The translations under genes and the position numbers were made by a program. A stretch of 57,727 nucleotides of DNA, taken from the IMG/VR virus record IMGVR_UViG_3300040959_000824, positions 1 to 57,727 of that record, one strand, 5' to 3'. Source of the stretch: a virus. The notes under the pieces are model-generated. The model was given only the letters and a program-made list of their open reading frames with translations. It was not told the DNA's origin and ran no database searches. This document shows positions 1-57,727 of the stretch, one piece after another. The first letter of the stretch is position 1. Each line of letters opens with the position of its first letter.

Positions 1-1106
1 TGAAACATAATGTCTTCAATGTGCGCAATGTTCGGATCAATGCTGAACGTATCAATGTTCAAACCACCTTTGCCCGGTGAAAGTGACGGCAAGATACGGT
101 TAATCACCGTAGGGATAACGCCCGACTTATTCGCATGCTTAACAATGTTGTCCCGGTCCTTTTGGAACTGCTGCGCAATGCCGTTGATGTATTCCGCAGC
201 ACGGCCAGAGTCGAGCCCTTCCATTTCCGCTGTAATGATGCGATCAATCATGGCTGCATTCACACGGCTAGCAGAGAGCGAGCGGATAGACTGCCTTAGC
301 AGCGTCCACGACTCATAAGCCGACTCTAGAATGCTGGTACCGTAGTTTTGGGTTTCCATCGGTGTACGCGTGTACGCGTCGGAGTAAAGCGAGTATTTCT
401 CACCGCCATAGTTCACCGGTTCTTCGTACAAATCCGGTGTGTGCAATGGCATTTTCATTGATACCAGTGACCACGGCTCAGCAAGGCGAACCTGTGCGCC
501 GTCTTGGTGTTCTTTCAGGTTTTCGGATGTGAACCCGGCGAGCTGGCCTGAACGTTCATATTCTCGGATCTGGCGAGGCATCGTGTAGTAGTTGCACTCA
601 AAGTGCGTAATACCTTTACCCGGTTCAGCATACGGGCGGAAGTACCCCACACCGTAGATCGCCATGATTCGACCCCAGTTGAACGCGTTACGTGCGATTG
701 GAGTCACAACTTCACGTTCTAACTGCTTTACGTACTCTGTATCTTTTTCGTCAATGGGCTCTAGGTACATACACATATCGCCATCGGTTGGCGTAGATAG
801 TGCGTAGGACAAATGCAGATTTAGCGCAGCACTGATCGTACTGTCTTGGGCCATTTCTTGGAGAATGTCGTATTTAGCAAAGCGGTCCTTTGGCATACGC
901 ATGATCGCAACGTTGTCACCATCCTTGCCGCCAGTCGTGGTCAGTGGGGATTGGTTAGGCGTTTTGTCATGTTCAGTAAAAGCCGTTGCGCTATACCCGG
1001 CACCGGACTCAAAAGAGATCCCGGCGTCCGCGTTATCTTCCTCATTGAAGAAAGGAAACGCTATTTTCATTAGGTTTTTTAGCGAACCATCGCCATTTTG
1101 TGCCAT
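1..1106 (-). CDS. Phage portal protein (5' part, runs off the left edge)
   Basis: The leftward reading frame is open from an ATG at 1106 to the window edge, giving 368 residues without a stop; GAGG lies nine bases upstream of the start. The stretch reading DILQEMAQDSTISAALN near residue 80, followed by RMPKD-type and NYYTMPRQIREY segments and a long helical part (SWTLLRQSIRSLSASRVNAA), is typical of myovirus portal proteins, which form the dodecameric DNA gate at the head vertex and anchor terminase and neck. It is the first structural gene left of the 1107-1414 control region and presumably continues a head operon outside the window. The family call rests on recognition of the sequence pattern, not on a search. 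Confidence 0.8.
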   Translation of the reverse strand, partial: MAQNGDGSLKNLMKIAFPFFNEEDNADAGISFESGAGYSATAFTEHDKTPNQSPLTTTGGKDGDNVAIMRMPKDRFAKYDILQEMAQDSTISAALNLHLSYALSTPTDGDMCMYLEPIDEKDTEYVKQLEREVVTPIARNAFNWGRIMAIYGVGYFRPYAEPGKGITHFECNYYTMPRQIREYERSGQLAGFTSENLKEHQDGAQVRLAEPWSLVSMKMPLHTPDLYEEPVNYGGEKYSLYSDAYTRTPMETQNYGTSILESAYESWTLLRQSIRSLSASRVNAAMIDRIITAEMEGLDSGRAAEYINGIAQQFQKDRDNIVKHANKSGVIPTVINRILPSLSPGKGGLNIDTFSIDPNIAHIEDIMF

Positions 1107-1130
1107 CGTGCGACCTCAGTTAAAGGAACG

Positions 1131-1154
1131 CGCTTTTCATTGAGCGGGGAGCTT
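1131..1154 (-). repeat. CTCCCCGC leader motif, copy a
   Basis: Leftward reading AGCTCCCCGCTCAATGAAAA followed by GCG. It is 25-48 bases upstream of the portal start codon, in the untranslated leader. The other copies are at 1339, 25318, 39038, 44646 and 47746. Confidence 0.5.
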
Positions 1155-1266
1155 GAAAAGTGTGGTTATAAAATAACTTAGTATCAACTCAAATCCCACA
1201 CGGCCATTTTTTAATAAGCCGTTACATGCAGTTTTGCTCACAAATTAACGTTGCTCAGCAAAAAGT

Positions 1267-1280
1267 TGTTAGGAATAATG
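1267..1280 (-). promoter_or_regulatory. Degenerate copy of the CAATTCCTAATAA motif, upstream of portal
   Basis: Leftward reading is TTATTCCTAACAA. It lies 160 bases before the portal start, farther than the other copies, and differs from the consensus at three positions, so this is the weakest member of the set. Confidence 0.35.
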
Positions 1281-1295
1281 CTCGTGTCTATAAAA
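1267..1295 (+). promoter_or_regulatory. Candidate sigma70 promoter for the DarB-like gene
   Basis: TTGTTA (1267-1272) and TATAAA (1290-1295) are separated by 17 bases, matching four of six and five of six consensus positions. It points right, about 120 bases before the DarB-like ATG at 1415. It overlaps the degenerate leftward late-type motif, so the two may compete. Confidence 0.45.
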
Positions 1296-1338
1296 GATTC
1301 CGAGTTGTAACGAGTACCTACTCTTTAATTTAACTAGA

Positions 1339-1360
1339 GCGTTTTTTTTAGGCGGGGAGC
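1339..1360 (-). repeat. CTCCCCGC leader motif, copy b
   Basis: Leftward reading GCTCCCCGCCTAAAAAAAAC followed by GC. It matches copy c (25318) in the CTCCCCGC core, the A-run and the terminal ACGC. It sits between the rightward promoter and the terminator hairpin before the DarB-like gene. Confidence 0.5.
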
Positions 1361-1365
1361 AATAG

Positions 1366-1398
1366 AAAAAGTCGGGCCAAGTGCTCGGCTTTTTTTTT
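1366..1398 (+). terminator. Rightward intrinsic terminator or attenuator before the DarB-like gene
   Basis: A 12-base stem (AAAAAGTCGGGC against GCTCGGCTTTTT, with two G-T wobbles), a 5-base loop and a run of nine T's. It lies between the candidate promoter and the start codon at 1415, so it would attenuate DarB-like expression unless antiterminated, or it ends a transcript entering from the left. Confidence 0.6.
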
Positions 1399-1414
1399 AA
1401 CTGAGGAAAATTCT

Positions 1415-4400
1415 ATGTTAGAAAAACTCAGATCGGCAGTGCTCGCAGTAAATAGTCATAGTGAGCTGCTATCGGTCTTTAACACCTACTCCATATCCAT
1501 CACACCCACCAGCACCAAATCAGCCAATGCTCGCGTGAGAGCCAACGAATTAGCGCAGTCTATTCTCAAGCGCGTTAATGGCGACTTCAGCCAAATCACC
1601 GACGAAGAACGCGAACAACTCCGAGATTACACCGGTTGGGGCGGCATTGGGGGCTCAACCAATGAGTACTACACGCCTAAATGGGTAGCTAGTGCCGTAT
1701 GGGATGCCATGTCCGCGTATGGCTTTACTGGCGGCTCAATCCTTGAACCGGCTTCAGGCGTGGGCGTATTCAGCGAAACCAAACCAAATAACGCGTTAAT
1801 GACCTCGGTCGAGATGGACCCGACCAGCTCAGCCATTAACCAGATTTTACACCCGGAAGACAACGTGATCTCTAGTGGCTTTGAGGCCATCGCCATGGAC
1901 CCGAACGTCGGAGGTTTTGACGTTGTAACCGGCAACCCGCCATACGGCGATCGTTCAAGCACTATTGCTCAAGATGGCGAATACAAGGACATTAAGAAGA
2001 ATGAGCAATACTTTGTACTCCGTTCTATCGACAAGGCTAAACCCGGTGGCCTGATCGCCCTAGTCCTTCCAACTCAAATTTGTGATAGCAGCAAACTGAA
2101 GAAATTCCGCACGCGTACAGCCATGAAAGCGGAGTTCTTAGGTGCGCACCGTCTGCCTTCTGGTGTATTTGATGGCTCAAGCGTAGTGACTGATCTTGTT
2201 ATCTGGCGCAAACACTCTGAAGAGGCCGCAGAGCAGATCGCTAACGCGGACCCGGCAACGCTAACCGAATCTAATGTGCTTTGGTCTGACTGGATCAACG
2301 GAAAGTGGTTTGAGCGTGACGGATTGCGCTTTATCAATGGCTCGCAAACTATCGGTTTCCAAGGCCGCAAGCTGGTGGACCGTGGCAACCGCTCTAATGA
2401 GCAAATTGCTAAGGCACTCTCCCACAAGTTTGAATCTCGCATTGAATGGGACCAACTGGATACCGTGGAACCTATTAGCGAGCAATACAGCGACGGCGAT
2501 ACCATTTTCCATAACGGCCAACAAATGGAATACGACGGCGGCCAATGGCACGCTGTACAAGCTACAGAGCAACAAAAGACCCTAGATGGCGCTACGTATG
2601 GCATCGAGCATTTAGATAGCATAGGCGACGCCACCAGCACGACTAAGGCCATGAGCCAGCTCACCGCAGAGCAAGCTATCTCACTGAATGACGATTACGG
2701 CCATCTTTGCCATGGTGAATTCAAAACCATCGTAGCCAACATCAAAAAGCTTCCACCACGTTCCCGCGAAAAAGCGTACAAAGGGATCTTGCTTGGCAAA
2801 CAGATTGAGCAGTATCAAAACCTGTTAGACTTGAGCCGAACGGATAGCGATATTGCCCTGAATGACGAGGAAGTTGCCACACTACGCAACAAGCTAGCCG
2901 CGAAAGTAATGGAAATGCACATGAAGCATGGTCGCAACTTACCGACCGGTATCAAGTCTATTGACGACAAACTTGCCGCGCATTGGATGCGTTATCAGGG
3001 CGCAGTCAGTAAAGACGGTCAATTGTCCGATCTGTTAACCGGCAATCTCGCCGTAGCTCAGTCAGAGCAATACGATATGTCACGCATTGATGATGTATTG
3101 CATTACTTTGAGCATGACCGAGGTATGGAAACCGTCAGATTGACGGACATTCGTTCTGTGTATCTCAATGAGGCCGCGCAACTGGATGATGATCAGCTGA
3201 TCAATCACCTTGCCGGGATGGAAAACGTCGCCGCTAACCGTGACGGCTCTTTCTCACCTATGCGTATCGCCACCAGCGGAAACGTGGCCGGTAAGAAACG
3301 CAATCTCACCGAGGCGATTGCTCACACGGACAACGAGACATTGCGCGCCAACTTCATGAAACAGATCAACACGATTGAGGAAAAGCGCGACGCTATTCCA
3401 ATCAACCAGATCAAGATGAAGTTAACGGATAAATGGATTCCCAAACACATCATGTTGGAATTCCTACAGGACCAAGGTTACACCGAGTTCCAGTTAGGCC
3501 GCTTTGTGACGGATGAGGACGGTTTTGAAGACTTTGTAACGGATGAGCGAGGCACTACGTTTACCGGGTACCGCTGGCGCGATGGCAAAAAGGTCAGCTC
3601 GCAAGGTGAAGAGTTCGAGCGACAAATTGAGTCTTATCTCAATTCTGGCGCAGTTCGTGGCGGCAGTGACAACGAACAAAAAGCGATTGTTCGTGAGCGT
3701 ATGCGTAATCTGGACCGTGACTTTACCAACTGGTGCGCATCGAGCGTGCACGCGGACGAACTTGAAGGCCAGTACAACGATATGTTTAACGGCTGGATTG
3801 AGCCAAGTTACGAAGGCACCGACATTGACCTTGAAGGCGTATCCGGGGCGATTAAGTTCATGCCTTACCAGAATTCTACTATCCGCAAACACGCAGCGGA
3901 CGGTAACGGCATTCTGGCGCTAGGTACCGGCTTAGGCAAAACACTGACTGCGCTTGGTTTGGGCCAATACCTTATCCAGACCAACAAAGCGAGCCGCATT
4001 GCTTATGTCATGCCTAAATCGGTCCTTGATAACTGGCTGTTTGAGTCGGATATCTTCTTTGGTGAATCGAATCTAGGCGACAAGGTATTTATTGGTATTG
4101 ATATCGAGCGCGACGACGGCAACATGGTCCGTGAGGTAGCCCTTGATGAAGATGGCAAGCCTCGCACTGACGCCAACGGCAACGCCATTAAACGACCAAA
4201 AGTGAAGGTGAACACCAACGGCAAGAAGATTGCTGAACAACTTCACAACCTCGCGCAGAGCTCCGCAAAAATGGTCTTCATGACCAAGGACGTTTACAAC
4301 TCTATCCCGCTCAAACCGGCTACGATTGCAGATAACGTCGAAAGTATGGTGGATGCTGGCCTTGTTGCTGGCTCAAACAAGTACGCCAAAGAGGCGAATA

Positions 4401-7400
4401 CGTACCGTGAAGCACAGAAAAACGCCAAGTTTGAGCAAAAGCACGCAGATGAAGGTACCAAGAAGAAAGAAACCCTCCCTTTCTATGAAGATCTGTTATT
4501 TGACAGCGTGATTGTGGACGAAGGACACGATTTCCGTAACAGCTTCAAAATGGGCGGCTACGGCAACCGACTTGCTTACCTGCCAAACTCCGCACAAGCC
4601 AACCGCGCACTTGATATGCAGATGAAAAATAACCACATCAAGTCACGTAATGATGGCCGTGGTGTTTACATGCTGACAGCGACGCCAACGGTTAACAGCC
4701 CGGTTGATTTGTTCAACATGCTGTCTCAGGTATTGCCACCAGAAACACTGGCAAAAATGGGCATTGTGGACGCGGACGACTTTATTCGTTTGTTTGGTCA
4801 CACCGGCGAAACCGCAGTTACCAAGTTATCGGGCGAAGTGGATACGCGCGAGGCATTGCTAGGCTTCCAGAACCTAGACGCACTACGCAATATCTTTAAA
4901 CGCTACACGACGGCCATGTCGGCTGAAGACGTGCGATCTGACGTACACGTCCCTACTCTCAAAGCCATGACCAACGCGGTTGAAATGAGCGAAGAGCAAA
5001 AGGCCGTGTATGAAGAGCTCCGCCAGCGTGCCGACGCACTGAGTAACCCGGACGAACCTGAAAACCAAGATATCATCGAGCAGTACCCGAATGACTCTGT
5101 ATTCAGCCTGATCCGCATGATGGACAAAGCGAACACGGATATGGACCTTTACCATGCCGTGATCACTTACCGATTCAAGAAAGGCGATAAAGACAAGCTT
5201 CAGGAAGCGATTGATAAACTACCGAAAACTATCAAAGTTCGTCAGCCTAAGCTCGATGGCGAAGGCGAGCCGGTCCTTAATGCCGCCGGTCAAATGACCA
5301 TGGAAGTGGTCGAGATTGATGCTAATTACGATCTGGATACGGACGGCAAGTTCTTAACGCTCAAACTCGCGCAAGAACTGGACGGCCAATTCAGCAAGCT
5401 ATGCAGTGACGCTGGTCTGAAATTCTCGCACCCGGTATCACCGAAATACGCCAAGTTCCTAGAAAACGCTAAGACGGCTTATCTCGCTGGTGGCAAGCAA
5501 TTGGTATTCACGGAAGAGAAAACGCAGCACGTTAAATTGGCTCGTATCATAGCGGACTATATCGGCTGTGATATCTCAGAAATCGGGATCTTGAATAGTG
5601 ACACGGTATCGGGCAAGAAAGGCTCTAAAGCGACGGAAGACGACGAAGAGGCGGGATTGGCTGCGCTTGAGAAAGCTTACAACTCAAGCCAATACAAATT
5701 CATGATCCTCAATAAAAAAGGTGAAGTGGGCGTGAACCTGCATCGTGGTACCACGGATATCCATCACCTTACTTTGCCTTGGACCCCATCTAGCTTGACT
5801 CAACGTAATGGCCGTGGCGCGCGTGTTGGCTCTAAAGCCTCTCAGGTGAACGTGCATTACTATGCCGGTAAGGGCTCGTTTGACCAATTCCGCATTGAAA
5901 CCATCGAGCGCAAAGCGAAATGGATTCAAGACTTGTTCAATGGTGGCGAAAGCTATGTTGAGAACGGCAGTGCAGACGATGGCAGCGATACCGCTATCAT
6001 GCTGGCCGCAGACCCGGAAGCAGCTAAGGCACGTATCGAGCAAGCACGCATCGAGCGCGAGCGTCGAATTAAACGTGAAGAGCAGCGACAGGCCGCTATC
6101 AACGTCAGCAAATACGTTCAGGCTTCTATTGCTGCAAATACGGACCTAGAACCTATCCGCCAACGCTTAGCCGAGCTGGTGGATGAAATCGACAACCAGA
6201 CCGAGAAGACCCGCGACGCAGAAGAGCGCGCCAAAGGTGAAAAACGCAGTTCGTGGGAGTACAAGCGATTCAAAGATGAAAAAGATCGTCTGTTCACCCT
6301 GACGAAAGAGCGTGCGCAGCTTCAGAAGACCATCAAGCTTTCTGAAGAGGCCGGGAACACCATTAAACGCCTGAAATCCGTGGTTGAGTCTTCTATTCAA
6401 GATGGAACACTGGCCGGTTACGACGATATCACCACACACCCGGAGCTGTACGCGACTAAAAATGGCGTTGTTCTGCGTAAAGGCTACACGTATCACGTCA
6501 ACGTACCAGCTTACTACTGGAAAGAAGACAGCGAGCATGACGAATACATCCTAACGCTGGATGAATTCAACCGCGCTGAAGGGACCGCAACCGGGATCAT
6601 CGTGAGCAAACCAAACGAGGCTAACCCGACCGCCAGCGCAGGTACCCGCAAATCCAATATCGCGTTTGAGAAGTGGTTTAAGTTGGCTGAGGTGAATCAT
6701 TCCGAGCAGGAACTTGCTTCACGCATTGCTAGCGGCATTCCGCTCAGTGCTATCCCAAGTACGATTGACCGTGAAACCTTCTTTGACTTCCACAAACGTG
6801 GTTTATTGGTGAAGTACGGCCACTACACCAAGCCACTGGTTTACGTGGATAACGGTCGCGTAAAACAACTAGACAGTATGGAATTGCCTGACGGCGCATT
6901 CCTGATCTACCCGGACTCAAGCGACCCATCGCTAATGAAAGCGTTAATCACGCAAGCCACCAGCGATCTAGAGCGCACCGGACGTGTAATGTTTGCTGAC
7001 CATGGCACTATCCGTGCTCTAGTTGGCGAAGACTGGATGCAACAAGCGCAAGCCGGTGGTAACACTGCATCACAAAGTGACGTTGTAGCCGCTGTACAAA
7101 AAGCGGTTGAAGCGACAGAGAGTGACGCGGAGAACCAGAGCGAGCTTAATGCCGGTCTGATTGAGGCCGCAGGGACTTACAGTGTTTCACGCATCAAGTT
7201 TGTGGAATGGGTACAAAATGAAGTAAACGCGATTAAGTGGGACGGCTATTCCAACCGTGACGAAATCAAGACACTCGTATCGGATGCCATGAAAGACTAT
7301 CGCAGCTCGTTTAAGGCGCGTGGTGAAGTCAAACGACAGGAAACCATTGATAAACTGTTTGCAGACTATATCGCCCTACTCCAAAGCGATCCGAGCCGCA

Positions 7401-8074
7401 AAGAGCGTTTAATCAAACTGAATGAAGCTATGCAGCGTCGCAAACGTAGTCATGACTTTATGAATGACTTAGACGAACTCTACCCGGATGACAATTCCGC
7501 TATTGTGTCTGTTTATGCTGACCTGACCATTACAGAGCGTCACTCTCAACTTGAGAACGGCGAGAAACTGCTAGCAACAAGCAGCTATTCACGTCGCAGT
7601 GCGCTAGATAAGTTTGATTCGGTTCGCTTGTCTTACCCGAACGTGTTCAGCCAGAAAATTGATGAACTGTACGGCGAGAAGGAAGTACCAGAGCCAGAGC
7701 CGGTGATTACCGAGCGCCAGCAAGAAAAGATTGAACAAATTCAATCGGTCGATTTTGACGGCATCGAGACACTTAAAACCGAACTGGCTAAGATTGGTAT
7801 TACGGTCCAACCGGTGACACAAGACATTTCTTGGAAGTACAAGCGCAAGACTATCTCTATCAAAGCTTACGCGGGTATTGGCCTTCAAGATATCAATGAG
7901 AAGCAAGGCGCACTCGCTAAGCTACTTATGGGATATAAGAACAAGGACAACAAAGAGAAGTACGGCGCACGCTTCAATAGTGACCCTAGTGAAGACTTTG
8001 CCGGTGCGTGGTGGTTCATTGACTCGGAGAGTGATCTAGAATCATTCTACAACGACATTATGGCCGCTGCTTAA
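1415..8074 (+). CDS. darB: DarB-like antirestriction protein: adenine methyltransferase fused to SNF2-type helicase
   Basis: This 2219-residue protein begins with an N6-adenine methyltransferase domain: DYTGWGGIGG near residue 71, the cofactor loop EPASGVGVF near 111 and the catalytic NPPYGD at 174-179. A superfamily 2 helicase follows: GTGLGKT near 837, DEGH near 1035, TATP near 1088 and QRNGRGARVGS near 1462. The C-terminal third is rich in charged coiled coil. Length and domain order match P1 DarB (about 2250 residues), a virion protein that protects DNA from type I restriction in cis. A clear GAGG site precedes the ATG. The methylase-helicase fusion is certain; the antirestriction role and symbol are inferred from P1. 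Confidence 0.8.
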   Translation: MLEKLRSAVLAVNSHSELLSVFNTYSISITPTSTKSANARVRANELAQSILKRVNGDFSQITDEEREQLRDYTGWGGIGGSTNEYYTPKWVASAVWDAMSAYGFTGGSILEPASGVGVFSETKPNNALMTSVEMDPTSSAINQILHPEDNVISSGFEAIAMDPNVGGFDVVTGNPPYGDRSSTIAQDGEYKDIKKNEQYFVLRSIDKAKPGGLIALVLPTQICDSSKLKKFRTRTAMKAEFLGAHRLPSGVFDGSSVVTDLVIWRKHSEEAAEQIANADPATLTESNVLWSDWINGKWFERDGLRFINGSQTIGFQGRKLVDRGNRSNEQIAKALSHKFESRIEWDQLDTVEPISEQYSDGDTIFHNGQQMEYDGGQWHAVQATEQQKTLDGATYGIEHLDSIGDATSTTKAMSQLTAEQAISLNDDYGHLCHGEFKTIVANIKKLPPRSREKAYKGILLGKQIEQYQNLLDLSRTDSDIALNDEEVATLRNKLAAKVMEMHMKHGRNLPTGIKSIDDKLAAHWMRYQGAVSKDGQLSDLLTGNLAVAQSEQYDMSRIDDVLHYFEHDRGMETVRLTDIRSVYLNEAAQLDDDQLINHLAGMENVAANRDGSFSPMRIATSGNVAGKKRNLTEAIAHTDNETLRANFMKQINTIEEKRDAIPINQIKMKLTDKWIPKHIMLEFLQDQGYTEFQLGRFVTDEDGFEDFVTDERGTTFTGYRWRDGKKVSSQGEEFERQIESYLNSGAVRGGSDNEQKAIVRERMRNLDRDFTNWCASSVHADELEGQYNDMFNGWIEPSYEGTDIDLEGVSGAIKFMPYQNSTIRKHAADGNGILALGTGLGKTLTALGLGQYLIQTNKASRIAYVMPKSVLDNWLFESDIFFGESNLGDKVFIGIDIERDDGNMVREVALDEDGKPRTDANGNAIKRPKVKVNTNGKKIAEQLHNLAQSSAKMVFMTKDVYNSIPLKPATIADNVESMVDAGLVAGSNKYAKEANTYREAQKNAKFEQKHADEGTKKKETLPFYEDLLFDSVIVDEGHDFRNSFKMGGYGNRLAYLPNSAQANRALDMQMKNNHIKSRNDGRGVYMLTATPTVNSPVDLFNMLSQVLPPETLAKMGIVDADDFIRLFGHTGETAVTKLSGEVDTREALLGFQNLDALRNIFKRYTTAMSAEDVRSDVHVPTLKAMTNAVEMSEEQKAVYEELRQRADALSNPDEPENQDIIEQYPNDSVFSLIRMMDKANTDMDLYHAVITYRFKKGDKDKLQEAIDKLPKTIKVRQPKLDGEGEPVLNAAGQMTMEVVEIDANYDLDTDGKFLTLKLAQELDGQFSKLCSDAGLKFSHPVSPKYAKFLENAKTAYLAGGKQLVFTEEKTQHVKLARIIADYIGCDISEIGILNSDTVSGKKGSKATEDDEEAGLAALEKAYNSSQYKFMILNKKGEVGVNLHRGTTDIHHLTLPWTPSSLTQRNGRGARVGSKASQVNVHYYAGKGSFDQFRIETIERKAKWIQDLFNGGESYVENGSADDGSDTAIMLAADPEAAKARIEQARIERERRIKREEQRQAAINVSKYVQASIAANTDLEPIRQRLAELVDEIDNQTEKTRDAEERAKGEKRSSWEYKRFKDEKDRLFTLTKERAQLQKTIKLSEEAGNTIKRLKSVVESSIQDGTLAGYDDITTHPELYATKNGVVLRKGYTYHVNVPAYYWKEDSEHDEYILTLDEFNRAEGTATGIIVSKPNEANPTASAGTRKSNIAFEKWFKLAEVNHSEQELASRIASGIPLSAIPSTIDRETFFDFHKRGLLVKYGHYTKPLVYVDNGRVKQLDSMELPDGAFLIYPDSSDPSLMKALITQATSDLERTGRVMFADHGTIRALVGEDWMQQAQAGGNTASQSDVVAAVQKAVEATESDAENQSELNAGLIEAAGTYSVSRIKFVEWVQNEVNAIKWDGYSNRDEIKTLVSDAMKDYRSSFKARGEVKRQETIDKLFADYIALLQSDPSRKERLIKLNEAMQRRKRSHDFMNDLDELYPDDNSAIVSVYADLTITERHSQLENGEKLLATSSYSRRSALDKFDSVRLSYPNVFSQKIDELYGEKEVPEPEPVITERQQEKIEQIQSVDFDGIETLKTELAKIGITVQPVTQDISWKYKRKTISIKAYAGIGLQDINEKQGALAKLLMGYKNKDNKEKYGARFNSDPSEDFAGAWWFIDSESDLESFYNDIMAAA

Positions 8075-8085
8075 GCGAACTAAGG

Positions 8086-8109
8086 GAAAGTTTGGCATGC
8101 CAAACTTTC
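8086..8109. repeat. Perfect 24-bp palindrome between the DarB-like gene and the next gene
   Basis: Twelve-base arms around a central GCATGC; the core AGTTTGGCATGCCAAACT recurs exactly at 19323-19340. It lies 12 bases after the DarB-like stop and 19 bases before the next start. It could be a terminator or mRNA-end hairpin, but with no T-run on the + strand it could equally be a dyad bound by a protein. Confidence 0.6.
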
Positions 8110-8127
8110 TCTATTTGAGGAATTTAT

Positions 8128-8535
8128 ATGATTACTAAAGTTGAGTTACCGACGCCTGAAGCACTTAAGCCACTGCGTGACGAAGCGTTAGAAGGCACCA
8201 CAGCGGACGAATGGACGACTAAGCACTTATTGTCGATTACGTCATTACTGAGTGAGCATCCCCTCTCCTATCGCACGTATGGCCCTTACTGGTGGTCGAT
8301 TAAGGCGCTATTGAAAGAGCGCGGTTTTGATTACGGCGAAGACGACGAACCGGTCACGCGTGAACACTTCAGCTACGCGGACCCGGTTGATTTGATTTGC
8401 GCGGCGTGGGCTTATCAACAACACATCGTGGACATGCAGATCATTGGTTTTAACATTCATCCATTCACAATTGATGATGAACCGTTTGATTATTCCATCG
8501 AAGACACCGACCTAGAAGCAGCCCCATACCTTTAA
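8128..8535 (+). CDS. Hypothetical protein following the DarB-like gene
   Basis: A 135-residue acidic protein with no motif I recognise. TTTGAGGAATTTAT before the ATG is a good ribosome binding site. Tryptophan and tyrosine are frequent in the middle (TYGPYWWSIKAL near residue 52), and the C-terminus is strongly acidic. It is separated from the DarB-like gene only by the 24-bp palindrome and is followed by a hairpin at 8542, so the two genes probably form one rightward transcript. A role connected with the DarB-like protein is suggested by position only. Confidence 0.6.
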   Translation: MITKVELPTPEALKPLRDEALEGTTADEWTTKHLLSITSLLSEHPLSYRTYGPYWWSIKALLKERGFDYGEDDEPVTREHFSYADPVDLICAAWAYQQHIVDMQIIGFNIHPFTIDDEPFDYSIEDTDLEAAPYL

Positions 8536-8541
8536 CCCAAA

Positions 8542-8563
8542 CCGGGACCACCATTGGTCCCGG
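8542..8563 (+). terminator. Hairpin after the rightward DarB-like transcript
   Basis: CCGGGACCA and TGGTCCCGG form a 9-base perfect stem with a CCAT loop directly after the stop at 8535. The following CTCATTTG is a poor U-tract, so termination may be incomplete. Confidence 0.5.
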
Positions 8564-8621
8564 CTCATTTGCTCACACCCTTACCCACCGTTTTTGTGGA
8601 TAACCCTTCTTACTTATTTTT

Positions 8622-8807
8622 GATATCCGTAATGATATCTAAATTGATATCACAATAAATATCTAAAGTGATACCTTTCTAGGTATCCTTGTATATATCA
8701 ATCAAGATATCTTTCTTGATACAAGTAACGGTATCCACTATGATACAACGATTGGTATCATTTTGAGTTTAAGTAACGATATCCATCTAGATATCACTAG
8801 GGATATC
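8622..8807. repeat. Partition-site array 1a: GATATC-type hexamer every 12 bp
   Basis: Hexamers matching or close to GRTAYC begin at 8622, 8634, 8646, 8658, 8670, 8682, 8694, 8706, 8718, 8730, 8742, 8754, 8778, 8790 and 8802; the one missing position, 8766, is degenerate but the phase is kept. The hexamer is palindromic (GATATC, or GGTATC/GATACC as a pair). It lies directly upstream of parA, as expected of a centromere that also serves as operator for the partition operon. It could also be an iteron-type origin, but no initiator gene is adjacent. Confidence 0.85.
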
Positions 8808-8845
8808 GAAGCTCACACCAATGCAAACAACTACACACTAATATT

Positions 8846-8875
8846 GATATCAATCAAGATATCCCATTCGATATC
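8846..8875. repeat. Partition-site array 1b next to the parA start
   Basis: Three perfect GATATC hexamers at 8846, 8858 and 8870, again spaced 12 bp, ending 27 bases before the parA ATG. The offset from array 1a is 44 bp, which breaks the phase, so this may be a separate operator that controls parA. Confidence 0.8.
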
Positions 8876-8902
8876 TTTGATTGAGGTAAAAGGCTGATAA
8901 AA

Positions 8903-9688
8903 ATGAGAAAAATCATGATTACCGCTAGAAAGGGCGGCGTTTGTAAAACAACTATCACTGTAAACTTGGCTTACACTCTGGCAAGGCTAGGGAAGAAAGT
9001 TTTAATTATCGACCTTGACGCACAGGCCGACTCAACCAAGTTTTATCGCGCTGGTCGTTCGGACTTTTACATTGGCGACGTACTACTTGAGCGCAAATTT
9101 GACATAAGAAAAGCAATCTACAAGGCGCAGGTAAAAGGCGAAGAGTTGGAGAATTTACACATCATTCCGGGCCGACCTAATGACGAAATGACCGTGCTTG
9201 ACAGACAAGTTTTCTCACTAAGTCGAAGCGAAGAGAGGCTAACTTACCAGCTTAACAAGCTCGATACTGACGAATACGACTTCCTACTTATCGACACATC
9301 ACCAACGGCCACTACGCTATCCATGAACGCAACCATGGCGTGTGACGAATTCCTTTTCCCTACCGATTTTACCGGCCTGTCTCTGGATGGCATCGACTCT
9401 ATTATTGAGCACATTCAAGATCTCAAGCTGATTGAGGAAGATGAAATCAACTTCCTTGTGGTGCCGTCATCTGTAGATAAGAAGTCGGTTAAAACGGTTC
9501 GCTATGGTGAGGAATACATCGCGGCCAAATATCCAGACAACCGAACTAAAACCGTGATCTGGCAAAAGCCAGCCATTTTTAACGAGGCGGTATTGCGATT
9601 CCTGCCAATCGCAGCGATCAGCAATTCCGACATTTCATCTATTCACTACAAAGAACTAGCTCAAGAGGTACTTGATAATGTCCTTTAA
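8903..9688 (+). CDS. parA: ParA-family partition ATPase
   Basis: A 261-residue P-loop ATPase. The deviant Walker A reads KGGVCKTT at residues 10-17, the second acidic motif IDLDAQ at 36-41 and Walker B LLIDTSP around 128-134. Such proteins form ATP-dependent patterns on the nucleoid and pull plasmids apart through a centromere-bound partner. The length and absence of an N-terminal helix-turn-helix place it with the short (type Ib) ParAs, where the partner, not ParA, represses the operon. Cys14 replaces the usual glycine, a tolerated position. It is flanked by 12-bp phased repeats on both sides and overlaps the next gene by 11 bases, indicating translational coupling. Confidence 0.92.
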   Translation: MRKIMITARKGGVCKTTITVNLAYTLARLGKKVLIIDLDAQADSTKFYRAGRSDFYIGDVLLERKFDIRKAIYKAQVKGEELENLHIIPGRPNDEMTVLDRQVFSLSRSEERLTYQLNKLDTDEYDFLLIDTSPTATTLSMNATMACDEFLFPTDFTGLSLDGIDSIIEHIQDLKLIEEDEINFLVVPSSVDKKSVKTVRYGEEYIAAKYPDNRTKTVIWQKPAIFNEAVLRFLPIAAISNSDISSIHYKELAQEVLDNVL

Positions 9689-10088
9689 TCAAAAATTGTA
9701 CGACGAACTATGCGAAAAGCGAGCTAGCGGAGTAGGGCTTAGGCCAGCGGAAAAAGCGGAACTCAGCAAGCTAGAAAAAGAGCTACGTCGCAGCAATAAG
9801 CCAGCTCAGGAAGATAAACAGCCAGAAACAAACATTCTAGGCGCAAAAAATAACAGCGATAATGAGAAATCACCTAAGCTAATTCGCTTTGTTCAAGTGG
9901 AAAGACGCGCACTAAAAACGCGTCGTGAATCATTGTTAGCAGACTCGCCAGACGACGTTAAAGAGGCGTTAGGTTCAGTAAAAGCAGCCAGTGAAGATTT
10001 GCTGGTTAGAGCTGCCGTGCTAAGCCTATCAAGGCTTTCCGACAAAAAGCTCATTGCACTAATGAAAGAAGCTCAAATGAATTCGTGA
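9678..10088 (+). CDS. Candidate centromere-binding partner of ParA (ParB-like in function)
   Basis: A 136-residue, highly charged protein. The ATG at 9678 is preceded by AGAGG nine bases upstream and overlaps the end of parA; a TTG six bases earlier is possible but less well placed. The N-terminal part (LRPAEKAELSKLEKELRR) is helical and basic, the C-terminal half (LVRAAVLSLSRLSDKKLIALM) amphipathic. It does not resemble P1 ParB. Position and size match small centromere-binding proteins of type Ib systems, which bind repeat arrays and repress the operon. DNA-binding fold and role are inferred. Confidence 0.65.
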   Translation: MSFNQKLYDELCEKRASGVGLRPAEKAELSKLEKELRRSNKPAQEDKQPETNILGAKNNSDNEKSPKLIRFVQVERRALKTRRESLLADSPDDVKEALGSVKAASEDLLVRAAVLSLSRLSDKKLIALMKEAQMNS

Positions 10089-10224
10089 TATCTGTGTTGA
10101 TATCATTTCAGATAACAAAAGAGATACCCAAAGCGGTATCTCTTTTTATATCTTATGTGATATTTAATTGGGTATCATTGATGATATATATACAGATATC
10201 AATTTAGATATCATTCAAGATATC
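10087..10224. repeat. Partition-site array 2: GATATC-type hexamer every 12 bp
   Basis: Twelve units start at 10087, 10099, 10111, 10123, 10135, 10147, 10159, 10171, 10183, 10195, 10207 and 10219 without a break in phase. The array starts one base before the end of the parA partner gene and runs into the last codons of the convergent polyvalent gene. Having arrays on both sides of a partition operon is unusual. Confidence 0.85.
10117..10146 (+). terminator. Terminator of the partition operon, built from array units
   Basis: AAAAGAGATACC and GGTATCTCTTTT form a perfect 12-base stem with a 6-base loop followed by T's. Its arms contain the fourth and fifth hexamers of array 2, so the same DNA serves as both repeat and transcript end. 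Confidence 0.75.
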
Positions 10225-12053
10225 TTTCCTCGCTTGGCTGGCAACGCTGCCGCCGGGGAATAAATCCACTCCATGAAGTCGGCCATTAGCATAGGTACCA
10301 CGGCACCCAACCCGGACCAATCATCACTGTAGTTAGATAGGTAGGCTTGTTTCGCTTCAGACGGACTATGAAAACCGAGCATTACCTTGTGTTCATCAAA
10401 CGCCCCGGAGTCGGGATCGACCTGATTTATCACGTAAGCATACTTAGGCTTTTCATTCTCACCTAAGAACACATCCACTTCGTCACCGTCCGCACCTTGC
10501 GAGCCATAGATATAACCGTAATGATGATTCATGCGGGTACGCCATTCCACGCCGTTCGCGTCGGTTCCTTTGCGGTCACTGCCTTTTGGATTCTCAATTT
10601 CAACCGGCAAACCAGCAAAGCGCAATGACCCGGTTTGGTAGTCATTGTTTTCTAGCTGTTCCTGCGTGGGTTCTGGCAAGTCGTTTTGTGGGGATGTGGC
10701 CGCTTTGTTAGCGAGCTCATCAATACGTGCTGACTCAAACATAAAGCCACCTTGCCCGGTTTGCTGCTCTTCCAAGCGTTGGCCGACTTGCGAGAGCACT
10801 TCAATTAACGTCACCTCACCACCACCAAACATATCACCAATGGCGCTACCATCTTTGCGGAGCTGTTCATTGATAACGTTCGCCAGTTCTTTAAAGGCTT
10901 CAGCCATGCGCTTGGCACTGCGATTGTTCGCAGAGATAAACCGGGCGAGGGCTTCCACTTCAGGATCGTTGTCACCAAACAACCCCGATTGCGCGATCAG
11001 TTCGTTAATGTCCTGTCCGCTGTCTTTTGCCTGTCTGACAAGCTCAGTCGCACTCACAAGCGAGTTAAGCGCCTTATCGGCTAATGACTCATCTTGCGAC
11101 TCAACACCGCTTACAATGCCATCTGACACCGATTTATGGACCACACCGTCTAGGTACTGCATTTCTACAAACTGACTGGCTGAACTGTTGAGCGCATTCA
11201 GAATGTTTCGAATTTCTGGATCAGGCTCTTCCGCCACCAGCTTAACCAGTCTGTCATTCTTGTACGCCTTGGCAAAGATGGCGTTTTGCATGCGATCTAG
11301 TAACTGGCGGGTAGGGCGACCGTCAGACGTCACCAGACCGGCGGCGGACGTATCACCAAGCGCACGCATGAACGATTGTACAAATCCATCATTACTGCGC
11401 GCTAGCAAGCTGCCAGACTCGGACGGCGAGAGTAGGGCCATCATTTTATCGTCCATGACTTCAGCATCGACCCAAGCCGTTTCTGACGCGCTCATTTGCT
11501 GCAAGTCAGAAAGGTTAGAATCACGCGCAAACGTGGCCCGGTCCATTTCGGTTAATCGTTCACGCACTAACACCGGCTTATCCATTCCTTTCACGACGTC
11601 AGAATCAAAGCCAAAGCGTTGAGCGTTATCAATTAAATACTGGCGATAATCATCACCCTTACTGGTGCTGTAGGCTTTCAAAATAGCCATGGTTCGACCG
11701 TTGCCAGACTCCACCACCAGATCGGGACCAACAATAGGCGCACCATGCGAACTAAGGCCGCTATCAGTGAGCTGTGCCGGTCGCAGGTTCCCGGCCATCT
11801 TGTCAATCTGCATTATCGAAGCTTTACGCGTGCGGTCGCGTGGCTGTAATTCTTCCGGGAACGCGGGGTTAATTTTGCCATCTGGCGTATTAGATGGAAT
11901 AAGTTGATCCGCCTCGACCAACTTAAACGCGGTTTGGACCTCATCACCTTTGGCCGTGACAACAAAACTATCCCGGCCTTTCTGACTGGCACCGTCAAAC
12001 AGTGCCAGTAGTTCAGAGAATGATTTAGCCCGTTGAATTGAGGCTAGAATCAT
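10215..12053 (-). CDS. Polyvalent protein with DdrB-type ParB-like domain and pyrophosphatase-like domain
   Basis: A 612-residue protein. Residues about 68-220 resemble the ParB-like domain of P1 DdrB, with LQPRDR, GNGRTMAIL near 117 and an RERLTEMDRATFARDSN stretch. The last 130 residues carry the inorganic pyrophosphatase signature DGDEVDV at 522-528 with surrounding strands, a domain known from phage and conjugative polyvalent proteins. Such proteins travel with DNA into a new cell and protect it. It is the last gene of the holin-led operon and its start overlaps the preceding stop (ATGA). Whether either domain is catalytic is unknown; the signature aspartates are present. Confidence 0.7.
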   Translation of the reverse strand: MILASIQRAKSFSELLALFDGASQKGRDSFVVTAKGDEVQTAFKLVEADQLIPSNTPDGKINPAFPEELQPRDRTRKASIMQIDKMAGNLRPAQLTDSGLSSHGAPIVGPDLVVESGNGRTMAILKAYSTSKGDDYRQYLIDNAQRFGFDSDVVKGMDKPVLVRERLTEMDRATFARDSNLSDLQQMSASETAWVDAEVMDDKMMALLSPSESGSLLARSNDGFVQSFMRALGDTSAAGLVTSDGRPTRQLLDRMQNAIFAKAYKNDRLVKLVAEEPDPEIRNILNALNSSASQFVEMQYLDGVVHKSVSDGIVSGVESQDESLADKALNSLVSATELVRQAKDSGQDINELIAQSGLFGDNDPEVEALARFISANNRSAKRMAEAFKELANVINEQLRKDGSAIGDMFGGGEVTLIEVLSQVGQRLEEQQTGQGGFMFESARIDELANKAATSPQNDLPEPTQEQLENNDYQTGSLRFAGLPVEIENPKGSDRKGTDANGVEWRTRMNHHYGYIYGSQGADGDEVDVFLGENEKPKYAYVINQVDPDSGAFDEHKVMLGFHSPSEAKQAYLSNYSDDWSGLGAVVPMLMADFMEWIYSPAAALPAKRGKIS

Positions 12054-12727
12054 GCGGCTACCTCTTCAGCAATGGCAAGCTCGCTTTGGTGATACTCAAA
12101 CCATTTAATGGTACCGGTCTTTAACTCATCAAGGCTCAACTTATCCTTAAGCAATTCAAGTACGCGACGGAATGCGCTTTTATCAACCCCGGTAAACTCA
12201 CCTAACTTAAATTTCTCTTCAATCGTCAGCTCTTTATCAGTTTCAGGCTCGTACTTCTTGATAAGCTTCATTGCCTTGGAGCGTTGCGCTCTATTCCACG
12301 TCCACGAATCATTCCCCTGATTTTCGCTTTCTTTACCGGCTTTTTCTTCCCAATAACTATACCCGCGTGATAAACGGCCTTTATAACCGAACTGGATGCC
12401 ATGCTTAGAACGGAAAACCACATAGCCATCTTTTTGTTCTAGGACTGAATAATCCGGGTAAAAAGCCATCTCATATTCGTACCAGTTTGGGTAACTCAGA
12501 ACGACGTCAAACGCCTTGATCTTGTCGGAACGACCCATTGCCTTAAAGTCGTCGAGAGAAATCACGTCCGCTTTGGGAGTGTTGGACGCTTTGAGTTTTT
12601 TCAGGATGGCAATGCGCTCTTTACCCTTGGCGATACGGTCCTTTAATGACAGTGAGCCATCGCGCAATTCTTTGATTAGGGAATTTAACTGACTGCTCAA
12701 CCCTAGCTTTGTTTTTAAATCCATCAT
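12050..12727 (-). CDS. Hypothetical protein of the polyvalent operon
   Basis: A 225-residue protein I do not recognise by name. The N-terminus is a helical, charged segment (KELRDGSLSLKDRIAKGKER), the middle is aromatic-rich (YPNWYEYEMAFYPDYSVL near residue 79), and the C-terminus is again helical. The short N-terminal helix pair resembles the linker domains found in large polyvalent proteins, so it may once have been part of one. Start and stop overlap both neighbours by 4 bases. Function unknown. Confidence 0.6.
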   Translation of the reverse strand: MMDLKTKLGLSSQLNSLIKELRDGSLSLKDRIAKGKERIAILKKLKASNTPKADVISLDDFKAMGRSDKIKAFDVVLSYPNWYEYEMAFYPDYSVLEQKDGYVVFRSKHGIQFGYKGRLSRGYSYWEEKAGKESENQGNDSWTWNRAQRSKAMKLIKKYEPETDKELTIEEKFKLGEFTGVDKSAFRRVLELLKDKLSLDELKTGTIKWFEYHQSELAIAEEVAA

Positions 12728-12957
12728 GACACCTCTACCACGAACCCAAACATGGTCGCCTTAAACATAAAATCTGCCGGGGAAACTTCCGGGCCTTCTG
12801 GCATGTGGCCGTATTCGTTCGGGATATCATCCCAAGGAAAACGCATACCCAAATCATCAAACTCTGGCTCTGCCGGTTCGTTCATATCGTAGCTATCGTA
12901 AAACGACACAAAACAAGTCCGCTCATCGCTACTGGTTAGCTTTAGTCGAATCATCAC
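12724..12957 (-). CDS. Small acidic hypothetical protein of the polyvalent operon
   Basis: A 77-residue acidic protein overlapping the upstream gene by 29 bases and the downstream gene by 4. The N-terminal strand (IRLKLTSSDERTCFVSFY) and the C-terminal strand (FMFKATMFGFVVEVS) flank an acidic, proline-rich loop. No motif is recognised. Translational coupling in the operon supports it as a real gene. Confidence 0.55.
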   Translation of the reverse strand: MMIRLKLTSSDERTCFVSFYDSYDMNEPAEPEFDDLGMRFPWDDIPNEYGHMPEGPEVSPADFMFKATMFGFVVEVS

Positions 12958-14149
12958 TACCTCTTGCCTTGTCGTGTAAGTGAGCTATTACGCCCACAAT
13001 AAATTCAAAGTGTTCTGGATCGTTCACGGCCAATCGCCCTCTTGATTCGTTATCAATCAGAGATTCAACCCCCATCGTGATCACTTCTGTAGCCGTGGCA
13101 CCGTCGATATCAAACGGATCGGCATGGTTGTAAAACTTGGTGGCGTAGGGCGTGAATGCGCCGTCATCAATCGTGTATTCACGTTCTGAGTAGTTAATCC
13201 CACGCTTAGATCCCCACTTATCCTGATAGATATCACGCAGGGAACGGATACCATTAGATTTAGCTAGGCGGTCCTTTAGAAAGCGTTTCGACATTTCGAG
13301 CACTTCCGGGTGATCGTACTCAAGCGAATGGGCCAGCTCATGCCATAGCACACGCTTGGTAAAACTCTCGCCCACACTGATTGAACGCTCACTATTGCGG
13401 TAATCTTGGCGCGCTTTGCGCACCGTAAAGTTGATAGGTTCAGCAGTGAACGCCACCAGCGAATACAGCTCACCGGCTGCGGTAATGAGCTTTTGTTTAG
13501 CTCTGCCACCGCCCCCGGTAAAGTCGCCTTTGCGCTGGCGAGACAAGCGATTGTTTGCCAGCTTATCAAAGCCTGATTGCATCGCTTTCCTTTGGCCGTC
13601 CTTAAGACTGACCGGAGAGTTAAACATTAACTCATTCACTACACCGGATAGCTGGTGGCCCACTTCCTTGTATTTCTCCCGGTGAATATCCCGGACCTCT
13701 TCATAAATGCCAAAAGTGTGGTTATCGTTTGGTTGCGCCTTGTCAGCCCCCACCAGTCGATACACATCGTAAGCTTGCGCATGCTGAGCTATAGCATCGA
13801 GCGTGCGTGCTTTCTTTGGCTTACTCCATCTTTGGGCCTCAATGAGATCCGTGATTCTAGCATTGCCTTTAATGGTTTCGCTTACTTCACTCTTAAGGTT
13901 TCGGTCTATCTCAACACCAAAAGAGGCCAGCACATCCCGGCCCTTTTGAGTGACAGCTTTCAGCTCGGTTACTTCGCTATCGGATGGATTCACGCCTTTT
14001 CGCCCTGTCAGCTCTGACAAAATATCAAGACGTTCCTTGGTTAAAGCCATGCGATCAAGAAGAGGCACGTTGGCCCCTTCTCGTTTCAGGTAAACCAATA
14101 TCTCCACGGCGCGACCGGCTTTTTTAACGCGTTCGCTAAGTGGGACCAT
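12929..14149 (-). CDS. Zincin-like metallopeptidase-fold polyvalent protein
   Basis: A 406-residue protein. HELAHSLEYDHPE starts at residue 270, giving the HExxH zinc motif; a glutamate in TEVITMGVE near 355 could be the third ligand. The N-terminal 130 residues are helical and include a KPKKARTLDAIAQHA segment. Metallopeptidase-like domains of this kind occur in polyvalent proteins of phages and conjugative elements. It lies between the DarA-like gene and small genes in the same operon, with abutting ends. Intact HELAH suggests an active enzyme, but the substrate is unknown; it might act on the protein itself or its operon partners during virion maturation. Confidence 0.65.
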   Translation of the reverse strand: MVPLSERVKKAGRAVEILVYLKREGANVPLLDRMALTKERLDILSELTGRKGVNPSDSEVTELKAVTQKGRDVLASFGVEIDRNLKSEVSETIKGNARITDLIEAQRWSKPKKARTLDAIAQHAQAYDVYRLVGADKAQPNDNHTFGIYEEVRDIHREKYKEVGHQLSGVVNELMFNSPVSLKDGQRKAMQSGFDKLANNRLSRQRKGDFTGGGGRAKQKLITAAGELYSLVAFTAEPINFTVRKARQDYRNSERSISVGESFTKRVLWHELAHSLEYDHPEVLEMSKRFLKDRLAKSNGIRSLRDIYQDKWGSKRGINYSEREYTIDDGAFTPYATKFYNHADPFDIDGATATEVITMGVESLIDNESRGRLAVNDPEHFEFIVGVIAHLHDKARGSDDSTKANQ

Positions 14150-17100
14150 TACACTGTCACCTCCGATTGAAGTTCAACCAAGCGAGCAAACGCGGCTTCT
14201 AGTAAGTCGTTATGCTCGTCTAAGGTACCGGCTGATTCAAAGCTGGCATAAGCAGCCTCAATGTCGGCTTGGTACTGCTCAAGAATCTCAATCGTTGCGT
14301 CACCGGAGTAATCACGGATAGTGCGTAGCGCATCAGTGTGCACCTGCTCTTCTGAGTTAGTTTCCACTGGTTCAGGCTCCTGTACCGGCTCTGGTTGCGG
14401 CTCTGGCTGTTGTTTTGGTTTATCGTCCGTGTAAGTCTCAATAAACGGTTTCTGACCGCCATTGTGCTCTATACGGATACGCTGAGCGATCTTCATCGCA
14501 TCATTAATGCTGTAGCCGTTAACTAGCAACGTGTCGTAGATATCATCTTGACCTTGGTAGTTCATTGAGCCGTCATCATTGAACCACTTAACCGTTGATA
14601 AGCCTTTTAGCATGGCTTTGAACTTCTCGGTTTCAGCGTCCAGCACGTTTTCTACCGGCGGCTCGTTAATACCTTCAATGTAAACACCCGCGTTTACAAT
14701 CTCTTCCTTACCAACCGAGAAAACTTCGTCAGTGGTACCCGCCTCTCTTAACGTGACTCTGGATGCGCCAATATTCACAATCTTGTATTGACCATCGCCC
14801 AACGCGATAATGTCACCAACCTTGTTGACCTTGTTCGTATTTGTTTCTTCCTCTGGATCGTACCACTGTGCTTCGTGAAGCAATTTAACAAAGTCAGCTT
14901 TGCTAATTTCGTTCTTAAGCATCGCTTCAAAGTTAACGCCTACATGCTTATTCTCGCCTTGGGCCATACCAGCGTTAGAAATCGTTCTGATATCGTAGTC
15001 AGACAAATCCAAGTAGTGAGCAAACAGTTTTTCGCCCTTAGATTTACTGATTGGGTAGCCTTGCTCTACCGCGCTATCAATCATTTCTTTGTACAGGTTG
15101 TAAACGCCGTACACGTAGCCGTTGTACTTAATCTTGTCTTTTGTCTTAGGAACGATATCTTTGAAATCTTTAGTTCCATAAACAAAATTCTCGTCAATGT
15201 ACTCATCCAGTTTTTTACTCGTTGCGCCCTTCATGGCTTCGAACTTATCAGGCTCATCGTTAACGCTCATGTAGGCTTTACGGGCCGCATCACTCAATTT
15301 CTCTTTTGCATCGTCGTCCATAAGGTCAAACGCTCGGAGGAGTTCTTGAGGATTTTTCTGACCAACATAGGACCACGACTTACCAAAAAGACCCGGAGTG
15401 ATAATGTCATATTCGCGCTGGTTAAAGTCGTACACTTCACCGTTCACTTCAACCACCGGCGCGTTAACGTCGTAACCTTCATTGGCATCTAACCAATACC
15501 CAATATCGCTCGCCCATTTCTTTTTATGTCTTGCACTGGTGGACGCATTCAGAAGGTCGGCTCTGATTGTATCTGGCACATTGTGAATAAGCGTTTCTGA
15601 CAGCATTAATTTGCCATCTTTAAGTGCTAACGCACCAACCTCAACCGATTTAACTAGCGCACGGATTGCATCAGCAAAACTTGTGCTGTTGTCTTTATGT
15701 TGTTTGGTTTCTTCGCCGCTGTCGTCTAGGCCGGTAATGGCCGGTAAACCTGCCGCCACACGTAGATCGTTAAAACCTTCTTCTTCATCCGTGCCAGCAA
15801 AGTGATTAATGGCACCCGGATCTTGCAACTCTCCAACGTAAGCCTCTAAAAGAGCGGCCTTAACCTGATCCCAGCCTGATAAACTTTCAGCTCCGGTAAT
15901 AGGTGAACCTTCGTCATAAGTAAGATTAAAAGAGCCATCTTCTTTGTAATGAATATCGTAAGAGCCATAATTACTGCTTGAATCAATCTTGAATAAAGGC
16001 GATTCAACGTTAACGGATAAATACATTTCTTTATCTAGGTTTAGATCTGCTTGATCTAAGCCATGCTTATCAATATTCCAACCTTCAGGCATACGCTTGC
16101 CTTTCACTAACGCTCTTAGCTCTGCAAGGGCTTTCTCGTTCTTAACGCGGACGTCAGAGACAAGAACGTCAATATAACCGGCCTCCTCTTCAATCATGGT
16201 TGGTGTCACCAGTGATAGGGACGCATTCCAAACCTTAAACGTATCCGGGATGCTTTTACGACGTTCAAACTCATCTTGCTTGCGCAATAGCTTGCTAAAC
16301 GCTTGCTTAAAGCTAGATGCAGCTACTTGGAATTTAATGTCTTCCATCTGCTTGGTTGTGATACGATCCGTATTGTTCTCGTCCATCCAGTCATACAGGA
16401 ATTGACGCACGATAGTTTCCGCCGAATCTTCGTCGGCCAGTGAAAAATCTTCACCTGACTCTGATAGCGGTCTAAGCTCAAAGTCGCTCACTTGTTTAGG
16501 CGTTAACGCTTCTGCATACGCGATTGCACCATGGCGAATTGCACGGCCAGCGTTAGGGAACTTAACTTCCGCCTCTTCCGCGTTGAGCACCTTAACAACT
16601 TCCGCATCACTTGGCGTATTCCCCATACCAGCCGGGCGCAATTGCAGGCCGTACCAATGCAGACCGCTTGTGGTTTCTTCTTCCTGTTCGACTACGCCAC
16701 CAGCTTCGGGTACGTCGTTGACTTCACCAAGTTTCCAGATTGAATGGCGCTTAGTGAATGCTGGCTTAGTGGCAACTTTGTTGTACTCCGCAATCATGGT
16801 TAGCACGTTGTTAACTTGCGGCTGGTGGCCTTGACGTTGCAAGGTCTTCAGCTTACCGGCAAGATTGCTCACAAACAGGGAACGGTCAAAACCGGCAAGG
16901 TTTGGATCATTGCTATCAATGCCAGAGATATTCATAAGAGAAGAAAGCAAGCGAACGTTACCATCTTTGACAACGATATCTGCCGCTGCTTTAAACGCTG
17001 GCGAACCGAGCAATTTACTGTCGGTCGTTTCTGGCTTGTTGTTATCCGGGTTTTCACCGGTACCCGGCACAAACTTATTGGCTAACTGCTTGCGTAGCTC

Positions 17101-17856
17101 TTCCTGAATGTCGTTCTGGTTGGCGATCTGCTTATTGAGCGTATCAATGCGCTTTTGCTTCTTAGCGTTAGCCTCTTCGATGCTATCAAGCTGATCCGAC
17201 TGAGTATTAATGTTCGCTTCAATCTCTTCTAGCTGCGCTTGTGTCGCTTCAAGCTCTTGCTTTTGTTGTGCGTTTTGCTCTTGTCTGGCTGCGAATTTCT
17301 CCGAGTTCTTTTCAACTAAGTTACTCAGCGCAAGGGCCATTTGGGAACGTGAAATATCACGGCCACCTGAAGGCGCGACCGCGTGCGTTACGTCACGACT
17401 GTTCACCAAGAATCGGAACGCGATCAGCGTATCGTCAGCATTGATTTTTAATGGATCATTATCCGGGGCATGAAATACCAGTGACACGCTCTGACCGTCA
17501 GAAAGATTCAGCTTTGCCACTTGAACCGCAACCGAACCGCTTTTACGTGGCTTGCTGATCTCACGCCCTGTTACTTCAATGCCAACCGGCTTAAGGTGTT
17601 TGTTTAGCGTATTCGAAAAACCGATAACGCGAGTCTCTAAACGGGCCGCTTTGGCTTTGATGGCTTCAAGCATCATTACCGGCATAGCGTCAAACTGAGA
17701 CAAGTACGCTTGCTCAATGTCGGCCACTTCGACCGACTCAAGCATTAGTTGGTGTTCGTCCGCTTGAAAGATGGCACTTACGGCCTCTTCACTTAACGAC
17801 TTGGCAAAGTGGTCTACGCGGTCCACCACTCGAATTTGATTGGTCTGCAAAAACAT
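14149..17856 (-). CDS. Large polyvalent protein with DarA-type N-terminal domain
   Basis: A 1235-residue protein. Residues about 105-190 (LNLSDGQSVSLVFHAPDNDP, then a DDTLIAF strand and SRDVTHAVAP) resemble the N-terminal domain of P1 DarA, an internal head protein needed for cis protection against type I restriction. A glutamine-rich coiled coil follows (about 190-265), then several long alpha/beta regions without motifs I recognise, a Pro-Glu spacer (QPEPQPEPVQEPEPVE near 1155) and a helical tail. Its stop overlaps the next start by one base. The DarA relation is from pattern memory and needs a profile search. Confidence 0.6.
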   Translation of the reverse strand: MFLQTNQIRVVDRVDHFAKSLSEEAVSAIFQADEHQLMLESVEVADIEQAYLSQFDAMPVMMLEAIKAKAARLETRVIGFSNTLNKHLKPVGIEVTGREISKPRKSGSVAVQVAKLNLSDGQSVSLVFHAPDNDPLKINADDTLIAFRFLVNSRDVTHAVAPSGGRDISRSQMALALSNLVEKNSEKFAARQEQNAQQKQELEATQAQLEEIEANINTQSDQLDSIEEANAKKQKRIDTLNKQIANQNDIQEELRKQLANKFVPGTGENPDNNKPETTDSKLLGSPAFKAAADIVVKDGNVRLLSSLMNISGIDSNDPNLAGFDRSLFVSNLAGKLKTLQRQGHQPQVNNVLTMIAEYNKVATKPAFTKRHSIWKLGEVNDVPEAGGVVEQEEETTSGLHWYGLQLRPAGMGNTPSDAEVVKVLNAEEAEVKFPNAGRAIRHGAIAYAEALTPKQVSDFELRPLSESGEDFSLADEDSAETIVRQFLYDWMDENNTDRITTKQMEDIKFQVAASSFKQAFSKLLRKQDEFERRKSIPDTFKVWNASLSLVTPTMIEEEAGYIDVLVSDVRVKNEKALAELRALVKGKRMPEGWNIDKHGLDQADLNLDKEMYLSVNVESPLFKIDSSSNYGSYDIHYKEDGSFNLTYDEGSPITGAESLSGWDQVKAALLEAYVGELQDPGAINHFAGTDEEEGFNDLRVAAGLPAITGLDDSGEETKQHKDNSTSFADAIRALVKSVEVGALALKDGKLMLSETLIHNVPDTIRADLLNASTSARHKKKWASDIGYWLDANEGYDVNAPVVEVNGEVYDFNQREYDIITPGLFGKSWSYVGQKNPQELLRAFDLMDDDAKEKLSDAARKAYMSVNDEPDKFEAMKGATSKKLDEYIDENFVYGTKDFKDIVPKTKDKIKYNGYVYGVYNLYKEMIDSAVEQGYPISKSKGEKLFAHYLDLSDYDIRTISNAGMAQGENKHVGVNFEAMLKNEISKADFVKLLHEAQWYDPEEETNTNKVNKVGDIIALGDGQYKIVNIGASRVTLREAGTTDEVFSVGKEEIVNAGVYIEGINEPPVENVLDAETEKFKAMLKGLSTVKWFNDDGSMNYQGQDDIYDTLLVNGYSINDAMKIAQRIRIEHNGGQKPFIETYTDDKPKQQPEPQPEPVQEPEPVETNSEEQVHTDALRTIRDYSGDATIEILEQYQADIEAAYASFESAGTLDEHNDLLEAAFARLVELQSEVTV

Positions 17857-18473
17857 TACTGCGCTTCCTCAATTTGTTTTTCTAGATCTTTGGTTTCGGC
17901 TTTCTCCGCTGCGAGCTCTGCCGTTAATCGCTCAATCTCAGAGTCCATAGAGGCGCTTTGAGTGTTTGCAGCTTCCAGTGAGGACGTGATAGCACTCTGA
18001 TTCTCTTGCAATGCGGACAGACTTGCTTTGGCTTCGTCTAATCGCTTGCTTACACTGCGCGTTAAGGGCTTGCTGGTTGAAGTGTCTTTTACGGCCTTGT
18101 TAGCTTTGCGCGCTTGCTGCTTATCAAATTTGGCTTGGTTGCGGTTAAGCATGTTTGTCATGTCTTTAGCCAGTTCACGTTCGCTGGTGGCGTCTGGCAA
18201 TGGCTGCTTAGTCGAATTAAGCTGTAGCTGGTAAATGTCGCCTTCAGAGCCGATAAATAGCGTCATGGTCTGGCCGTTCTCAAAAAAGAACTTGGCTTGC
18301 TTCACGCGTTGCGAATCTTTGCGCTTAGGCTTGTTGTCGGCCTGAATGTCGGTCACTGGCTCACCGGCACGTTTTAACGCGTCCACCAGCGACTTTAAGC
18401 CACGTTCGGTCACGTTATCGTAATCAACGACAACGTAACCGTGATTTTGTCTCGATGCGAATAGTCTACTCAA
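17856..18473 (-). CDS. Hypothetical DarA/Hdf-like protein with coiled-coil tail
   Basis: A 205-residue protein. The N-terminal 90 residues include a strand pair, FFFENGQTMTLFIGSEGDIY, that echoes the domain in the DarA-like neighbour (NGQT against DGQS), and the C-terminal 80 residues form a coiled coil rich in Ala, Glu and Gln. In P1 a smaller DarA-related protein, Hdf, sits next to DarA and acts in head assembly of the Dar system; this could be its counterpart, judged by order and partial similarity only. It overlaps the upstream gene by 8 bases. Confidence 0.5.
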   Translation of the reverse strand: MSRLFASRQNHGYVVVDYDNVTERGLKSLVDALKRAGEPVTDIQADNKPKRKDSQRVKQAKFFFENGQTMTLFIGSEGDIYQLQLNSTKQPLPDATSERELAKDMTNMLNRNQAKFDKQQARKANKAVKDTSTSKPLTRSVSKRLDEAKASLSALQENQSAITSSLEAANTQSASMDSEIERLTAELAAEKAETKDLEKQIEEAQ

Positions 18474-18885
18474 TGTAAAAATCCTCTTGGTATTTCGTGA
18501 CGGTCGGGAATATCTTGTAAAGCGGATTCAGGCGAGAGCATGAGCGTTCGATCTTGATGTGTAGCTGCCACGCTTGGCCGTGAACCGGCTCCCCGGCCTC
18601 TTGCTGTAGCTGCTCAATATCGAAGGTAAGAAATTCGGAGTTCAGACCATTGACGGAAAAGTCCAAAGAACGGTGATGCGTGATCACGGACGTAGGCCGC
18701 TTTTTATTTCTCAAGGAGTACGTGATTTGGCTACTTGAAAACGCGCGCTTGGCCCGGAAATCAAGTGCAAATCGCAAAGTTTGCTGGTCGTGCATTTCGC
18801 TGACGCGCTCGATTTTCACCGTGTTGCGTTTAAGTAAAAATCGATCAGCGAAGGCTACCCCAATCACTGCCAATTCATAAATCAT
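18466..18885 (-). CDS. Hypothetical protein after the LydA-like holin
   Basis: A 139-residue soluble protein, rich in beta strands by pattern, with no transmembrane segment. It begins inside the end of the holin gene (4-base overlap). P1 has a lysis inhibitor gene, lydB, of similar size directly after lydA, so an antiholin role is possible, but I see no sequence similarity to it by eye. It could equally belong to the Dar-type genes that follow. Confidence 0.5.
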   Translation of the reverse strand: MIYELAVIGVAFADRFLLKRNTVKIERVSEMHDQQTLRFALDFRAKRAFSSSQITYSLRNKKRPTSVITHHRSLDFSVNGLNSEFLTFDIEQLQQEAGEPVHGQAWQLHIKIERSCSRLNPLYKIFPTVTKYQEDFYIE

Positions 18886-19196
18886 TTAGTCTTTCCTCCG
18901 AAGTTGAGCGCGCCCGAAAACCGCTCAATGAAATGTTTTTTCAGTGCAAGTAGTGTGTCTGAACCGTTATTGGACAGGATTAACACCGCCGCACATGTAT
19001 AGCCTCGATCTATCTCTTGAGTTTCTCCGATATAGGCCACAATCAACCCCACGATAGCGGCCAAAACCAGCTCCGCTAAGAGGTCAAAGTAACCGTTATA
19101 TCGTCCTGCGCGTTTGCCTTGCAGAAAGGAGCCGAAGCCGCTGAAAAACGAGAGAGCTAACACCAACGCTGTAAACCCGATATCAATAACTAACAC
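18882..19196 (-). CDS. LydA-type holin (superfamily III)
   Basis: A 104-residue membrane protein starting with GTG at 19196; AAGGGAG lies ten bases upstream. Three hydrophobic segments (residues about 3-24, 38-59 and 70-80) and the middle LLAELVLAAIVGLIVAYIG with flanking glycines match the LydA holin family, inner-membrane proteins that time lysis. It is the first gene after a perfect CAATTCCTAATAA motif and leads the polyvalent operon, a gene order (holin, small protein, DarA region) also found in P1. A second holin-like gene at 39067 sits with the muramidase, so this one may play an accessory role. Confidence 0.7.
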   Translation of the reverse strand: MLVIDIGFTALVLALSFFSGFGSFLQGKRAGRYNGYFDLLAELVLAAIVGLIVAYIGETQEIDRGYTCAAVLILSNNGSDTLLALKKHFIERFSGALNFGGKTK

Positions 19197-19233
19197 AGGT
19201 CAAACGCTCCCTTTTAATGGTTATGTAAGAATA

Positions 19234-19246
19234 TTATTAGGAATTG
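19234..19246 (-). promoter_or_regulatory. Candidate late promoter CAATTCCTAATAA, polyvalent operon
   Basis: Exact 13-base copy read leftward, 38 bases before the holin GTG start. Downstream of it lies a single run of eight overlapping genes ending at 10215. Confidence 0.6.
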
Positions 19247-19288
19247 ACAGGGGATAACAAACTTTAGCGTTACTTATTTTTTAACCAA

Positions 19289-19318
19289 CAAAAAAGGGAC
19301 TCCGAAGAGCCCCTTTTG
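19289..19318 (-). terminator. Intrinsic terminator of the tail-fibre operon
   Basis: Read leftward, AAAAGGGGCTC, a TTCG tetraloop and GAGTCCC followed by TTTTTT. It lies 28 bases beyond the stop of the fibre-assembly gene at 19346 and just before the promoter motif of the next operon. The + strand reading has a shorter T-run. Confidence 0.8.
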
Positions 19319-19322
19319 TCAC

Positions 19323-19340
19323 AGTTTGGCATGCCAAACT
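19323..19340. repeat. 18-bp perfect palindrome, second copy of the 8086 core
   Basis: AGTTTGGCATGCCAAACT is identical to the core of the palindrome at 8086-8109. Here it stands between the fibre-assembly stop (19346) and the terminator at 19289, in the opposite transcriptional context. Confidence 0.6.
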
Positions 19341-19345
19341 TTTTG

Positions 19346-19789
19346 TTATGGTGTTTGCAACAACGCCGGTTCATCAGGCCAAACAACCGAGTCCGGGAAC
19401 GTCGATTGCTGCGGCACATCGAGCAAGTCTTGGCGGTAGGTTGCTAACTCCTGTTGCTCTTCACTGGTGAACGAGGCCCAGCGAAGCGGATTGGATACGA
19501 TTACATCTATCTCGACAAGCAAGCCGTCACGCTTTGAACGAATTACCATCTCCATTTGCTCTTTAGTCGGACCTGAGTAGTCGGCAATCTCGCCGTAGTC
19601 ACCTCTTTTCAAACCTTCCCAAATCACCTTGCCGTGGGTCGTATCGTAGTTTGCGTCCACTGAAAACGGAAGGAGTTCACCCTCCCAAATACTAAGCTCT
19701 AGATCACATAGAACGTGCGTATGCTCTTTATTGATAAATTTAGGGTTCTCTACGCGCAATACATTTGCGCCAATATCTTGCAGTTCCAT
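19346..19789 (-). CDS. Tail fibre assembly protein
   Basis: A 147-residue protein. The C-terminal third (LATYRQDLLDVPQQS followed by VVWPDEPALL) is the hallmark of tail fibre assembly chaperones, which help the fibre trimer fold and stay with its tip. It begins 9 bases after the 1684-residue fibre gene, the normal position for this chaperone, and is the last gene of the operon before the terminator at 19289. Confidence 0.8.
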   Translation of the reverse strand: MELQDIGANVLRVENPKFINKEHTHVLCDLELSIWEGELLPFSVDANYDTTHGKVIWEGLKRGDYGEIADYSGPTKEQMEMVIRSKRDGLLVEIDVIVSNPLRWASFTSEEQQELATYRQDLLDVPQQSTFPDSVVWPDEPALLQTP

Positions 19790-19798
19790 TTCTTTTCC

Positions 19799-22700
19799 TT
19801 ACGCTACACGCTGCCATAAGGTCATATTGCCATTTGCAATATGACCACGCTGTCTCCACGTCCCCGTCAGCGCAACACCGCCATTTTGGGAATAAACCCC
19901 AAAGCTATATGCTGTGTCCGTTCTGTATGAAATAGTCTCACTAGCTGCCCTTGATCCAGAATACCGAGAGTTAACAGCAACCGTTGTACCTATTGGGAAT
20001 GATGTATTTGTCGAGCTGCTTCCGCTATAAACACTATTCCCGGTCGCCGCGACCGCTTTGTCATACGCTGTTTTAACGGCTTTTGCGGTTGCGAAATGAG
20101 AAGTTGACGTGCTACTTACTGAGCTGGTCACACCGTAGTTCGCAACGTTACTCAGACCGACGTCGGCTTTGCTCGGCTTATTCCCCGGACTGTAAACCCG
20201 ACCTGAAGAGTCGTTAACGCTCCCCGACGCTGATACGCTTCCTGTTACAGAAACACCGCCGCTGGTGGTTTCAAATTTCGAACTGCCGTTGTAATACAGT
20301 ACAGCACCAGCGTTATGAGTAGCCAGAAATAGCCATTCATTATCGACATCATTGTAAATACCGGTCTTTGTGCTGCCGTCATGCATAAGCACGGCGCGCC
20401 CCTCAATCGAGTAACCGCCCCATCCAGATTTACGACCATACGTAGCTACCGTACCATAGTTACCCGTCGCTTCACGCAGGTAGTATGCTGTACCCGCAAA
20501 GTAGTGGCGATTTGACTTAATCGAGTTAGTGCTACCTTGAATTTCAACGCCTGTACTTGAATAAACCGTGTCGCCCGAATGCCACACAATGTCATACCAT
20601 GATTCTGAAGTATTTCCTGAGTTAACGTCTACTGTATCAGCCCATGTCGCAGTTGAAGCGTTGCCGCTTAACGCACCATAGAAAGTAGCCGCCCGAACTA
20701 CACCATACGAACTGCCGCCCTGCGCGTAGAATCTAAAATCACCACCTGCACGCATTTGCAGACTTCCTGCATACAGACCTGATTGATGGAACCCAACCGT
20801 CGGATATACCGTGTTTGTTCTGCCATTACCTTTGACCTCAATACCACCGCCGTTGTAGTCGTTGCCTGTACCGTTAGTGATAATTCGTCTTGTGTTAAAG
20901 TCTTGGCTGCCACTGCCAGCTTTATAAGCAAATCGCGAGTTAGACTCTGACTCGGTGAAGTAACGACCATCTAGATGCGTTGAATAGTTGCTCGTATTCA
21001 GAACTGTACTGCCATTGAATTTCAATGCACTTGCGGTGTTCTGAGAGCCACCCTGAACAGTCAGCGAGTTCAACCCTGCCGCTAGTGTTAGATATTCAGT
21101 TGGAGATGCGTTGTCATTGTCAGCTTTGATTTTAATGTTACCAATGCTTTCAAATGAAGCATGAGCACCCGCAGCAGTCAGCCAGCTTCTGGCGTCCCCC
21201 ACATATAATTTCTTACCGTCAGATAGCGCCAAGTCGCCATTAATCGCACCGCCAGTTAATTTCAGGTATCTCGTATCGTGAGTATGACTATCATTATTCA
21301 CGGTTACTGATAAAGTAGCATTCGCACTACCATCCCAAGATACTGAACCACTTGCATCGCCAGAAAGCGTTAGCGTTCGTGCTGTTGTCCATTTGTCTGC
21401 ATTCGGGTGATAGTTGTCTGCAAACAGACGTATTGCTGTTTTATCAGCACCCGCACTCTGACCGCCGAAGAACGCGGCCGTACAATCAAAATCTATACCG
21501 ATATAACCCCAGTAACCATTAGAATTTGGGTGAGCTTGTGTCCACAAATACTTCCACGTATGACCGTATGTCGGTAGACCTGTAATGCTAGAACCTTGCC
21601 AGAAGCCAGATTCACGACGAAGTGCAGTATTACCCAAAATCGAACTTGGTAAAGAGCGACCGTATGTGCCTAGACCATAACCACTAGGTGCAGCACCAAT
21701 TTCAGCAAGTGACCAACTTACATTCGAAGAGCCATTCACAGGACGAGCAGTATTGCCAATTGTCAGCGTTCGAGCAGTACCCCAGCTAGAGGTTGTAATA
21801 TTAGCCGTGCCATCGAACGAGGTTCCGTTGATCGTTCTGGCCGTAGTTAACTTATCCGCATTTGGGTGATATGCATCATGGAACAAGTTTTTCCACGACT
21901 GCCACGAACCGCCAGTATTGCTCCAGCCACGAAACGCCAACATATTGTTGCCGTGACCACCTGCGATCTGCAAACCAGTATCTGAGTTTCTAGCGACAAT
22001 TAACGAGCCGTAGAAGTTATTAGAGGGAGCATTTGAACCAGTACCACTTACACCATAGAATCCTGAATCTCTAAAGTTATTGTAATCAGTAACAACACGG
22101 CCTTGAACCGGAGCTGCACCTATCTCAGACAATGACCACGATAAATCGCCGCTACCATCAACTGTCTTGCTAGTATTTCCGATTTTTATAGCTCGACCAG
22201 TAGCCCATTTAGAAGCAGTCGAAGCGTTGCCACTCAATGCACCAGTGAACGTTGATGCTGAAACGTTACCTGTAAACTGAGCTTGACCACGATACATTTT
22301 CAGCCATTGTGTAAACGCGCCACCTTGCGAAGTAGTATCATAATCACCGAACTGCATGTATTCAGTGCCGTTGTCGTCAGCAGTTGAAAATCTCAAGTAA
22401 CCTGCATTTGATGCACCCAACCATTCGATTGCTGCATCATCATTTGCAGAAACACCGGGGCCAAAACGAAGTTTTGTAATGCCGCCCAAGCTAGTGTGGT
22501 TGTGAGAGTTATCCGCAACGACCGTACTTAGCGTCACGTTCGAGCTACCGTCAATCGACACAGACCCCGTAACATCACCTGATAGACTTAAGATTCTTGC
22601 AGTTGTCCATTTATCTGCATTTGGGTGATATGCATCATGGTACAAGTTTTTCCACGATTGCCACGTACCACCAGTATTGCTCCAGCCACGAAACGCCAAC

Positions 22701-24853
22701 ATATTGTTGTTGTGACCACCTGCGATCTGCAAACCAGTATCTTTGTTTTGGGCGACAATCAACGAACCGAAGCTGTTTTTAGATGGAGCATTTGAACCTA
22801 CATAATTAACACCGTAGAACCCAGACTCTCTATAGCTGTTGTAGTCATTGACAACACGACCTTGAACCGGAGCGGCACCTATTTCAGCAAGAGTCCACGA
22901 TAGATCGCCGCTACCATCAAATAACTTGCTAGCCTCACCAACGCGGATTGTTCGAGCGGTTGTTAAAGCATCTGCGACTGGATGATAGTTGTCTGCATAA
23001 ACGCGCTGACTTGAATTGACATACATGTTACCAGCGGCATACGTATGCCCCTGACCTTTCACCCAAAACGCGCGACGCGTAAAGTCGTGATTATCTGTAG
23101 CAGCGCCCACGAACGAGATGACGTTAAACGCATCTTCTGCATCATTTGCTGCAATCGCAATCGTCACATGCCCGTTACTTGGCCCTCGAATGTTCAGCGC
23201 CGTATCAGATCCACCGACCACGCCGTCACCCAAGTTAGCTGATTTTACGATAAAAGCCCCGGAGCCAAACTGTGCTTGGTTAAGGCCGAAATCAAGATCT
23301 CCCGCCATTGCGTCACCAGCACGGTTTACCGCGCCAATTTCTGCCAGCGACCACGACACACCTTTAGATCCATCAACCGACTTGGTTGCATTGCCGATAG
23401 TCAGAGCACGCGCCGTATACCACTTACTGGCAGATACCGCATTCGCCCCCGCATCAAGCTTGCTATTTGCCAAATCGTAGGCTTGCTTAACAGCGTAGGG
23501 TGTTGCTGCGTAGGCTGACGACGTACTGGCTACCGAGTTAGACAACTGAATCACACCCGTCTGCGACGTCGTGGCCGTTCGAACGCCAATAGAGAAGTTC
23601 GCGCCAAGCGTACCGCCTCCGGTGATCGCACCAGACACACTAACGGATGTCGCCTTGTCTGCTTTTGTCGCCAGAGTGTTATTAATCGCATTAATGGCGT
23701 TAGCATCATCATTTAACTGCGCCGCCAATTCTGTCAGCGTATCTAGCGCCTCTTGCGGGGCATCACCAAGCAATTGGTTATACAAGTTATCTGCGTGCGT
23801 CTTAGAGTTAGACTCTGCCAGCACTGCGCGATCATGCGCTCTCTTGGCTGCGTTAGAACTGGCGTAAACGGTTGAACTGGTGGAAGTGACAGAATCCGAA
23901 ATATTGCGGTTATTCGGACTAAATACGCGCTGGTTGTTTTCGTAGATTTCACCAGTAGTTTGAATCTCACCACTCACCAACACACCGGCCTGAGTCGTAG
24001 TGAGGCGCACATTACTGCCGTTAAACAACTTAACTGACGGCTCGGCACCACCTTGCAGCTTCATAATAGACGCGAGGCCACCCGAACCATTATCAACCTG
24101 AAAATCCACCAAGCCATTTACTGCTTGTTGTCTGACAATAAGATTGCCGGTTTCATTTTCAACGAACGAGTTTGTACCGTCGTGATAAAGCGTTAGATCG
24201 CGAGCGTCACCCACTGACCACTCAAAGTTATCACCAAGCGTTACATCCCCTTCAACAAAAGAGTCCGCGTCATTACGCACATACTGCTTGTGTGGGTGCA
24301 CATCGGTAAGGTGAGATTCAAGATCGTAACCGCCAAGCTCTCGCTCATCAAAGTTTAAGTGTGCATTGGTTAGCTCAGTCGCACCCGCTGGTACGTCGGC
24401 CACACATAAAATCACATGATGCTCTTGCACTTGCGCTTCAGTCAGCACCTTAATGCTGGCCGCTTCAATGTCTGAATCCGAATCCACCTGACTGGTTGTA
24501 ACGCCATGCTCAAAGAAAGCCTCAAGAACCACGTAGGAAACTTGACCCGCCGGGATTGATAATGAAATCGGCTTTTGCTGGCGAACGGTTAACAGGTAGT
24601 CGTCACGCTCCACCAGCGCCACACCAAAACTAACCGACTCGCCGGTTTGGTTTTGGGTGTTACTAATGTCAAGCGTAAGACCATCGCCCGGAAAGCACGC
24701 AAAACCTCGGAAGACCCCGGCGCGTACAATACCGCAAAACTTGCGGTTTAAGCTGGTAGACGTGAACGGCTCTAGATACTGAATATCAGTAACTAAAGGC
24801 ATGGATGCAGCGTCAGAGGTTTGAGCTGCAAGTGTGATCATTTCAACTGTCAT
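19799..24853 (-). CDS. Tail fibre protein
   Basis: A 1684-residue receptor-binding fibre. The first 200 residues form the baseplate attachment region; then come phage-fibre repeats of the form GASYWTTARTL or DKWTTARTLTLSGD, knob-like modules (GLQIAGGHNNNMLAFRGW) in two near-identical copies, and a C-terminal tip ending in TWRQRGHIANGNMTLWQRVA. It is rich in Gly, Ser, Thr and Asn. A chaperone gene follows. The internal duplication at DNA level (21855-22133 and 22612-22889) suggests recombination or recent expansion, common in host-range genes. Confidence 0.88.
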   Translation of the reverse strand: MTVEMITLAAQTSDAASMPLVTDIQYLEPFTSTSLNRKFCGIVRAGVFRGFACFPGDGLTLDISNTQNQTGESVSFGVALVERDDYLLTVRQQKPISLSIPAGQVSYVVLEAFFEHGVTTSQVDSDSDIEAASIKVLTEAQVQEHHVILCVADVPAGATELTNAHLNFDERELGGYDLESHLTDVHPHKQYVRNDADSFVEGDVTLGDNFEWSVGDARDLTLYHDGTNSFVENETGNLIVRQQAVNGLVDFQVDNGSGGLASIMKLQGGAEPSVKLFNGSNVRLTTTQAGVLVSGEIQTTGEIYENNQRVFSPNNRNISDSVTSTSSTVYASSNAAKRAHDRAVLAESNSKTHADNLYNQLLGDAPQEALDTLTELAAQLNDDANAINAINNTLATKADKATSVSVSGAITGGGTLGANFSIGVRTATTSQTGVIQLSNSVASTSSAYAATPYAVKQAYDLANSKLDAGANAVSASKWYTARALTIGNATKSVDGSKGVSWSLAEIGAVNRAGDAMAGDLDFGLNQAQFGSGAFIVKSANLGDGVVGGSDTALNIRGPSNGHVTIAIAANDAEDAFNVISFVGAATDNHDFTRRAFWVKGQGHTYAAGNMYVNSSQRVYADNYHPVADALTTARTIRVGEASKLFDGSGDLSWTLAEIGAAPVQGRVVNDYNSYRESGFYGVNYVGSNAPSKNSFGSLIVAQNKDTGLQIAGGHNNNMLAFRGWSNTGGTWQSWKNLYHDAYHPNADKWTTARILSLSGDVTGSVSIDGSSNVTLSTVVADNSHNHTSLGGITKLRFGPGVSANDDAAIEWLGASNAGYLRFSTADDNGTEYMQFGDYDTTSQGGAFTQWLKMYRGQAQFTGNVSASTFTGALSGNASTASKWATGRAIKIGNTSKTVDGSGDLSWSLSEIGAAPVQGRVVTDYNNFRDSGFYGVSGTGSNAPSNNFYGSLIVARNSDTGLQIAGGHGNNMLAFRGWSNTGGSWQSWKNLFHDAYHPNADKLTTARTINGTSFDGTANITTSSWGTARTLTIGNTARPVNGSSNVSWSLAEIGAAPSGYGLGTYGRSLPSSILGNTALRRESGFWQGSSITGLPTYGHTWKYLWTQAHPNSNGYWGYIGIDFDCTAAFFGGQSAGADKTAIRLFADNYHPNADKWTTARTLTLSGDASGSVSWDGSANATLSVTVNNDSHTHDTRYLKLTGGAINGDLALSDGKKLYVGDARSWLTAAGAHASFESIGNIKIKADNDNASPTEYLTLAAGLNSLTVQGGSQNTASALKFNGSTVLNTSNYSTHLDGRYFTESESNSRFAYKAGSGSQDFNTRRIITNGTGNDYNGGGIEVKGNGRTNTVYPTVGFHQSGLYAGSLQMRAGGDFRFYAQGGSSYGVVRAATFYGALSGNASTATWADTVDVNSGNTSESWYDIVWHSGDTVYSSTGVEIQGSTNSIKSNRHYFAGTAYYLREATGNYGTVATYGRKSGWGGYSIEGRAVLMHDGSTKTGIYNDVDNEWLFLATHNAGAVLYYNGSSKFETTSGGVSVTGSVSASGSVNDSSGRVYSPGNKPSKADVGLSNVANYGVTSSVSSTSTSHFATAKAVKTAYDKAVAATGNSVYSGSSSTNTSFPIGTTVAVNSRYSGSRAASETISYRTDTAYSFGVYSQNGGVALTGTWRQRGHIANGNMTLWQRVA
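21855..22133. repeat. Tail fibre internal direct repeat, copy 1
   Basis: About 280 bp that pairs with 22612-22889 at a distance of about 757 bp; stretches of 20 bases and more are identical, overall near 90% by eye. It encodes the module with AGGHGNNMLAFRGWSNTGG. Boundaries are approximate. Confidence 0.7.
22612..22889. repeat. Tail fibre internal direct repeat, copy 2
   Basis: Second copy of the 280-bp module, encoding AGGHNNNMLAFRGWSNTGG. The differences are partly synonymous, indicating some age but possible ongoing exchange. Confidence 0.7.
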
Positions 24854-24864
24854 TGCCGCGCCCC

Positions 24865-25293
24865 TTACACTGTCACAACTACGTCAGAGCGAGCCGTTTC
24901 AATGGTAATTTCTAGCGCGATACCACGATCTGAATACAGCCATACCGGCTGTGTGACAGCGACCGCGATCAAATTGCCGTTCGTATCCTTTACGCCAACG
25001 CAGGAGAATTGCTTTTGCTCTTCCAAAGCGCCTGAAGGAATCGACGTCGTGATAACGATATAGCCATTTACATAGCTATATGCCGCGTCGGATGTGTAAA
25101 ACACATTATCAACGTAGGATTTATCAAGGTCGATATCCATAGCACTAGGCACGCCATCGACGGTTTCAATGAGATCGTATCCCCAATCAATCTGGCCGAA
25201 CTGAAAGTATGGCTCCTGATTGGGTAGGCTCGACAAAGCCCTTTGATCGTAATATTTATTCAGCAATGTGCTGTTTTTTAAAACAACGGCCAT
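24865..25293 (-). CDS. Putative fibre-baseplate connector protein
   Basis: A 142-residue protein directly upstream of the fibre gene (11-base gap). The sequence is strand-rich, with ALEITIETARSDVVVTV at the C-terminus, which partly mirrors the N-terminal attachment style of the fibre. I do not recognise a family; position between a wedge protein and the fibre suggests a short fibre or connector. A CTCCCCGC leader motif precedes it. Confidence 0.55.
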   Translation of the reverse strand: MAVVLKNSTLLNKYYDQRALSSLPNQEPYFQFGQIDWGYDLIETVDGVPSAMDIDLDKSYVDNVFYTSDAAYSYVNGYIVITTSIPSGALEEQKQFSCVGVKDTNGNLIAVAVTQPVWLYSDRGIALEITIETARSDVVVTV

Positions 25294-25317
25294 AACACCT
25301 CACGCGGGTTTGTTAAT

Positions 25318-25340
25318 GGCGTTCTTTTAAGCGGGGAAGC
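25318..25340 (-). repeat. CTCCCCGC leader motif, copy c
   Basis: Leftward reading GCTTCCCCGCTTAAAAGAAC followed by GCC, starting four bases after the stop of the gene at 25344 and ending about 25 bases before the next start at 25293. Confidence 0.5.
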
Positions 25341-25343
25341 GAG

Positions 25344-26198
25344 TTAATAGTAACGTCTATCGAGCGAGATTGCATCACATGGAACACTATCCATTCGTGG
25401 TGTGCCATAAATTGGCGTAGCTTTTACCTCATCGCTCATTGCTGAGTTCTCTGTTACATCGTCTTGCGTATTGCGCGCAACCTCAGTTTCATCATGAACC
25501 TGAAAAGGAACATCTGCGACGTGAGTCGTCACCGAGTGAAGCAAATCAAAGACATCAACAATGCTAATGGAGATATAGTAACTCTGACCATCACAGACAA
25601 TCCGTAGTGGTACCAGCGGATAAATAACCCGGCGCACCTTTTCCTCAAACAGTGCGATATCATCCTCTGACACCCCATTTTCACCGCCAGACACGTCGTT
25701 AATAGGCACGCGGATCACGCCTCGACTGGTCATAAAGAAGTCGTCACGGAGTAAGCCTTGTGGAGCGTAGCTGTCTATCTCATGCTGCGTCACAAACAGC
25801 GAGCCATACGGATACTTTTCCTGATCAACAGGTGCGTATTGTGGCTCCCATGATACGCGCATTCCGAAAAACTCCCGCGTTAGCGTTGCCACCAGCGGAT
25901 AAATAGTCTTCTTAAAGTGGACTTCATCTTGTCGGCGCATGATAACGTGTGGCAAATCCTCTTCCACCACACCATCGGAGATCGGAAAGACTTTGCGCAG
26001 TTCTTCGGTATCACGGAGTAAGTCTTTCACTTCCATGTCGTAAAGCGAGTTGCGCGCCTTAAGCCGGTCTAGGTACCCCTCAACATGATCGTTAATGCCT
26101 TGCGCGAGTGCGGACGCCAAATCAAGCCAGCTTTGCTCACTGGCTTTAGTGGAAGTTAACTGGCCCTGTAACCACTCTTTCAGTTCAGATAACACCAT
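25344..26198 (-). CDS. Baseplate protein, probable tail-protein-I-like wedge component
   Basis: A 284-residue protein placed between the J-like wedge protein and the fibre region, where contractile phages encode the protein that links wedge to fibre. The N-terminus is helical (LKEWLQGQLTSTKASEQSWLD), and the middle has strand-rich stretches (VSWEPQYAPVDQEKYPYGS). No diagnostic motif is recognised, so the function is by gene order. Its start lies 2 bases after the J-like stop. Confidence 0.5.
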   Translation of the reverse strand: MVLSELKEWLQGQLTSTKASEQSWLDLASALAQGINDHVEGYLDRLKARNSLYDMEVKDLLRDTEELRKVFPISDGVVEEDLPHVIMRRQDEVHFKKTIYPLVATLTREFFGMRVSWEPQYAPVDQEKYPYGSLFVTQHEIDSYAPQGLLRDDFFMTSRGVIRVPINDVSGGENGVSEDDIALFEEKVRRVIYPLVPLRIVCDGQSYYISISIVDVFDLLHSVTTHVADVPFQVHDETEVARNTQDDVTENSAMSDEVKATPIYGTPRMDSVPCDAISLDRRYY

Positions 26199-26200
26199 AG

Positions 26201-27598
26201 TTACACCTTCGGATAAGTCAGATTAATAACGGTCGCTGGCGCATCGACGTACTGATAAGTATCAATGGGAACATTTTCTAAAATGCCCGTTGCATCCACA
26301 TGAAACTTATAAATACCGTTGGCCGCCGCCACGGTGTTTACGGCATGCCAAATGTCTTTGAGGTAGACGCTTGACGCTTTCTTAACGTCCTTGCCGTACA
26401 GCTTGTTGAGCTCATCAATGATCGCTTGCTTACCATCATCAATGTTATAACCGTCGTACACCTCACCTTCCACAACAACGCTTACAGGCGCGTCCTTACG
26501 CGTTACAAAGGAATAGGTTTCGTTATACGCCTCTTTACCAACAAACAAGTTAAGAATGGCCTCACCTAAAGCCTCATCGGTCGCCGTGGAAGAGTACGCA
26601 CAGATAAAAATATGATTGATATTGGTTAAGTCTTTGACACCGGTTAAGACTTCCTGAGCTTTCTCTCCCCACACCTCAATCCAGATAAGGTTAGGGATGT
26701 TTGCCTTGATATACGCTTTGTAATCGCCGTCCCACACCACCTGATTATCGTAAATAGACGAATACAGCGCACCATTACGGATAGATTCAATATCTTCAGG
26801 CTCTTCGCCGCCGGTGATCTGCGTTGCCGTCACAATGGACAAACCATCAGGATCAAAGTTTAAGCCTTGGTTTTCATTGACGGTTAGCTTTTGGCCGTCA
26901 AGCAACGTAGTTTCACCATCCGTCAGCCACAAATCGATCTCAATTCGGGAACCAATCTCCGGGATCTTGCCGTTGGTATCATTACCAAAGCGGATCGCGT
27001 ATTCATCCGTGGATTTGTAAGTTTCCATGTATACCTTAGAATCGCCGTCCGCATTACGGAACTTAAACGAATCTTGCCACTCTTCCCCATCGACACGCAC
27101 TACCATTTTATGCAGTCGGTCTGTGTACTCCGACGGGATCACCACGGTTAACCAACTTTCGGCGGTTTCAACCGTGTACGATAGCGTTTCAATACTCACC
27201 TGAGACAAGGACAGAACGGCGCTTTTCCCGGCACCAATATCAATATGGTCCGTAATGGTGTAAGCCACTTGGTTAGTGGCCGAACACTGCAAAAGTGACG
27301 CGGTAGTAATACGCACCCCTGTTGTGTTAATGACAATCACGCTACCCGTAGAAGGGCTTGCCTTTCGGCCAATATGACCCCGACTCTCTGCGCCAGCCAA
27401 AATGGCCGTGCGCGTGGTAGCGGTAACGAGAAACGAGTTTTGCAGTGCCTTAGCTGCGGCTTGCTCACAACGTTTAACTACCTGAGCCATAAATACCACT
27501 AGGTAAGAAACAAATTGCGAACCAATAAAACGCTGCCACCATGTCGATTTACTTAGTGCGGCATCGAGCGTGCTTTTGATTTCGGTTAATGTGCTCAT
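26201..27598 (-). CDS. Baseplate J-like wedge protein (gp6/J family)
   Basis: A 465-residue protein. The pattern of an N-terminal helical region (ALQNSFLVTATTRTAILAGA), the strand SGSVIVINTTGV-type segment near residue 85, and the central GGEEPEDIESIRNGALYSS near 267 is characteristic of baseplate J proteins, which form the ring around the hub in contractile tails. It overlaps the gp25-like gene by 4 bases, as in many myoviruses. It is confidently placed as wedge. Confidence 0.85.
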   Translation of the reverse strand: MSTLTEIKSTLDAALSKSTWWQRFIGSQFVSYLVVFMAQVVKRCEQAAAKALQNSFLVTATTRTAILAGAESRGHIGRKASPSTGSVIVINTTGVRITTASLLQCSATNQVAYTITDHIDIGAGKSAVLSLSQVSIETLSYTVETAESWLTVVIPSEYTDRLHKMVVRVDGEEWQDSFKFRNADGDSKVYMETYKSTDEYAIRFGNDTNGKIPEIGSRIEIDLWLTDGETTLLDGQKLTVNENQGLNFDPDGLSIVTATQITGGEEPEDIESIRNGALYSSIYDNQVVWDGDYKAYIKANIPNLIWIEVWGEKAQEVLTGVKDLTNINHIFICAYSSTATDEALGEAILNLFVGKEAYNETYSFVTRKDAPVSVVVEGEVYDGYNIDDGKQAIIDELNKLYGKDVKKASSVYLKDIWHAVNTVAAANGIYKFHVDATGILENVPIDTYQYVDAPATVINLTYPKV

Positions 27599-27942
27599 AG
27601 GGTTACATCCTGATTAATTGTTGTGGCTACACCACTGATTGATAACTTGATATTCCAACGGTCTACAGACACCGGCTCAACGCGTATCGAGGTAATGGCA
27701 ACATCAGCAATGTCTTGCGTCATATCAATGGCGATATGGTTTTCAATCGCCGCTGACGTATCGCCATTCATTGGACTGTGCCGGTACTGTGCAAGGCGAT
27801 TCCCCCAATGGGGCGCACCCCATATCTGCCCCTCTGGTGTACTGAGCCATTCAGCCACGCGAGCAAGTTTGGCCTCTCCGCCACTGTAGGTTTGCACCCC
27901 ATCAATGTTTGCGGTCAGTTTGTAAAAGACTTCATCAGCCAT
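27595..27942 (-). CDS. Baseplate wedge protein, gp25/W family
   Basis: A 115-residue protein. The length, the central EWLSTPEGQIWGAPHWGNRL stretch, the IENHIAIDM helix and a final pair of strands fit the gp25-type wedge protein that joins the J-like protein to the sheath. It is followed immediately by the J-like gene and preceded by the tape measure candidate. Confidence 0.85.
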   Translation of the reverse strand: MADEVFYKLTANIDGVQTYSGGEAKLARVAEWLSTPEGQIWGAPHWGNRLAQYRHSPMNGDTSAAIENHIAIDMTQDIADVAITSIRVEPVSVDRWNIKLSISGVATTINQDVTL

Positions 27943-27947
27943 ATTGC

Positions 27948-30900
27948 TTACTCCAAGTCTGCGCTTTGGCGCTGTAGTGAACGGTCAGTAAAGTTATTTG
28001 GAATGCTACCCACCCCAGGATTGTTTGATTTCGGCTTGGCTGCACTGCCGGTTGACTGGCTAGCGCCCACCTCAACGACGGTTGTGTCTGCATTGGCTTT
28101 CTTGATGCCTTTCGCCAAATCGTCCACGCTTTTCTTATCCAGTTGGATAACGTTAGGCTCTTTGCTCTTCTGTAGCTCCGCTTGCGCTTTTTCGGCCTGA
28201 AGTGAACTGACAGAACGGTTAGTCTGAACCTTGCTTACACTGCTGGTAGGTTGCAACTTAGTGATCCCGCCCGTAGAGCTCAAGTCAGTCACGCCACCAG
28301 AGGAACTCAGGCTAGTAATGCCACCTGTTGAGCTCAAATCTGTGACACCACCAGTTGAACTAAGGCTAGTCACCCCGCCCGTTGAGCTTAGGTCCGTAAC
28401 GCCACCCGCAGAACTTAAGTCAGTAACACCACCTGCGGAACTCAGATCAGTAACTCCGCCCGTATAACCTAAGTCAGTGACACCGCCAGCAGAACCCAAG
28501 TCAATCACACCGCCTTCAGGACTTAAGTTGGTAATCCCACCAGCGGAATTTAACTCAGTCACACCCCCGGACTTATCCAACTTAGTTACACCACCCACAG
28601 CGGCCACTTTAGCGACTGGCATGCCATCCACTTGTTGCTGTTGTGCGTTTTGGTATCGTTCTTTGGTTTCTTTAATCTTCTCTAGTCGGTCCTCAACACG
28701 CTTGGAGCGAGCATTAGAAGGTTGACTCTCACCTTGCTGAACTTCACTGCTTTCCGCTGAAGAACTCGCTACACTCGATTGCTCGGTCTGCTTCAGTGAT
28801 TCAGAACGCGCCTTCATTTCGAGGTTTTTCTCTTTCTGCTTGGCGACCTTCTTAGCCACGGATAATGGCATTCCACGACCGACCAAACGATCGACTTCAT
28901 CTTGATAAGAGCTCGATGACTGCGACTGACTCACGGTAGCGGCCTTGCTGTCTTCCTGCTTTGATTCACTCGATGACTTGCTGGTAAAGAGATCGTAAAT
29001 ACCTTTCGCAATATCACTTGCTTCAAAGGTCATTTTCTCTTTGGCACCTTCGAACCCTAGCGCGCCTAGTGCGTCACCCACCAGACCCGCAGCACCCGAC
29101 ACCAGACCACCCATATCAAGCACGGACCCTGCCGCCATGGCGGCTTTCTGTCCGGTTGTCGCCTCTTCCCCTTCTTTGAGGTTAAAGGTTTTCTGTTGGG
29201 CCTCTTTGTCGTTAAATCCACTGTACGCGTCATAGGCTGCAAGCATAGGCGCAAGGAACGGCACGGCTTTACCTGCCCCTCTGGCGAGTGTCGATACTCC
29301 TTTAAAGGCTTTCCCTGCCATGGACATGCCACCAGCGGCAATACCTGCTCCTTTTTTACCGGTAGCACTTAGGACCGACTTTAATCGGCTAGGGCTTTCT
29401 GGCTTGCCAACACTTACGCTTCGGCTAGGACGTCCGCGACCGCGCTCGCCACCACCAAACAAGCCACCACGACCACGGCCCCGACGCCCACGACCGGCAC
29501 GACCACCGCCGCCACCGAATAGCGAACCCAAACCGGCCAATTCTGATAAGAGCCCATTATCTTTTCCTTTCGTGTGTGAGCTGATTTCATCCAGAAGAGC
29601 AATGATTTCCGCGTTCGATTGCTTTTGCTCTTCGCTTTGCTCTTGCAAGATCTCTTTGTTGTTCGCTTGCAAGGACTGTTGCTTGGTGATCGACAATAGC
29701 GACTCGCCACCGGCTGGCTGATTAGGTTCAGACTTTGCTTGTGTCGCACCGGTCGCCATACCTGCCATGGCATTACCAAATGACTGCGTAAACCCGGTAG
29801 ATTGAGCAATGCTTTGCGAGTCACTGCGATCTGTCAGCTTCGAGTCAGACTGAACCCGGTTCGACTGCTGCGTTTTACTCTCTGCCAGCTCTTTAATGCT
29901 GGTGGCTGTGTCACTTTTCTTTTCTGATTCAGACTGAGCAACGACGCGATCACTCTGCCCGACTGTCTCAAACGCGGAGCTGGCGCGGTCGCTTTGTGTG
30001 ACCGTATCCGATTGTGAACGGGTGCTTTCCTGCTTGGAGATTTCAGCTCGTTCACTTCCTTGCGGGACCACTTCGGCGCTCGTAAATGCTTCTTGAGTCT
30101 CTTTGTCTTTGCCAAAGAACCGGCCAAACGAAAAGGCATCACTCGACGTCCACTGCTTTTTGATCTCACTGGTTTTGTCTACAGCGGTATCAATGCCCTG
30201 AATGACGTTTTCACCGACGTTATACAGTTCTTTTGCTGCATAGAACCACGAACCACCAGCAGCGGCCCCGGCTGCGTCGGTCGCGTCATTGTTTGCGGCC
30301 TCATGCCCCACATCTACAGCGGCCCTGAAGGTGCCCACCACCTTAGTTAGAATCGTGGATTGCTTCTCAGACTCACGCTCTTTGGCAATATCGGCTGCGG
30401 TCTTTTGGTACCGGGCGCTTTCTTCCTTGCTGGCGTAGGTACCATTGCCACGACGTAACCGGCCCTTTTCATCTTTCCAGAAATCATCAAACGCGCTAAA
30501 ACCGTCTGTAATGGCTTTTTTAAGTGAATCCGTATCAACATCAGGCGAATCAACGTTAACGCTCACAGGCTGCGATTCTGACGCATCCTTGCGGTCATTT
30601 TGGCTAGCTGGTGGCGTAACTACGACCGTAGGCGCTTTCGGATCGGATTTTGGTCCTTCCTGCTGCGCTGGCTGCAAGCTGTCTGCGACCGACGACGGAT
30701 TCGTTAATTGCGGTTCAACGGTCCCGGCCTCGCCTTCCTCTGCTTGAGTAAAACTATCTTGCTGCTTGCGCTTTACCAGTTGCGCGGTCACTTCACCACG
30801 ACGGGCTTTAGCGTTGTTTTTTTTGCGTCTTTTGGGTTTGTTATTAGGAATTGAAGGGGCTTTTTTGCCACCTTCCATCACCTGATTCTCACCACTGGAA

Positions 30901-31031
30901 ACCACACCTACCCCGACCGGCTGATCGAGCTTGGCGCTAATCTCAGACAACACCTTTAATTCTCGGTCGCTGGCGTGCTTTATCGAATCAACCACCAGCG
31001 ACAAATCAATCTCTTCGTGTTCAATTGCCAT
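27948..31031 (-). CDS. Tape measure protein candidate, with RGG-like and nonapeptide repeats
   Basis: A 1027-residue protein, the only long one between the tube/chaperone genes and the wedge genes, which is where the tape measure that sets tail length lies. It starts with a basic KPKRRKKNNAK segment, continues through Ser-Gln-Asp-rich low complexity (about 300-470), a Gly-Arg tract (504-534), hydrophobic helices (577-657: KAVPFLAPMLAAYDAYSGF), helical charged regions, and thirteen GGVTDLSST-type nonapeptides (808-928). The repeats and Gly-Arg tract are unusual for this family, so a different internal virion role cannot be excluded. Confidence 0.55.
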   Translation of the reverse strand: MAIEHEEIDLSLVVDSIKHASDRELKVLSEISAKLDQPVGVGVVSSGENQVMEGGKKAPSIPNNKPKRRKKNNAKARRGEVTAQLVKRKQQDSFTQAEEGEAGTVEPQLTNPSSVADSLQPAQQEGPKSDPKAPTVVVTPPASQNDRKDASESQPVSVNVDSPDVDTDSLKKAITDGFSAFDDFWKDEKGRLRRGNGTYASKEESARYQKTAADIAKERESEKQSTILTKVVGTFRAAVDVGHEAANNDATDAAGAAAGGSWFYAAKELYNVGENVIQGIDTAVDKTSEIKKQWTSSDAFSFGRFFGKDKETQEAFTSAEVVPQGSERAEISKQESTRSQSDTVTQSDRASSAFETVGQSDRVVAQSESEKKSDTATSIKELAESKTQQSNRVQSDSKLTDRSDSQSIAQSTGFTQSFGNAMAGMATGATQAKSEPNQPAGGESLLSITKQQSLQANNKEILQEQSEEQKQSNAEIIALLDEISSHTKGKDNGLLSELAGLGSLFGGGGGRAGRGRRGRGRGGLFGGGERGRGRPSRSVSVGKPESPSRLKSVLSATGKKGAGIAAGGMSMAGKAFKGVSTLARGAGKAVPFLAPMLAAYDAYSGFNDKEAQQKTFNLKEGEEATTGQKAAMAAGSVLDMGGLVSGAAGLVGDALGALGFEGAKEKMTFEASDIAKGIYDLFTSKSSSESKQEDSKAATVSQSQSSSSYQDEVDRLVGRGMPLSVAKKVAKQKEKNLEMKARSESLKQTEQSSVASSSAESSEVQQGESQPSNARSKRVEDRLEKIKETKERYQNAQQQQVDGMPVAKVAAVGGVTKLDKSGGVTELNSAGGITNLSPEGGVIDLGSAGGVTDLGYTGGVTDLSSAGGVTDLSSAGGVTDLSSTGGVTSLSSTGGVTDLSSTGGITSLSSSGGVTDLSSTGGITKLQPTSSVSKVQTNRSVSSLQAEKAQAELQKSKEPNVIQLDKKSVDDLAKGIKKANADTTVVEVGASQSTGSAAKPKSNNPGVGSIPNNFTDRSLQRQSADLE
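28247..28606 (-). repeat. 27-bp repeat tract coding for thirteen nonapeptides
   Basis: Thirteen diverged units with the pattern GG(V/I)TxLxxx, the six central ones closest to GGVTDLSST. At DNA level the units differ mostly at third positions, so the tract is not freshly expanded. Regular hydrophobic spacing every nine residues suggests a solenoid or a fibrous rod. Confidence 0.8.
30841..30853 (-). promoter_or_regulatory. Perfect CAATTCCTAATAA motif inside the tape measure gene
   Basis: Exact 13-base match, read in the direction of the gene and located near codon 60, where it encodes SIPNN. It could drive an extra transcript for the downstream wedge and fibre genes, or be chance. Confidence 0.4.
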
Positions 31032-31254
31032 TTTTAATTTTGTCCTTCAGTGATTCATCCAGTTTTATAGCGAGCCCTTCCGGTGTACCCATAATGGCAT
31101 CCACCGGCTGACCGCCATAAATCGTCATGTTCTCAATGAGAATTTGCCAACCGGCCTCGTTATAGCGTTGCAATGAAGTCGTTAGCCCGAAAGGGAACAA
31201 GCAATAGCTTGCCTTGGTCCTCCCCTTTCTCGACCGCGACCTTACAGTTTTCAT
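31021..31254 (-). CDS. Small downstream frame overlapping the chaperone-like gene; possible frameshift extension
   Basis: The frame is open for 77 codons but its first 30 codons overlap the end of the 273-residue gene in another frame and look non-coding (Arg, Lys, Cys). From about LQRYNEAGWQILIENM onward the sequence looks like a real protein, and that part starts before the first good ATG (31128, giving 35 residues). Either a TTG start is used, or ribosomes shift by +1 near the stop of the upstream gene, making a longer chaperone as in many tail chaperone pairs. No standard slippery heptamer is visible. The outer start is given to mark the open frame. Confidence 0.45.
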   Translation of the reverse strand: MKTVRSRSRKGRTKASYCLFPFGLTTSLQRYNEAGWQILIENMTIYGGQPVDAIMGTPEGLAIKLDESLKDKIKNGN

Positions 31255-31981
31255 GCTCGGCCACCAGCATGTATTTGCCGTCGGCGTAGCGCGTTAGCAA
31301 ACCGTGTTGCTGCTTACGAATGCCGATCTCAACATTGGCAAAGAACGAACGAAATTCCGTATCGACGGCCATCTTGCGGATCTGCTCTATCTTGTACTGG
31401 TAGGCGGATTGCTCATCTTCCGGTTGGTTCGGGAACGTCACTTGATGCGCGATCTGACTGAGCTTGAAACTAAAGTCGGCTTGCTTGCGCTCTTTGGACC
31501 CTTCCGGGTATGCCTTAACACCTTCCGCCGCCATTTCCAGCGCTTCGCACGCCTTACCATTCAATGGCGATACGACAATGCCCTTAATCAATCGACCGGC
31601 TACGCGAGCATCAAACTTGTGTTCTGGCAGTTGGTCAAACGCGGTTGAGGTGTTAGCGAGCGTATGCGCGTTGATATCAATGTAATGGTCCTCTTTGCAG
31701 TGATCACACTGGTAGCTCACCGTAATTTCCGGGTATTCACGCGTAGACACAAAGATCCACCATAGTGCCGTGCGTCGGTCTTCGCCGGTCCAGTTGGCCG
31801 AATCAAAGATCTCACCGCTTTGCTTGCTGGTGTCTTGGATCTGGTTAAGGTACTGCGTGGTGTGCATTTCTTCTTGCTCTGGACTGAGCTCGGCAAACGT
31901 CAATGCATCATCAACGGTCGGGACGCGGAAATACACCACGCGCTTGATATTGGATGGTAAAGGGAATGGAGGGACTTGCAT
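31160..31981 (-). CDS. Tail assembly chaperone / baseplate hub assembly protein candidate
   Basis: A 273-residue protein placed directly before the tape measure gene, the usual site of tail assembly chaperones. It has a YQCDHCKEDHYIDI segment near residue 92, a two-cysteine motif like that in phage T4-type hub assembly proteins. The rest is helical. It overlaps the previous gene's stop by one base. Its last 95 bases overlap the small frame described at 31021. Confidence 0.5.
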   Translation of the reverse strand: MQVPPFPLPSNIKRVVYFRVPTVDDALTFAELSPEQEEMHTTQYLNQIQDTSKQSGEIFDSANWTGEDRRTALWWIFVSTREYPEITVSYQCDHCKEDHYIDINAHTLANTSTAFDQLPEHKFDARVAGRLIKGIVVSPLNGKACEALEMAAEGVKAYPEGSKERKQADFSFKLSQIAHQVTFPNQPEDEQSAYQYKIEQIRKMAVDTEFRSFFANVEIGIRKQQHGLLTRYADGKYMLVAEHENCKVAVEKGEDQGKLLLVPFRANDFIATL

Positions 31982-32586
31982 TAGAATACCTTCTTACCTA
32001 CTGAACTGAATTTTTGGAAAACGAGCGGGAACGAGGCGACCGTGTTGATATCTTCACGCGACCACGTTACATCCCCTTTTTTGGTTGGATAGACCTGATA
32101 GGACTTGTACAGGGTTTTATTACCCTCTTCGTCTATCGTGTACAAATGGATTTCAAACACGTACTCGGACGGGATATTGATAGTGCCATCTTGGTTTTTA
32201 ACTCGCGCTAGTCGTTCATCAAACCATTTATTCATGACAAGATTTTGCACGTCGCGCACGGTCATGGTGATCTCACCTGCGCTCGATGACGTTGGCAAAG
32301 CAATACCACCAGAGCCGACCACCTTCACATCGGTATCAATGGACCCGGCACCAAAAGACACGTCTTTCACGTAAATATCGGCATTGTCCGGGACCCCCTC
32401 CCCGGTAAACTCTACCGCCCATTGCCAGCCATGCAGCCACGGCATGGAAAAGTAATCCGATACCACTTTCTTAGCGGTTCGCATATAAGGCGACGGTTGC
32501 GTTCTACCACCAAGTACGGACTGAATAACGCCATTAACCGCACTACGCCCCGCGCTACGTAAAGAACTGCTACTAAAAAAACTCAT
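31981..32586 (-). CDS. Second tail-tube-like protein
   Basis: A 201-residue protein. WLHGWQWAVEFTGEGVPDN near residue 50, VKDVSFGAGSIDTDVKVV and the SGEITMTVRDVQNLVMNKWFDE-like arrangement follow the beta-barrel scheme of tube proteins that initiate the tube at the hub. It lies between the major tube gene and the chaperone-like gene. The second-tube or tube-initiator role is inferred from the fold pattern. Confidence 0.55.
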   Translation of the reverse strand: MSFFSSSSLRSAGRSAVNGVIQSVLGGRTQPSPYMRTAKKVVSDYFSMPWLHGWQWAVEFTGEGVPDNADIYVKDVSFGAGSIDTDVKVVGSGGIALPTSSSAGEITMTVRDVQNLVMNKWFDERLARVKNQDGTINIPSEYVFEIHLYTIDEEGNKTLYKSYQVYPTKKGDVTWSREDINTVASFPLVFQKFSSVGKKVF

Positions 32587-32597
32587 GTGCCACCTCG

Positions 32598-33155
32598 CTA
32601 AATGGTGAACATTGGAATGATGGCTTGCGAGCTTTTGATCTTGTCTTCAAGCTCGGTTCGGCGCGCTGCAATATCGGCCTCGGTTGGAATGTCGCTCGCA
32701 TCGAGCTTTCCAGCCACGGACACACGGCGGATACGGTCCGAGTTAGGCGATAGGATCAATAACTCTAGGTAGTCAGCAATGAGCGTAACGGAGTTGGCCG
32801 GTAGCGTAATTGTATTGATATCTGCGTCCCGGAGGTTTTCAAGATACATAAGCGTTAAAGGAAACTGGCTAGCATCAACCTCACCAATTTCTAAGCTTTG
32901 CCCCCACACTTCAGAGCACACATAACGGCCATCGGTATCTTTGAGCGCCACGCGAGTCAGAAACCGCTCTGGTAGTGGATATGTCCCGCCGATCACGTCC
33001 GCTTCGGTAATGCGCGCCTTTGCCATGAACCCGGCTAAGTCTTGATACTTACCGATTGCCTTTTCGAGTAAGGCATTCAGAGCCGTAGGTTCGCTGTGTA
33101 GGAGCATTGGGAATCGTGCTTTCACTGACTCTAATAGTTTGGCTGGCGTTGTCAT
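32598..33155 (-). CDS. Hypothetical structural protein after the tube terminator
   Basis: A 185-residue protein in the tail block that I do not recognise. It begins after the terminator that follows the major tube gene, with AAAGGGG as a strong ribosome binding site seven bases before the ATG. It has a helical N-terminus (LLEKAIGKYQDLAGFMAKA) and a strand-rich middle. Expression lower than the tube gene is expected from the terminator. Confidence 0.55.
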   Translation of the reverse strand: MTTPAKLLESVKARFPMLLHSEPTALNALLEKAIGKYQDLAGFMAKARITEADVIGGTYPLPERFLTRVALKDTDGRYVCSEVWGQSLEIGEVDASQFPLTLMYLENLRDADINTITLPANSVTLIADYLELLILSPNSDRIRRVSVAGKLDASDIPTEADIAARRTELEDKIKSSQAIIPMFTI

Positions 33156-33169
33156 ACATCCCCTTTAGA

Positions 33170-33196
33170 TAAAAAAATGGCGTGCCGAAACACGCC
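33170..33196 (-). terminator. Terminator after the major tube gene
   Basis: Read leftward, GGCGTG, a TTTCGG loop, CACGCC and then ATTTTTTTA. It lies between the tube stop at 33224 and the next start at 33155, so it should reduce transcription into baseplate genes. Confidence 0.8.
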
Positions 33197-33223
33197 TTAT
33201 CAAACGACTTGAGCGCGTTAAAC

Positions 33224-33721
33224 TTACAAATCAACCCAGTTGTACTGAATGGTGAATGCCGGTTTAACCAGTGCCGCCGTGTCTTCTGTTGATAGGTCGA
33301 TTGCATCAGAGCGGACCTTACAGTGAGATAGACGGAACTTGTGTGCATCCGGTGCCACGCCCATGGTTGATTCTGGCGTCATTTGGATTTTCACCGTGAC
33401 ATACTCTTTATCGCGCACAATCTTGCGCAGCATGCCAATCACTGGACCTGTCAGTGTTTCCACACACGTCACAGCCACTTCACCTTTATTCTCTAGCGCG
33501 CCATGCTGAGTGAAACCCAGACCCATAGGACCGAAATCTTCCACGTCTGCACGACCCATCGCTGGCATTTGCGTAGAGCGAACGCGTACCGTGATATCCG
33601 GGTACTCTTCGATTGTCATTTCGAATTCAGTCGCCATGGATTTTTCACCAGCGGCCACGTTCTTAAGGAATTTTGCTTTCAGGTAAGGCATGTTACCCGC
33701 TGTATCAATAAATCCTGCCAT
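33224..33721 (-). CDS. Major tail tube protein
   Basis: A 165-residue protein that starts MAGFIDTAGNMPYLKAKF and ends in PAFTIQYNWVDL, with an ATEFEMTIEEYPDITVRVRS strand region; this is the size and pattern of contractile tail tube proteins. It follows the sheath gene with three genes in between and is followed by a terminator, consistent with high expression. Confidence 0.75.
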   Translation of the reverse strand: MAGFIDTAGNMPYLKAKFLKNVAAGEKSMATEFEMTIEEYPDITVRVRSTQMPAMGRADVEDFGPMGLGFTQHGALENKGEVAVTCVETLTGPVIGMLRKIVRDKEYVTVKIQMTPESTMGVAPDAHKFRLSHCKVRSDAIDLSTEDTAALVKPAFTIQYNWVDL

Positions 33722-33733
33722 ATTTTGTACCTT

Positions 33734-34342
33734 TTAGAAAAAGTAATTAGTAATTCTTGACTTGTTAATCATTTGTTTTGGCGCTGCGGTTATCGAAACC
33801 GTGTTGTACGCGTAACTGCCAAGCTTGGTCTTTGGTGCATTCAGATCAAAGCTCACCTCACTGATCCGCATCGGTGAAATAAACTTATGCCCGATATTGA
33901 ACTTGGCCGCCGCCGGTATCCGTCCGCCTATCTGGCTGGTGGATATTGGCGACTTGTTCAATAACTCCGGGCTCGCCATCTGCATCAAATACTTGATAGG
34001 AAGATCCACCTCTTGAGCGGCATCTGAGTAAGCCACCAGCAATAGCTGAAGACTCACTTCAGGGGGTTCAATCCCTTCCCACACCTGTTGGCTGTTCCAT
34101 TGTGTTTTTGACGTCCGCTCCGTGGATGCCTGAACAATGGACGCCCCTTTGTCGATCACCCCGGCATTGCCTACCGTGTCACCTTCAAAGGGACTTTCCC
34201 AAAGGGACGTTAGCGACAAACGGCACTCTTCAGTGAGATAACCAACAACGGTCACATCCTGATTTCCAATCTTTTGAGAGATGTAGCACTTCAGGTAATC
34301 CGAAATGCCATCATCATTGGGAACGCCGCAAATCACCGCCAT
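33734..34342 (-). CDS. Hypothetical tail protein between the basic protein and the tube
   Basis: A 202-residue protein not recognised by motif. It is strand-rich (GNQDVTVVGYLTEECRLSLT, then PEVSLQLLLVAYSD), consistent with a structural barrel such as a tail terminator or tube-associated protein. It ends 12 bases before the tube start. Confidence 0.5.
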   Translation of the reverse strand: MAVICGVPNDDGISDYLKCYISQKIGNQDVTVVGYLTEECRLSLTSLWESPFEGDTVGNAGVIDKGASIVQASTERTSKTQWNSQQVWEGIEPPEVSLQLLLVAYSDAAQEVDLPIKYLMQMASPELLNKSPISTSQIGGRIPAAAKFNIGHKFISPMRISEVSFDLNAPKTKLGSYAYNTVSITAAPKQMINKSRITNYFF

Positions 34343-34347
34343 AACAA

Positions 34348-35040
34348 TTACATACCGCGAGACTTACGTGCACGCATCGACTTCTTGCGCGCGGCCTTAG
34401 CTGCGCTAGAGTTCGCTTTACGACGTGCTTTTTTCAGAGCGGCTTTTTGCGCTGCGGTCATACGACGTTTACGCTGGCGCTTCTTGATGTAAGTCACTTG
34501 ACCGTCACGGATCACCTTGCGGACCGACTCAAGCATCACTGACTCACGCACGGCGAACTCGGCAATGATTTCGTCAGAATCTAGGTCAGAAAGTGACGTT
34601 TCAAGAGCTTCATACACACGTTCTGCCGCGTCTTCGTCATCCCCCATTAGCTCAACATCCACCGAATCCACGCCAGCGAACGACGTCATAAACTCAGCGG
34701 CCTGATCAGATAGCTGCTCATAAGTGGCGTTATCCGTATCATCAAGCTCAACGTCGCCTTCAGCATCGCCAGCGGCCATACCAAACAGCAACGCATCGAG
34801 CTCTTCAAAGTCGGCATCGCCACCGTCTACCCACTGAATAACAGCGGACGCGGCATCTTGGCGCTGTTGCTGTGAGGCCATCGACGTGATCGACTCAAGC
34901 ATGGCGTCTTGCGCTTCGACTGACTCAAAAAACGCAGTCTCCGTCACTTCCTGAATTTGAGACTCTGGCTCAGGCTGCGCTTGTGGAACACGGAAAGGGC
35001 GCGCAAGTACTGCGCCCTCCTGAAAGATAGATTTACTCAT
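34348..35040 (-). CDS. Bipolar acidic-basic virion protein candidate
   Basis: A 230-residue protein with two very different halves: residues 1-170 are acidic (Asp, Glu, Ala, Gln; LDSDEIIAEFAVRES near 155), and the last 55 are dense with Arg and Lys (KKRQRKRRMTAAQKAALKKA and similar). The tail would bind DNA or RNA; the acidic half could be cleaved or act as a chaperone. Such proteins occur as internal head or scaffold components. It lies between sheath and tube genes, so a tail role is also possible. Confidence 0.55.
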   Translation of the reverse strand: MSKSIFQEGAVLARPFRVPQAQPEPESQIQEVTETAFFESVEAQDAMLESITSMASQQQRQDAASAVIQWVDGGDADFEELDALLFGMAAGDAEGDVELDDTDNATYEQLSDQAAEFMTSFAGVDSVDVELMGDDEDAAERVYEALETSLSDLDSDEIIAEFAVRESVMLESVRKVIRDGQVTYIKKRQRKRRMTAAQKAALKKARRKANSSAAKAARKKSMRARKSRGM

Positions 35041-35053
35041 AAATCACCGGACC

Positions 35054-36643
35054 TTATTGAACTAGGATTGGTTCGCCAGAGAAGCGACGACCAGAACCCG
35101 ACGGACAGATAGACCACACCACTTTCCAGTGGTCAATGGCTACTTGCTCGATGGAGTATTGGAATGACTCGGTACCATCAATATCTGGATTACGAGGCGT
35201 AACCAGTGCACCAATGGAGTCGTAAGCTTCCAGAATGTCACGCATGCCGCTATCTAGGCCGTCCGCCGTGATACCGTCTGGATTGTGCTTAATGGTGTTT
35301 GCCAGTGCGTTGAAGTCACGCGAGATAGCATCTGTAACCGAGACTACTTGCTCAAAACGCAGGTAGTTCTCTTGAACCGCTGACGTGAGCGAGTCGTCGA
35401 TAAACAGAACGCCTGAATCGTCTTTTGCCACTTTGTTTAGACGCGCTTTGTACATCGCTTCATAGTCAGGCTTACCGGCACCTTTCATTGGCGCTAGGTT
35501 AGTACGCGAGATAGTCGCGCGAGCCACACCGGCGGCTGTGTAGTGCCAACCCGGCGTTGGTGACGTGCGAGCAAGGCCATTGGCTTTTGCTGCGAATGCC
35601 ACACCAGACAAGCCCCACATCGCTTTGTTTTGGTACGTTGGACACTTCGCCGTGTATGGGAAGTGGAAGAAACTTGCACGATGTTCGTTCAGGCTTAGGC
35701 CCGTTTTCTCGGCTAGTGCTTCATCAAACGTTTTACGTGGATCGATATCAAAGAAACAGCCAAGGCGCTTGTCGTTCGCTACAGCGATCAGTTTCTTTTG
35801 TACGTCAGTATCGTAGATACCAAACGCGTCGATATGGTTGTACGCTACGCTGGTGGTATCAATCAGCTCGATAGCGGCATCAAAGTCTGTTGCCACGATA
35901 TCCGCGATAGAACCATTGCTTGCGCCCGTAAACGCAGTAGCAGCCACGGTGGCTAGATTGGTGGCGACGGCTTGTGTTACGGCGTCTGCATCAATCACAC
36001 ACTCTAGGTAGTCAGAACGACTTTCAAGCACGGTTTCGATGAACGCAGGAGCGCCCATAGAATCGAGAGCGTTAGGATTGAATGACACCACCAGCTCTTC
36101 TAGCGTCGATGTTGAGCCCGTATCATCCGTTTCCGTCAGTGTCAGGGTAAACATGCCTTCGCCATAGATGGCCGCGTCTGATTGCGCGATTGCCAGAGAG
36201 CGGTTTTCTGAATCCGCACCGTCTTTGATAGCAATACCAAGAAACTCACCTTCAGCCAGTGTTAGCTCACCGCTGTAGTTCACCGCTTCATTGGTTAGCA
36301 CCAAATCCGCCGCTGGTTGTGAGAATTTGATCGCCGGGAACGTCGCTGCGGCTGGCACCACACGCACCACGTAACCAGAGCCACCCACCAACGCTTCATC
36401 CAGTACGCGACGACCGTCAGCATTAGGACCAAGGCTAGAATGGTAAGGCTTACCTAGCACGCTAAGCGCATTTGCTCGCGTAATAGCGATAATTTCACCC
36501 GGTCGGCCCTTCTGTGCAATGATTGGCGACGCAAACACCAACGCATTCGAGGCCGCACCTGCCGCTACCGAGCCATCAGCATTGATAGGCGCTACAGCGG
36601 TACCCGCGACATTACTCATGTTAAATGAGATAGATTGAGTCAT
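35054..36643 (-). CDS. Tail sheath protein
   Basis: A 529-residue protein. The N-terminus (MTQSISFNMSNVAGTAVAPI) and C-terminal half, with GVLFIDDSLTSAVQENYLRF near 405 and the final strands HWKVVWSICPSGSGRRF, follow the conserved core of contractile sheath proteins, whose C-terminal and N-terminal arms knit neighbouring subunits. A variable decoration domain occupies the middle. It lies two genes after the capsid gene. Its start overlaps the previous stop by one base. Confidence 0.88.
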   Translation of the reverse strand: MTQSISFNMSNVAGTAVAPINADGSVAAGAASNALVFASPIIAQKGRPGEIIAITRANALSVLGKPYHSSLGPNADGRRVLDEALVGGSGYVVRVVPAAATFPAIKFSQPAADLVLTNEAVNYSGELTLAEGEFLGIAIKDGADSENRSLAIAQSDAAIYGEGMFTLTLTETDDTGSTSTLEELVVSFNPNALDSMGAPAFIETVLESRSDYLECVIDADAVTQAVATNLATVAATAFTGASNGSIADIVATDFDAAIELIDTTSVAYNHIDAFGIYDTDVQKKLIAVANDKRLGCFFDIDPRKTFDEALAEKTGLSLNEHRASFFHFPYTAKCPTYQNKAMWGLSGVAFAAKANGLARTSPTPGWHYTAAGVARATISRTNLAPMKGAGKPDYEAMYKARLNKVAKDDSGVLFIDDSLTSAVQENYLRFEQVVSVTDAISRDFNALANTIKHNPDGITADGLDSGMRDILEAYDSIGALVTPRNPDIDGTESFQYSIEQVAIDHWKVVWSICPSGSGRRFSGEPILVQ

Positions 36644-37059
36644 TATTCACCCTCTTTCAGTGTTAGCTCATGGGACTTCAGTGCTTCCACAACTTCAGCC
36701 AGACCCGCGTCCGCAATGCCTTTCACGGCGATCACGTCTGCCGCTGTCATTGCGGTTAGTTGTTCGATTTTTTCCACACCTGCCGCCAGTAGGGCTTTTT
36801 GCACGTTCGAACTCAGACCAAGATCGGCCACCAGCTCAATCGTCTTCACGCTATCACCCGGCTCTTGAACCGGATCTTGCTGTGTCGGCTTCGCTTTTGC
36901 TTCCGCTACGCGGTATTTCAGGATGTTTGGATAGGTTGCTTTTAGATCAGCAAACTGCTCTTTTGTGACTTCAACGTCTTTCGCGTATGGCTTTAGCGTT
37001 AAACGCTTGTGGCTACGCTGAATAAACGATGGATTGGAAACAAGGTAGATTTTGCTCAT
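36643..37059 (-). CDS. Helix-hairpin-helix protein between capsid and sheath
   Basis: A 138-residue protein. The C-terminal half carries paired helix-hairpin-helix motifs (LGLSSNVQKALLAAGVEK, then MTAADVIAVKGIADAG), typical of non-specific DNA binding. The ATG at 37059 is preceded by GGAG; an in-frame GTG two codons earlier overlaps that site and is unlikely. Its location just after the capsid gene suggests a neck or head-completion protein that touches DNA. Function unproven. Confidence 0.6.
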   Translation of the reverse strand: MSKIYLVSNPSFIQRSHKRLTLKPYAKDVEVTKEQFADLKATYPNILKYRVAEAKAKPTQQDPVQEPGDSVKTIELVADLGLSSNVQKALLAAGVEKIEQLTAMTAADVIAVKGIADAGLAEVVEALKSHELTLKEGE

Positions 37060-37068
37060 GTGCACTCC

Positions 37069-37094
37069 GAAAAGGGCGACCTAAGCCGCCCTCT
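37069..37094 (-). terminator. Terminator after the capsid gene
   Basis: Read leftward, AGGGCG and CGCCCT form a stem with an 8-base loop and TTTTC follows. It lies between the capsid stop (37109) and the next start (37059), consistent with partial termination after the most abundant product. Confidence 0.7.
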
Positions 37095-37108
37095 TATTGG
37101 TTAGTTAC

Positions 37109-38767
37109 TTACGCTGCTGCTGGCTCTTCATCAATGATGTTGAGGCGGTAGAAGTACTCTTCACCTTGGTATGGGTGAACTTCACCGTAAGCCAGTTCGT
37201 AAAGCGTGTTGCGCGCTTTCAGGTTCGAACCGATTGGGTGCGTGTACATGGTTGCTGCGATTGCATCACCGGCAACGTAACCCGCTTCAGAGTGAGAAGC
37301 GCCACGGCCATAACAAATGATCTCGCCAGCATCCAGAACGATTGGCGCTTGGTAGACTTTCCACACACCGAATAGACGGCCAGCGTAGTGAATGTTGTTT
37401 GATTCACGGTAGTTCGCTGGTGGGATAAAGTGAGGCGCACCTAGTGACTTAAGAATGGTTGCCGCGTAAGAGCCAACAAACATACCTGTCATGCCGGTTA
37501 CTTTGGTAGACGCTAGGATCTTCTGAGAAATGCCAAGCAGCACTTCGTGTAGACGCTCGCGCTTCATGCGCCAGTCTTCACCGTCTGGCGTATAGATGTT
37601 GAAAGTTTCTTCTTTGTAAGTAACAAACTTCATATCTACAAGGTGACGTTGTGACTTTTCAGCCGCCAGCGTGTTACGCATGTGCGACATTTGCATGGAT
37701 TTCAAGTCAGTGTTGAATTCACGTTGCATCGTGAACATGGCTTGAATCGTTGCGTCTGCTGCGACTACGTTTTGAGAAGGGTATAGCAACACAGAATCCA
37801 TATCGTGGTCGATAACCGGGATTAGCTCCGGGTTTGACTCAATATCCACTTCGAATTCAACGTGTAGCTCAACACCGTCAGGCAGTGCCGTTGTTGGTGC
37901 TACGGTCAATTTACCCACAGAACGGTCTACCGTTGCGTTAATGGTGTATGCCGTTTCAGCAATTGTTACATTACCCACAAGCGTCGTTTGACCACCTGCT
38001 GTCTCACGCGCGATACGCTTACGGTTAACCCATAGCGACACCGAACCTTTCTTGAATGGAATGGTGATTGTTGAGTTAGGAAGGTCTGTTTTCGAATCAA
38101 AGACAAATGACGTTTTCACGCCGTCTGGCAGTTGCTCTGCGGCAAACGGGTAACGCTGTTTCATTGACGTGTAGTGACCAACCGTTGTCTGGTCAATCTC
38201 TGCGCCTTTCTTGTAACCACCAAAGTCAGAACCGGCACGGCGGTAAACCTTAAAGATTTCCGCTTCGTTCGCACCCGCCGGGATCATTGTTACCGCGTCC
38301 AGCGTTGCCGTTTCTAGCAGTACTGGCAGCACTAGGCCGACCATGCGAGCGCGGATTTCAACACCTGTCGATTCAGACAGTGATTGGCCGATAGATTCAA
38401 GCATCATCGCGCCAGTTGAGCCGTCCGCCTTGCGGCCTTCTAGCATCATCATGTTGCTAACGGTTTTGTACGCTGACGCCATGATCTCATCACGCGGTAG
38501 CTCACCGTAAGTTTGCTCATAGCCACGTACTGAGCTTTGCATTGCTGTTACGATGCCGATCTTAGCTTCGTCTGACATGTCCACGCTTTCAAACATTGGT
38601 TCGTTAGCGATAGCTGCTTGAATGCCGCTCATACGACCGGCGTCGTCCGCTAGGAAAGCACCAGAGTTCGGATCAAACTGCGACTCGATACTAAGGTTTC
38701 TCATGCGGTTGGCGAAATCGGCAATATTGCCGACACGTTGTTGGAATTTTTCTCGTGCATTACTCAT
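37109..38767 (-). CDS. Major capsid protein
   Basis: A 552-residue protein, close in length to the P1 head protein gp23 (about 560). It has a helical N-terminal region (1-120) that may be removed by a head protease, then HK97-type features: a long helix around 160-190, the strand region VYRRAGSDFGGYKKGAEI near 190, and the C-terminal domain GMTGMFVGSYAATILKSLGA near 435. It follows a perfect CAATTCCTAATAA motif by 27 bases and is followed by a terminator, consistent with very high late expression. The call rests on position, size and pattern. Confidence 0.82.
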   Translation of the reverse strand: MSNAREKFQQRVGNIADFANRMRNLSIESQFDPNSGAFLADDAGRMSGIQAAIANEPMFESVDMSDEAKIGIVTAMQSSVRGYEQTYGELPRDEIMASAYKTVSNMMMLEGRKADGSTGAMMLESIGQSLSESTGVEIRARMVGLVLPVLLETATLDAVTMIPAGANEAEIFKVYRRAGSDFGGYKKGAEIDQTTVGHYTSMKQRYPFAAEQLPDGVKTSFVFDSKTDLPNSTITIPFKKGSVSLWVNRKRIARETAGGQTTLVGNVTIAETAYTINATVDRSVGKLTVAPTTALPDGVELHVEFEVDIESNPELIPVIDHDMDSVLLYPSQNVVAADATIQAMFTMQREFNTDLKSMQMSHMRNTLAAEKSQRHLVDMKFVTYKEETFNIYTPDGEDWRMKRERLHEVLLGISQKILASTKVTGMTGMFVGSYAATILKSLGAPHFIPPANYRESNNIHYAGRLFGVWKVYQAPIVLDAGEIICYGRGASHSEAGYVAGDAIAATMYTHPIGSNLKARNTLYELAYGEVHPYQGEEYFYRLNIIDEEPAAA

Positions 38768-38793
38768 TCAATAAATCCTTCGTTTGAGAAAAG

Positions 38794-38806
38794 TTATTAG
38801 GAATTG
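38794..38806 (-). promoter_or_regulatory. Candidate late promoter CAATTCCTAATAA, capsid operon
   Basis: Exact 13-base copy read leftward, 27 bases before the capsid ATG at 38767, immediately followed by CTTTTCTC. It precedes the most strongly expressed genes expected in the phage. Confidence 0.6.
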
Positions 38807-38865
38807 CTAAGCCGCATGAAACGCGGTTTGAATACATCCAATTTCCGATAGTAGAAGGTTTAAAA

Positions 38866-38967
38866 ATGAAAAAAAATAGCGCGACCAGTAGCTATAAATT
38901 ACTGTTGGTTAAGGGTATTTTCTTGTTTTGTGGCTTTTGTTGGCGAGTAATGATTTTTCAGAAATAA
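38866..38967 (+). CDS. Possible small membrane peptide antisense to the capsid leader
   Basis: A 33-codon frame, MKKNSATSSYKLLLVKGIFL followed by a Cys, Trp and Phe-rich hydrophobic end, with AGAAGG eight bases before the ATG. It runs against the surrounding genes, so it would need its own promoter, which I do not see. One hydrophobic segment would make it a membrane peptide. Low confidence; chance is likely enough in an A/T-rich leader. Confidence 0.25.
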   Translation: MKKNSATSSYKLLLVKGIFLFCGFCWRVMIFQK

Positions 38968-39037
38968 GCTGTTGAGTTGATTAACTGTTGTTAGTTATCT
39001 GGCTGAGATTTGTGCGGAAGATTTTTTTTGAACGTTT

Positions 39038-39060
39038 GAGCGGAAAACGGCGGGGAGCGC
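39038..39060 (-). repeat. CTCCCCGC leader motif, copy d
   Basis: Leftward reading CGCGCTCCCCGCCGTTTTCC followed by GC, starting six bases after the holin stop at 39067. It lacks the A-run of the other copies and is the most diverged. Confidence 0.4.
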
Positions 39061-39066
39061 GTCTTA

Positions 39067-39414
39067 TCAGCTCACGCCACCAGTGAGTAACAGCATGGCC
39101 TTTTCAATCAGAGCGGAGTACTCGATAGTCGCTGGTGGCAGATTCAAACCAAAGCCGATCAGCACATCACGCACCACACCGAGATAGACCATATTGATAG
39201 CAATGGCCCACACCAACGCACCGCGCGCCGTGCGTGCAATGGTAGACTGGCTGGCAAGGTTTAGCTTATCCATGGTGTTAGCCCACTTAAGGCGCTCTTC
39301 GTCACTGGTAAACAGACCATCCACCAGCTTCGTAGCTTCGTTAATGGTCGCCTTGACCGTGCCTGATTTGGCCGTGGTAAACAGACCTAAGATCGTTGAT
39401 AGTATTTTATTCAT
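39067..39414 (-). CDS. Holin, three-transmembrane gene-transfer-agent type
   Basis: A 115-residue protein. An amphipathic N-terminal half (SGTVKATINEATKLVDGLFT) is followed by hydrophobic segments around residues 62-90 (GALVWAIAINMVYLGVVRDV) and 98-113, the architecture of the three-transmembrane holin family. It lies 27 bases after the GH108 muramidase gene with AAAGGAAA as binding site, forming a two-gene lysis cassette. A LydA-type holin also exists at 18882, so the phage has two holin-like proteins. Confidence 0.75.
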   Translation of the reverse strand: MNKILSTILGLFTTAKSGTVKATINEATKLVDGLFTSDEERLKWANTMDKLNLASQSTIARTARGALVWAIAINMVYLGVVRDVLIGFGLNLPPATIEYSALIEKAMLLLTGGVS

Positions 39415-39441
39415 CGTACTTTCCTTTGGGGTTTGGGTGAG

Positions 39442-39972
39442 TCAATCGGTGTTGTCTTCGGCTGCGTAGATCAGGTTTTCCGCTTGACGGTTAACCCAAC
39501 CACGACCGAACTCGTCAAACGTGTCTAGCTTCGCGGTAAAGAACAAACGGTAAGCCGCAAAGCGCAATAGCTTGTCGTTCTCAGACATCGCCTCTGCGGC
39601 TCTGAACGTTTTCGGACCTGCAATGCCGTCGTCTTTCGCCTTAACCGCGCGTTGAAAGATTTTCGTTGCGTAGTACGGGCCGTGGTTATACACCGCGTCC
39701 AGCATTTGGAAGCGCATAGCATCACAGAAACGATGCATACCAAGCGGGTGATAGAAATCTTCGTACACAATCGCCTTACACTGTTCACGCGTGAGACTAG
39801 CGATATCAAGATCCGGGTACGACATAGCCGATACGCCATACTTGGAGCCCTTCAGTTCACCAACCCCTACCTTGCCACCGGTCCAGTTACCGCGATCTTT
39901 CGGATTAAGTGACAGCTTGCCTTCGTGACCCATAATGCGGTCAAACAGCTTATCAAAACCAATCTTAGCCAT
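39442..39972 (-). CDS. Endolysin, glycoside hydrolase 108 (muramidase)
   Basis: A 176-residue protein. HEGKLSLNPKDRGNWTGGKVG at the start corresponds to the EGG-x-P-x-D-x-GG-T signature of GH108 lysozymes, with Glu17 the likely catalytic acid; the C-terminal half (GIAGPKTFRAAEAM) resembles the small peptidoglycan-binding domain usually fused to it. No signal peptide is seen, so it needs the holin for release. It is the first gene after a CAATTCCTAACAA promoter motif. Confidence 0.85.
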   Translation of the reverse strand: MAKIGFDKLFDRIMGHEGKLSLNPKDRGNWTGGKVGVGELKGSKYGVSAMSYPDLDIASLTREQCKAIVYEDFYHPLGMHRFCDAMRFQMLDAVYNHGPYYATKIFQRAVKAKDDGIAGPKTFRAAEAMSENDKLLRFAAYRLFFTAKLDTFDEFGRGWVNRQAENLIYAAEDNTD

Positions 39973-40028
39973 GTTTACTTACTCCAATCATTACTAAGGT
40001 TTAAATTAAAATGCATTAAAATTTGCAC

Positions 40029-40041
40029 TTGTTAGGAATTG
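40029..40041 (-). promoter_or_regulatory. Candidate late promoter CAATTCCTAACAA, lysis cassette
   Basis: One mismatch to the consensus (C for T near the end). Located 57 bases before the endolysin ATG at 39972. Confidence 0.55.
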
Positions 40042-40163
40042 TTGTTACATTCCTTCCCGTTGACGGGTTTAAGCCTTCCCGGAGACTGGACATTGAAATA
40101 TCCTATTTATCAGTTGTTTTATTGATTGCTAAACAAACTTAACTAGCCAAGTAAAGTTGTTCC

Positions 40164-40191
40164 GCCACCTCTAACCGGGTGGCTTTTTTTT
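40164..40191 (+). terminator. Rightward terminator with no rightward gene before it
   Basis: GCCACC and GGTGGC form a 6-base stem with an 8-base loop, followed by eight T's on the + strand. The neighbouring genes run left, and in that direction there is no T-run. It may end a small rightward RNA starting in 39973-40160, or be a relic. Confidence 0.55.
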
Positions 40192-40193
40192 AT

Positions 40194-40487
40194 CTATACG
40201 AAATACACTTCTAGGCCCGTTACGCGCTCTACATAGTTCACCACATTAGCGCCACGCTGCATCCCTAGCCTTATCTTGCCGGTGATTGTCTCGCCGTTCA
40301 CAAAGTAAATCTCGTTTTGTTTTTCGGACCAATGCACTTCCTGAAACGCATAGGAGTAAGGCCCAAAGTGAAAGTAATACAGACCTTTAATGGCCGACGG
40401 CTTAATGATGCCTCTTGGTCGGTTAAACCAGTAAAACGCCACCATTAAGACCGCGCAAAACAGCAAAGATAGATAAAGTTCGTTCAT
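40194..40487 (-). CDS. Small single-pass membrane protein
   Basis: A 97-residue protein with an N-terminal hydrophobic segment (ELYLSLLFCAVLMVAFYWF, residues 2-21) followed by a soluble, strand-rich domain. It could be a spanin-like or membrane-anchored accessory lysis protein because it lies next to the lysis cassette; no cysteine-lipobox is present, so it is not an obvious outer-membrane spanin. No family recognised. Confidence 0.5.
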   Translation of the reverse strand: MNELYLSLLFCAVLMVAFYWFNRPRGIIKPSAIKGLYYFHFGPYSYAFQEVHWSEKQNEIYFVNGETITGKIRLGMQRGANVVNYVERVTGLEVYFV

Positions 40488-40536
40488 TTAAAAATACCTA
40501 AATTGGGGAGCAATATTGGCATTGTATCAGAACTTA

Positions 40537-41304
40537 TTAGTAATGCTTGAAGACTTCCTTCGTTGCCGGTCCAATATCCGGCCTGTCCACCTGATTACTC
40601 GCAATCGTAAAGGTTACTGCCTTCTCAAAGTACTCCAATGCTAACGCGCGCTTGCTGGTGGCCTCTTGCGTCATGGTCCCTATTGCATTCGCTGCATTGC
40701 CTACCTTGCCTATCTCGGCCTCAAGTACGGTCGCATGCGCCAGACAGCGGTTTTTCTGGTCTTGGGTAAGCGGTACCGGGTAACGCACCTCTGACTCTGT
40801 TCCGTCCGGGTTTGGTACCGATACCGGATCAGGCCATACCGAAGCGTTAATCTCAGTCATCAGGGTTTGCGTACTGGCTAAGTGCGCTTGCACATCACTA
40901 ATGGCCTGTTCTAACGCGGCGATCTCTGGTTTGCTGGTAATGGGTAAGATGGACGGCCAAATCGTGTCATTCTCTCTCCCTTCAACAATCCGGTAGACCT
41001 TCGCCCCTTGGGACACCTGCTCTAAATCGGTTGGCTCACTGGCAAGCGTGATATAGCCATTCCATCCGGGCAATTTACTAGCGGCCAAACTGAGCTCACC
41101 TGATAACGCCAGAATCGCATCAGGAAGGCGTTTAACACCATCACTGGTATAATCGGCCTCGGATTCCACCGTTGCGCTGTAGGACGGCCCCACGGAGCCA
41201 GAAACCGACAGTAACGCTAAACCCTTAGTTAAGTTCTCCGCCTCAACCAAGCCACCAGCATCATAAAAGCTAATAAAGCTTTCTACCTTGTCCTCTGTAA
41301 TCAT
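40537..41304 (-). CDS. Hypothetical protein following the PAAR gene
   Basis: A 255-residue protein I cannot assign. The N-terminal half is of mixed type; residues 125-225 are helical (LEQAISDVQAHLASTQTLMT), pointing to a coiled structural protein. It is 8 bases downstream of the PAAR spike-tip gene and presumably a virion or tail-tip component. Confidence 0.5.
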   Translation of the reverse strand: MITEDKVESFISFYDAGGLVEAENLTKGLALLSVSGSVGPSYSATVESEADYTSDGVKRLPDAILALSGELSLAASKLPGWNGYITLASEPTDLEQVSQGAKVYRIVEGRENDTIWPSILPITSKPEIAALEQAISDVQAHLASTQTLMTEINASVWPDPVSVPNPDGTESEVRYPVPLTQDQKNRCLAHATVLEAEIGKVGNAANAIGTMTQEATSKRALALEYFEKAVTFTIASNQVDRPDIGPATKEVFKHY

Positions 41305-41312
41305 TGCTTTTC

Positions 41313-41597
41313 CTAGTCAATCGTAAATAAATCTTGCCCGGAGACAATCACCGCTCCGCACGCCATCGGATCGCCAACAAGGGCCATGGCTACCCCGTTC
41401 ACCGTCAGCAAGGCCGATCCCACATTCACGCCAACGTGTGGCGGATTATCGGGCTTGGTGTGCATCACACTGATATCGGACGTTTTTGATAATGGCGTCC
41501 CGTTCACGGTAAAAAGTGGCTCTCCTGTTACCACCACGCCCGGACTGAATCCATCATGGCCCGAATCCACGGACCCCACATGGCATACTGCTGGCAT
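41313..41597 (-). CDS. PAAR-domain spike tip protein
   Basis: A 94-residue protein, MPAVCHVGSVDSGHDGFSPG at the start, then PLFTVNGTPLSKTSDI and GSALLTVNGVAMALVGDPMA: the repeated hairpins with histidine and cysteine of PAAR proteins, which cap the baseplate spike with a zinc-stabilised cone. The ATG at 41597 is chosen over a GTG one codon before it because GGAGTAAGTG gives six-base spacing. It follows the spike gene, as expected. Confidence 0.85.
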   Translation of the reverse strand: MPAVCHVGSVDSGHDGFSPGVVVTGEPLFTVNGTPLSKTSDISVMHTKPDNPPHVGVNVGSALLTVNGVAMALVGDPMACGAVIVSGQDLFTID

Positions 41598-41607
41598 CAC
41601 TTACTCC

Positions 41608-42348
41608 TTATCCTAGCTTCCATGGTGCCGCTGCTGCGATCACCGCAAAGTTACCACCGGCCTGAAGGTTGACGTTGCCACCAGCCACCAAATTAAGATC
41701 CGCACTCGCCTCAACCGTTGCGGCCCCATCGGATTTAATGATTGCATCCCCTTTCACGTTAATGGTGAGCTTGCCGGTGTACTGCTCGGTTTTGTTCCCG
41801 GTCGCACTTTCAAACGCGTTACCTTCTGTATGGATCACCATTTGGCCGTCGCTTGTTACCTCGATAGCGGTACCCGTTGCCTTATGCGTCAGAGAATAAC
41901 CCCCGCTGGCGGTTCGATGCTCACGCAGTCCAAATCGGTCATACAGGTAGTCTTTTCGGTCATAAATCGCCGGTTTTGGTTCACCTTCGGCCCGTTTTGG
42001 TTCATACGCGGTCCCGTTCACCTCGTCAGGCAGGTAAGAGGTAAGATCCGGGGCGTAGTACAGACTCCCGGTTATACGCGGGTACCGGGTATCGCCGTTC
42101 CTTGGAAAATCGACCCATACGTAATCACCGGGTTCGACTGGCAAAACGTGACCATTGGAAGGCTTCGCGCCAATTGGCAGCAAAAACTCAGCCCACGGCA
42201 AATCACCATCGCGCACCGCGTCCCATAACTTAATCAGTCGAATGCTTGCCATATAAATCCCATCAGGATGGCTGACGTTCACGACTTGGGCCTGATAACT
42301 CCCATTAAGGCGATTAGTTACATTGGTTCGCCCTTGCTGCTCTCTCAT
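41608..42348 (-). CDS. Baseplate spike protein (gpV/gp5-like)
   Basis: A 246-residue protein with an N-terminal OB-fold (GSYQAQVVNVSHPDG, then PVEPGDYVWVDFPRNGDTRY near 75) and a C-terminal triple beta-helix marked by short periodic strands (GKLTINVKGDAIIKSDGAAT, NLVAGGNVNLQAGGNF). It forms the trimeric membrane-piercing spike that carries the PAAR tip. It overlaps the hub gene by 4 bases. Confidence 0.85.
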   Translation of the reverse strand: MREQQGRTNVTNRLNGSYQAQVVNVSHPDGIYMASIRLIKLWDAVRDGDLPWAEFLLPIGAKPSNGHVLPVEPGDYVWVDFPRNGDTRYPRITGSLYYAPDLTSYLPDEVNGTAYEPKRAEGEPKPAIYDRKDYLYDRFGLREHRTASGGYSLTHKATGTAIEVTSDGQMVIHTEGNAFESATGNKTEQYTGKLTINVKGDAIIKSDGAATVEASADLNLVAGGNVNLQAGGNFAVIAAAAPWKLG

Positions 42349-43340
42349 AGATTGACCTCACCTAGCTCTACGCGGCATTGATAGCGGTTGCCCTGCTCAT
42401 AATGCGTTACGGTATTAACCAGCATCTTTTCGGGTAACGCCTCGTTTAACTGCTCTTCGGGCATCATCTTATGAAAGAGGACAGACAACACACTAAGCGG
42501 CTGAACTTTAGAATTTCCCGCCAGTTCCACATCGAGCAACGGCACGATAGAAATATGCTGATTGTTTAACGCCTTGATCTGCTCAACACTGACCAACGTG
42601 GGCGCACCACTGGACCCGTTCACGGCAGATTGCATCCCGGCGACGGTATCCCAACTCACATACGACTTATTGAGAATGCGCTGATCAAGGTATCGCTCGC
42701 CTAACATGGTGTAACGGGCAAAGCTGTACTCTGCATTTGGGTTCCCGTTCTCGATGCGCAAATCCTCTTCCATGGAGAGTTTCTTTAGCGACTTAAAGTA
42801 GACCGTACCCCGTGCAATGAAGCACACCGAGCCGTAATCCCTTGCCATTGAGCGAATAAGCCTTGCTGGTGGCACACCCGGCAACAAGTGATAGGTACCG
42901 CCCCGCTCGTAGCTGTCCACATCGAGCTTAAGCCCCGGCAGTAAGGCTGCGAGAATGTCTTTCGGCTGCTTTCTGGAAAAGAACTGCGGTTCAATGGCCG
43001 GTTGTTTCAGGCTGTGCGTCGCCTTCGAAAAGGCATTAATGATCAACATGCCGTCTTTGACTTCAGGTTTCGCCACGACAAACGTATCTATCCAGACCTC
43101 ATCACCCCGCGAGCCCGGATCAGCAAACGTGACCACCAGCTCGGCCCCTTCTTCCAATCCGTATTCATCCCGATAGGTACCGGCTTGGTCCATTAGGGTA
43201 AGAATGAGCTTTACCCCTTCCATGCTCGCATTCTCGATGTAGGCGCAAGACTGGATATGAGCCATGTATATGTCTTCGTCTTGCACCGTGACCTTTTGGA
43301 CAAGGAAGTATTCGCGCTCTTGATTACTCAATGAGATCAC
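42345..43340 (-). CDS. Baseplate hub protein (gpD/gp27-like)
   Basis: A 331-residue protein preceding the spike gene. PKDILAALLPGLKLDVDS near 130, RLIRSMARDYGSVCFIARG near 160 and the strand-rich C-terminus are typical of the late-control gpD / gp27 hub family that adapts the tube to the spike. It overlaps the preceding gene by 17 bases, implying tight coupling. Confidence 0.78.
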   Translation of the reverse strand: MISLSNQEREYFLVQKVTVQDEDIYMAHIQSCAYIENASMEGVKLILTLMDQAGTYRDEYGLEEGAELVVTFADPGSRGDEVWIDTFVVAKPEVKDGMLIINAFSKATHSLKQPAIEPQFFSRKQPKDILAALLPGLKLDVDSYERGGTYHLLPGVPPARLIRSMARDYGSVCFIARGTVYFKSLKKLSMEEDLRIENGNPNAEYSFARYTMLGERYLDQRILNKSYVSWDTVAGMQSAVNGSSGAPTLVSVEQIKALNNQHISIVPLLDVELAGNSKVQPLSVLSVLFHKMMPEEQLNEALPEKMLVNTVTHYEQGNRYQCRVELGEVNL

Positions 43341-44094
43341 CCTCCATCAAATCGACCAGAATCGGCGTGCGTACCACCTGTTCGGCTTCAAACACTTCTG
43401 CTACCACCTCAACACTAAACGGCAGGGTTAACACCCGGTTCTCTTCAAAATCGAACTCTTCAGGCATCAATGCTGCTTCCCGGCGTCCCTCAATGGATAC
43501 ATTCACGGTTAACGGCGCACCGGCTAACATGGTTTTCGCTTGGAAGGTGTGCTTTAGCCCCTGCTTAGTGTGGCGAATCCACATCATCAGACCGAGCGCC
43601 AAGCGGTTCAGTGTTGGTCGGTTCCACGCCACGGCCTTAATGGTGTAGGTCATTTTCACAAACGACTTGTTTACATGCGCGTAGATCTCGCTTGAATCGT
43701 TGGTCATGGCCGCGTAGTGAGTCAGATCGGTATAATCCGTACCATCAGCAAAGGTAAACCCCGGATCGCGGGAAATCAGCACAGCGGGTAACAGCTCATT
43801 ACGTGGAATGGCGTTTTCACCCTGTCCGAGCTTTTTCACCAGCTTACGCACAAAGGTTTGGGTGTCGGGCGTAGAGCCCATATAAATCTTACGATTGGAT
43901 GGACGGTCCACGAACCGGGCAAATTCTTTATTCTCTGGACGTGCGGTATCGGTCACGACAAGCGAGCTCACCACCGCTTTAAAGAAACCGGCTACGGCGC
44001 GATCCACATCCTCCAAATCGGTGTGCTCGGTCATCCCGGTATAGATATCGGCAGGTTCATTAAGAATCAGGGACGTTAAAGGAACTTCACTCAT
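43324..44094 (-). CDS. Putative tail or baseplate structural protein before the hub
   Basis: A 256-residue protein. The C-terminal half (HTFQAKTMLAGAPLTVNVSI and ENRVLTLPFSVEVVAEVFE) is strand-rich in a manner seen in tail-terminator or sheath-stabiliser proteins. No motif is diagnostic. It overlaps the hub gene and lies 4 bases after the next upstream gene. Confidence 0.5.
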   Translation of the reverse strand: MSEVPLTSLILNEPADIYTGMTEHTDLEDVDRAVAGFFKAVVSSLVVTDTARPENKEFARFVDRPSNRKIYMGSTPDTQTFVRKLVKKLGQGENAIPRNELLPAVLISRDPGFTFADGTDYTDLTHYAAMTNDSSEIYAHVNKSFVKMTYTIKAVAWNRPTLNRLALGLMMWIRHTKQGLKHTFQAKTMLAGAPLTVNVSIEGRREAALMPEEFDFEENRVLTLPFSVEVVAEVFEAEQVVRTPILVDLMEGDLIE

Positions 44095-44098
44095 TCGG

Positions 44099-44623
44099 TT
44101 ATACCTCCATATCGTCTAGCTGATAGAACTTGCGGCCCTTGGCAATCACAATACAGTTATGCTCACGATAAAGCGTGACGTCGTAACGGTAGAAATTTTG
44201 CTGAATGAGTCGCGCGTAGGCTTCAACCGGTTGGTTACGTTGGTAAGTGCCGTCACTGGTGGACCCGGACGCAATACCAGATCGGTTGCCTTCGTCAATC
44301 TGGATCAGCAGAAAGCGAAAGGGAATTCTTGCCAGTTCGGATAAGCCGTCTTGCTCGACGTTTTCAAACGTATTTAAAACGTTGGCACTAACGGCAACGT
44401 CAAAAACCCATTCTTTGAGCTGACCTAGTGAGGTAAAGGTATCGAAATGCTCACTACCCGGTTGGTAATGGTCCACTATCACCGCTTGTCCGTAACGATG
44501 ATCCACCGGCCCATCAGGCCAGCCTTTGGAACGCACGTTAATCAGACTACGGACTGAACTCCAATAAGGCACCAGTCGCGGCAGTTTCTTAATACAGTCA
44601 GTGACCGTAAAGTTTTGTTTCAT
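44099..44623 (-). CDS. Hypothetical structural-cluster protein
   Basis: A 174-residue protein with no motif I know. It lies between a nucleotide-hydrolase-like gene and structural genes. A CTCCCCGC leader motif and a small hairpin (GCCACC with GGTGGC, 44627-44650) precede its start, so it begins a separately regulated segment. Confidence 0.5.
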   Translation of the reverse strand: MKQNFTVTDCIKKLPRLVPYWSSVRSLINVRSKGWPDGPVDHRYGQAVIVDHYQPGSEHFDTFTSLGQLKEWVFDVAVSANVLNTFENVEQDGLSELARIPFRFLLIQIDEGNRSGIASGSTSDGTYQRNQPVEAYARLIQQNFYRYDVTLYREHNCIVIAKGRKFYQLDDMEV

Positions 44624-44645
44624 GTTGCCACCTGCTTAGCTTGGT

Positions 44646-44670
44646 GGCGTTGTTCTTAAGCGGGGAGGCT
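44646..44670 (-). repeat. CTCCCCGC leader motif, copy f
   Basis: Leftward reading GCCTCCCCGCTTAAGAACAA followed by CGCC, four bases after the stop of the gene at 44673. It is the closest relative of copy c at 25318. Confidence 0.5.
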
Positions 44671-44672
44671 TA

Positions 44673-45029
44673 TTAATCTAACTCAGATACCGGGATGCAG
44701 GGTATTCCTATTCGTTCGGCATAGGTCTTTTCTGACAGTGCACCTTTGGAATGCTGGTACCCATCCAGTAAAGCTACCACGTCGGCAGCTCGCAGCATGG
44801 CAATGCCAATATCCATATAAGCGGCATCCGTCAGACCTAGCGGCAGTATGGCCGGGTTTAATACGATGTAACCACGTTCTGCAAGCTCACTAGCAAGCTG
44901 GTTAAACGCGGCGTGGTTGTAGTTCTCCAATCCCGTCATAGGACCAGAGATATAAACGACGGGCTTTTTAGCTGGTGGCTTAGGCGCTGCGCCCTCTGGT
45001 TCTTGCTGCACTGCGATGCGATCAATCAT
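44673..45029 (-). CDS. DUF4406-type nucleoside-deoxyribosyltransferase-like protein
   Basis: A 118-residue protein. VVYISGPMTGLENYNHAAFN near residue 24 and the ADVVALLDGYQHSKGA segment near 84 are characteristic of DUF4406, a Rossmann-like family related to nucleoside 2-deoxyribosyltransferases. It may hydrolyse modified nucleotides. It is out of place among baseplate genes, so it resembles an inserted accessory gene. Its start overlaps the preceding stop by one base. Confidence 0.75.
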   Translation of the reverse strand: MIDRIAVQQEPEGAAPKPPAKKPVVYISGPMTGLENYNHAAFNQLASELAERGYIVLNPAILPLGLTDAAYMDIGIAMLRAADVVALLDGYQHSKGALSEKTYAERIGIPCIPVSELD

Positions 45030-45619
45030 TATAGGTACGTCACTCCGTTATTCTCTGTCATGGTATCTTCTGTGATATCACTTGTGGTATCTGAACTGGT
45101 ATCACTACTGTTATCTGGCGTGATATCGCTAGGGGTATCGGCGGAGAAATCACGCATAGGCACGCACGCGTAGAGACTACCGACATTCGCCGTGCCAAAG
45201 CCTAAGATTTGTTGCACGTACCAGTACACCGTCCTTATACCGTCGGCGGTTTCTTCGTCCCACTCAAGCGCGGACCCACGCGGCACACTATCACTGGCAA
45301 TGCGCAGCAATAACACCCCGTCACCTTCACCTAAATTGGCCTCTCCGCTGTCCTGAACAAAGAAAGACTCCATCTCGTCCGGGCATTCCAATACCGCAAC
45401 ACGTTCGTAATCGTCGTACTCCAAAGTTTCTTGGTTGACGTCTACGTTGATCACCTGTTGCTCTTCGTAGTTCTCGCCACCAGCATCAATACTTTTGGTT
45501 GGCCGGTACAGGAACGCCTCAAACGAATCAGGAGAAAGCGCAATCGCATTCATCCAGTCGCGCCTTACTGCGGCGTTTAGTGCCTCATGACCGTTAAATC
45601 TGGCTTTTCTTACTGTCAC
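45029..45619 (-). CDS. Structural-cluster protein whose C-terminus is built from a partition-type DNA array
   Basis: A 196-residue protein. The first 155 residues look folded (YWYVQQILGFGTANVGSLYA near 135) but belong to no family I know. Residues about 161-188 are seven tetrapeptides (SDIT, PDNS, SDTS, SDTT and similar), encoded by the 12-bp repeat array at 45062-45139, whose GATATC-type hexamers are read as Asp-Ile, Asp-Thr or Asp-Asn. The tail is then a flexible acidic extension that exists because of the DNA repeat, or the array has been accommodated there because it does no harm to the protein. Confidence 0.65.
   Translation of the reverse strand: MTVRKARFNGHEALNAAVRRDWMNAIALSPDSFEAFLYRPTKSIDAGGENYEEQQVINVDVNQETLEYDDYERVAVLECPDEMESFFVQDSGEANLGEGDGVLLLRIASDSVPRGSALEWDEETADGIRTVYWYVQQILGFGTANVGSLYACVPMRDFSADTPSDITPDNSSDTSSDTTSDITEDTMTENNGVTYL
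45062..45139. repeat. Partition-site-like array 3 within a coding sequence
   Basis: Seven GATATC-type hexamers at 45062, 45074, 45086, 45098, 45110, 45122 and 45134, at the same 12-bp period as the arrays at 8622 and 10087 and with the same variants (GGTATC, GATATC, GTTATC). It is 35 kb from the partition genes and read through in frame by the gene at 45029. Confidence 0.8.
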
Positions 45620-46761
45620 TTCAATAGCCCTTTCAAGTTGGATTCAGATACATTCATTTGCTTGGCATAATCTTTAATGGCCTGTGTTCGGCTCTTACCT
45701 TGGGCCTTGTAGCCATCATTGAAGGCGTTAAAGCCAAAGCGGATCATGTCTTTCATTTGGGAGAGCTGGTTTTGCTGCTTGCGTATCTTGCGCGCTTGGC
45801 GTTTTAGCTTGTCGCCGGTGCGTGCTTGAGAGGCGAGCTTGCGCTCTAGTGCCTTTTGGGCCTTCTCGTACTTGGCAAAGTCTCGATCTGCTTTGTTGCG
45901 GTCGGTCTGTTTCCCCCGGTTCGCACGGCGAATTTGCGCTTGTGTCTTTTCGTCAATAAACTCGGTCCGGTTATCACTGCCAAATCCCACCTTATCGGCT
46001 TGCTTTTTCATCTTCGGTGCAAGCTGACGCTGGACTGAAGGCGTTTGCAGCATACGGGTAGCACGCAGGATGTGCTTACAGGCCACACCGGCGAGCTCCG
46101 GGTTTCGGATCTTAGGAAAAGAAAACTCAGAAGGCGGCGTGATCTGGTAATTGCCCATCGTGGCGATATAGCGGTACCAGTACTGGTGGCGACCACAATC
46201 ACAATCAATCGAAATACGACCGGCACACGCAGCCTTTACCGCTTTGTCATAGCTTCCATCTGGTGGATCGGCCATGTAGTCGTCCCACTCTTCCAAGCGG
46301 ATTTTGACCCGGTGATGTTGGTGCTTAGACACTTGCGAGGCATCCACCGACATAATGAGCTCATTGCCCTTAATTCCCTTCAGGTTGGCCCACTGGACCC
46401 CGGTCCCATCGTCTACCCGGTTATTCGAGCGGTCGATATCCACTTGTCGGGAGTTTTTTACCAAGAACGCGTACACAATCCCCGCCGTGCGCGAGTCGTA
46501 CTTTTTGGCCGCGTGCTTACGGTTCTTATCGAATTCCTGAAGATCGGCTTTAGTAAAGCGCATTCCCTTGGCTTTCTCACCAAGTGCCTTTAGCGCCTTA
46601 CTGGTTGGATTGGTGAAGGTTCCCCGGTTTAAGGTCCGCTTGGCATTACGGCGGTTTTTCTTTTGGGCCTTCTCTATCTGGTTAAAGAGCTGGTTAAACT
46701 TCTTGGCCGTTAAGCCTGAAGAGTCAAACGCTCCGCTATCGAGCTTTTCAAACGTCGGCAT
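45616..46761 (-). CDS. Basic protein with SWIM-like zinc motif, virion cluster
   Basis: A 381-residue, strongly basic protein. ISIDCDCGRHQYWYRY near residue 185 and GVACKHILRATRML near 225 give the CxC...CxH arrangement of SWIM zinc fingers, which bind DNA or proteins. Both ends are Lys-Arg-rich helices (AQKKNRRNAKRTLNRG; KLKRQARKIRKQQNQLSQM). Located in the structural block, it might be packaged with DNA or act in head-tail joining. No family name is certain. Confidence 0.6.
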   Translation of the reverse strand: MPTFEKLDSGAFDSSGLTAKKFNQLFNQIEKAQKKNRRNAKRTLNRGTFTNPTSKALKALGEKAKGMRFTKADLQEFDKNRKHAAKKYDSRTAGIVYAFLVKNSRQVDIDRSNNRVDDGTGVQWANLKGIKGNELIMSVDASQVSKHQHHRVKIRLEEWDDYMADPPDGSYDKAVKAACAGRISIDCDCGRHQYWYRYIATMGNYQITPPSEFSFPKIRNPELAGVACKHILRATRMLQTPSVQRQLAPKMKKQADKVGFGSDNRTEFIDEKTQAQIRRANRGKQTDRNKADRDFAKYEKAQKALERKLASQARTGDKLKRQARKIRKQQNQLSQMKDMIRFGFNAFNDGYKAQGKSRTQAIKDYAKQMNVSESNLKGLLK

Positions 46762-46764
46762 ACG

Positions 46765-47085
46765 CTACAGCCCCAAATCATCCATGAACTGGCGCATGGT
46801 GCGACGCACCCAAGCCGCTGGTGGCAGGTAAATACTCTCACCCACCGGCAACGGCTCAGCCATATCATCTTGCTCACACGCCAGCGCCACCAGCCAATCC
46901 AGATCGGCAGTACCATAAAAACGAAAGCTCACTAAGTCTGGGCGATATTCTTCGTCTTCCTTTAGGTCATACTCGGATAAGTCACTATCGGGCTTGTCCA
47001 TGTATTCGCTCACCTGCTGGTAGTACACCGCCCTTAAGATATCGTCCTCGATATTGAGGTCGGACAAACGCGAGAGATCAGCCAT
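46765..47085 (-). CDS. Baseplate wedge protein, gp53-like
   Basis: A 106-residue protein. VSFRFYGTADLDWLVALACEQ near residue 53 followed by PLPVGESIYLPP is the pattern of gp53-type wedge proteins of T4-like baseplates (RFYG, W-LIA, G-x-x-LYIP). It overlaps the preceding gene by 8 bases and lies 3 bases before the next. Confidence 0.7.
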   Translation of the reverse strand: MADLSRLSDLNIEDDILRAVYYQQVSEYMDKPDSDLSEYDLKEDEEYRPDLVSFRFYGTADLDWLVALACEQDDMAEPLPVGESIYLPPAAWVRRTMRQFMDDLGL

Positions 47086-47728
47086 TACTACGCGCCTCCA
47101 ATGCCTTCTCTAGTGGATCGGTCGATAACATGCGCTCGTTCGTGGCTTGAATGATGCGACCAAAACGGGCCATTGGACTCTGATCGCGTTTATTCTGCTC
47201 TTCAGTCAGGGCGCTAAGAAAATCAGAAAAGCTCTGTGCGTCACCGAGAGAGGGATTAGTCGCGGTATAGACCGTTAGCAGCAATGCAACGCTTTCAGGC
47301 TTGAGAGAATGCCAGTCAATGCGATATTGCGTGCGTCCGTCGTTGCCTCTCACCTCATCAAACAAGGTTTCTGAGATTTCCATCATGCCACCAGCATTGG
47401 CCGGGAACGTGATTGACTGGAACTGCTTTAGGTTGCGGTAGGTTTTCATTGCCTCAACCACAATCGGCACCCCGGCGGGAGTCTCCCCATCCAAGCGGAC
47501 CGCGCGGCCATGTTTGGCAAAGTTCGGAATGGTTTCATCCACAATGACAATAAAGCCCTGCTTACGTAGGGACTCCAAGCGGCCATGTAGCGTTTTGTTG
47601 AGCTTCTTTGCGTTATTAGGGAGAGATTTACACTCTACGACGTGCAATACCCCATCCTTAAAGCCAGAGAGCATTAAACGCGCTTGGCCCATGGATAGGG
47701 TTAATACTGCGATACGCTTATCGGACAT
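47078..47728 (-). CDS. Hypothetical protein leading the second structural operon
   Basis: A 216-residue protein. I start it at ATG 47728 because AAAGGATC precedes it; a frame extension to 47800 exists, but it would translate a leader motif and half of an inverted repeat. It has an alternating alpha/beta N-terminus (IAVLTLSMGQARLMLSGF, FIVIVDETIPNFAKHG) and a helical C-terminus. No motif is recognised. Its leader is the most elaborate in the window: promoter motif, 12-base inverted repeat and CTCCCCGC motif in order. Confidence 0.6.
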   Translation of the reverse strand: MSDKRIAVLTLSMGQARLMLSGFKDGVLHVVECKSLPNNAKKLNKTLHGRLESLRKQGFIVIVDETIPNFAKHGRAVRLDGETPAGVPIVVEAMKTYRNLKQFQSITFPANAGGMMEISETLFDEVRGNDGRTQYRIDWHSLKPESVALLLTVYTATNPSLGDAQSFSDFLSALTEEQNKRDQSPMARFGRIIQATNERMLSTDPLEKALEARSNG

Positions 47729-47745
47729 AGGTGATCCTTTCATAA

Positions 47746-47772
47746 GCGCGTCAATTTTAGTGCGGGGGAGCG
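47746..47772 (-). repeat. CTCCCCGC leader motif, copy g
   Basis: Leftward reading GCTCCCCCGCACTAAAATTG followed by ACGCGC. It has one extra C in the core and lies just before the ribosome binding site of the gene starting at 47728. Confidence 0.45.
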
Positions 47773-47792
47773 TGGTTAGTTTAGCATCAATC

Positions 47793-47828
47793 CCGTGCAA
47801 AACATCAAGAAATAGGTGTTTTGCACGG
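47793..47828. repeat. Inverted repeat in the leader of the second structural operon
   Basis: CCGTGCAAAACA (47793-47804) and TGTTTTGCACGG (47817-47828) are perfect 12-base arms around a 12-base loop. It starts three bases downstream of the promoter motif at 47831, so it would form a hairpin at the very 5' end of the transcript or be bound by a dimeric repressor. Confidence 0.7.
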
Positions 47829-47830
47829 AG

Positions 47831-47843
47831 TTATTAGGAATTG
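47831..47843 (-). promoter_or_regulatory. Candidate late promoter CAATTCCTAATAA, second structural operon
   Basis: Exact 13-base copy read leftward, followed by CTCC and then the inverted repeat at 47793-47828. It is 103 bases before the start at 47728. Confidence 0.6.
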
Positions 47844-47848
47844 GGGGA

Positions 47849-48535
47849 TTAATCAAAAAGACCGACAGGAACGGCGATACCGGCGAGCTCATACGCCTTT
47901 AACACTAAGGACTCTTGCGTGCCGTGAATGGCTTCCCATGCGCGCTTGCCTCCAATGGTACCGCGTGCATGCACCGGGATAAGGTCCGGGTATTGCTCGA
48001 TCACTTCCTTGGGTGCGGGTGTGTCATGGTGCGGTGCACAAAGTGGTAAACCTCGACCGTGCGCCAATGCCTTCGTGCGGCCATCAATATGGTGATAGGA
48101 AATCACCGGGTTCTCTCTTCCCTGTAAGTGACAGGCAATGCAAGGAAGTTTGCATAACGCGTCCATGATGCGCTTTTCTTCAGCGGTTGGTGTGCGTCCC
48201 TTTAGGCCACGACTGGATTTAGCCGGTGCCTTACGTGCGGGTTTAAGGCTGGTGGTTGGCCTCTTAGGCTCGCTTGCTTTAGCCAGCGCCTTAGCACGGG
48301 CGCGCTCTTGCGCTTCTTGGTTCTTTTTGGCGATTTGTGCCTGATATTCTGGCGTTTTGGCCTTAGCGATGGCCTTATCTTGCTGCTTCTTGGTCGCCGC
48401 TAATTTCTTTTGGAACTGTTTTTCTTTAAATTCAGGATCTTGCAATTTGGCCTTTTGGCGAGCAATCGCTCTATCTCTGGCCCTTTTTTGCGCCTCTGCG
48501 GCCTTTTTTCGCTTCGCTTCTATTGTCATTGCCAT
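47849..48535 (-). CDS. ref: Ref-like RecA-dependent HNH nuclease
   Basis: A 228-residue protein closely following P1 Ref (186 residues): SSRGLKGRTPTAEEKRIMDA at 107-126, LPCIACHLQG with Cys132 and Cys135, YHHIDGRT with His148-His149, and LPLCAPHHDTPAP with Cys166, His169 and His170. P1 Ref is an HNH endonuclease that cuts single strands within RecA filaments and stimulates recombination. The N-terminal 95 residues are Lys-Ala-Gln-rich and longer than in P1, partly a repeat of the element KAKTPEYQAQIAKKNQEAQE. It has AAGG seven bases before the first ATG. It is a separate gene upstream of the second structural operon. Confidence 0.88.
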   Translation of the reverse strand: MAMTIEAKRKKAAEAQKRARDRAIARQKAKLQDPEFKEKQFQKKLAATKKQQDKAIAKAKTPEYQAQIAKKNQEAQERARAKALAKASEPKRPTTSLKPARKAPAKSSRGLKGRTPTAEEKRIMDALCKLPCIACHLQGRENPVISYHHIDGRTKALAHGRGLPLCAPHHDTPAPKEVIEQYPDLIPVHARGTIGGKRAWEAIHGTQESLVLKAYELAGIAVPVGLFD

Positions 48536-48635
48536 GAAAACACCTTACTATTTCGCCTATCAATGCAGTCGCTTTGCTCGCGCTCATTGGTGTGTAGTTG
48601 GTCGGTTCTTTGCTTGGGACCGTCCGTAAAGAAAG

Positions 48636-48662
48636 CCGTGGTTTATGCCACGGCTTTTTTTA
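48636..48662. terminator. Bidirectional terminator after the PadR gene
   Basis: AAAGCCGTGG and CCACGGCTTT form a perfect 10-base stem with loop TTTATG, followed by seven T's on the + strand and TTTCTTTA on the other. It lies 11 bases after the stop of the gene at 48673. No + strand gene precedes it. Confidence 0.75.
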
Positions 48663-48672
48663 TGCTGGTGGG

Positions 48673-49209
48673 TTACTTCATGGCTCCACTGGTCAAGGTT
48701 AGCGCCTCTTTGGCAAACTCCCTTTCAGCCTCCCAAATGGCAAGCTTGCGCTGTAGTAGCAGCTTCTCGTAGCACGTCCCGTACTTAGTGTGCGAGTCAG
48801 ACAGCGCCTCTTTGGCGCGCTGGATGTTCTGATCTAACACCTCTATCAAACGCTCGAAGTAGACCCAATTGCCAACCACCATCTTAGATACCGACTCACT
48901 GCGGACCACCAGCGGCTCGACCGTCACTGGCACTTCACTTTTGATTTGGCCGTACACCTTCAGACCTTTATCGGTCATGTAGTAGTCTTTGCGATCAGGC
49001 TTACCCACTTGAGGGACGGACTTAGGCACAACAAGGCCCATTTCGGCCATGATGTTCAATTCTCTGTAGACTTGCTGGTGACTTGCTTGCCATGCCGGGT
49101 AAAGTGTTTTAGATAAATCGTATCCGGTGTGGCCTGTGTCGTCGCTCGCCAGAGTGGCAAGGATGATCTCTTTCAATGGTGATAGGGTTTTATTGTCTTG
49201 TTTAGGCAT
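48673..49209 (-). CDS. PadR-family transcriptional regulator
   Basis: A 178-residue protein with a winged helix at residues about 8-75: LSPLKEIILATLASDDTGHT, GYDLSKTLYPAWQASHQQVY, RELNIMAEMGLV and the wing KPDRKDYYMTDKGLK. The C-terminal helices (90-175) form the dimerisation arm of this family. PadR proteins repress from small-molecule or stress signals. This is the only clear transcription factor in the window and might control lytic genes; no repressor role can be shown from the sequence. It ends at the terminator at 48636. Confidence 0.8.
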   Translation of the reverse strand: MPKQDNKTLSPLKEIILATLASDDTGHTGYDLSKTLYPAWQASHQQVYRELNIMAEMGLVVPKSVPQVGKPDRKDYYMTDKGLKVYGQIKSEVPVTVEPLVVRSESVSKMVVGNWVYFERLIEVLDQNIQRAKEALSDSHTKYGTCYEKLLLQRKLAIWEAEREFAKEALTLTSGAMK

Positions 49210-49244
49210 AGTGTTTGCTCGCTATGTGTGTAGTGTAAGTGTAA

Positions 49245-49706
49245 TCAATACTGGCGGTGCACATCACCGGTGACAGCATCAACGAATCCATGGCAGACAA
49301 ACTCAATCTCGCTTGAGTAGTGAGCCATCTTGCCCTTAAGGGACTTCTTGTGTCTGGCGTGCCAGTGCTCATAACCGGCGCTAAAGGCCCACTGGTTATT
49401 GCTGTAGTCGGCATAATGCAGATCGGAGCCGTTACGCGCCTCTCTCACCCCGGCCTCCCAACTTGCTAGAAAGTCGTCACGTTGAATGAGCTTTAACGCC
49501 TGACGTTCGTCGTCAAACACGCCCACCAGCTCAATCAGCCCAACGGACTGCATCTTATCGATCACGGTTCGGTCAAAGTAACCGACGTAAATCTCATCGT
49601 TGGGGATAAGCTCGACTTGAGGCGGTGTTTCGTACTCCGTGCCGTCCATAGGCAGAGCTTCCATTAGCTCGACTATCAAACTCAGCTGTTTTTTTGGTAT
49701 TGGCAT
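49245..49706 (-). CDS. Hypothetical protein before the PadR gene
   Basis: A 153-residue protein with no recognised motif; the C-terminal part has aromatic and histidine-rich segments (YADYSNNQWAFSAGYEHWHA). Its first 38 codons overlap the end of the upstream gene in a different frame. A shorter start (MEALPMDG near residue 15) would reduce the overlap. Confidence 0.5.
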   Translation of the reverse strand: MPIPKKQLSLIVELMEALPMDGTEYETPPQVELIPNDEIYVGYFDRTVIDKMQSVGLIELVGVFDDERQALKLIQRDDFLASWEAGVREARNGSDLHYADYSNNQWAFSAGYEHWHARHKKSLKGKMAHYSSEIEFVCHGFVDAVTGDVHRQY

Positions 49707-49968
49707 CTTGCTTTGCTTTACTTAGTCCATTGATTAGTTGTTTGGTGAAATCAGAGCAAAACGACAACTTACTCATAAGTTGCTTGGCGTTATCGTCCGT
49801 TATCGCCTCAAACGCTGATTTCGCGTCCTCTTCCTTGCTGTAACGCTCCTGCACCGACACGCGGCTTACATGTGCGTTAAGCATCACAGAAAACGTAAGT
49901 GTTGAGCCATGGCGGACCACTTCAAGATACTGACCTTTATCGTTCAACTTGAATGATCGCACGCTCAC
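49594..49968 (-). CDS. Hypothetical protein, first gene of the PadR operon
   Basis: A 124-residue protein. The first 95 residues look like a real protein (YLEVVRHGSTLTFSVMLNAH, then EEDAKSAFEAITDDNAKQL); the last 35 residues, where it overlaps the next gene, are Ser-Arg-rich and unlike a folded domain. It starts 17 bases after a CAATTCCTAACAG-like motif. Function unknown. Confidence 0.5.
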   Translation of the reverse strand: MSVRSFKLNDKGQYLEVVRHGSTLTFSVMLNAHVSRVSVQERYSKEEDAKSAFEAITDDNAKQLMSKLSFCSDFTKQLINGLSKAKQDANTKKTAEFDSRANGSSAYGRHGVRNTASSRAYPQR

Positions 49969-49984
49969 TAAAACATCTCACTTT

Positions 49985-49997
49985 CTGTTAGGAATTA
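49985..49997 (-). promoter_or_regulatory. Candidate promoter, degenerate CAATTCCTAATAA copy
   Basis: Leftward reading TAATTCCTAACAG, with three mismatches to the consensus, 17 bases before the start at 49968. Confidence 0.4.
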
Positions 49998-50068
49998 CGG
50001 CGAAGAATAGCAGCGGATTATTAATAGTTCAATGATTTATTTAAATCTTGCTATAACTGACCTTATAG

Positions 50069-50097
50069 TTGAAACCATACACTTATTGAATTACATT
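50069..50097 (+). promoter_or_regulatory. Candidate sigma70 promoter of the rightward small-gene operon
   Basis: TTGAAA (50069-50074) and TACATT (50092-50097) with a 17-base spacer, five of six and four of six matches. It lies 57 bases before the first start codon at 50154. Confidence 0.5.
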
Positions 50098-50153
50098 ATT
50101 GCGCGGTTATTCATATTGTTATTAGTAATTAACTTTAGAAAGGATTAGGAAAA

Positions 50154-50315
50154 ATGGATGATATTGTGGTTTATATATGGCACTGCGACAAAGAGCTCGC
50201 TTCAATGACTTCCCCGGATGAAACGCAGGTTTGCCTCACTAAGCAGGAGGCTACATTAGCGATTGCTGAAGCGAAGGGCAACGGCTATCACGCATCACGT
50301 AACTTTGAAGGATAA
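50154..50315 (+). CDS. Small hypothetical protein, first of the rightward operon
   Basis: A 53-residue protein starting MDDIVVYIWHCDKELASMTS, with AGGA seven to ten bases before the ATG. It ends two bases before the next gene's start, so the frame fits the operon. The first strand and following helix (TLAIAEAKGNGYH) suggest a tiny alpha/beta fold. No family known. Confidence 0.6.
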   Translation: MDDIVVYIWHCDKELASMTSPDETQVCLTKQEATLAIAEAKGNGYHASRNFEG

Positions 50316-50317
50316 CA

Positions 50318-50515
50318 ATGGAAGCCTATGCACTGAAAGAATTCGCTCAAAAGCACTTTGGCACCATTGCCAAACTGGCTGAACACTTAGACCGACCGGC
50401 CAACTCTCTAAGCCGACTTAACAGCAAGGGTGCGGTTGTCGTGGTGGACGGAGACAAGTTCACTATCTACAAGAACGGTCACACTTACCCACTCAGCGAA
50501 AAGGTGGAACTATGA
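50318..50515 (+). CDS. Small hypothetical protein, possible helix-turn-helix
   Basis: A 65-residue protein. GTIAKLAEHLDRPANSLSRL near residue 14 has the shape of a helix-turn-helix, and VVVVDGDKFTIYKNGHTY looks like a terminal wing. It could be a small regulator or a Cro-like repressor for this operon. It overlaps the next gene by 4 bases. Confidence 0.55.
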   Translation: MEAYALKEFAQKHFGTIAKLAEHLDRPANSLSRLNSKGAVVVVDGDKFTIYKNGHTYPLSEKVEL

Positions 50516-51024
50516 ACCAACTAGAACAACTACGCCGCCGTATGGAAATGATGAACTTCCACCAGCGCAGTATCGAGGCTTGCGGCATCAGCATCATGAA
50601 CGTGGGCGAATCGGGATTCTCTTATTCAATTGGCGCGTCACGCTCTGGACTGCCAGACATGATCCTAACCAATGTCGGCGCAGCGGCTTCTCAGCACATA
50701 CTCAACACGGTCTTTCGCTACTGGAAGCAACACGGCTTCAAAGATGGTCGCATTACGGGCCTGTTTGAAGCGTCGGACAGTTCAGGCCGGGATATGGCTA
50801 TCTACGTGAAGCTTATCGACTACAACGAGCACTTGATTGATAACTACGTTACTCAGGCTTGGAACTTCTACCAGCTCAACCCGGAATACGTGCACCCTAA
50901 ACACGGTATTCGCTATGCGCAGATCTTCTGCCCGGACGAAAACGGACGCACCCAATTCGAACCCGGCTTTAACATGAAATATCATCAAATGCTGGTGGAA
51001 GAGCCAATAAACAGCAAACACTAA
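50512..51024 (+). CDS. DUF4262-like protein
   Basis: A 170-residue protein. CGISIMNVGESGFSYSIGAS near residue 22 and LPDMILTNVG follow the DUF4262 pattern, in which a protein of unknown function recognises something with a conserved Ser-Tyr-Ser-x-Gly strand. Cysteines are few. It is co-transcribed with the genes on both sides. Function unknown even for the family. Confidence 0.65.
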   Translation: MNQLEQLRRRMEMMNFHQRSIEACGISIMNVGESGFSYSIGASRSGLPDMILTNVGAAASQHILNTVFRYWKQHGFKDGRITGLFEASDSSGRDMAIYVKLIDYNEHLIDNYVTQAWNFYQLNPEYVHPKHGIRYAQIFCPDENGRTQFEPGFNMKYHQMLVEEPINSKH

Positions 51025-51042
51025 CCAACAGGACTACACACC

Positions 51043-51294
51043 ATGGGACAGCTTAAATTTTCAATGAACGGCTTTCGTTCTAGTCTCACCTCGGACATGA
51101 AGGAGCTAAGAGAGGAAATCGAAGAGTCACTGAAGTACTTAGATGAAGAGCTCAAAGAATCCCTAATAGATCGCTTTGATACCGTCGCATGCAGCGTTAA
51201 CAGCCTGAACCACGTTTGGATTGAAGGAAATGATGACTTTTCTAACATGGCCGACGCACCAGAAATCCCGCTACTAGGCGACTACGACGAATAA
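51043..51294 (+). CDS. Small acidic helical protein
   Basis: An 83-residue acidic protein with a helical middle (MKELREEIEESLKYLDEELK). No motif is known. Spacing of 18 bases from the previous gene and 15 to the next fits the operon. An anti-host or DNA-mimic role is conceivable for an acidic small phage protein but is only speculation. Confidence 0.5.
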   Translation: MGQLKFSMNGFRSSLTSDMKELREEIEESLKYLDEELKESLIDRFDTVACSVNSLNHVWIEGNDDFSNMADAPEIPLLGDYDE

Positions 51295-51309
51295 ACGGAA
51301 CTACACACC

Positions 51310-51633
51310 ATGACACAAGCAAGCAAACTCCCCCACGTCAAAAAGCCGTGCCGGGACTGTCCATTTAGAAAAGATTCTCTCAAAGGTTGGTTAGGCCGGG
51401 AACGGATGACGGAAATACTCGATACCGACTCATTCGCTTGCCACAAGACCACCAACGGCAACATGAACAAACGTCGCCAATGTGCCGGGCATATGCTGAT
51501 TAACGGCCATGCTAATCAGTTTGTACGGCTCGCTACGGCACTTAACCTCGAACTGGACCTATCGGGCCGTGAACTTATCTTTAACACCAAACAGGAATGC
51601 ATCGAGCACCATGACCACGACAACAAAGCGTAA
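51310..51633 (+). CDS. DUF6283-like cysteine-rich protein
   Basis: A 107-residue protein: KPCRDCPFRKDS near residue 12, W, FACHKTT and RRQCAGHML reproduce the CxxCPFR...CH...CAG pattern of DUF6283, a small zinc-binding family found in phages and plasmids. Its end is overlapped by the next gene's start at 51611. Confidence 0.7.
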   Translation: MTQASKLPHVKKPCRDCPFRKDSLKGWLGRERMTEILDTDSFACHKTTNGNMNKRRQCAGHMLINGHANQFVRLATALNLELDLSGRELIFNTKQECIEHHDHDNKA

Positions 51634-51793
51634 GCACAAACTGGACGCCCACCGGGACCGTATTTTAAAGGGCATGCAGCAAGGCAAGAAACAGATCGAT
51701 ATCTTAAGAGAAATCACCTTTCTGACTGGCGAGGCCATCACACGACAAACCCTGCGTAACTGGCTTAAGGTAAATATGAAAGGTGAAGCATGA
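51611..51793 (+). CDS. Small helix-turn-helix protein
   Basis: A 60-residue basic protein starting at ATG 51611 within the end of the DUF6283-like gene; the frame upstream of this point overlaps that gene too far. GKKQIDILREITFLTGEAIT followed by RQTLRNWLK is a likely helix-turn-helix. It overlaps the next gene by 4 bases. Confidence 0.55.
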   Translation: MTTTTKRKHKLDAHRDRILKGMQQGKKQIDILREITFLTGEAITRQTLRNWLKVNMKGEA

Positions 51794-51978
51794 TAGACAT
51801 TATTGCCATTGTTACACTCTTAGTGGGCATCATTATCGCCTTTTACCGCAACTGGAAAGCAGAGCAAAGGCTTGCTGAAAACTTTGCTCGCTCAGTCAGA
51901 ATCCATTTACTTCAGGCTGAAGGTTTATTGTCTGACTCTCAACTGTACGTACTGACCGGTAAGAGCTCCAACAAATGA
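51790..51978 (+). CDS. Small single-pass membrane protein
   Basis: A 62-residue protein with an N-terminal hydrophobic helix (IDIIAIVTLLVGIIIAFY, residues 2-19) and a charged helical cytoplasmic tail. It overlaps both neighbours by 4 bases. Function unknown. Confidence 0.55.
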   Translation: MIDIIAIVTLLVGIIIAFYRNWKAEQRLAENFARSVRIHLLQAEGLLSDSQLYVLTGKSSNK

Positions 51979-52109
51979 CCCTTACTGAATACATCAATAA
52001 ACAGAACGATTATTGCCCTCACTGCGGTAGCGAATGGGAGCAATGCGATTGTCTAGATGCTAAATACATCAACCGAGAATCAGCAAAGAACGCCGACACT
52101 AGCGAGTAA
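51975..52109 (+). CDS. Small zinc-ribbon protein
   Basis: A 44-residue protein: YCPHCGSEWEQCDCLD has CxxC and CxC pairs suited to one zinc ion. Its ATG overlaps the previous stop (ATGA). It is the last gene before the terminator at 52122. Confidence 0.55.
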   Translation: MTLTEYINKQNDYCPHCGSEWEQCDCLDAKYINRESAKNADTSE

Positions 52110-52121
52110 ACCACCAGCAAT

Positions 52122-52150
52122 AAAAAAGCCCGGTAACGCCGGGCCTTTTC
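52122..52150. terminator. Bidirectional terminator between convergent operons
   Basis: AAAAAAGCCCGG, a TAAC loop with G, and CCGGGCCTTTT form a GC-rich stem with A-run and T-run on either side. It separates the rightward operon ending at 52109 from the leftward operon ending at 52155. Confidence 0.75.
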
Positions 52151-52154
52151 TTAT

Positions 52155-52355
52155 CTAATCCTCAAACTTAGCACTTGGTACCGTAGTATCTACCGGTTCA
52201 CCACAACCCCGACAGCGAAACACCATCATATAAGGCGAACTGTCCTCATAGTGCGGCCTCTTTCGGTCCCGGCGTGCGCTCCGTTCTATTGGCGCATTAA
52301 TCTCTACTAGCGTAGGTTCGCCACACTCGCACTTATCCTCGATAATCTGACTCAT
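52155..52355 (-). CDS. Small zinc-ribbon protein, last of the leftward operon
   Basis: A 66-residue protein with CECGEPTLVEI near residue 8 and FRCRGCGEPVD near 45, two cysteine pairs suited to zinc. ATG 52355 overlaps the previous stop (TGATG), so it is preferred to the GTG one codon earlier. Function unknown. Confidence 0.6.
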   Translation of the reverse strand: MSQIIEDKCECGEPTLVEINAPIERSARRDRKRPHYEDSSPYMMVFRCRGCGEPVDTTVPSAKFED

Positions 52356-52543
52356 CACTCTATCTTCTCTACAAAACAGGCATGGTGAAGCGTTGACACT
52401 TCCGACTTATAACTCACCAGCTCAGAACGTCGGCCAATTGGCTTTACCGGGTACCGGGTACCACCCTTTTTCTTCAATAGGTACCGCTGGCCGGTTCTTA
52501 CCAGCCTAAAGCGGTCCCCTTCCTCTAAATCAGCGAGTTTCAA
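52355..52543 (-). CDS. Small basic hypothetical protein
   Basis: A 62-residue protein, strand-rich (GDRFRLVRTGQRYLLKKKGG), with the fold of a small barrel by pattern. The DNA has the odd triplet ACCGGGTACCGGGTACC at 52446-52462. It overlaps the preceding gene by 14 bases and the next by one. Confidence 0.5.
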   Translation of the reverse strand: MKLADLEEGDRFRLVRTGQRYLLKKKGGTRYPVKPIGRRSELVSYKSEVSTLHHACFVEKIE

Positions 52544-52793
52544 GCTGCTCCGCCATAACTAACGCTACGTTCTGAACCACAGCCACTTCATTCAATGCGG
52601 TCAGGTTGAAGTTAAACACTTCGTGACCGTCATATTTGTTTTTGGCTAGTATCTGCGCCTGTATATCTTTAACTAAATCTATATCCATAACGCCCCAAAT
52701 GTATTTCAAGCGACCGTCAGGTGTTCCCAAGTTAAACACTGCGTTATAAAAACAGTTATGCACTATCACGGACTTAACATTCTCTGCGCTCAT
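52530..52793 (-). CDS. Hypothetical protein
   Basis: An 87-residue protein with no recognised motif; mixed strand and helix (SVIVHNCFYNAVFNLGTPDG). It overlaps the upstream gene by 4 bases and the downstream gene by 14. It is real by context only. Confidence 0.5.
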   Translation of the reverse strand: MSAENVKSVIVHNCFYNAVFNLGTPDGRLKYIWGVMDIDLVKDIQAQILAKNKYDGHEVFNFNLTALNEVAVVQNVALVMAEQLETR

Positions 52794-53278
52794 AGCTCTA
52801 ACCTCGTCATGGCAATCTCTAATTCGTGGCTGGTGGCCTCTCCTATCACATGAAAGAACTCAGGCTTAACCGAGGCTTGCCAGCGCATATCACCACGCTC
52901 AGACACCAGCACGAACGGTTCCATGGATACCACGATAGCAAAGGAATACGCTGAAGCTCCGCTTCTTAACGCGTAGGAGTGCGATACCGGGGAAACAGCT
53001 TGACCCACCTTACTAGGGCGTACCGCGTGCTTTCTGGCAAGTTCTAACCCCTTTTCAGATACTCGCCACTGTTCGTGAGGCGCACCACCAGCAACGGGAA
53101 TAAAGTAGCCGTCCTTAATGCCCCACTCAATCGCCGTCATGGCTGCGTTATGACCACACTTAACCGCGCGTTGGAATGCAGACGGACCAAAGCCATAGCG
53201 GCCACTCAGGGCCAAAGCAGCGCGACGTATCATGAATGCTTGATTGATATCTTGTTTTTGTTCAACGGTTAGAGTCAT
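52790..53278 (-). CDS. Hypothetical protein with winged-helix-like N-terminus
   Basis: A 162-residue protein. FGPSAFQRAVKCGHNAAMTA near residue 30, then IKDGYFIPVAGGAPHEQWRV and SEKGLELARK look like a winged helix that ends a marR-like arrangement. The C-terminal half is strand-rich. It could be a regulator. It overlaps both neighbours. Confidence 0.5.
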   Translation of the reverse strand: MTLTVEQKQDINQAFMIRRAALALSGRYGFGPSAFQRAVKCGHNAAMTAIEWGIKDGYFIPVAGGAPHEQWRVSEKGLELARKHAVRPSKVGQAVSPVSHSYALRSGASAYSFAIVVSMEPFVLVSERGDMRWQASVKPEFFHVIGEATSHELEIAMTRLEL

Positions 53279-53567
53279 TGGCTTTCTCGCTCTCTTTGTA
53301 TTCCTTAACAGCCTTTAGCAGATCAAAGGCGCTTTTATAAGTACCCGGCAAAGCTTCAAACCCGCCAGCTTGCTTCATGAACCCGGCAGGTTCCCACCCA
53401 TACAGATGATGCGCACACTCTTCGCTGTCACGCTCTTTATACCCCTTATGCCACGGCCATACATTCGCACCGGCCATCACGTAAGCTGCTAAAGCAATGC
53501 CATACTCTATTGGCGTGCGGACCTCGACCGTTGTCTCAAAGAATGGGTTTTCGCTTTGTTCGCTCAT
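53262..53567 (-). CDS. Hypothetical protein
   Basis: A 101-residue protein. The ATG at 53567 is chosen because AAGGGGG precedes it and it overlaps the upstream stop by 4 bases; the frame continues 12 codons upstream but overlaps the previous gene. WPWHKGYKERDSEECAHHLY near residue 48 has His and Cys. No family is known. Confidence 0.5.
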   Translation of the reverse strand: MSEQSENPFFETTVEVRTPIEYGIALAAYVMAGANVWPWHKGYKERDSEECAHHLYGWEPAGFMKQAGGFEALPGTYKSAFDLLKAVKEYKESEKANDSNR

Positions 53568-54040
53568 GCATGCCCCCTTAACAACTCGTAAAACTCTTCC
53601 CAATCTTCAGCCTTATACAGCCCTACCAGTGACTCCCACTCAGTCGCTATGTGTCGCCACTCTTTACCGGCTGGCAGCATGAGAAACACTTTCTTTTCCA
53701 GTTCGCACGCTTCCACCATGCGCAGACAACGACCAAAGTCTGAAGCATCACGCGGATACTCATAGCCCTGAATTGGTAAGCGCGTTTTGCCACCATCAAT
53801 CACATAAGCCATGTATTTCGAGCTCAGGCCCGTATCGTCAGTGTTAAACCATTGCGCTATGGTCATACCCTTAGTTGGCTTTACTGGCTCGCGCGCGCAC
53901 TCATCAACAACGATATTGGCCGCTTTAATGGCTGCATTGAAAATATCAGGACAAAAAGGCATATCGGGATGTTGGCGCGTTAGTTCGTTAGTGATGGCCG
54001 TTACCAATCTGGTTTGGTCTATTGTCATTGGTTCATGCAT
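53564..54040 (-). CDS. Hypothetical protein
   Basis: A 158-residue protein: a helical N-terminus (ITNELTRQHPDMPFCPDIFN) and a C-terminal part with Trp-Glu-rich segments (ATEWESLVGLYKAEDWEEFY). The pattern recalls small phage nucleotide-binding or DNA-mimic proteins but fits no family I know. It has GAGG nine bases before the ATG. Confidence 0.5.
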   Translation of the reverse strand: MHEPMTIDQTRLVTAITNELTRQHPDMPFCPDIFNAAIKAANIVVDECAREPVKPTKGMTIAQWFNTDDTGLSSKYMAYVIDGGKTRLPIQGYEYPRDASDFGRCLRMVEACELEKKVFLMLPAGKEWRHIATEWESLVGLYKAEDWEEFYELLRGHA

Positions 54041-54380
54041 GCTCTTTACCTCGCAATTCAGCTAGGAACGTGGACAATTTACCCTTAGTTGCTTCGTCTA
54101 ATACCGCGCGCCAAAACACCTCATCAGTGAAAAAGAATTCACCGACTACCTTGTCATAAGCCCCATTAAGCTGGCAGATAAAACCACGACGTTGGACCGT
54201 ATCAAACGCTATCTTGATTTGGTTCTCTGCATCAAAGTTTGTTAGGTAGTTTTCAACCACGACCGCGCTTATAGCTACCGGCCCGGAGAGATCCACCAGC
54301 GTGGTAACGCCTTTTGGTTGGCCTACTTGAAATACGCGCAGTTCGACCGCGCTAAGTGAGAATTGATCATTCATGTTCAT
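54033..54380 (-). CDS. Hypothetical protein
   Basis: A 115-residue protein with strand-rich N-terminus (SLSAVELRVFQVGQPKGVTT) and helical C-terminus. It overlaps the upstream gene by 14 bases. No motif is recognised. Confidence 0.5.
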   Translation of the reverse strand: MNMNDQFSLSAVELRVFQVGQPKGVTTLVDLSGPVAISAVVVENYLTNFDAENQIKIAFDTVQRRGFICQLNGAYDKVVGEFFFTDEVFWRAVLDEATKGKLSTFLAELRGKEHA

Positions 54381-54873
54381 ACTGTCCTAATGCGTTGGCT
54401 ACTTCTTGTTTAATCTTGTCGATATCGTCTAGCATGGCGATTGTTCGTAGGGTATTTATCAATGCCTCTTTCTCTGTAGTAAGACGGCCTATATCACTTC
54501 GCATGCGTACCGTTCTGTATTCACAGTCGCAATCATCGTCATCATCATCGTCGTCGTCGCCCTCATCATCCATCAGGGCGATCAGTTCTTCATGCTGCAC
54601 CACTTGTCGCTGTATATCCCGGAGCGTGCGGAGAATGTCATCCAGCTCCATATTTGGATACTCACGGATAAGGCCCACAAACCACGCCTTAATAAAGCCC
54701 TCTTCGCTGCTGGTGGCGTCACGGTCGATAAAGATACTGTGATAGGGAGAGAGGCGACAAAAAGCACACCCAAAGGCGGCGCGCTCTTCATTGGTCATAA
54801 GCTCAAGCTGACGCACGGCCAGCTCGATATCTTCTTTGAACTCTTCCCGGTCAGATATATAGGTAAAGATCAT
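54367..54873 (-). CDS. Hypothetical protein with poly-aspartate tract
   Basis: A 168-residue acidic protein. About residues 104-116 are a run of aspartates followed by CDCEYRTVRMR. The tract is encoded by GAT/GAC triplets (54535-54575 region), which can slip. The flanking helices (LDDILRTLRDIQRQVVQHEE) are amphipathic. Function unknown. Confidence 0.55.
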   Translation of the reverse strand: MIFTYISDREEFKEDIELAVRQLELMTNEERAAFGCAFCRLSPYHSIFIDRDATSSEEGFIKAWFVGLIREYPNMELDDILRTLRDIQRQVVQHEELIALMDDEGDDDDDDDDDCDCEYRTVRMRSDIGRLTTEKEALINTLRTIAMLDDIDKIKQEVANALGQYEHE

Positions 54874-55451
54874 TGGTTAGCCTCTTCTGGCTCAGTAAGG
54901 GAGAGAATCCACTCGCGTAACTCAATCATTTGAGGACAAAACACCATGCTTTTCACGTAGGTATACAGCTTGGAATAATCGTGCTGCTTTCTCTTAATGA
55001 AGGCATTGGCGTCCGCTTCAGTCAGGCAGCATGTCACCTCACGAACCACGCGTTGCACTTCTATGCGCTCGATATAACGATCATCTATCCCCAAATCACA
55101 TACATAGGCGTAAGCATCATCTATATGCTCAGCAATGCTGGCCGCGTCCCGGTCGGGCCATTCGACTTTATTGGCTTCGTACCATGCATTGAACTGCTCC
55201 GGGTAGTACTCTTGGATGTGTTCCACCAGCTCGGTAGCGTCGCAGTCTCTATCGGTATAAAGCACCGGGCATTCCAAGCGCCCGGTCGCGTCAATTAGCT
55301 CAACATGATCACCCCGGCCATCGGCGCAGGTAATGTAATCGTCATAGCACACCACCCACACAGGATGGCTGGTGGCGCGGTTGTCCTGCTGGTGCATTTG
55401 CTTGGACATTTCGAGTAGAAAATCTGGTATTACGGTCATTTGCTCTTTCAT
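54870..55451 (-). CDS. Hypothetical protein
   Basis: A 193-residue protein with strand-rich N-terminus (HPVWVVCYDDYITCADGRGD) and helical middle containing EHIQEYYPEQFNAWYEANKV. The C-terminal YTYVKSMVFCPQMIELREWI may be a helix. It overlaps the downstream gene by 4 bases. No family is known. Confidence 0.5.
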   Translation of the reverse strand: MKEQMTVIPDFLLEMSKQMHQQDNRATSHPVWVVCYDDYITCADGRGDHVELIDATGRLECPVLYTDRDCDATELVEHIQEYYPEQFNAWYEANKVEWPDRDAASIAEHIDDAYAYVCDLGIDDRYIERIEVQRVVREVTCCLTEADANAFIKRKQHDYSKLYTYVKSMVFCPQMIELREWILSLTEPEEANQ

Positions 55452-55465
55452 GGTATGTAGCCTTG

Positions 55466-55639
55466 TTAAATGTTCTTCAGTTGCTTATAGCTGGTGCCAT
55501 ACATCATATTGATGAAACGCTTTGATACGTTCTCGGCTAGGAGCTGGCGTATGCTTTTCTTTTGCTCATCGCTTAGGTGCGGATTACCGATTTCACGCTG
55601 GCGCAGTTTGTACTCTTCAGAGCGCATGTAGTCTTTCAC
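55466..55639 (-). CDS. Small basic protein
   Basis: A 57-residue protein, too short for most gene finders. A GTG at 55639 overlaps the stop of the previous gene and is preceded by AGGAAACC; starting at the next ATG (55627) would give 53 residues. The sequence (MRSEEYKLRQREIGNPHLSD, then KSIRQLLAENVSKRFINM) is helical and basic. No family. Confidence 0.45.
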   Translation of the reverse strand: MKDYMRSEEYKLRQREIGNPHLSDEQKKSIRQLLAENVSKRFINMMYGTSYKQLKNI

Positions 55640-55851
55640 TTGGTTTCCTGCTTGCTTGATTTATCCAGACGTTTACGAGCTCTTAAGCCGGTACCGACTA
55701 ACGCACCGTTTAGGTACCAACCGGCACGGCCAATGTTCACTGACACCCATTTAGAGCCGATAGTGACGCTCATAAAGCCTCGTTTGCCAAAGTTAAGGTA
55801 AAGGCCCGGAAAGAGCTTGATACGCTTGTGAAATCGAATTTGTGTAGTCAT
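55636..55851 (-). CDS. DUF4236-like protein
   Basis: A 71-residue basic protein. IRFHKRIKLFPGLYLNFGKR near residue 5, then GFMSVTIGSKWVSVNIGRAG match the DUF4236 pattern, a small family common in phages and bacterial genomes whose function is unknown. ATG 55851 is preceded by CTCCCCAAA, a weak echo of the leader motif; a ribosome site is not obvious. Confidence 0.7.
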   Translation of the reverse strand: MTTQIRFHKRIKLFPGLYLNFGKRGFMSVTIGSKWVSVNIGRAGWYLNGALVGTGLRARKRLDKSSKQETK

Positions 55852-55861
55852 TTGGGGAGTC

Positions 55862-56179
55862 TTACTTTAGTAATTGATACAAGGCGTTACAGTTAACGCA
55901 GCGACCACGCTTAGAACCCTTTCGAGTCTGCTTAAGTTCGCCATCACATTGCTGACAACGGACCTCGGTCACTCTGGTAGCCATGCGTGCGTTAATGGCC
56001 TCGCTGTTATTCTTTCTCGGTTTAGTTACGTCGTAACCTAATGCCTTGGCTGTCCTGCGGTATTCCTGCTCAATCCATTTTCCATCCGGTTCATGATGCA
56101 AGCCGTCGCCCATCATATCGCCAAGCTTGATAAGATCTCGGTGTAGCCTTCTTTCAGTTTCCGGGGAGAGGTCCGCCAT
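55862..56179 (-). CDS. Hypothetical protein with C-terminal zinc ribbon
   Basis: A 105-residue protein. VRCQQCDGELKQTRKG near residue 73 and GRCVNCNALYQ near 91 form a CxxC pair of pairs. The N-terminus is helical. It may bind nucleic acid. Its start is 2 bases after the previous gene. Confidence 0.6.
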   Translation of the reverse strand: MADLSPETERRLHRDLIKLGDMMGDGLHHEPDGKWIEQEYRRTAKALGYDVTKPRKNNSEAINARMATRVTEVRCQQCDGELKQTRKGSKRGRCVNCNALYQLLK

Positions 56180-56181
56180 GG

Positions 56182-56442
56182 TTACACCTCTTCGCGCTGG
56201 TGGCGCACTTCCATGCTCTTAACACCGCATTGCTTCAGCCAAAGGCTTAGACGATCTAATCGCCATGTTCTCGGCTCAGGTTTGGCCGCGTGACGGACCG
56301 TAAAGCGCATGCCGGTATCGAGGTTATGAGCGATCACAATAAAACCCTCGTCGGTTTCTTGTGCGCCAATCTGCAAACCTACGCCAGTTGTGGCCTTAAT
56401 GGTTCGCTTAAATTCACCTAATGGCACTAAGCCAACTCTCAT
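56182..56442 (-). CDS. Hypothetical protein, first of the right-hand leftward operon
   Basis: An 86-residue basic protein, strand-rich (RTIKATTGVGLQIGAQETDE, FIVIAHNLDTGMRFTVRHAA). It may be a small RNA- or DNA-binding barrel. It starts the overlapping run of genes that ends at 52155, 75 bases after a CATTCCTAATAA-like motif. Confidence 0.5.
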   Translation of the reverse strand: MRVGLVPLGEFKRTIKATTGVGLQIGAQETDEGFIVIAHNLDTGMRFTVRHAAKPEPRTWRLDRLSLWLKQCGVKSMEVRHQREEV

Positions 56443-56516
56443 ACAACCTCCGTTACATTATTTAAAACGTCAATTTATGCCTAATAATATGGCTTTTTAT
56501 GGAGATTTCAAGTTTT

Positions 56517-56529
56517 TATTAGGAATGAG
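56517..56529 (-). promoter_or_regulatory. Candidate promoter, right-hand operon
   Basis: Leftward reading TCATTCCTAATAA, matching the consensus at all but the first two bases. Located 75 bases before the start at 56442. Confidence 0.5.
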
Positions 56530-56551
56530 GGGTGTATGAGGGAATAGCCAA

Positions 56552-56578
56552 ACGAGAAAACCGCGCTTCCCGTGCGCG
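56552..56578 (-). terminator. Terminator of the 284-residue gene
   Basis: Read leftward, CGCGC and GCGCG form a stem with a 7-base loop, then GTTTTC. A near-palindrome, TAAGTAAGGGCTTACTTA at 56595-56612, lies between it and the stop at 56637. Confidence 0.55.
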
Positions 56579-56636
56579 TGTTCCCTCTTGGCATTAAGTA
56601 AGGGCTTACTTAGAAGGGTAGTTACTAACTGTCTAA

Positions 56637-57491
56637 TTAATTTATAATATCGTCGCCTTTGGGGCGTATTTTCTCTTCGTTCTGACTGCGCTCTTGCTTT
56701 CTCATTTCCCTAATCTTTTCCGCTTCGGCCTCATCATAGAGTAAGCCGTTTAGACCTAATGAGTTAGGAATAGGTACCATGTCGCTGTACACGGAAGACT
56801 TTTCCTTTTTGACGGTCTTAACCGAGAAATCTTGCAATGAAGAGTCCCTGTCTTTTATCGCTATCAAACCGCCAACATTAACGCGCATCTTTTCCATGGC
56901 CTCTGGACCACCTTTAACAGAGAACAAGGCAATCACATCATCATGGCCTTTGGTGCGTATTCGATAAACCTTGTCTGGCTGCTTAGCAAACTGATCACGT
57001 TCCTGCATAAGAGTCTTGATAAGCTCTATTCGCTTTTCCCTACTCTCTTTACGGCGTAGCTTGTTTATCTCGCGTTCGTTACGACGAATGGCTCTTTCGT
57101 ATCGAGCAACAAGATCTAGACCTGTTTTCTTTTGACTGGCTACGGCGGTATTTATCGTAACTTTTAGCTTGGTAACATTCCTAAGAACAACCGGTTTTCT
57201 AAAGGACTGAGAAGACTCAGTAAAATACATTGGAGCCGCTTCTACCAGTTCCTCATTTGCTTTTATTTGCCTATCTATTTTGTCTAATAACTTATTTGCT
57301 GTATCACCTTCGTATACAACAGAAACGATCCTTGAGTCAGCGTAATCGGAATCCATGACACCGCTAACTTTTCCCTCAAATAAAGCGTACCGTTTCATTT
57401 CTTCATAAACATCACGGTCAGCAGCTTCCTTGTTTGCCAATAAATTGCTAACGCGCTCGGCATCAACTACTTTGTGATTGTTATCTTTCAT
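56637..57491 (-). CDS. Hypothetical helical protein
   Basis: A 284-residue charged protein, mainly helical, with a basic central segment (RYERAIRRNEREINKLRRKE near residue 128) and a strand-rich part (VYRIRTKGHDDVIALFSVKG near 172). AAGGA lies about eleven bases before the ATG. No motif is recognised. It stands alone between terminators at 56552 and 57667. Confidence 0.6.
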   Translation of the reverse strand: MKDNNHKVVDAERVSNLLANKEAADRDVYEEMKRYALFEGKVSGVMDSDYADSRIVSVVYEGDTANKLLDKIDRQIKANEELVEAAPMYFTESSQSFRKPVVLRNVTKLKVTINTAVASQKKTGLDLVARYERAIRRNEREINKLRRKESREKRIELIKTLMQERDQFAKQPDKVYRIRTKGHDDVIALFSVKGGPEAMEKMRVNVGGLIAIKDRDSSLQDFSVKTVKKEKSSVYSDMVPIPNSLGLNGLLYDEAEAEKIREMRKQERSQNEEKIRPKGDDIIN

Positions 57492-57727
57492 TTTTAACCC
57501 AATTCCTTAAAAGTCTCGACCGGGGTGCATAAGCCCTGCCTACAACAAACTTATAATTTATTAATATTTTATAGTTGTTACATGGAGTTAATGCGAGTAT
57601 AGCAAAGATAATTCCTAAATATATAGCGCCATAATGCCACAAATCAAAAATAATACTTTTTAAAACAAAAAAGCTCACCAAATGGCAAGCTTTTCTAAAA
57701 AATACTAATAATAAATAAATACTTTAC
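57492..57727. promoter_or_regulatory. A/T-rich upstream region of the 284-residue gene
   Basis: These 236 bases hold no convincing gene. A TATACT at 57593-57598 (leftward) with TTTAGG-type sequence upstream could be a promoter for the gene at 57491. A terminator hairpin of a gene lying to the right is at 57667. Confidence 0.4.
57667..57694 (-). terminator. Terminator of a leftward gene to the right of the window
   Basis: Leftward, AAAAGCTTGCCA and TGGTGAGCTTTT form a stem with two wobbles and loop TTT, then TTTTGTTTT. The gene it ends is outside the window. Confidence 0.65.

Follow-up and report, generated by a model that had tools for sequence, protein, structure and literature searches.

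A GATATC-type repeat array within the gp7 tail gene of a P1-like phage-plasmid, a probable distant partition site

The window (the whole 57,727-nt stretch of viral DNA that was analysed) carried a partition (par) locus with arrays of GATATC-type hexamers at both ends, and a further array of this motif was located 35-36 kb away from the par arrays, inside a homologue of the P1 tail gene gp7. Segments with a 12-bp period were scored with a matrix built from the 31 hexamers of the par arrays, which were delimited by eye. The features were as follows.

8622-8807, no strand assigned: upstream par array, 16 units at 12 bp, one of them degenerate (matrix score 128.3)
8716-8744, plus strand: candidate parA promoter, TTGATA-17-TATGAT, inside the upstream par array (consensus match only)
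8846-8875, no strand assigned: second upstream par array, three GATATC units at 12 bp, out of phase with the first (matrix score 31.5)
8903-9688, plus strand: parA, encoding a short ParA ATPase of 261 aa, a type Ib length (phrog_164 ParA-like, E = 3e-42; AAA_31, E = 2e-34)
9672-10088, plus strand: parB candidate, 138 aa, overlapping the end of parA (assigned from its position after parA, where its homologues are also placed)
10087-10224, no strand assigned: downstream par array, 12 units at 12 bp (matrix score 105.1)
45029-45619, minus strand: homologue of the P1 gp7 tail (stability) protein, 196 aa (phrog_1906 tail protein, E = 1.5e-59)
45032-45145, minus strand: residues 159-196 of the gp7 homologue, forming its C-terminal tail, which is hypervariable among relatives (pLDDT about 30, from a model that is weak overall)
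45062-45151, minus strand: GATATC-type array of eight units at a 12-bp period, inside the gp7 homologue (matrix score 65.8)
L081:18209-18262, in the rest of the genome: weaker GATATC-type array, five units at 12 bp (matrix score 38.3)

All other segments scored 17.8 or less.

The window was identical to IMGVR_UViG_3300043015_002666 over 54,227 bp, and its right end ran into the left end of that record, showing a circular unit of 85,885 bp. When IMG/VR was scanned with ParA, ParB and gp7, only one record with this par system was recovered, and it was identical to the window; the array evidence covers one genotype. The tail and baseplate genes were P1-like (gp7, a phrog_1722 tail gene and baseplate wedge homologues), and the closest structural relative found was the Vibrio alginolyticus HNV2 plasmid NZ_CP082309.1. 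Judged by its P1-like structural genes and circular genome, the element is a P1-like phage-plasmid and not an N15-like telomere phage; its host would be of Vibrio type, going by the relatives only. The initial annotation had taken N15 as its model, which was wrong as to kind: in place of the linear genome and protelomerase of such a phage, the genome was circular and the 612-aa ORF beside par (10215-12053) encoded a protein with ddrB-ParB and inorganic pyrophosphatase domains. This protein also matched parts of large phage proteins, including a DarB-like antirestriction family. A 2219-aa protein with SNF2 helicase and Eco57I-type methylase domains (1415-8074) was followed by a Ulx-like anti-restriction gene (8128-8535), and coding repeats of 27/54 bp were present at 28259-28569, within a 1027-aa ORF (27948-31031). 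A Vibrio-like P1-type tail gene was also seen in PBAS01000007.1, which is binned as a Phycisphaeraceae MAG and is probably a mis-binned phage-plasmid.

The par locus had the make-up of a type Ib system. Its ParA was within the size range of short ParA proteins lacking an N-terminal DNA-binding domain (about 192-308 aa), with the AAA_31 match running from residue 1, and the small protein encoded directly after it (138 aa) had no HTH-type ParB domain; repeat arrays were present at the operon on both sides (8622-8875 and 10087-10224), the upstream set ending 28 bp before parA. A P1-type (Ia) partition system, with a long ParA carrying an N-terminal domain and an HTH ParB, was rejected at these protein lengths (261 and 138 aa). 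ParA shared 44-54% identity with ParA of Vibrio and Shewanella plasmids, on which homologues of ParA and of the 138-aa partner stood together, the partner again after parA. No family match to the parB candidate was obtained in Pfam, PHROGs or NCBIfam, nor any match in PDB, and its single-sequence model was all-helical (pLDDT 68, pTM 0.25), too weak for a fold search. The plasmid relatives of ParA and ParB used other sites, either TGTATAG...CTATACA pairs or GTATAC units at 14 bp, so that they were of no use as controls for GATATC. The nearest ParB relative found (44%) had TATAC units upstream of parA, spaced 12, 12 and 13 bp (spacing read by hand). Three Vibrio plasmid par loci (L019, L021 and L218) had GTATAC/TATAC units at 14 bp, or at 12-13 bp in L218, showing that the family varies in both motif and spacing.

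In the gp7 homologue, seven strong units (GGTATC, GATATC, GGTATC, GGTATC, GTTATC, GATATC and GGTATC) started exactly 12 bp apart, at 45062, 45074 and so on to 45134, and occupied 45062-45139; an eighth unit, GAAATC at 45146, kept the 12-bp period. The gene read the strong units in frame on the minus strand as GAT ACC, GAT ATC or GAT AAC (Asp-Thr, Asp-Ile or Asp-Asn), with one Asp per four residues across the array (tail sequence FSADTPSDITPDNSSDTSSDTTSDITEDTMTENNGVTYL). In the coding sense the eighth unit was GAT TTC, an Asp-Phe at the end of the core, and the seven strong units lay beyond the part aligned with P1. The initial annotation had reported the seven hexamers, their likeness in variants and period to the partition arrays about 35 kb away and their reading as an acidic tetrapeptide tail; each of these was confirmed, with the eighth unit added. 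It had also judged a chance match to be very unlikely, and the counts agreed. Two-hexamer matches in the whole window numbered 54, compared with 0.42 expected. When all 4,096 hexamers were tested, GATATC formed the longest period-12 chain outside par, and the only chains of at least six units outside par were shifted or one-letter variants of the gp7 array. A scan of 228 Vibrio genomes (~1.1 Gb) for four-unit GATAYC arrays with at most one mismatch returned three places, all of them GATACC microsatellites. A general over-representation of GATATC was rejected, as it occurred 47 times outside arrays against 50 expected, indicating no genome-wide bias. Besides the par arrays, the gp7 array was the sole array in the window.

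The gp7 homologue was 44% identical to P1 gp7 over residues 5-158. The gp7 of the HNV2 plasmid was 70% identical and had kept the tail, the last residues (ENNGVTYL) being common to both; its tail held neither GATATC-type hexamers nor SDxT units, and the par genes of that plasmid were of another type, with longer ParA and ParB genes (1248 and 954 bp). Other Vibrio relatives had PE-rich tails or stopped right after the core, and most of those with a tail had an acidic one. On the Photobacterium damselae plasmid p1_510, the gp7 homologue continued into a long fused C-terminal extension, in a CDS of 3,516 bp. Since the tails of relatives were PE-rich, absent or replaced by a fused extension, the gp7 tail is free to vary; it is hypervariable, dispensable and probably disordered. 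An SDxT-type tetrapeptide was found in none of the gp7 relatives compared. Relatives that keep the peptide and lose the hexamers had been named beforehand as evidence against a DNA-level role, and none was seen: HNV2 was without both.

Synonymous codons were permuted within genes in 3,846 replicates, with genes called mechanically as the longest ORFs. The score of the gp7 array was reached in none of the 3,846 permutations; the maximum was 56.7 in the gp7 tail and 33.4 at any place other than par and the gp7 tail. When synonymous codons were drawn from the codon usage of the genome, the seven dipeptides were all within one mismatch of GATATC in only 50 of 200,000 draws. Asp was encoded by GAT at seven of seven positions in the array, compared with 5 of 13 in the gp7 core. 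Permutations and codon-usage draws thus gave the hexamers rarely or never, showing that the peptide does not account for them. Codon and repeat statistics indicate that the gp7 array was shaped at the level of DNA and not of protein.

The second coding array was found 13.5 kb to the left of the window start, in the middle of a gene for a 154-aa protein (L081:18094-18558). Its score was reached outside par and gp7 in none of the 3,846 permutations. Unlike gp7, this gene read the hexamers in the frame xxG ATA TCx, giving E-I-S, A-I-S, T-L-S, E-I-A and R-I-F. In the HNV2 counterpart, two of the five hexamers were exact (GATATC in both cases) and a third had two mismatches (GATAAG); the remaining two differed, one of them by synonymous changes only (GAG ATT GCA, compared with GAG ATA GCG here). 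The array was absent from the more distant relatives compared. Because HNV2 has no par system of this kind, the second array carries less evidential weight than the one in gp7. On this comparison, part of it is either not related to par or a relic, HNV2 already having hexamers without the par system.

As a ParB-bound operator or roadblock, the gp7 array might damp transcription of the late tail operon during lysogeny, in the manner of omega, which acts at several pSM19035 promoters; we regard this as unlikely, although it deserves some weight. The next gene started (45029) 33 nt past the edge of the array, a distance similar to the 28 nt that separated parA from the upstream par array, and the omega arrays of pSM19035 overlap promoters (PMC5016525). 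However, no promoter-like site was seen when the gp7 array was searched for one, whereas such a site lay inside the upstream par array, a difference that would favour partition over an operator. The position of the second coding array in mid-gene also argues against an operator.

A coding minisatellite, in which a 12-bp SDxT unit expanded by slippage in a permissive tail and its likeness to the par hexamer is coincidental, is improbable. It would suit a tail that is hypervariable and may be absent, GATACC-based 12-bp coding repeats (DTxx) do occur in unrelated phages, and the gp7 spacers were slightly more alike than shuffled ones (0.36 vs 0.26). However, minisatellites repeat the whole unit, and in unrelated viral contigs with the same hexamer and period and at least five units (arrays based on GATACC or GATATC), the spacers were 61-100% alike in every one of at least 20 arrays, a set that is not random since the pattern scans required three exact units and only the matches listed were compared. 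In the gp7 array the spacers were 32-36% alike and the hexamers 0.85-0.89. The spacers of the par arrays were 0.32-0.33 alike, with par and gp7 hexamers 75-89% alike; the respective values for the L081:18209-18262 array were 19% and 80%. The low spacer likeness indicates that the gp7 array resembles the par arrays and not minisatellites. Further, the conserved hexamer was that of par, out of 4,096, and both the codon tests and the Vibrio background (about three per 1.1 Gb at no more than one mismatch) speak against slippage. The suggestion in the initial annotation that the repeat had spread into a gene with a tolerant C-terminus was upheld as to tolerance, the tail being hypervariable and sometimes absent in relatives. 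Recent copying from the par arrays was rejected, because the gp7 spacers matched no par array better than shuffled spacers did (best match 15/36, equalled by 56% of shuffles).

It is very unlikely that the gp7 array is bound by another phage or host DNA-binding protein instead of ParB: the ParB candidate has no recognisable DNA-binding family, but the strongest arrays lie exactly at both ends of parAB, and homologous par loci also carry short repeats on either side, with a different sequence. Selection for a tail whose acidic SDIT/SDTT repeats serve the virion, with the hexamers as a by-product of codon choice, is barely credible, for the acidity common to most Vibrio tails is set against a tetrapeptide found in no relative (the HNV2 tail differs and others end right after the core), synonymous permutations that fail to produce the array, and a second coding array that reads the hexamer in another frame.

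The gp7 array probably provides the small ParB with a further set of binding sites far from par, embedded in the codons of the acidic and dispensable gp7 tail. The dispersed centromere proposed earlier is supported at the DNA level, where the peptide offers no explanation, the array is not minisatellite-like and the gp7 tail of HNV2, with its other par system, does not contain it; the N15-type kind of centromere is not. Arrays of the par motif do lie far from par, in gp7 (45062-45151) and, more weakly, at L081:18209-18262. Along the array, ParB dimers may occupy the palindromic hexamers cooperatively. Should the pSM19035 mechanism apply, a run of at least four contiguous units would be enough to engage ParA, and the gp7 array has seven to eight. 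Its role would then be that of an auxiliary centromere, which adds to the main site 36 kb away, clusters with it or pairs with it. The gp7 gene may tolerate the array because the Asp-Thr and Asp-Ile repeats would keep the tail acidic and unstructured. A tentative extension, which is possible but doubtful, is that selection for ParB binding shaped the codons both of the disordered gp7 tail and of the second gene in another frame, so that a virion gene doubles as a centromere and three partition clusters stand around the circle (gaps of 23, 36 and 27 kb); segregation might thereby be coupled to late-gene silencing. A few replicons are known to have dispersed partition sites, most of which lie at promoters or in intergenic DNA. 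Codon statistics and the comparison with minisatellites marked this array as a DNA signal, providing a simple search route in other phage-plasmids, and the gp7 tail allows a direct test of whether a DNA-binding protein has shaped a protein tail.

Among known systems, P1 and the HNV2 plasmid have homologous tail and baseplate genes, and HNV2 shares the tail end; however, HNV2 differs in its longer ParA and ParB genes and in having no array in gp7. The par2 locus of pB171 is alike in layout, with two sites, parC1 and parC2, one on either side of parAB; distant coding arrays go unmentioned in the passages of PMC4270457 on which this comparison draws. N15 is also a plasmid prophage with several mutually distant centromere sites (IR1-IR4, four IR sites; PMC7205306). 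However, it is a linear telomere phage with F-type SopA/SopB and single long inverted repeats, whereas the present element is a circular P1-like phage with a short ParA, a small ParB and hexamer arrays. The delta/omega system of pSM19035 resembles it in having long arrays of short repeats as parS and several sites per replicon (PMC9499535, PMC5016525), and four or more contiguous repeats are needed there (PMC9499535). Its repeats are contiguous, non-palindromic 7-bp heptads at promoters, whereas those described here are palindromic hexamers spaced at 12 bp in coding sequence; omega is an RHH protein. The Myxococcus plasmid pMF1 differs in its motif (AGATGTCT), its few copies per site, its extra ParC gene and in being a plasmid and not a phage; the passages of PMC3235114 drawn on here contain no codon-level analysis of its ORF-internal sites. 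According to these passages, however, its parCAB is likewise a type Ib par system, in which ParB iterons flank par and sit elsewhere on the plasmid, some of them inside distant ORFs, and all are bound by ParB.
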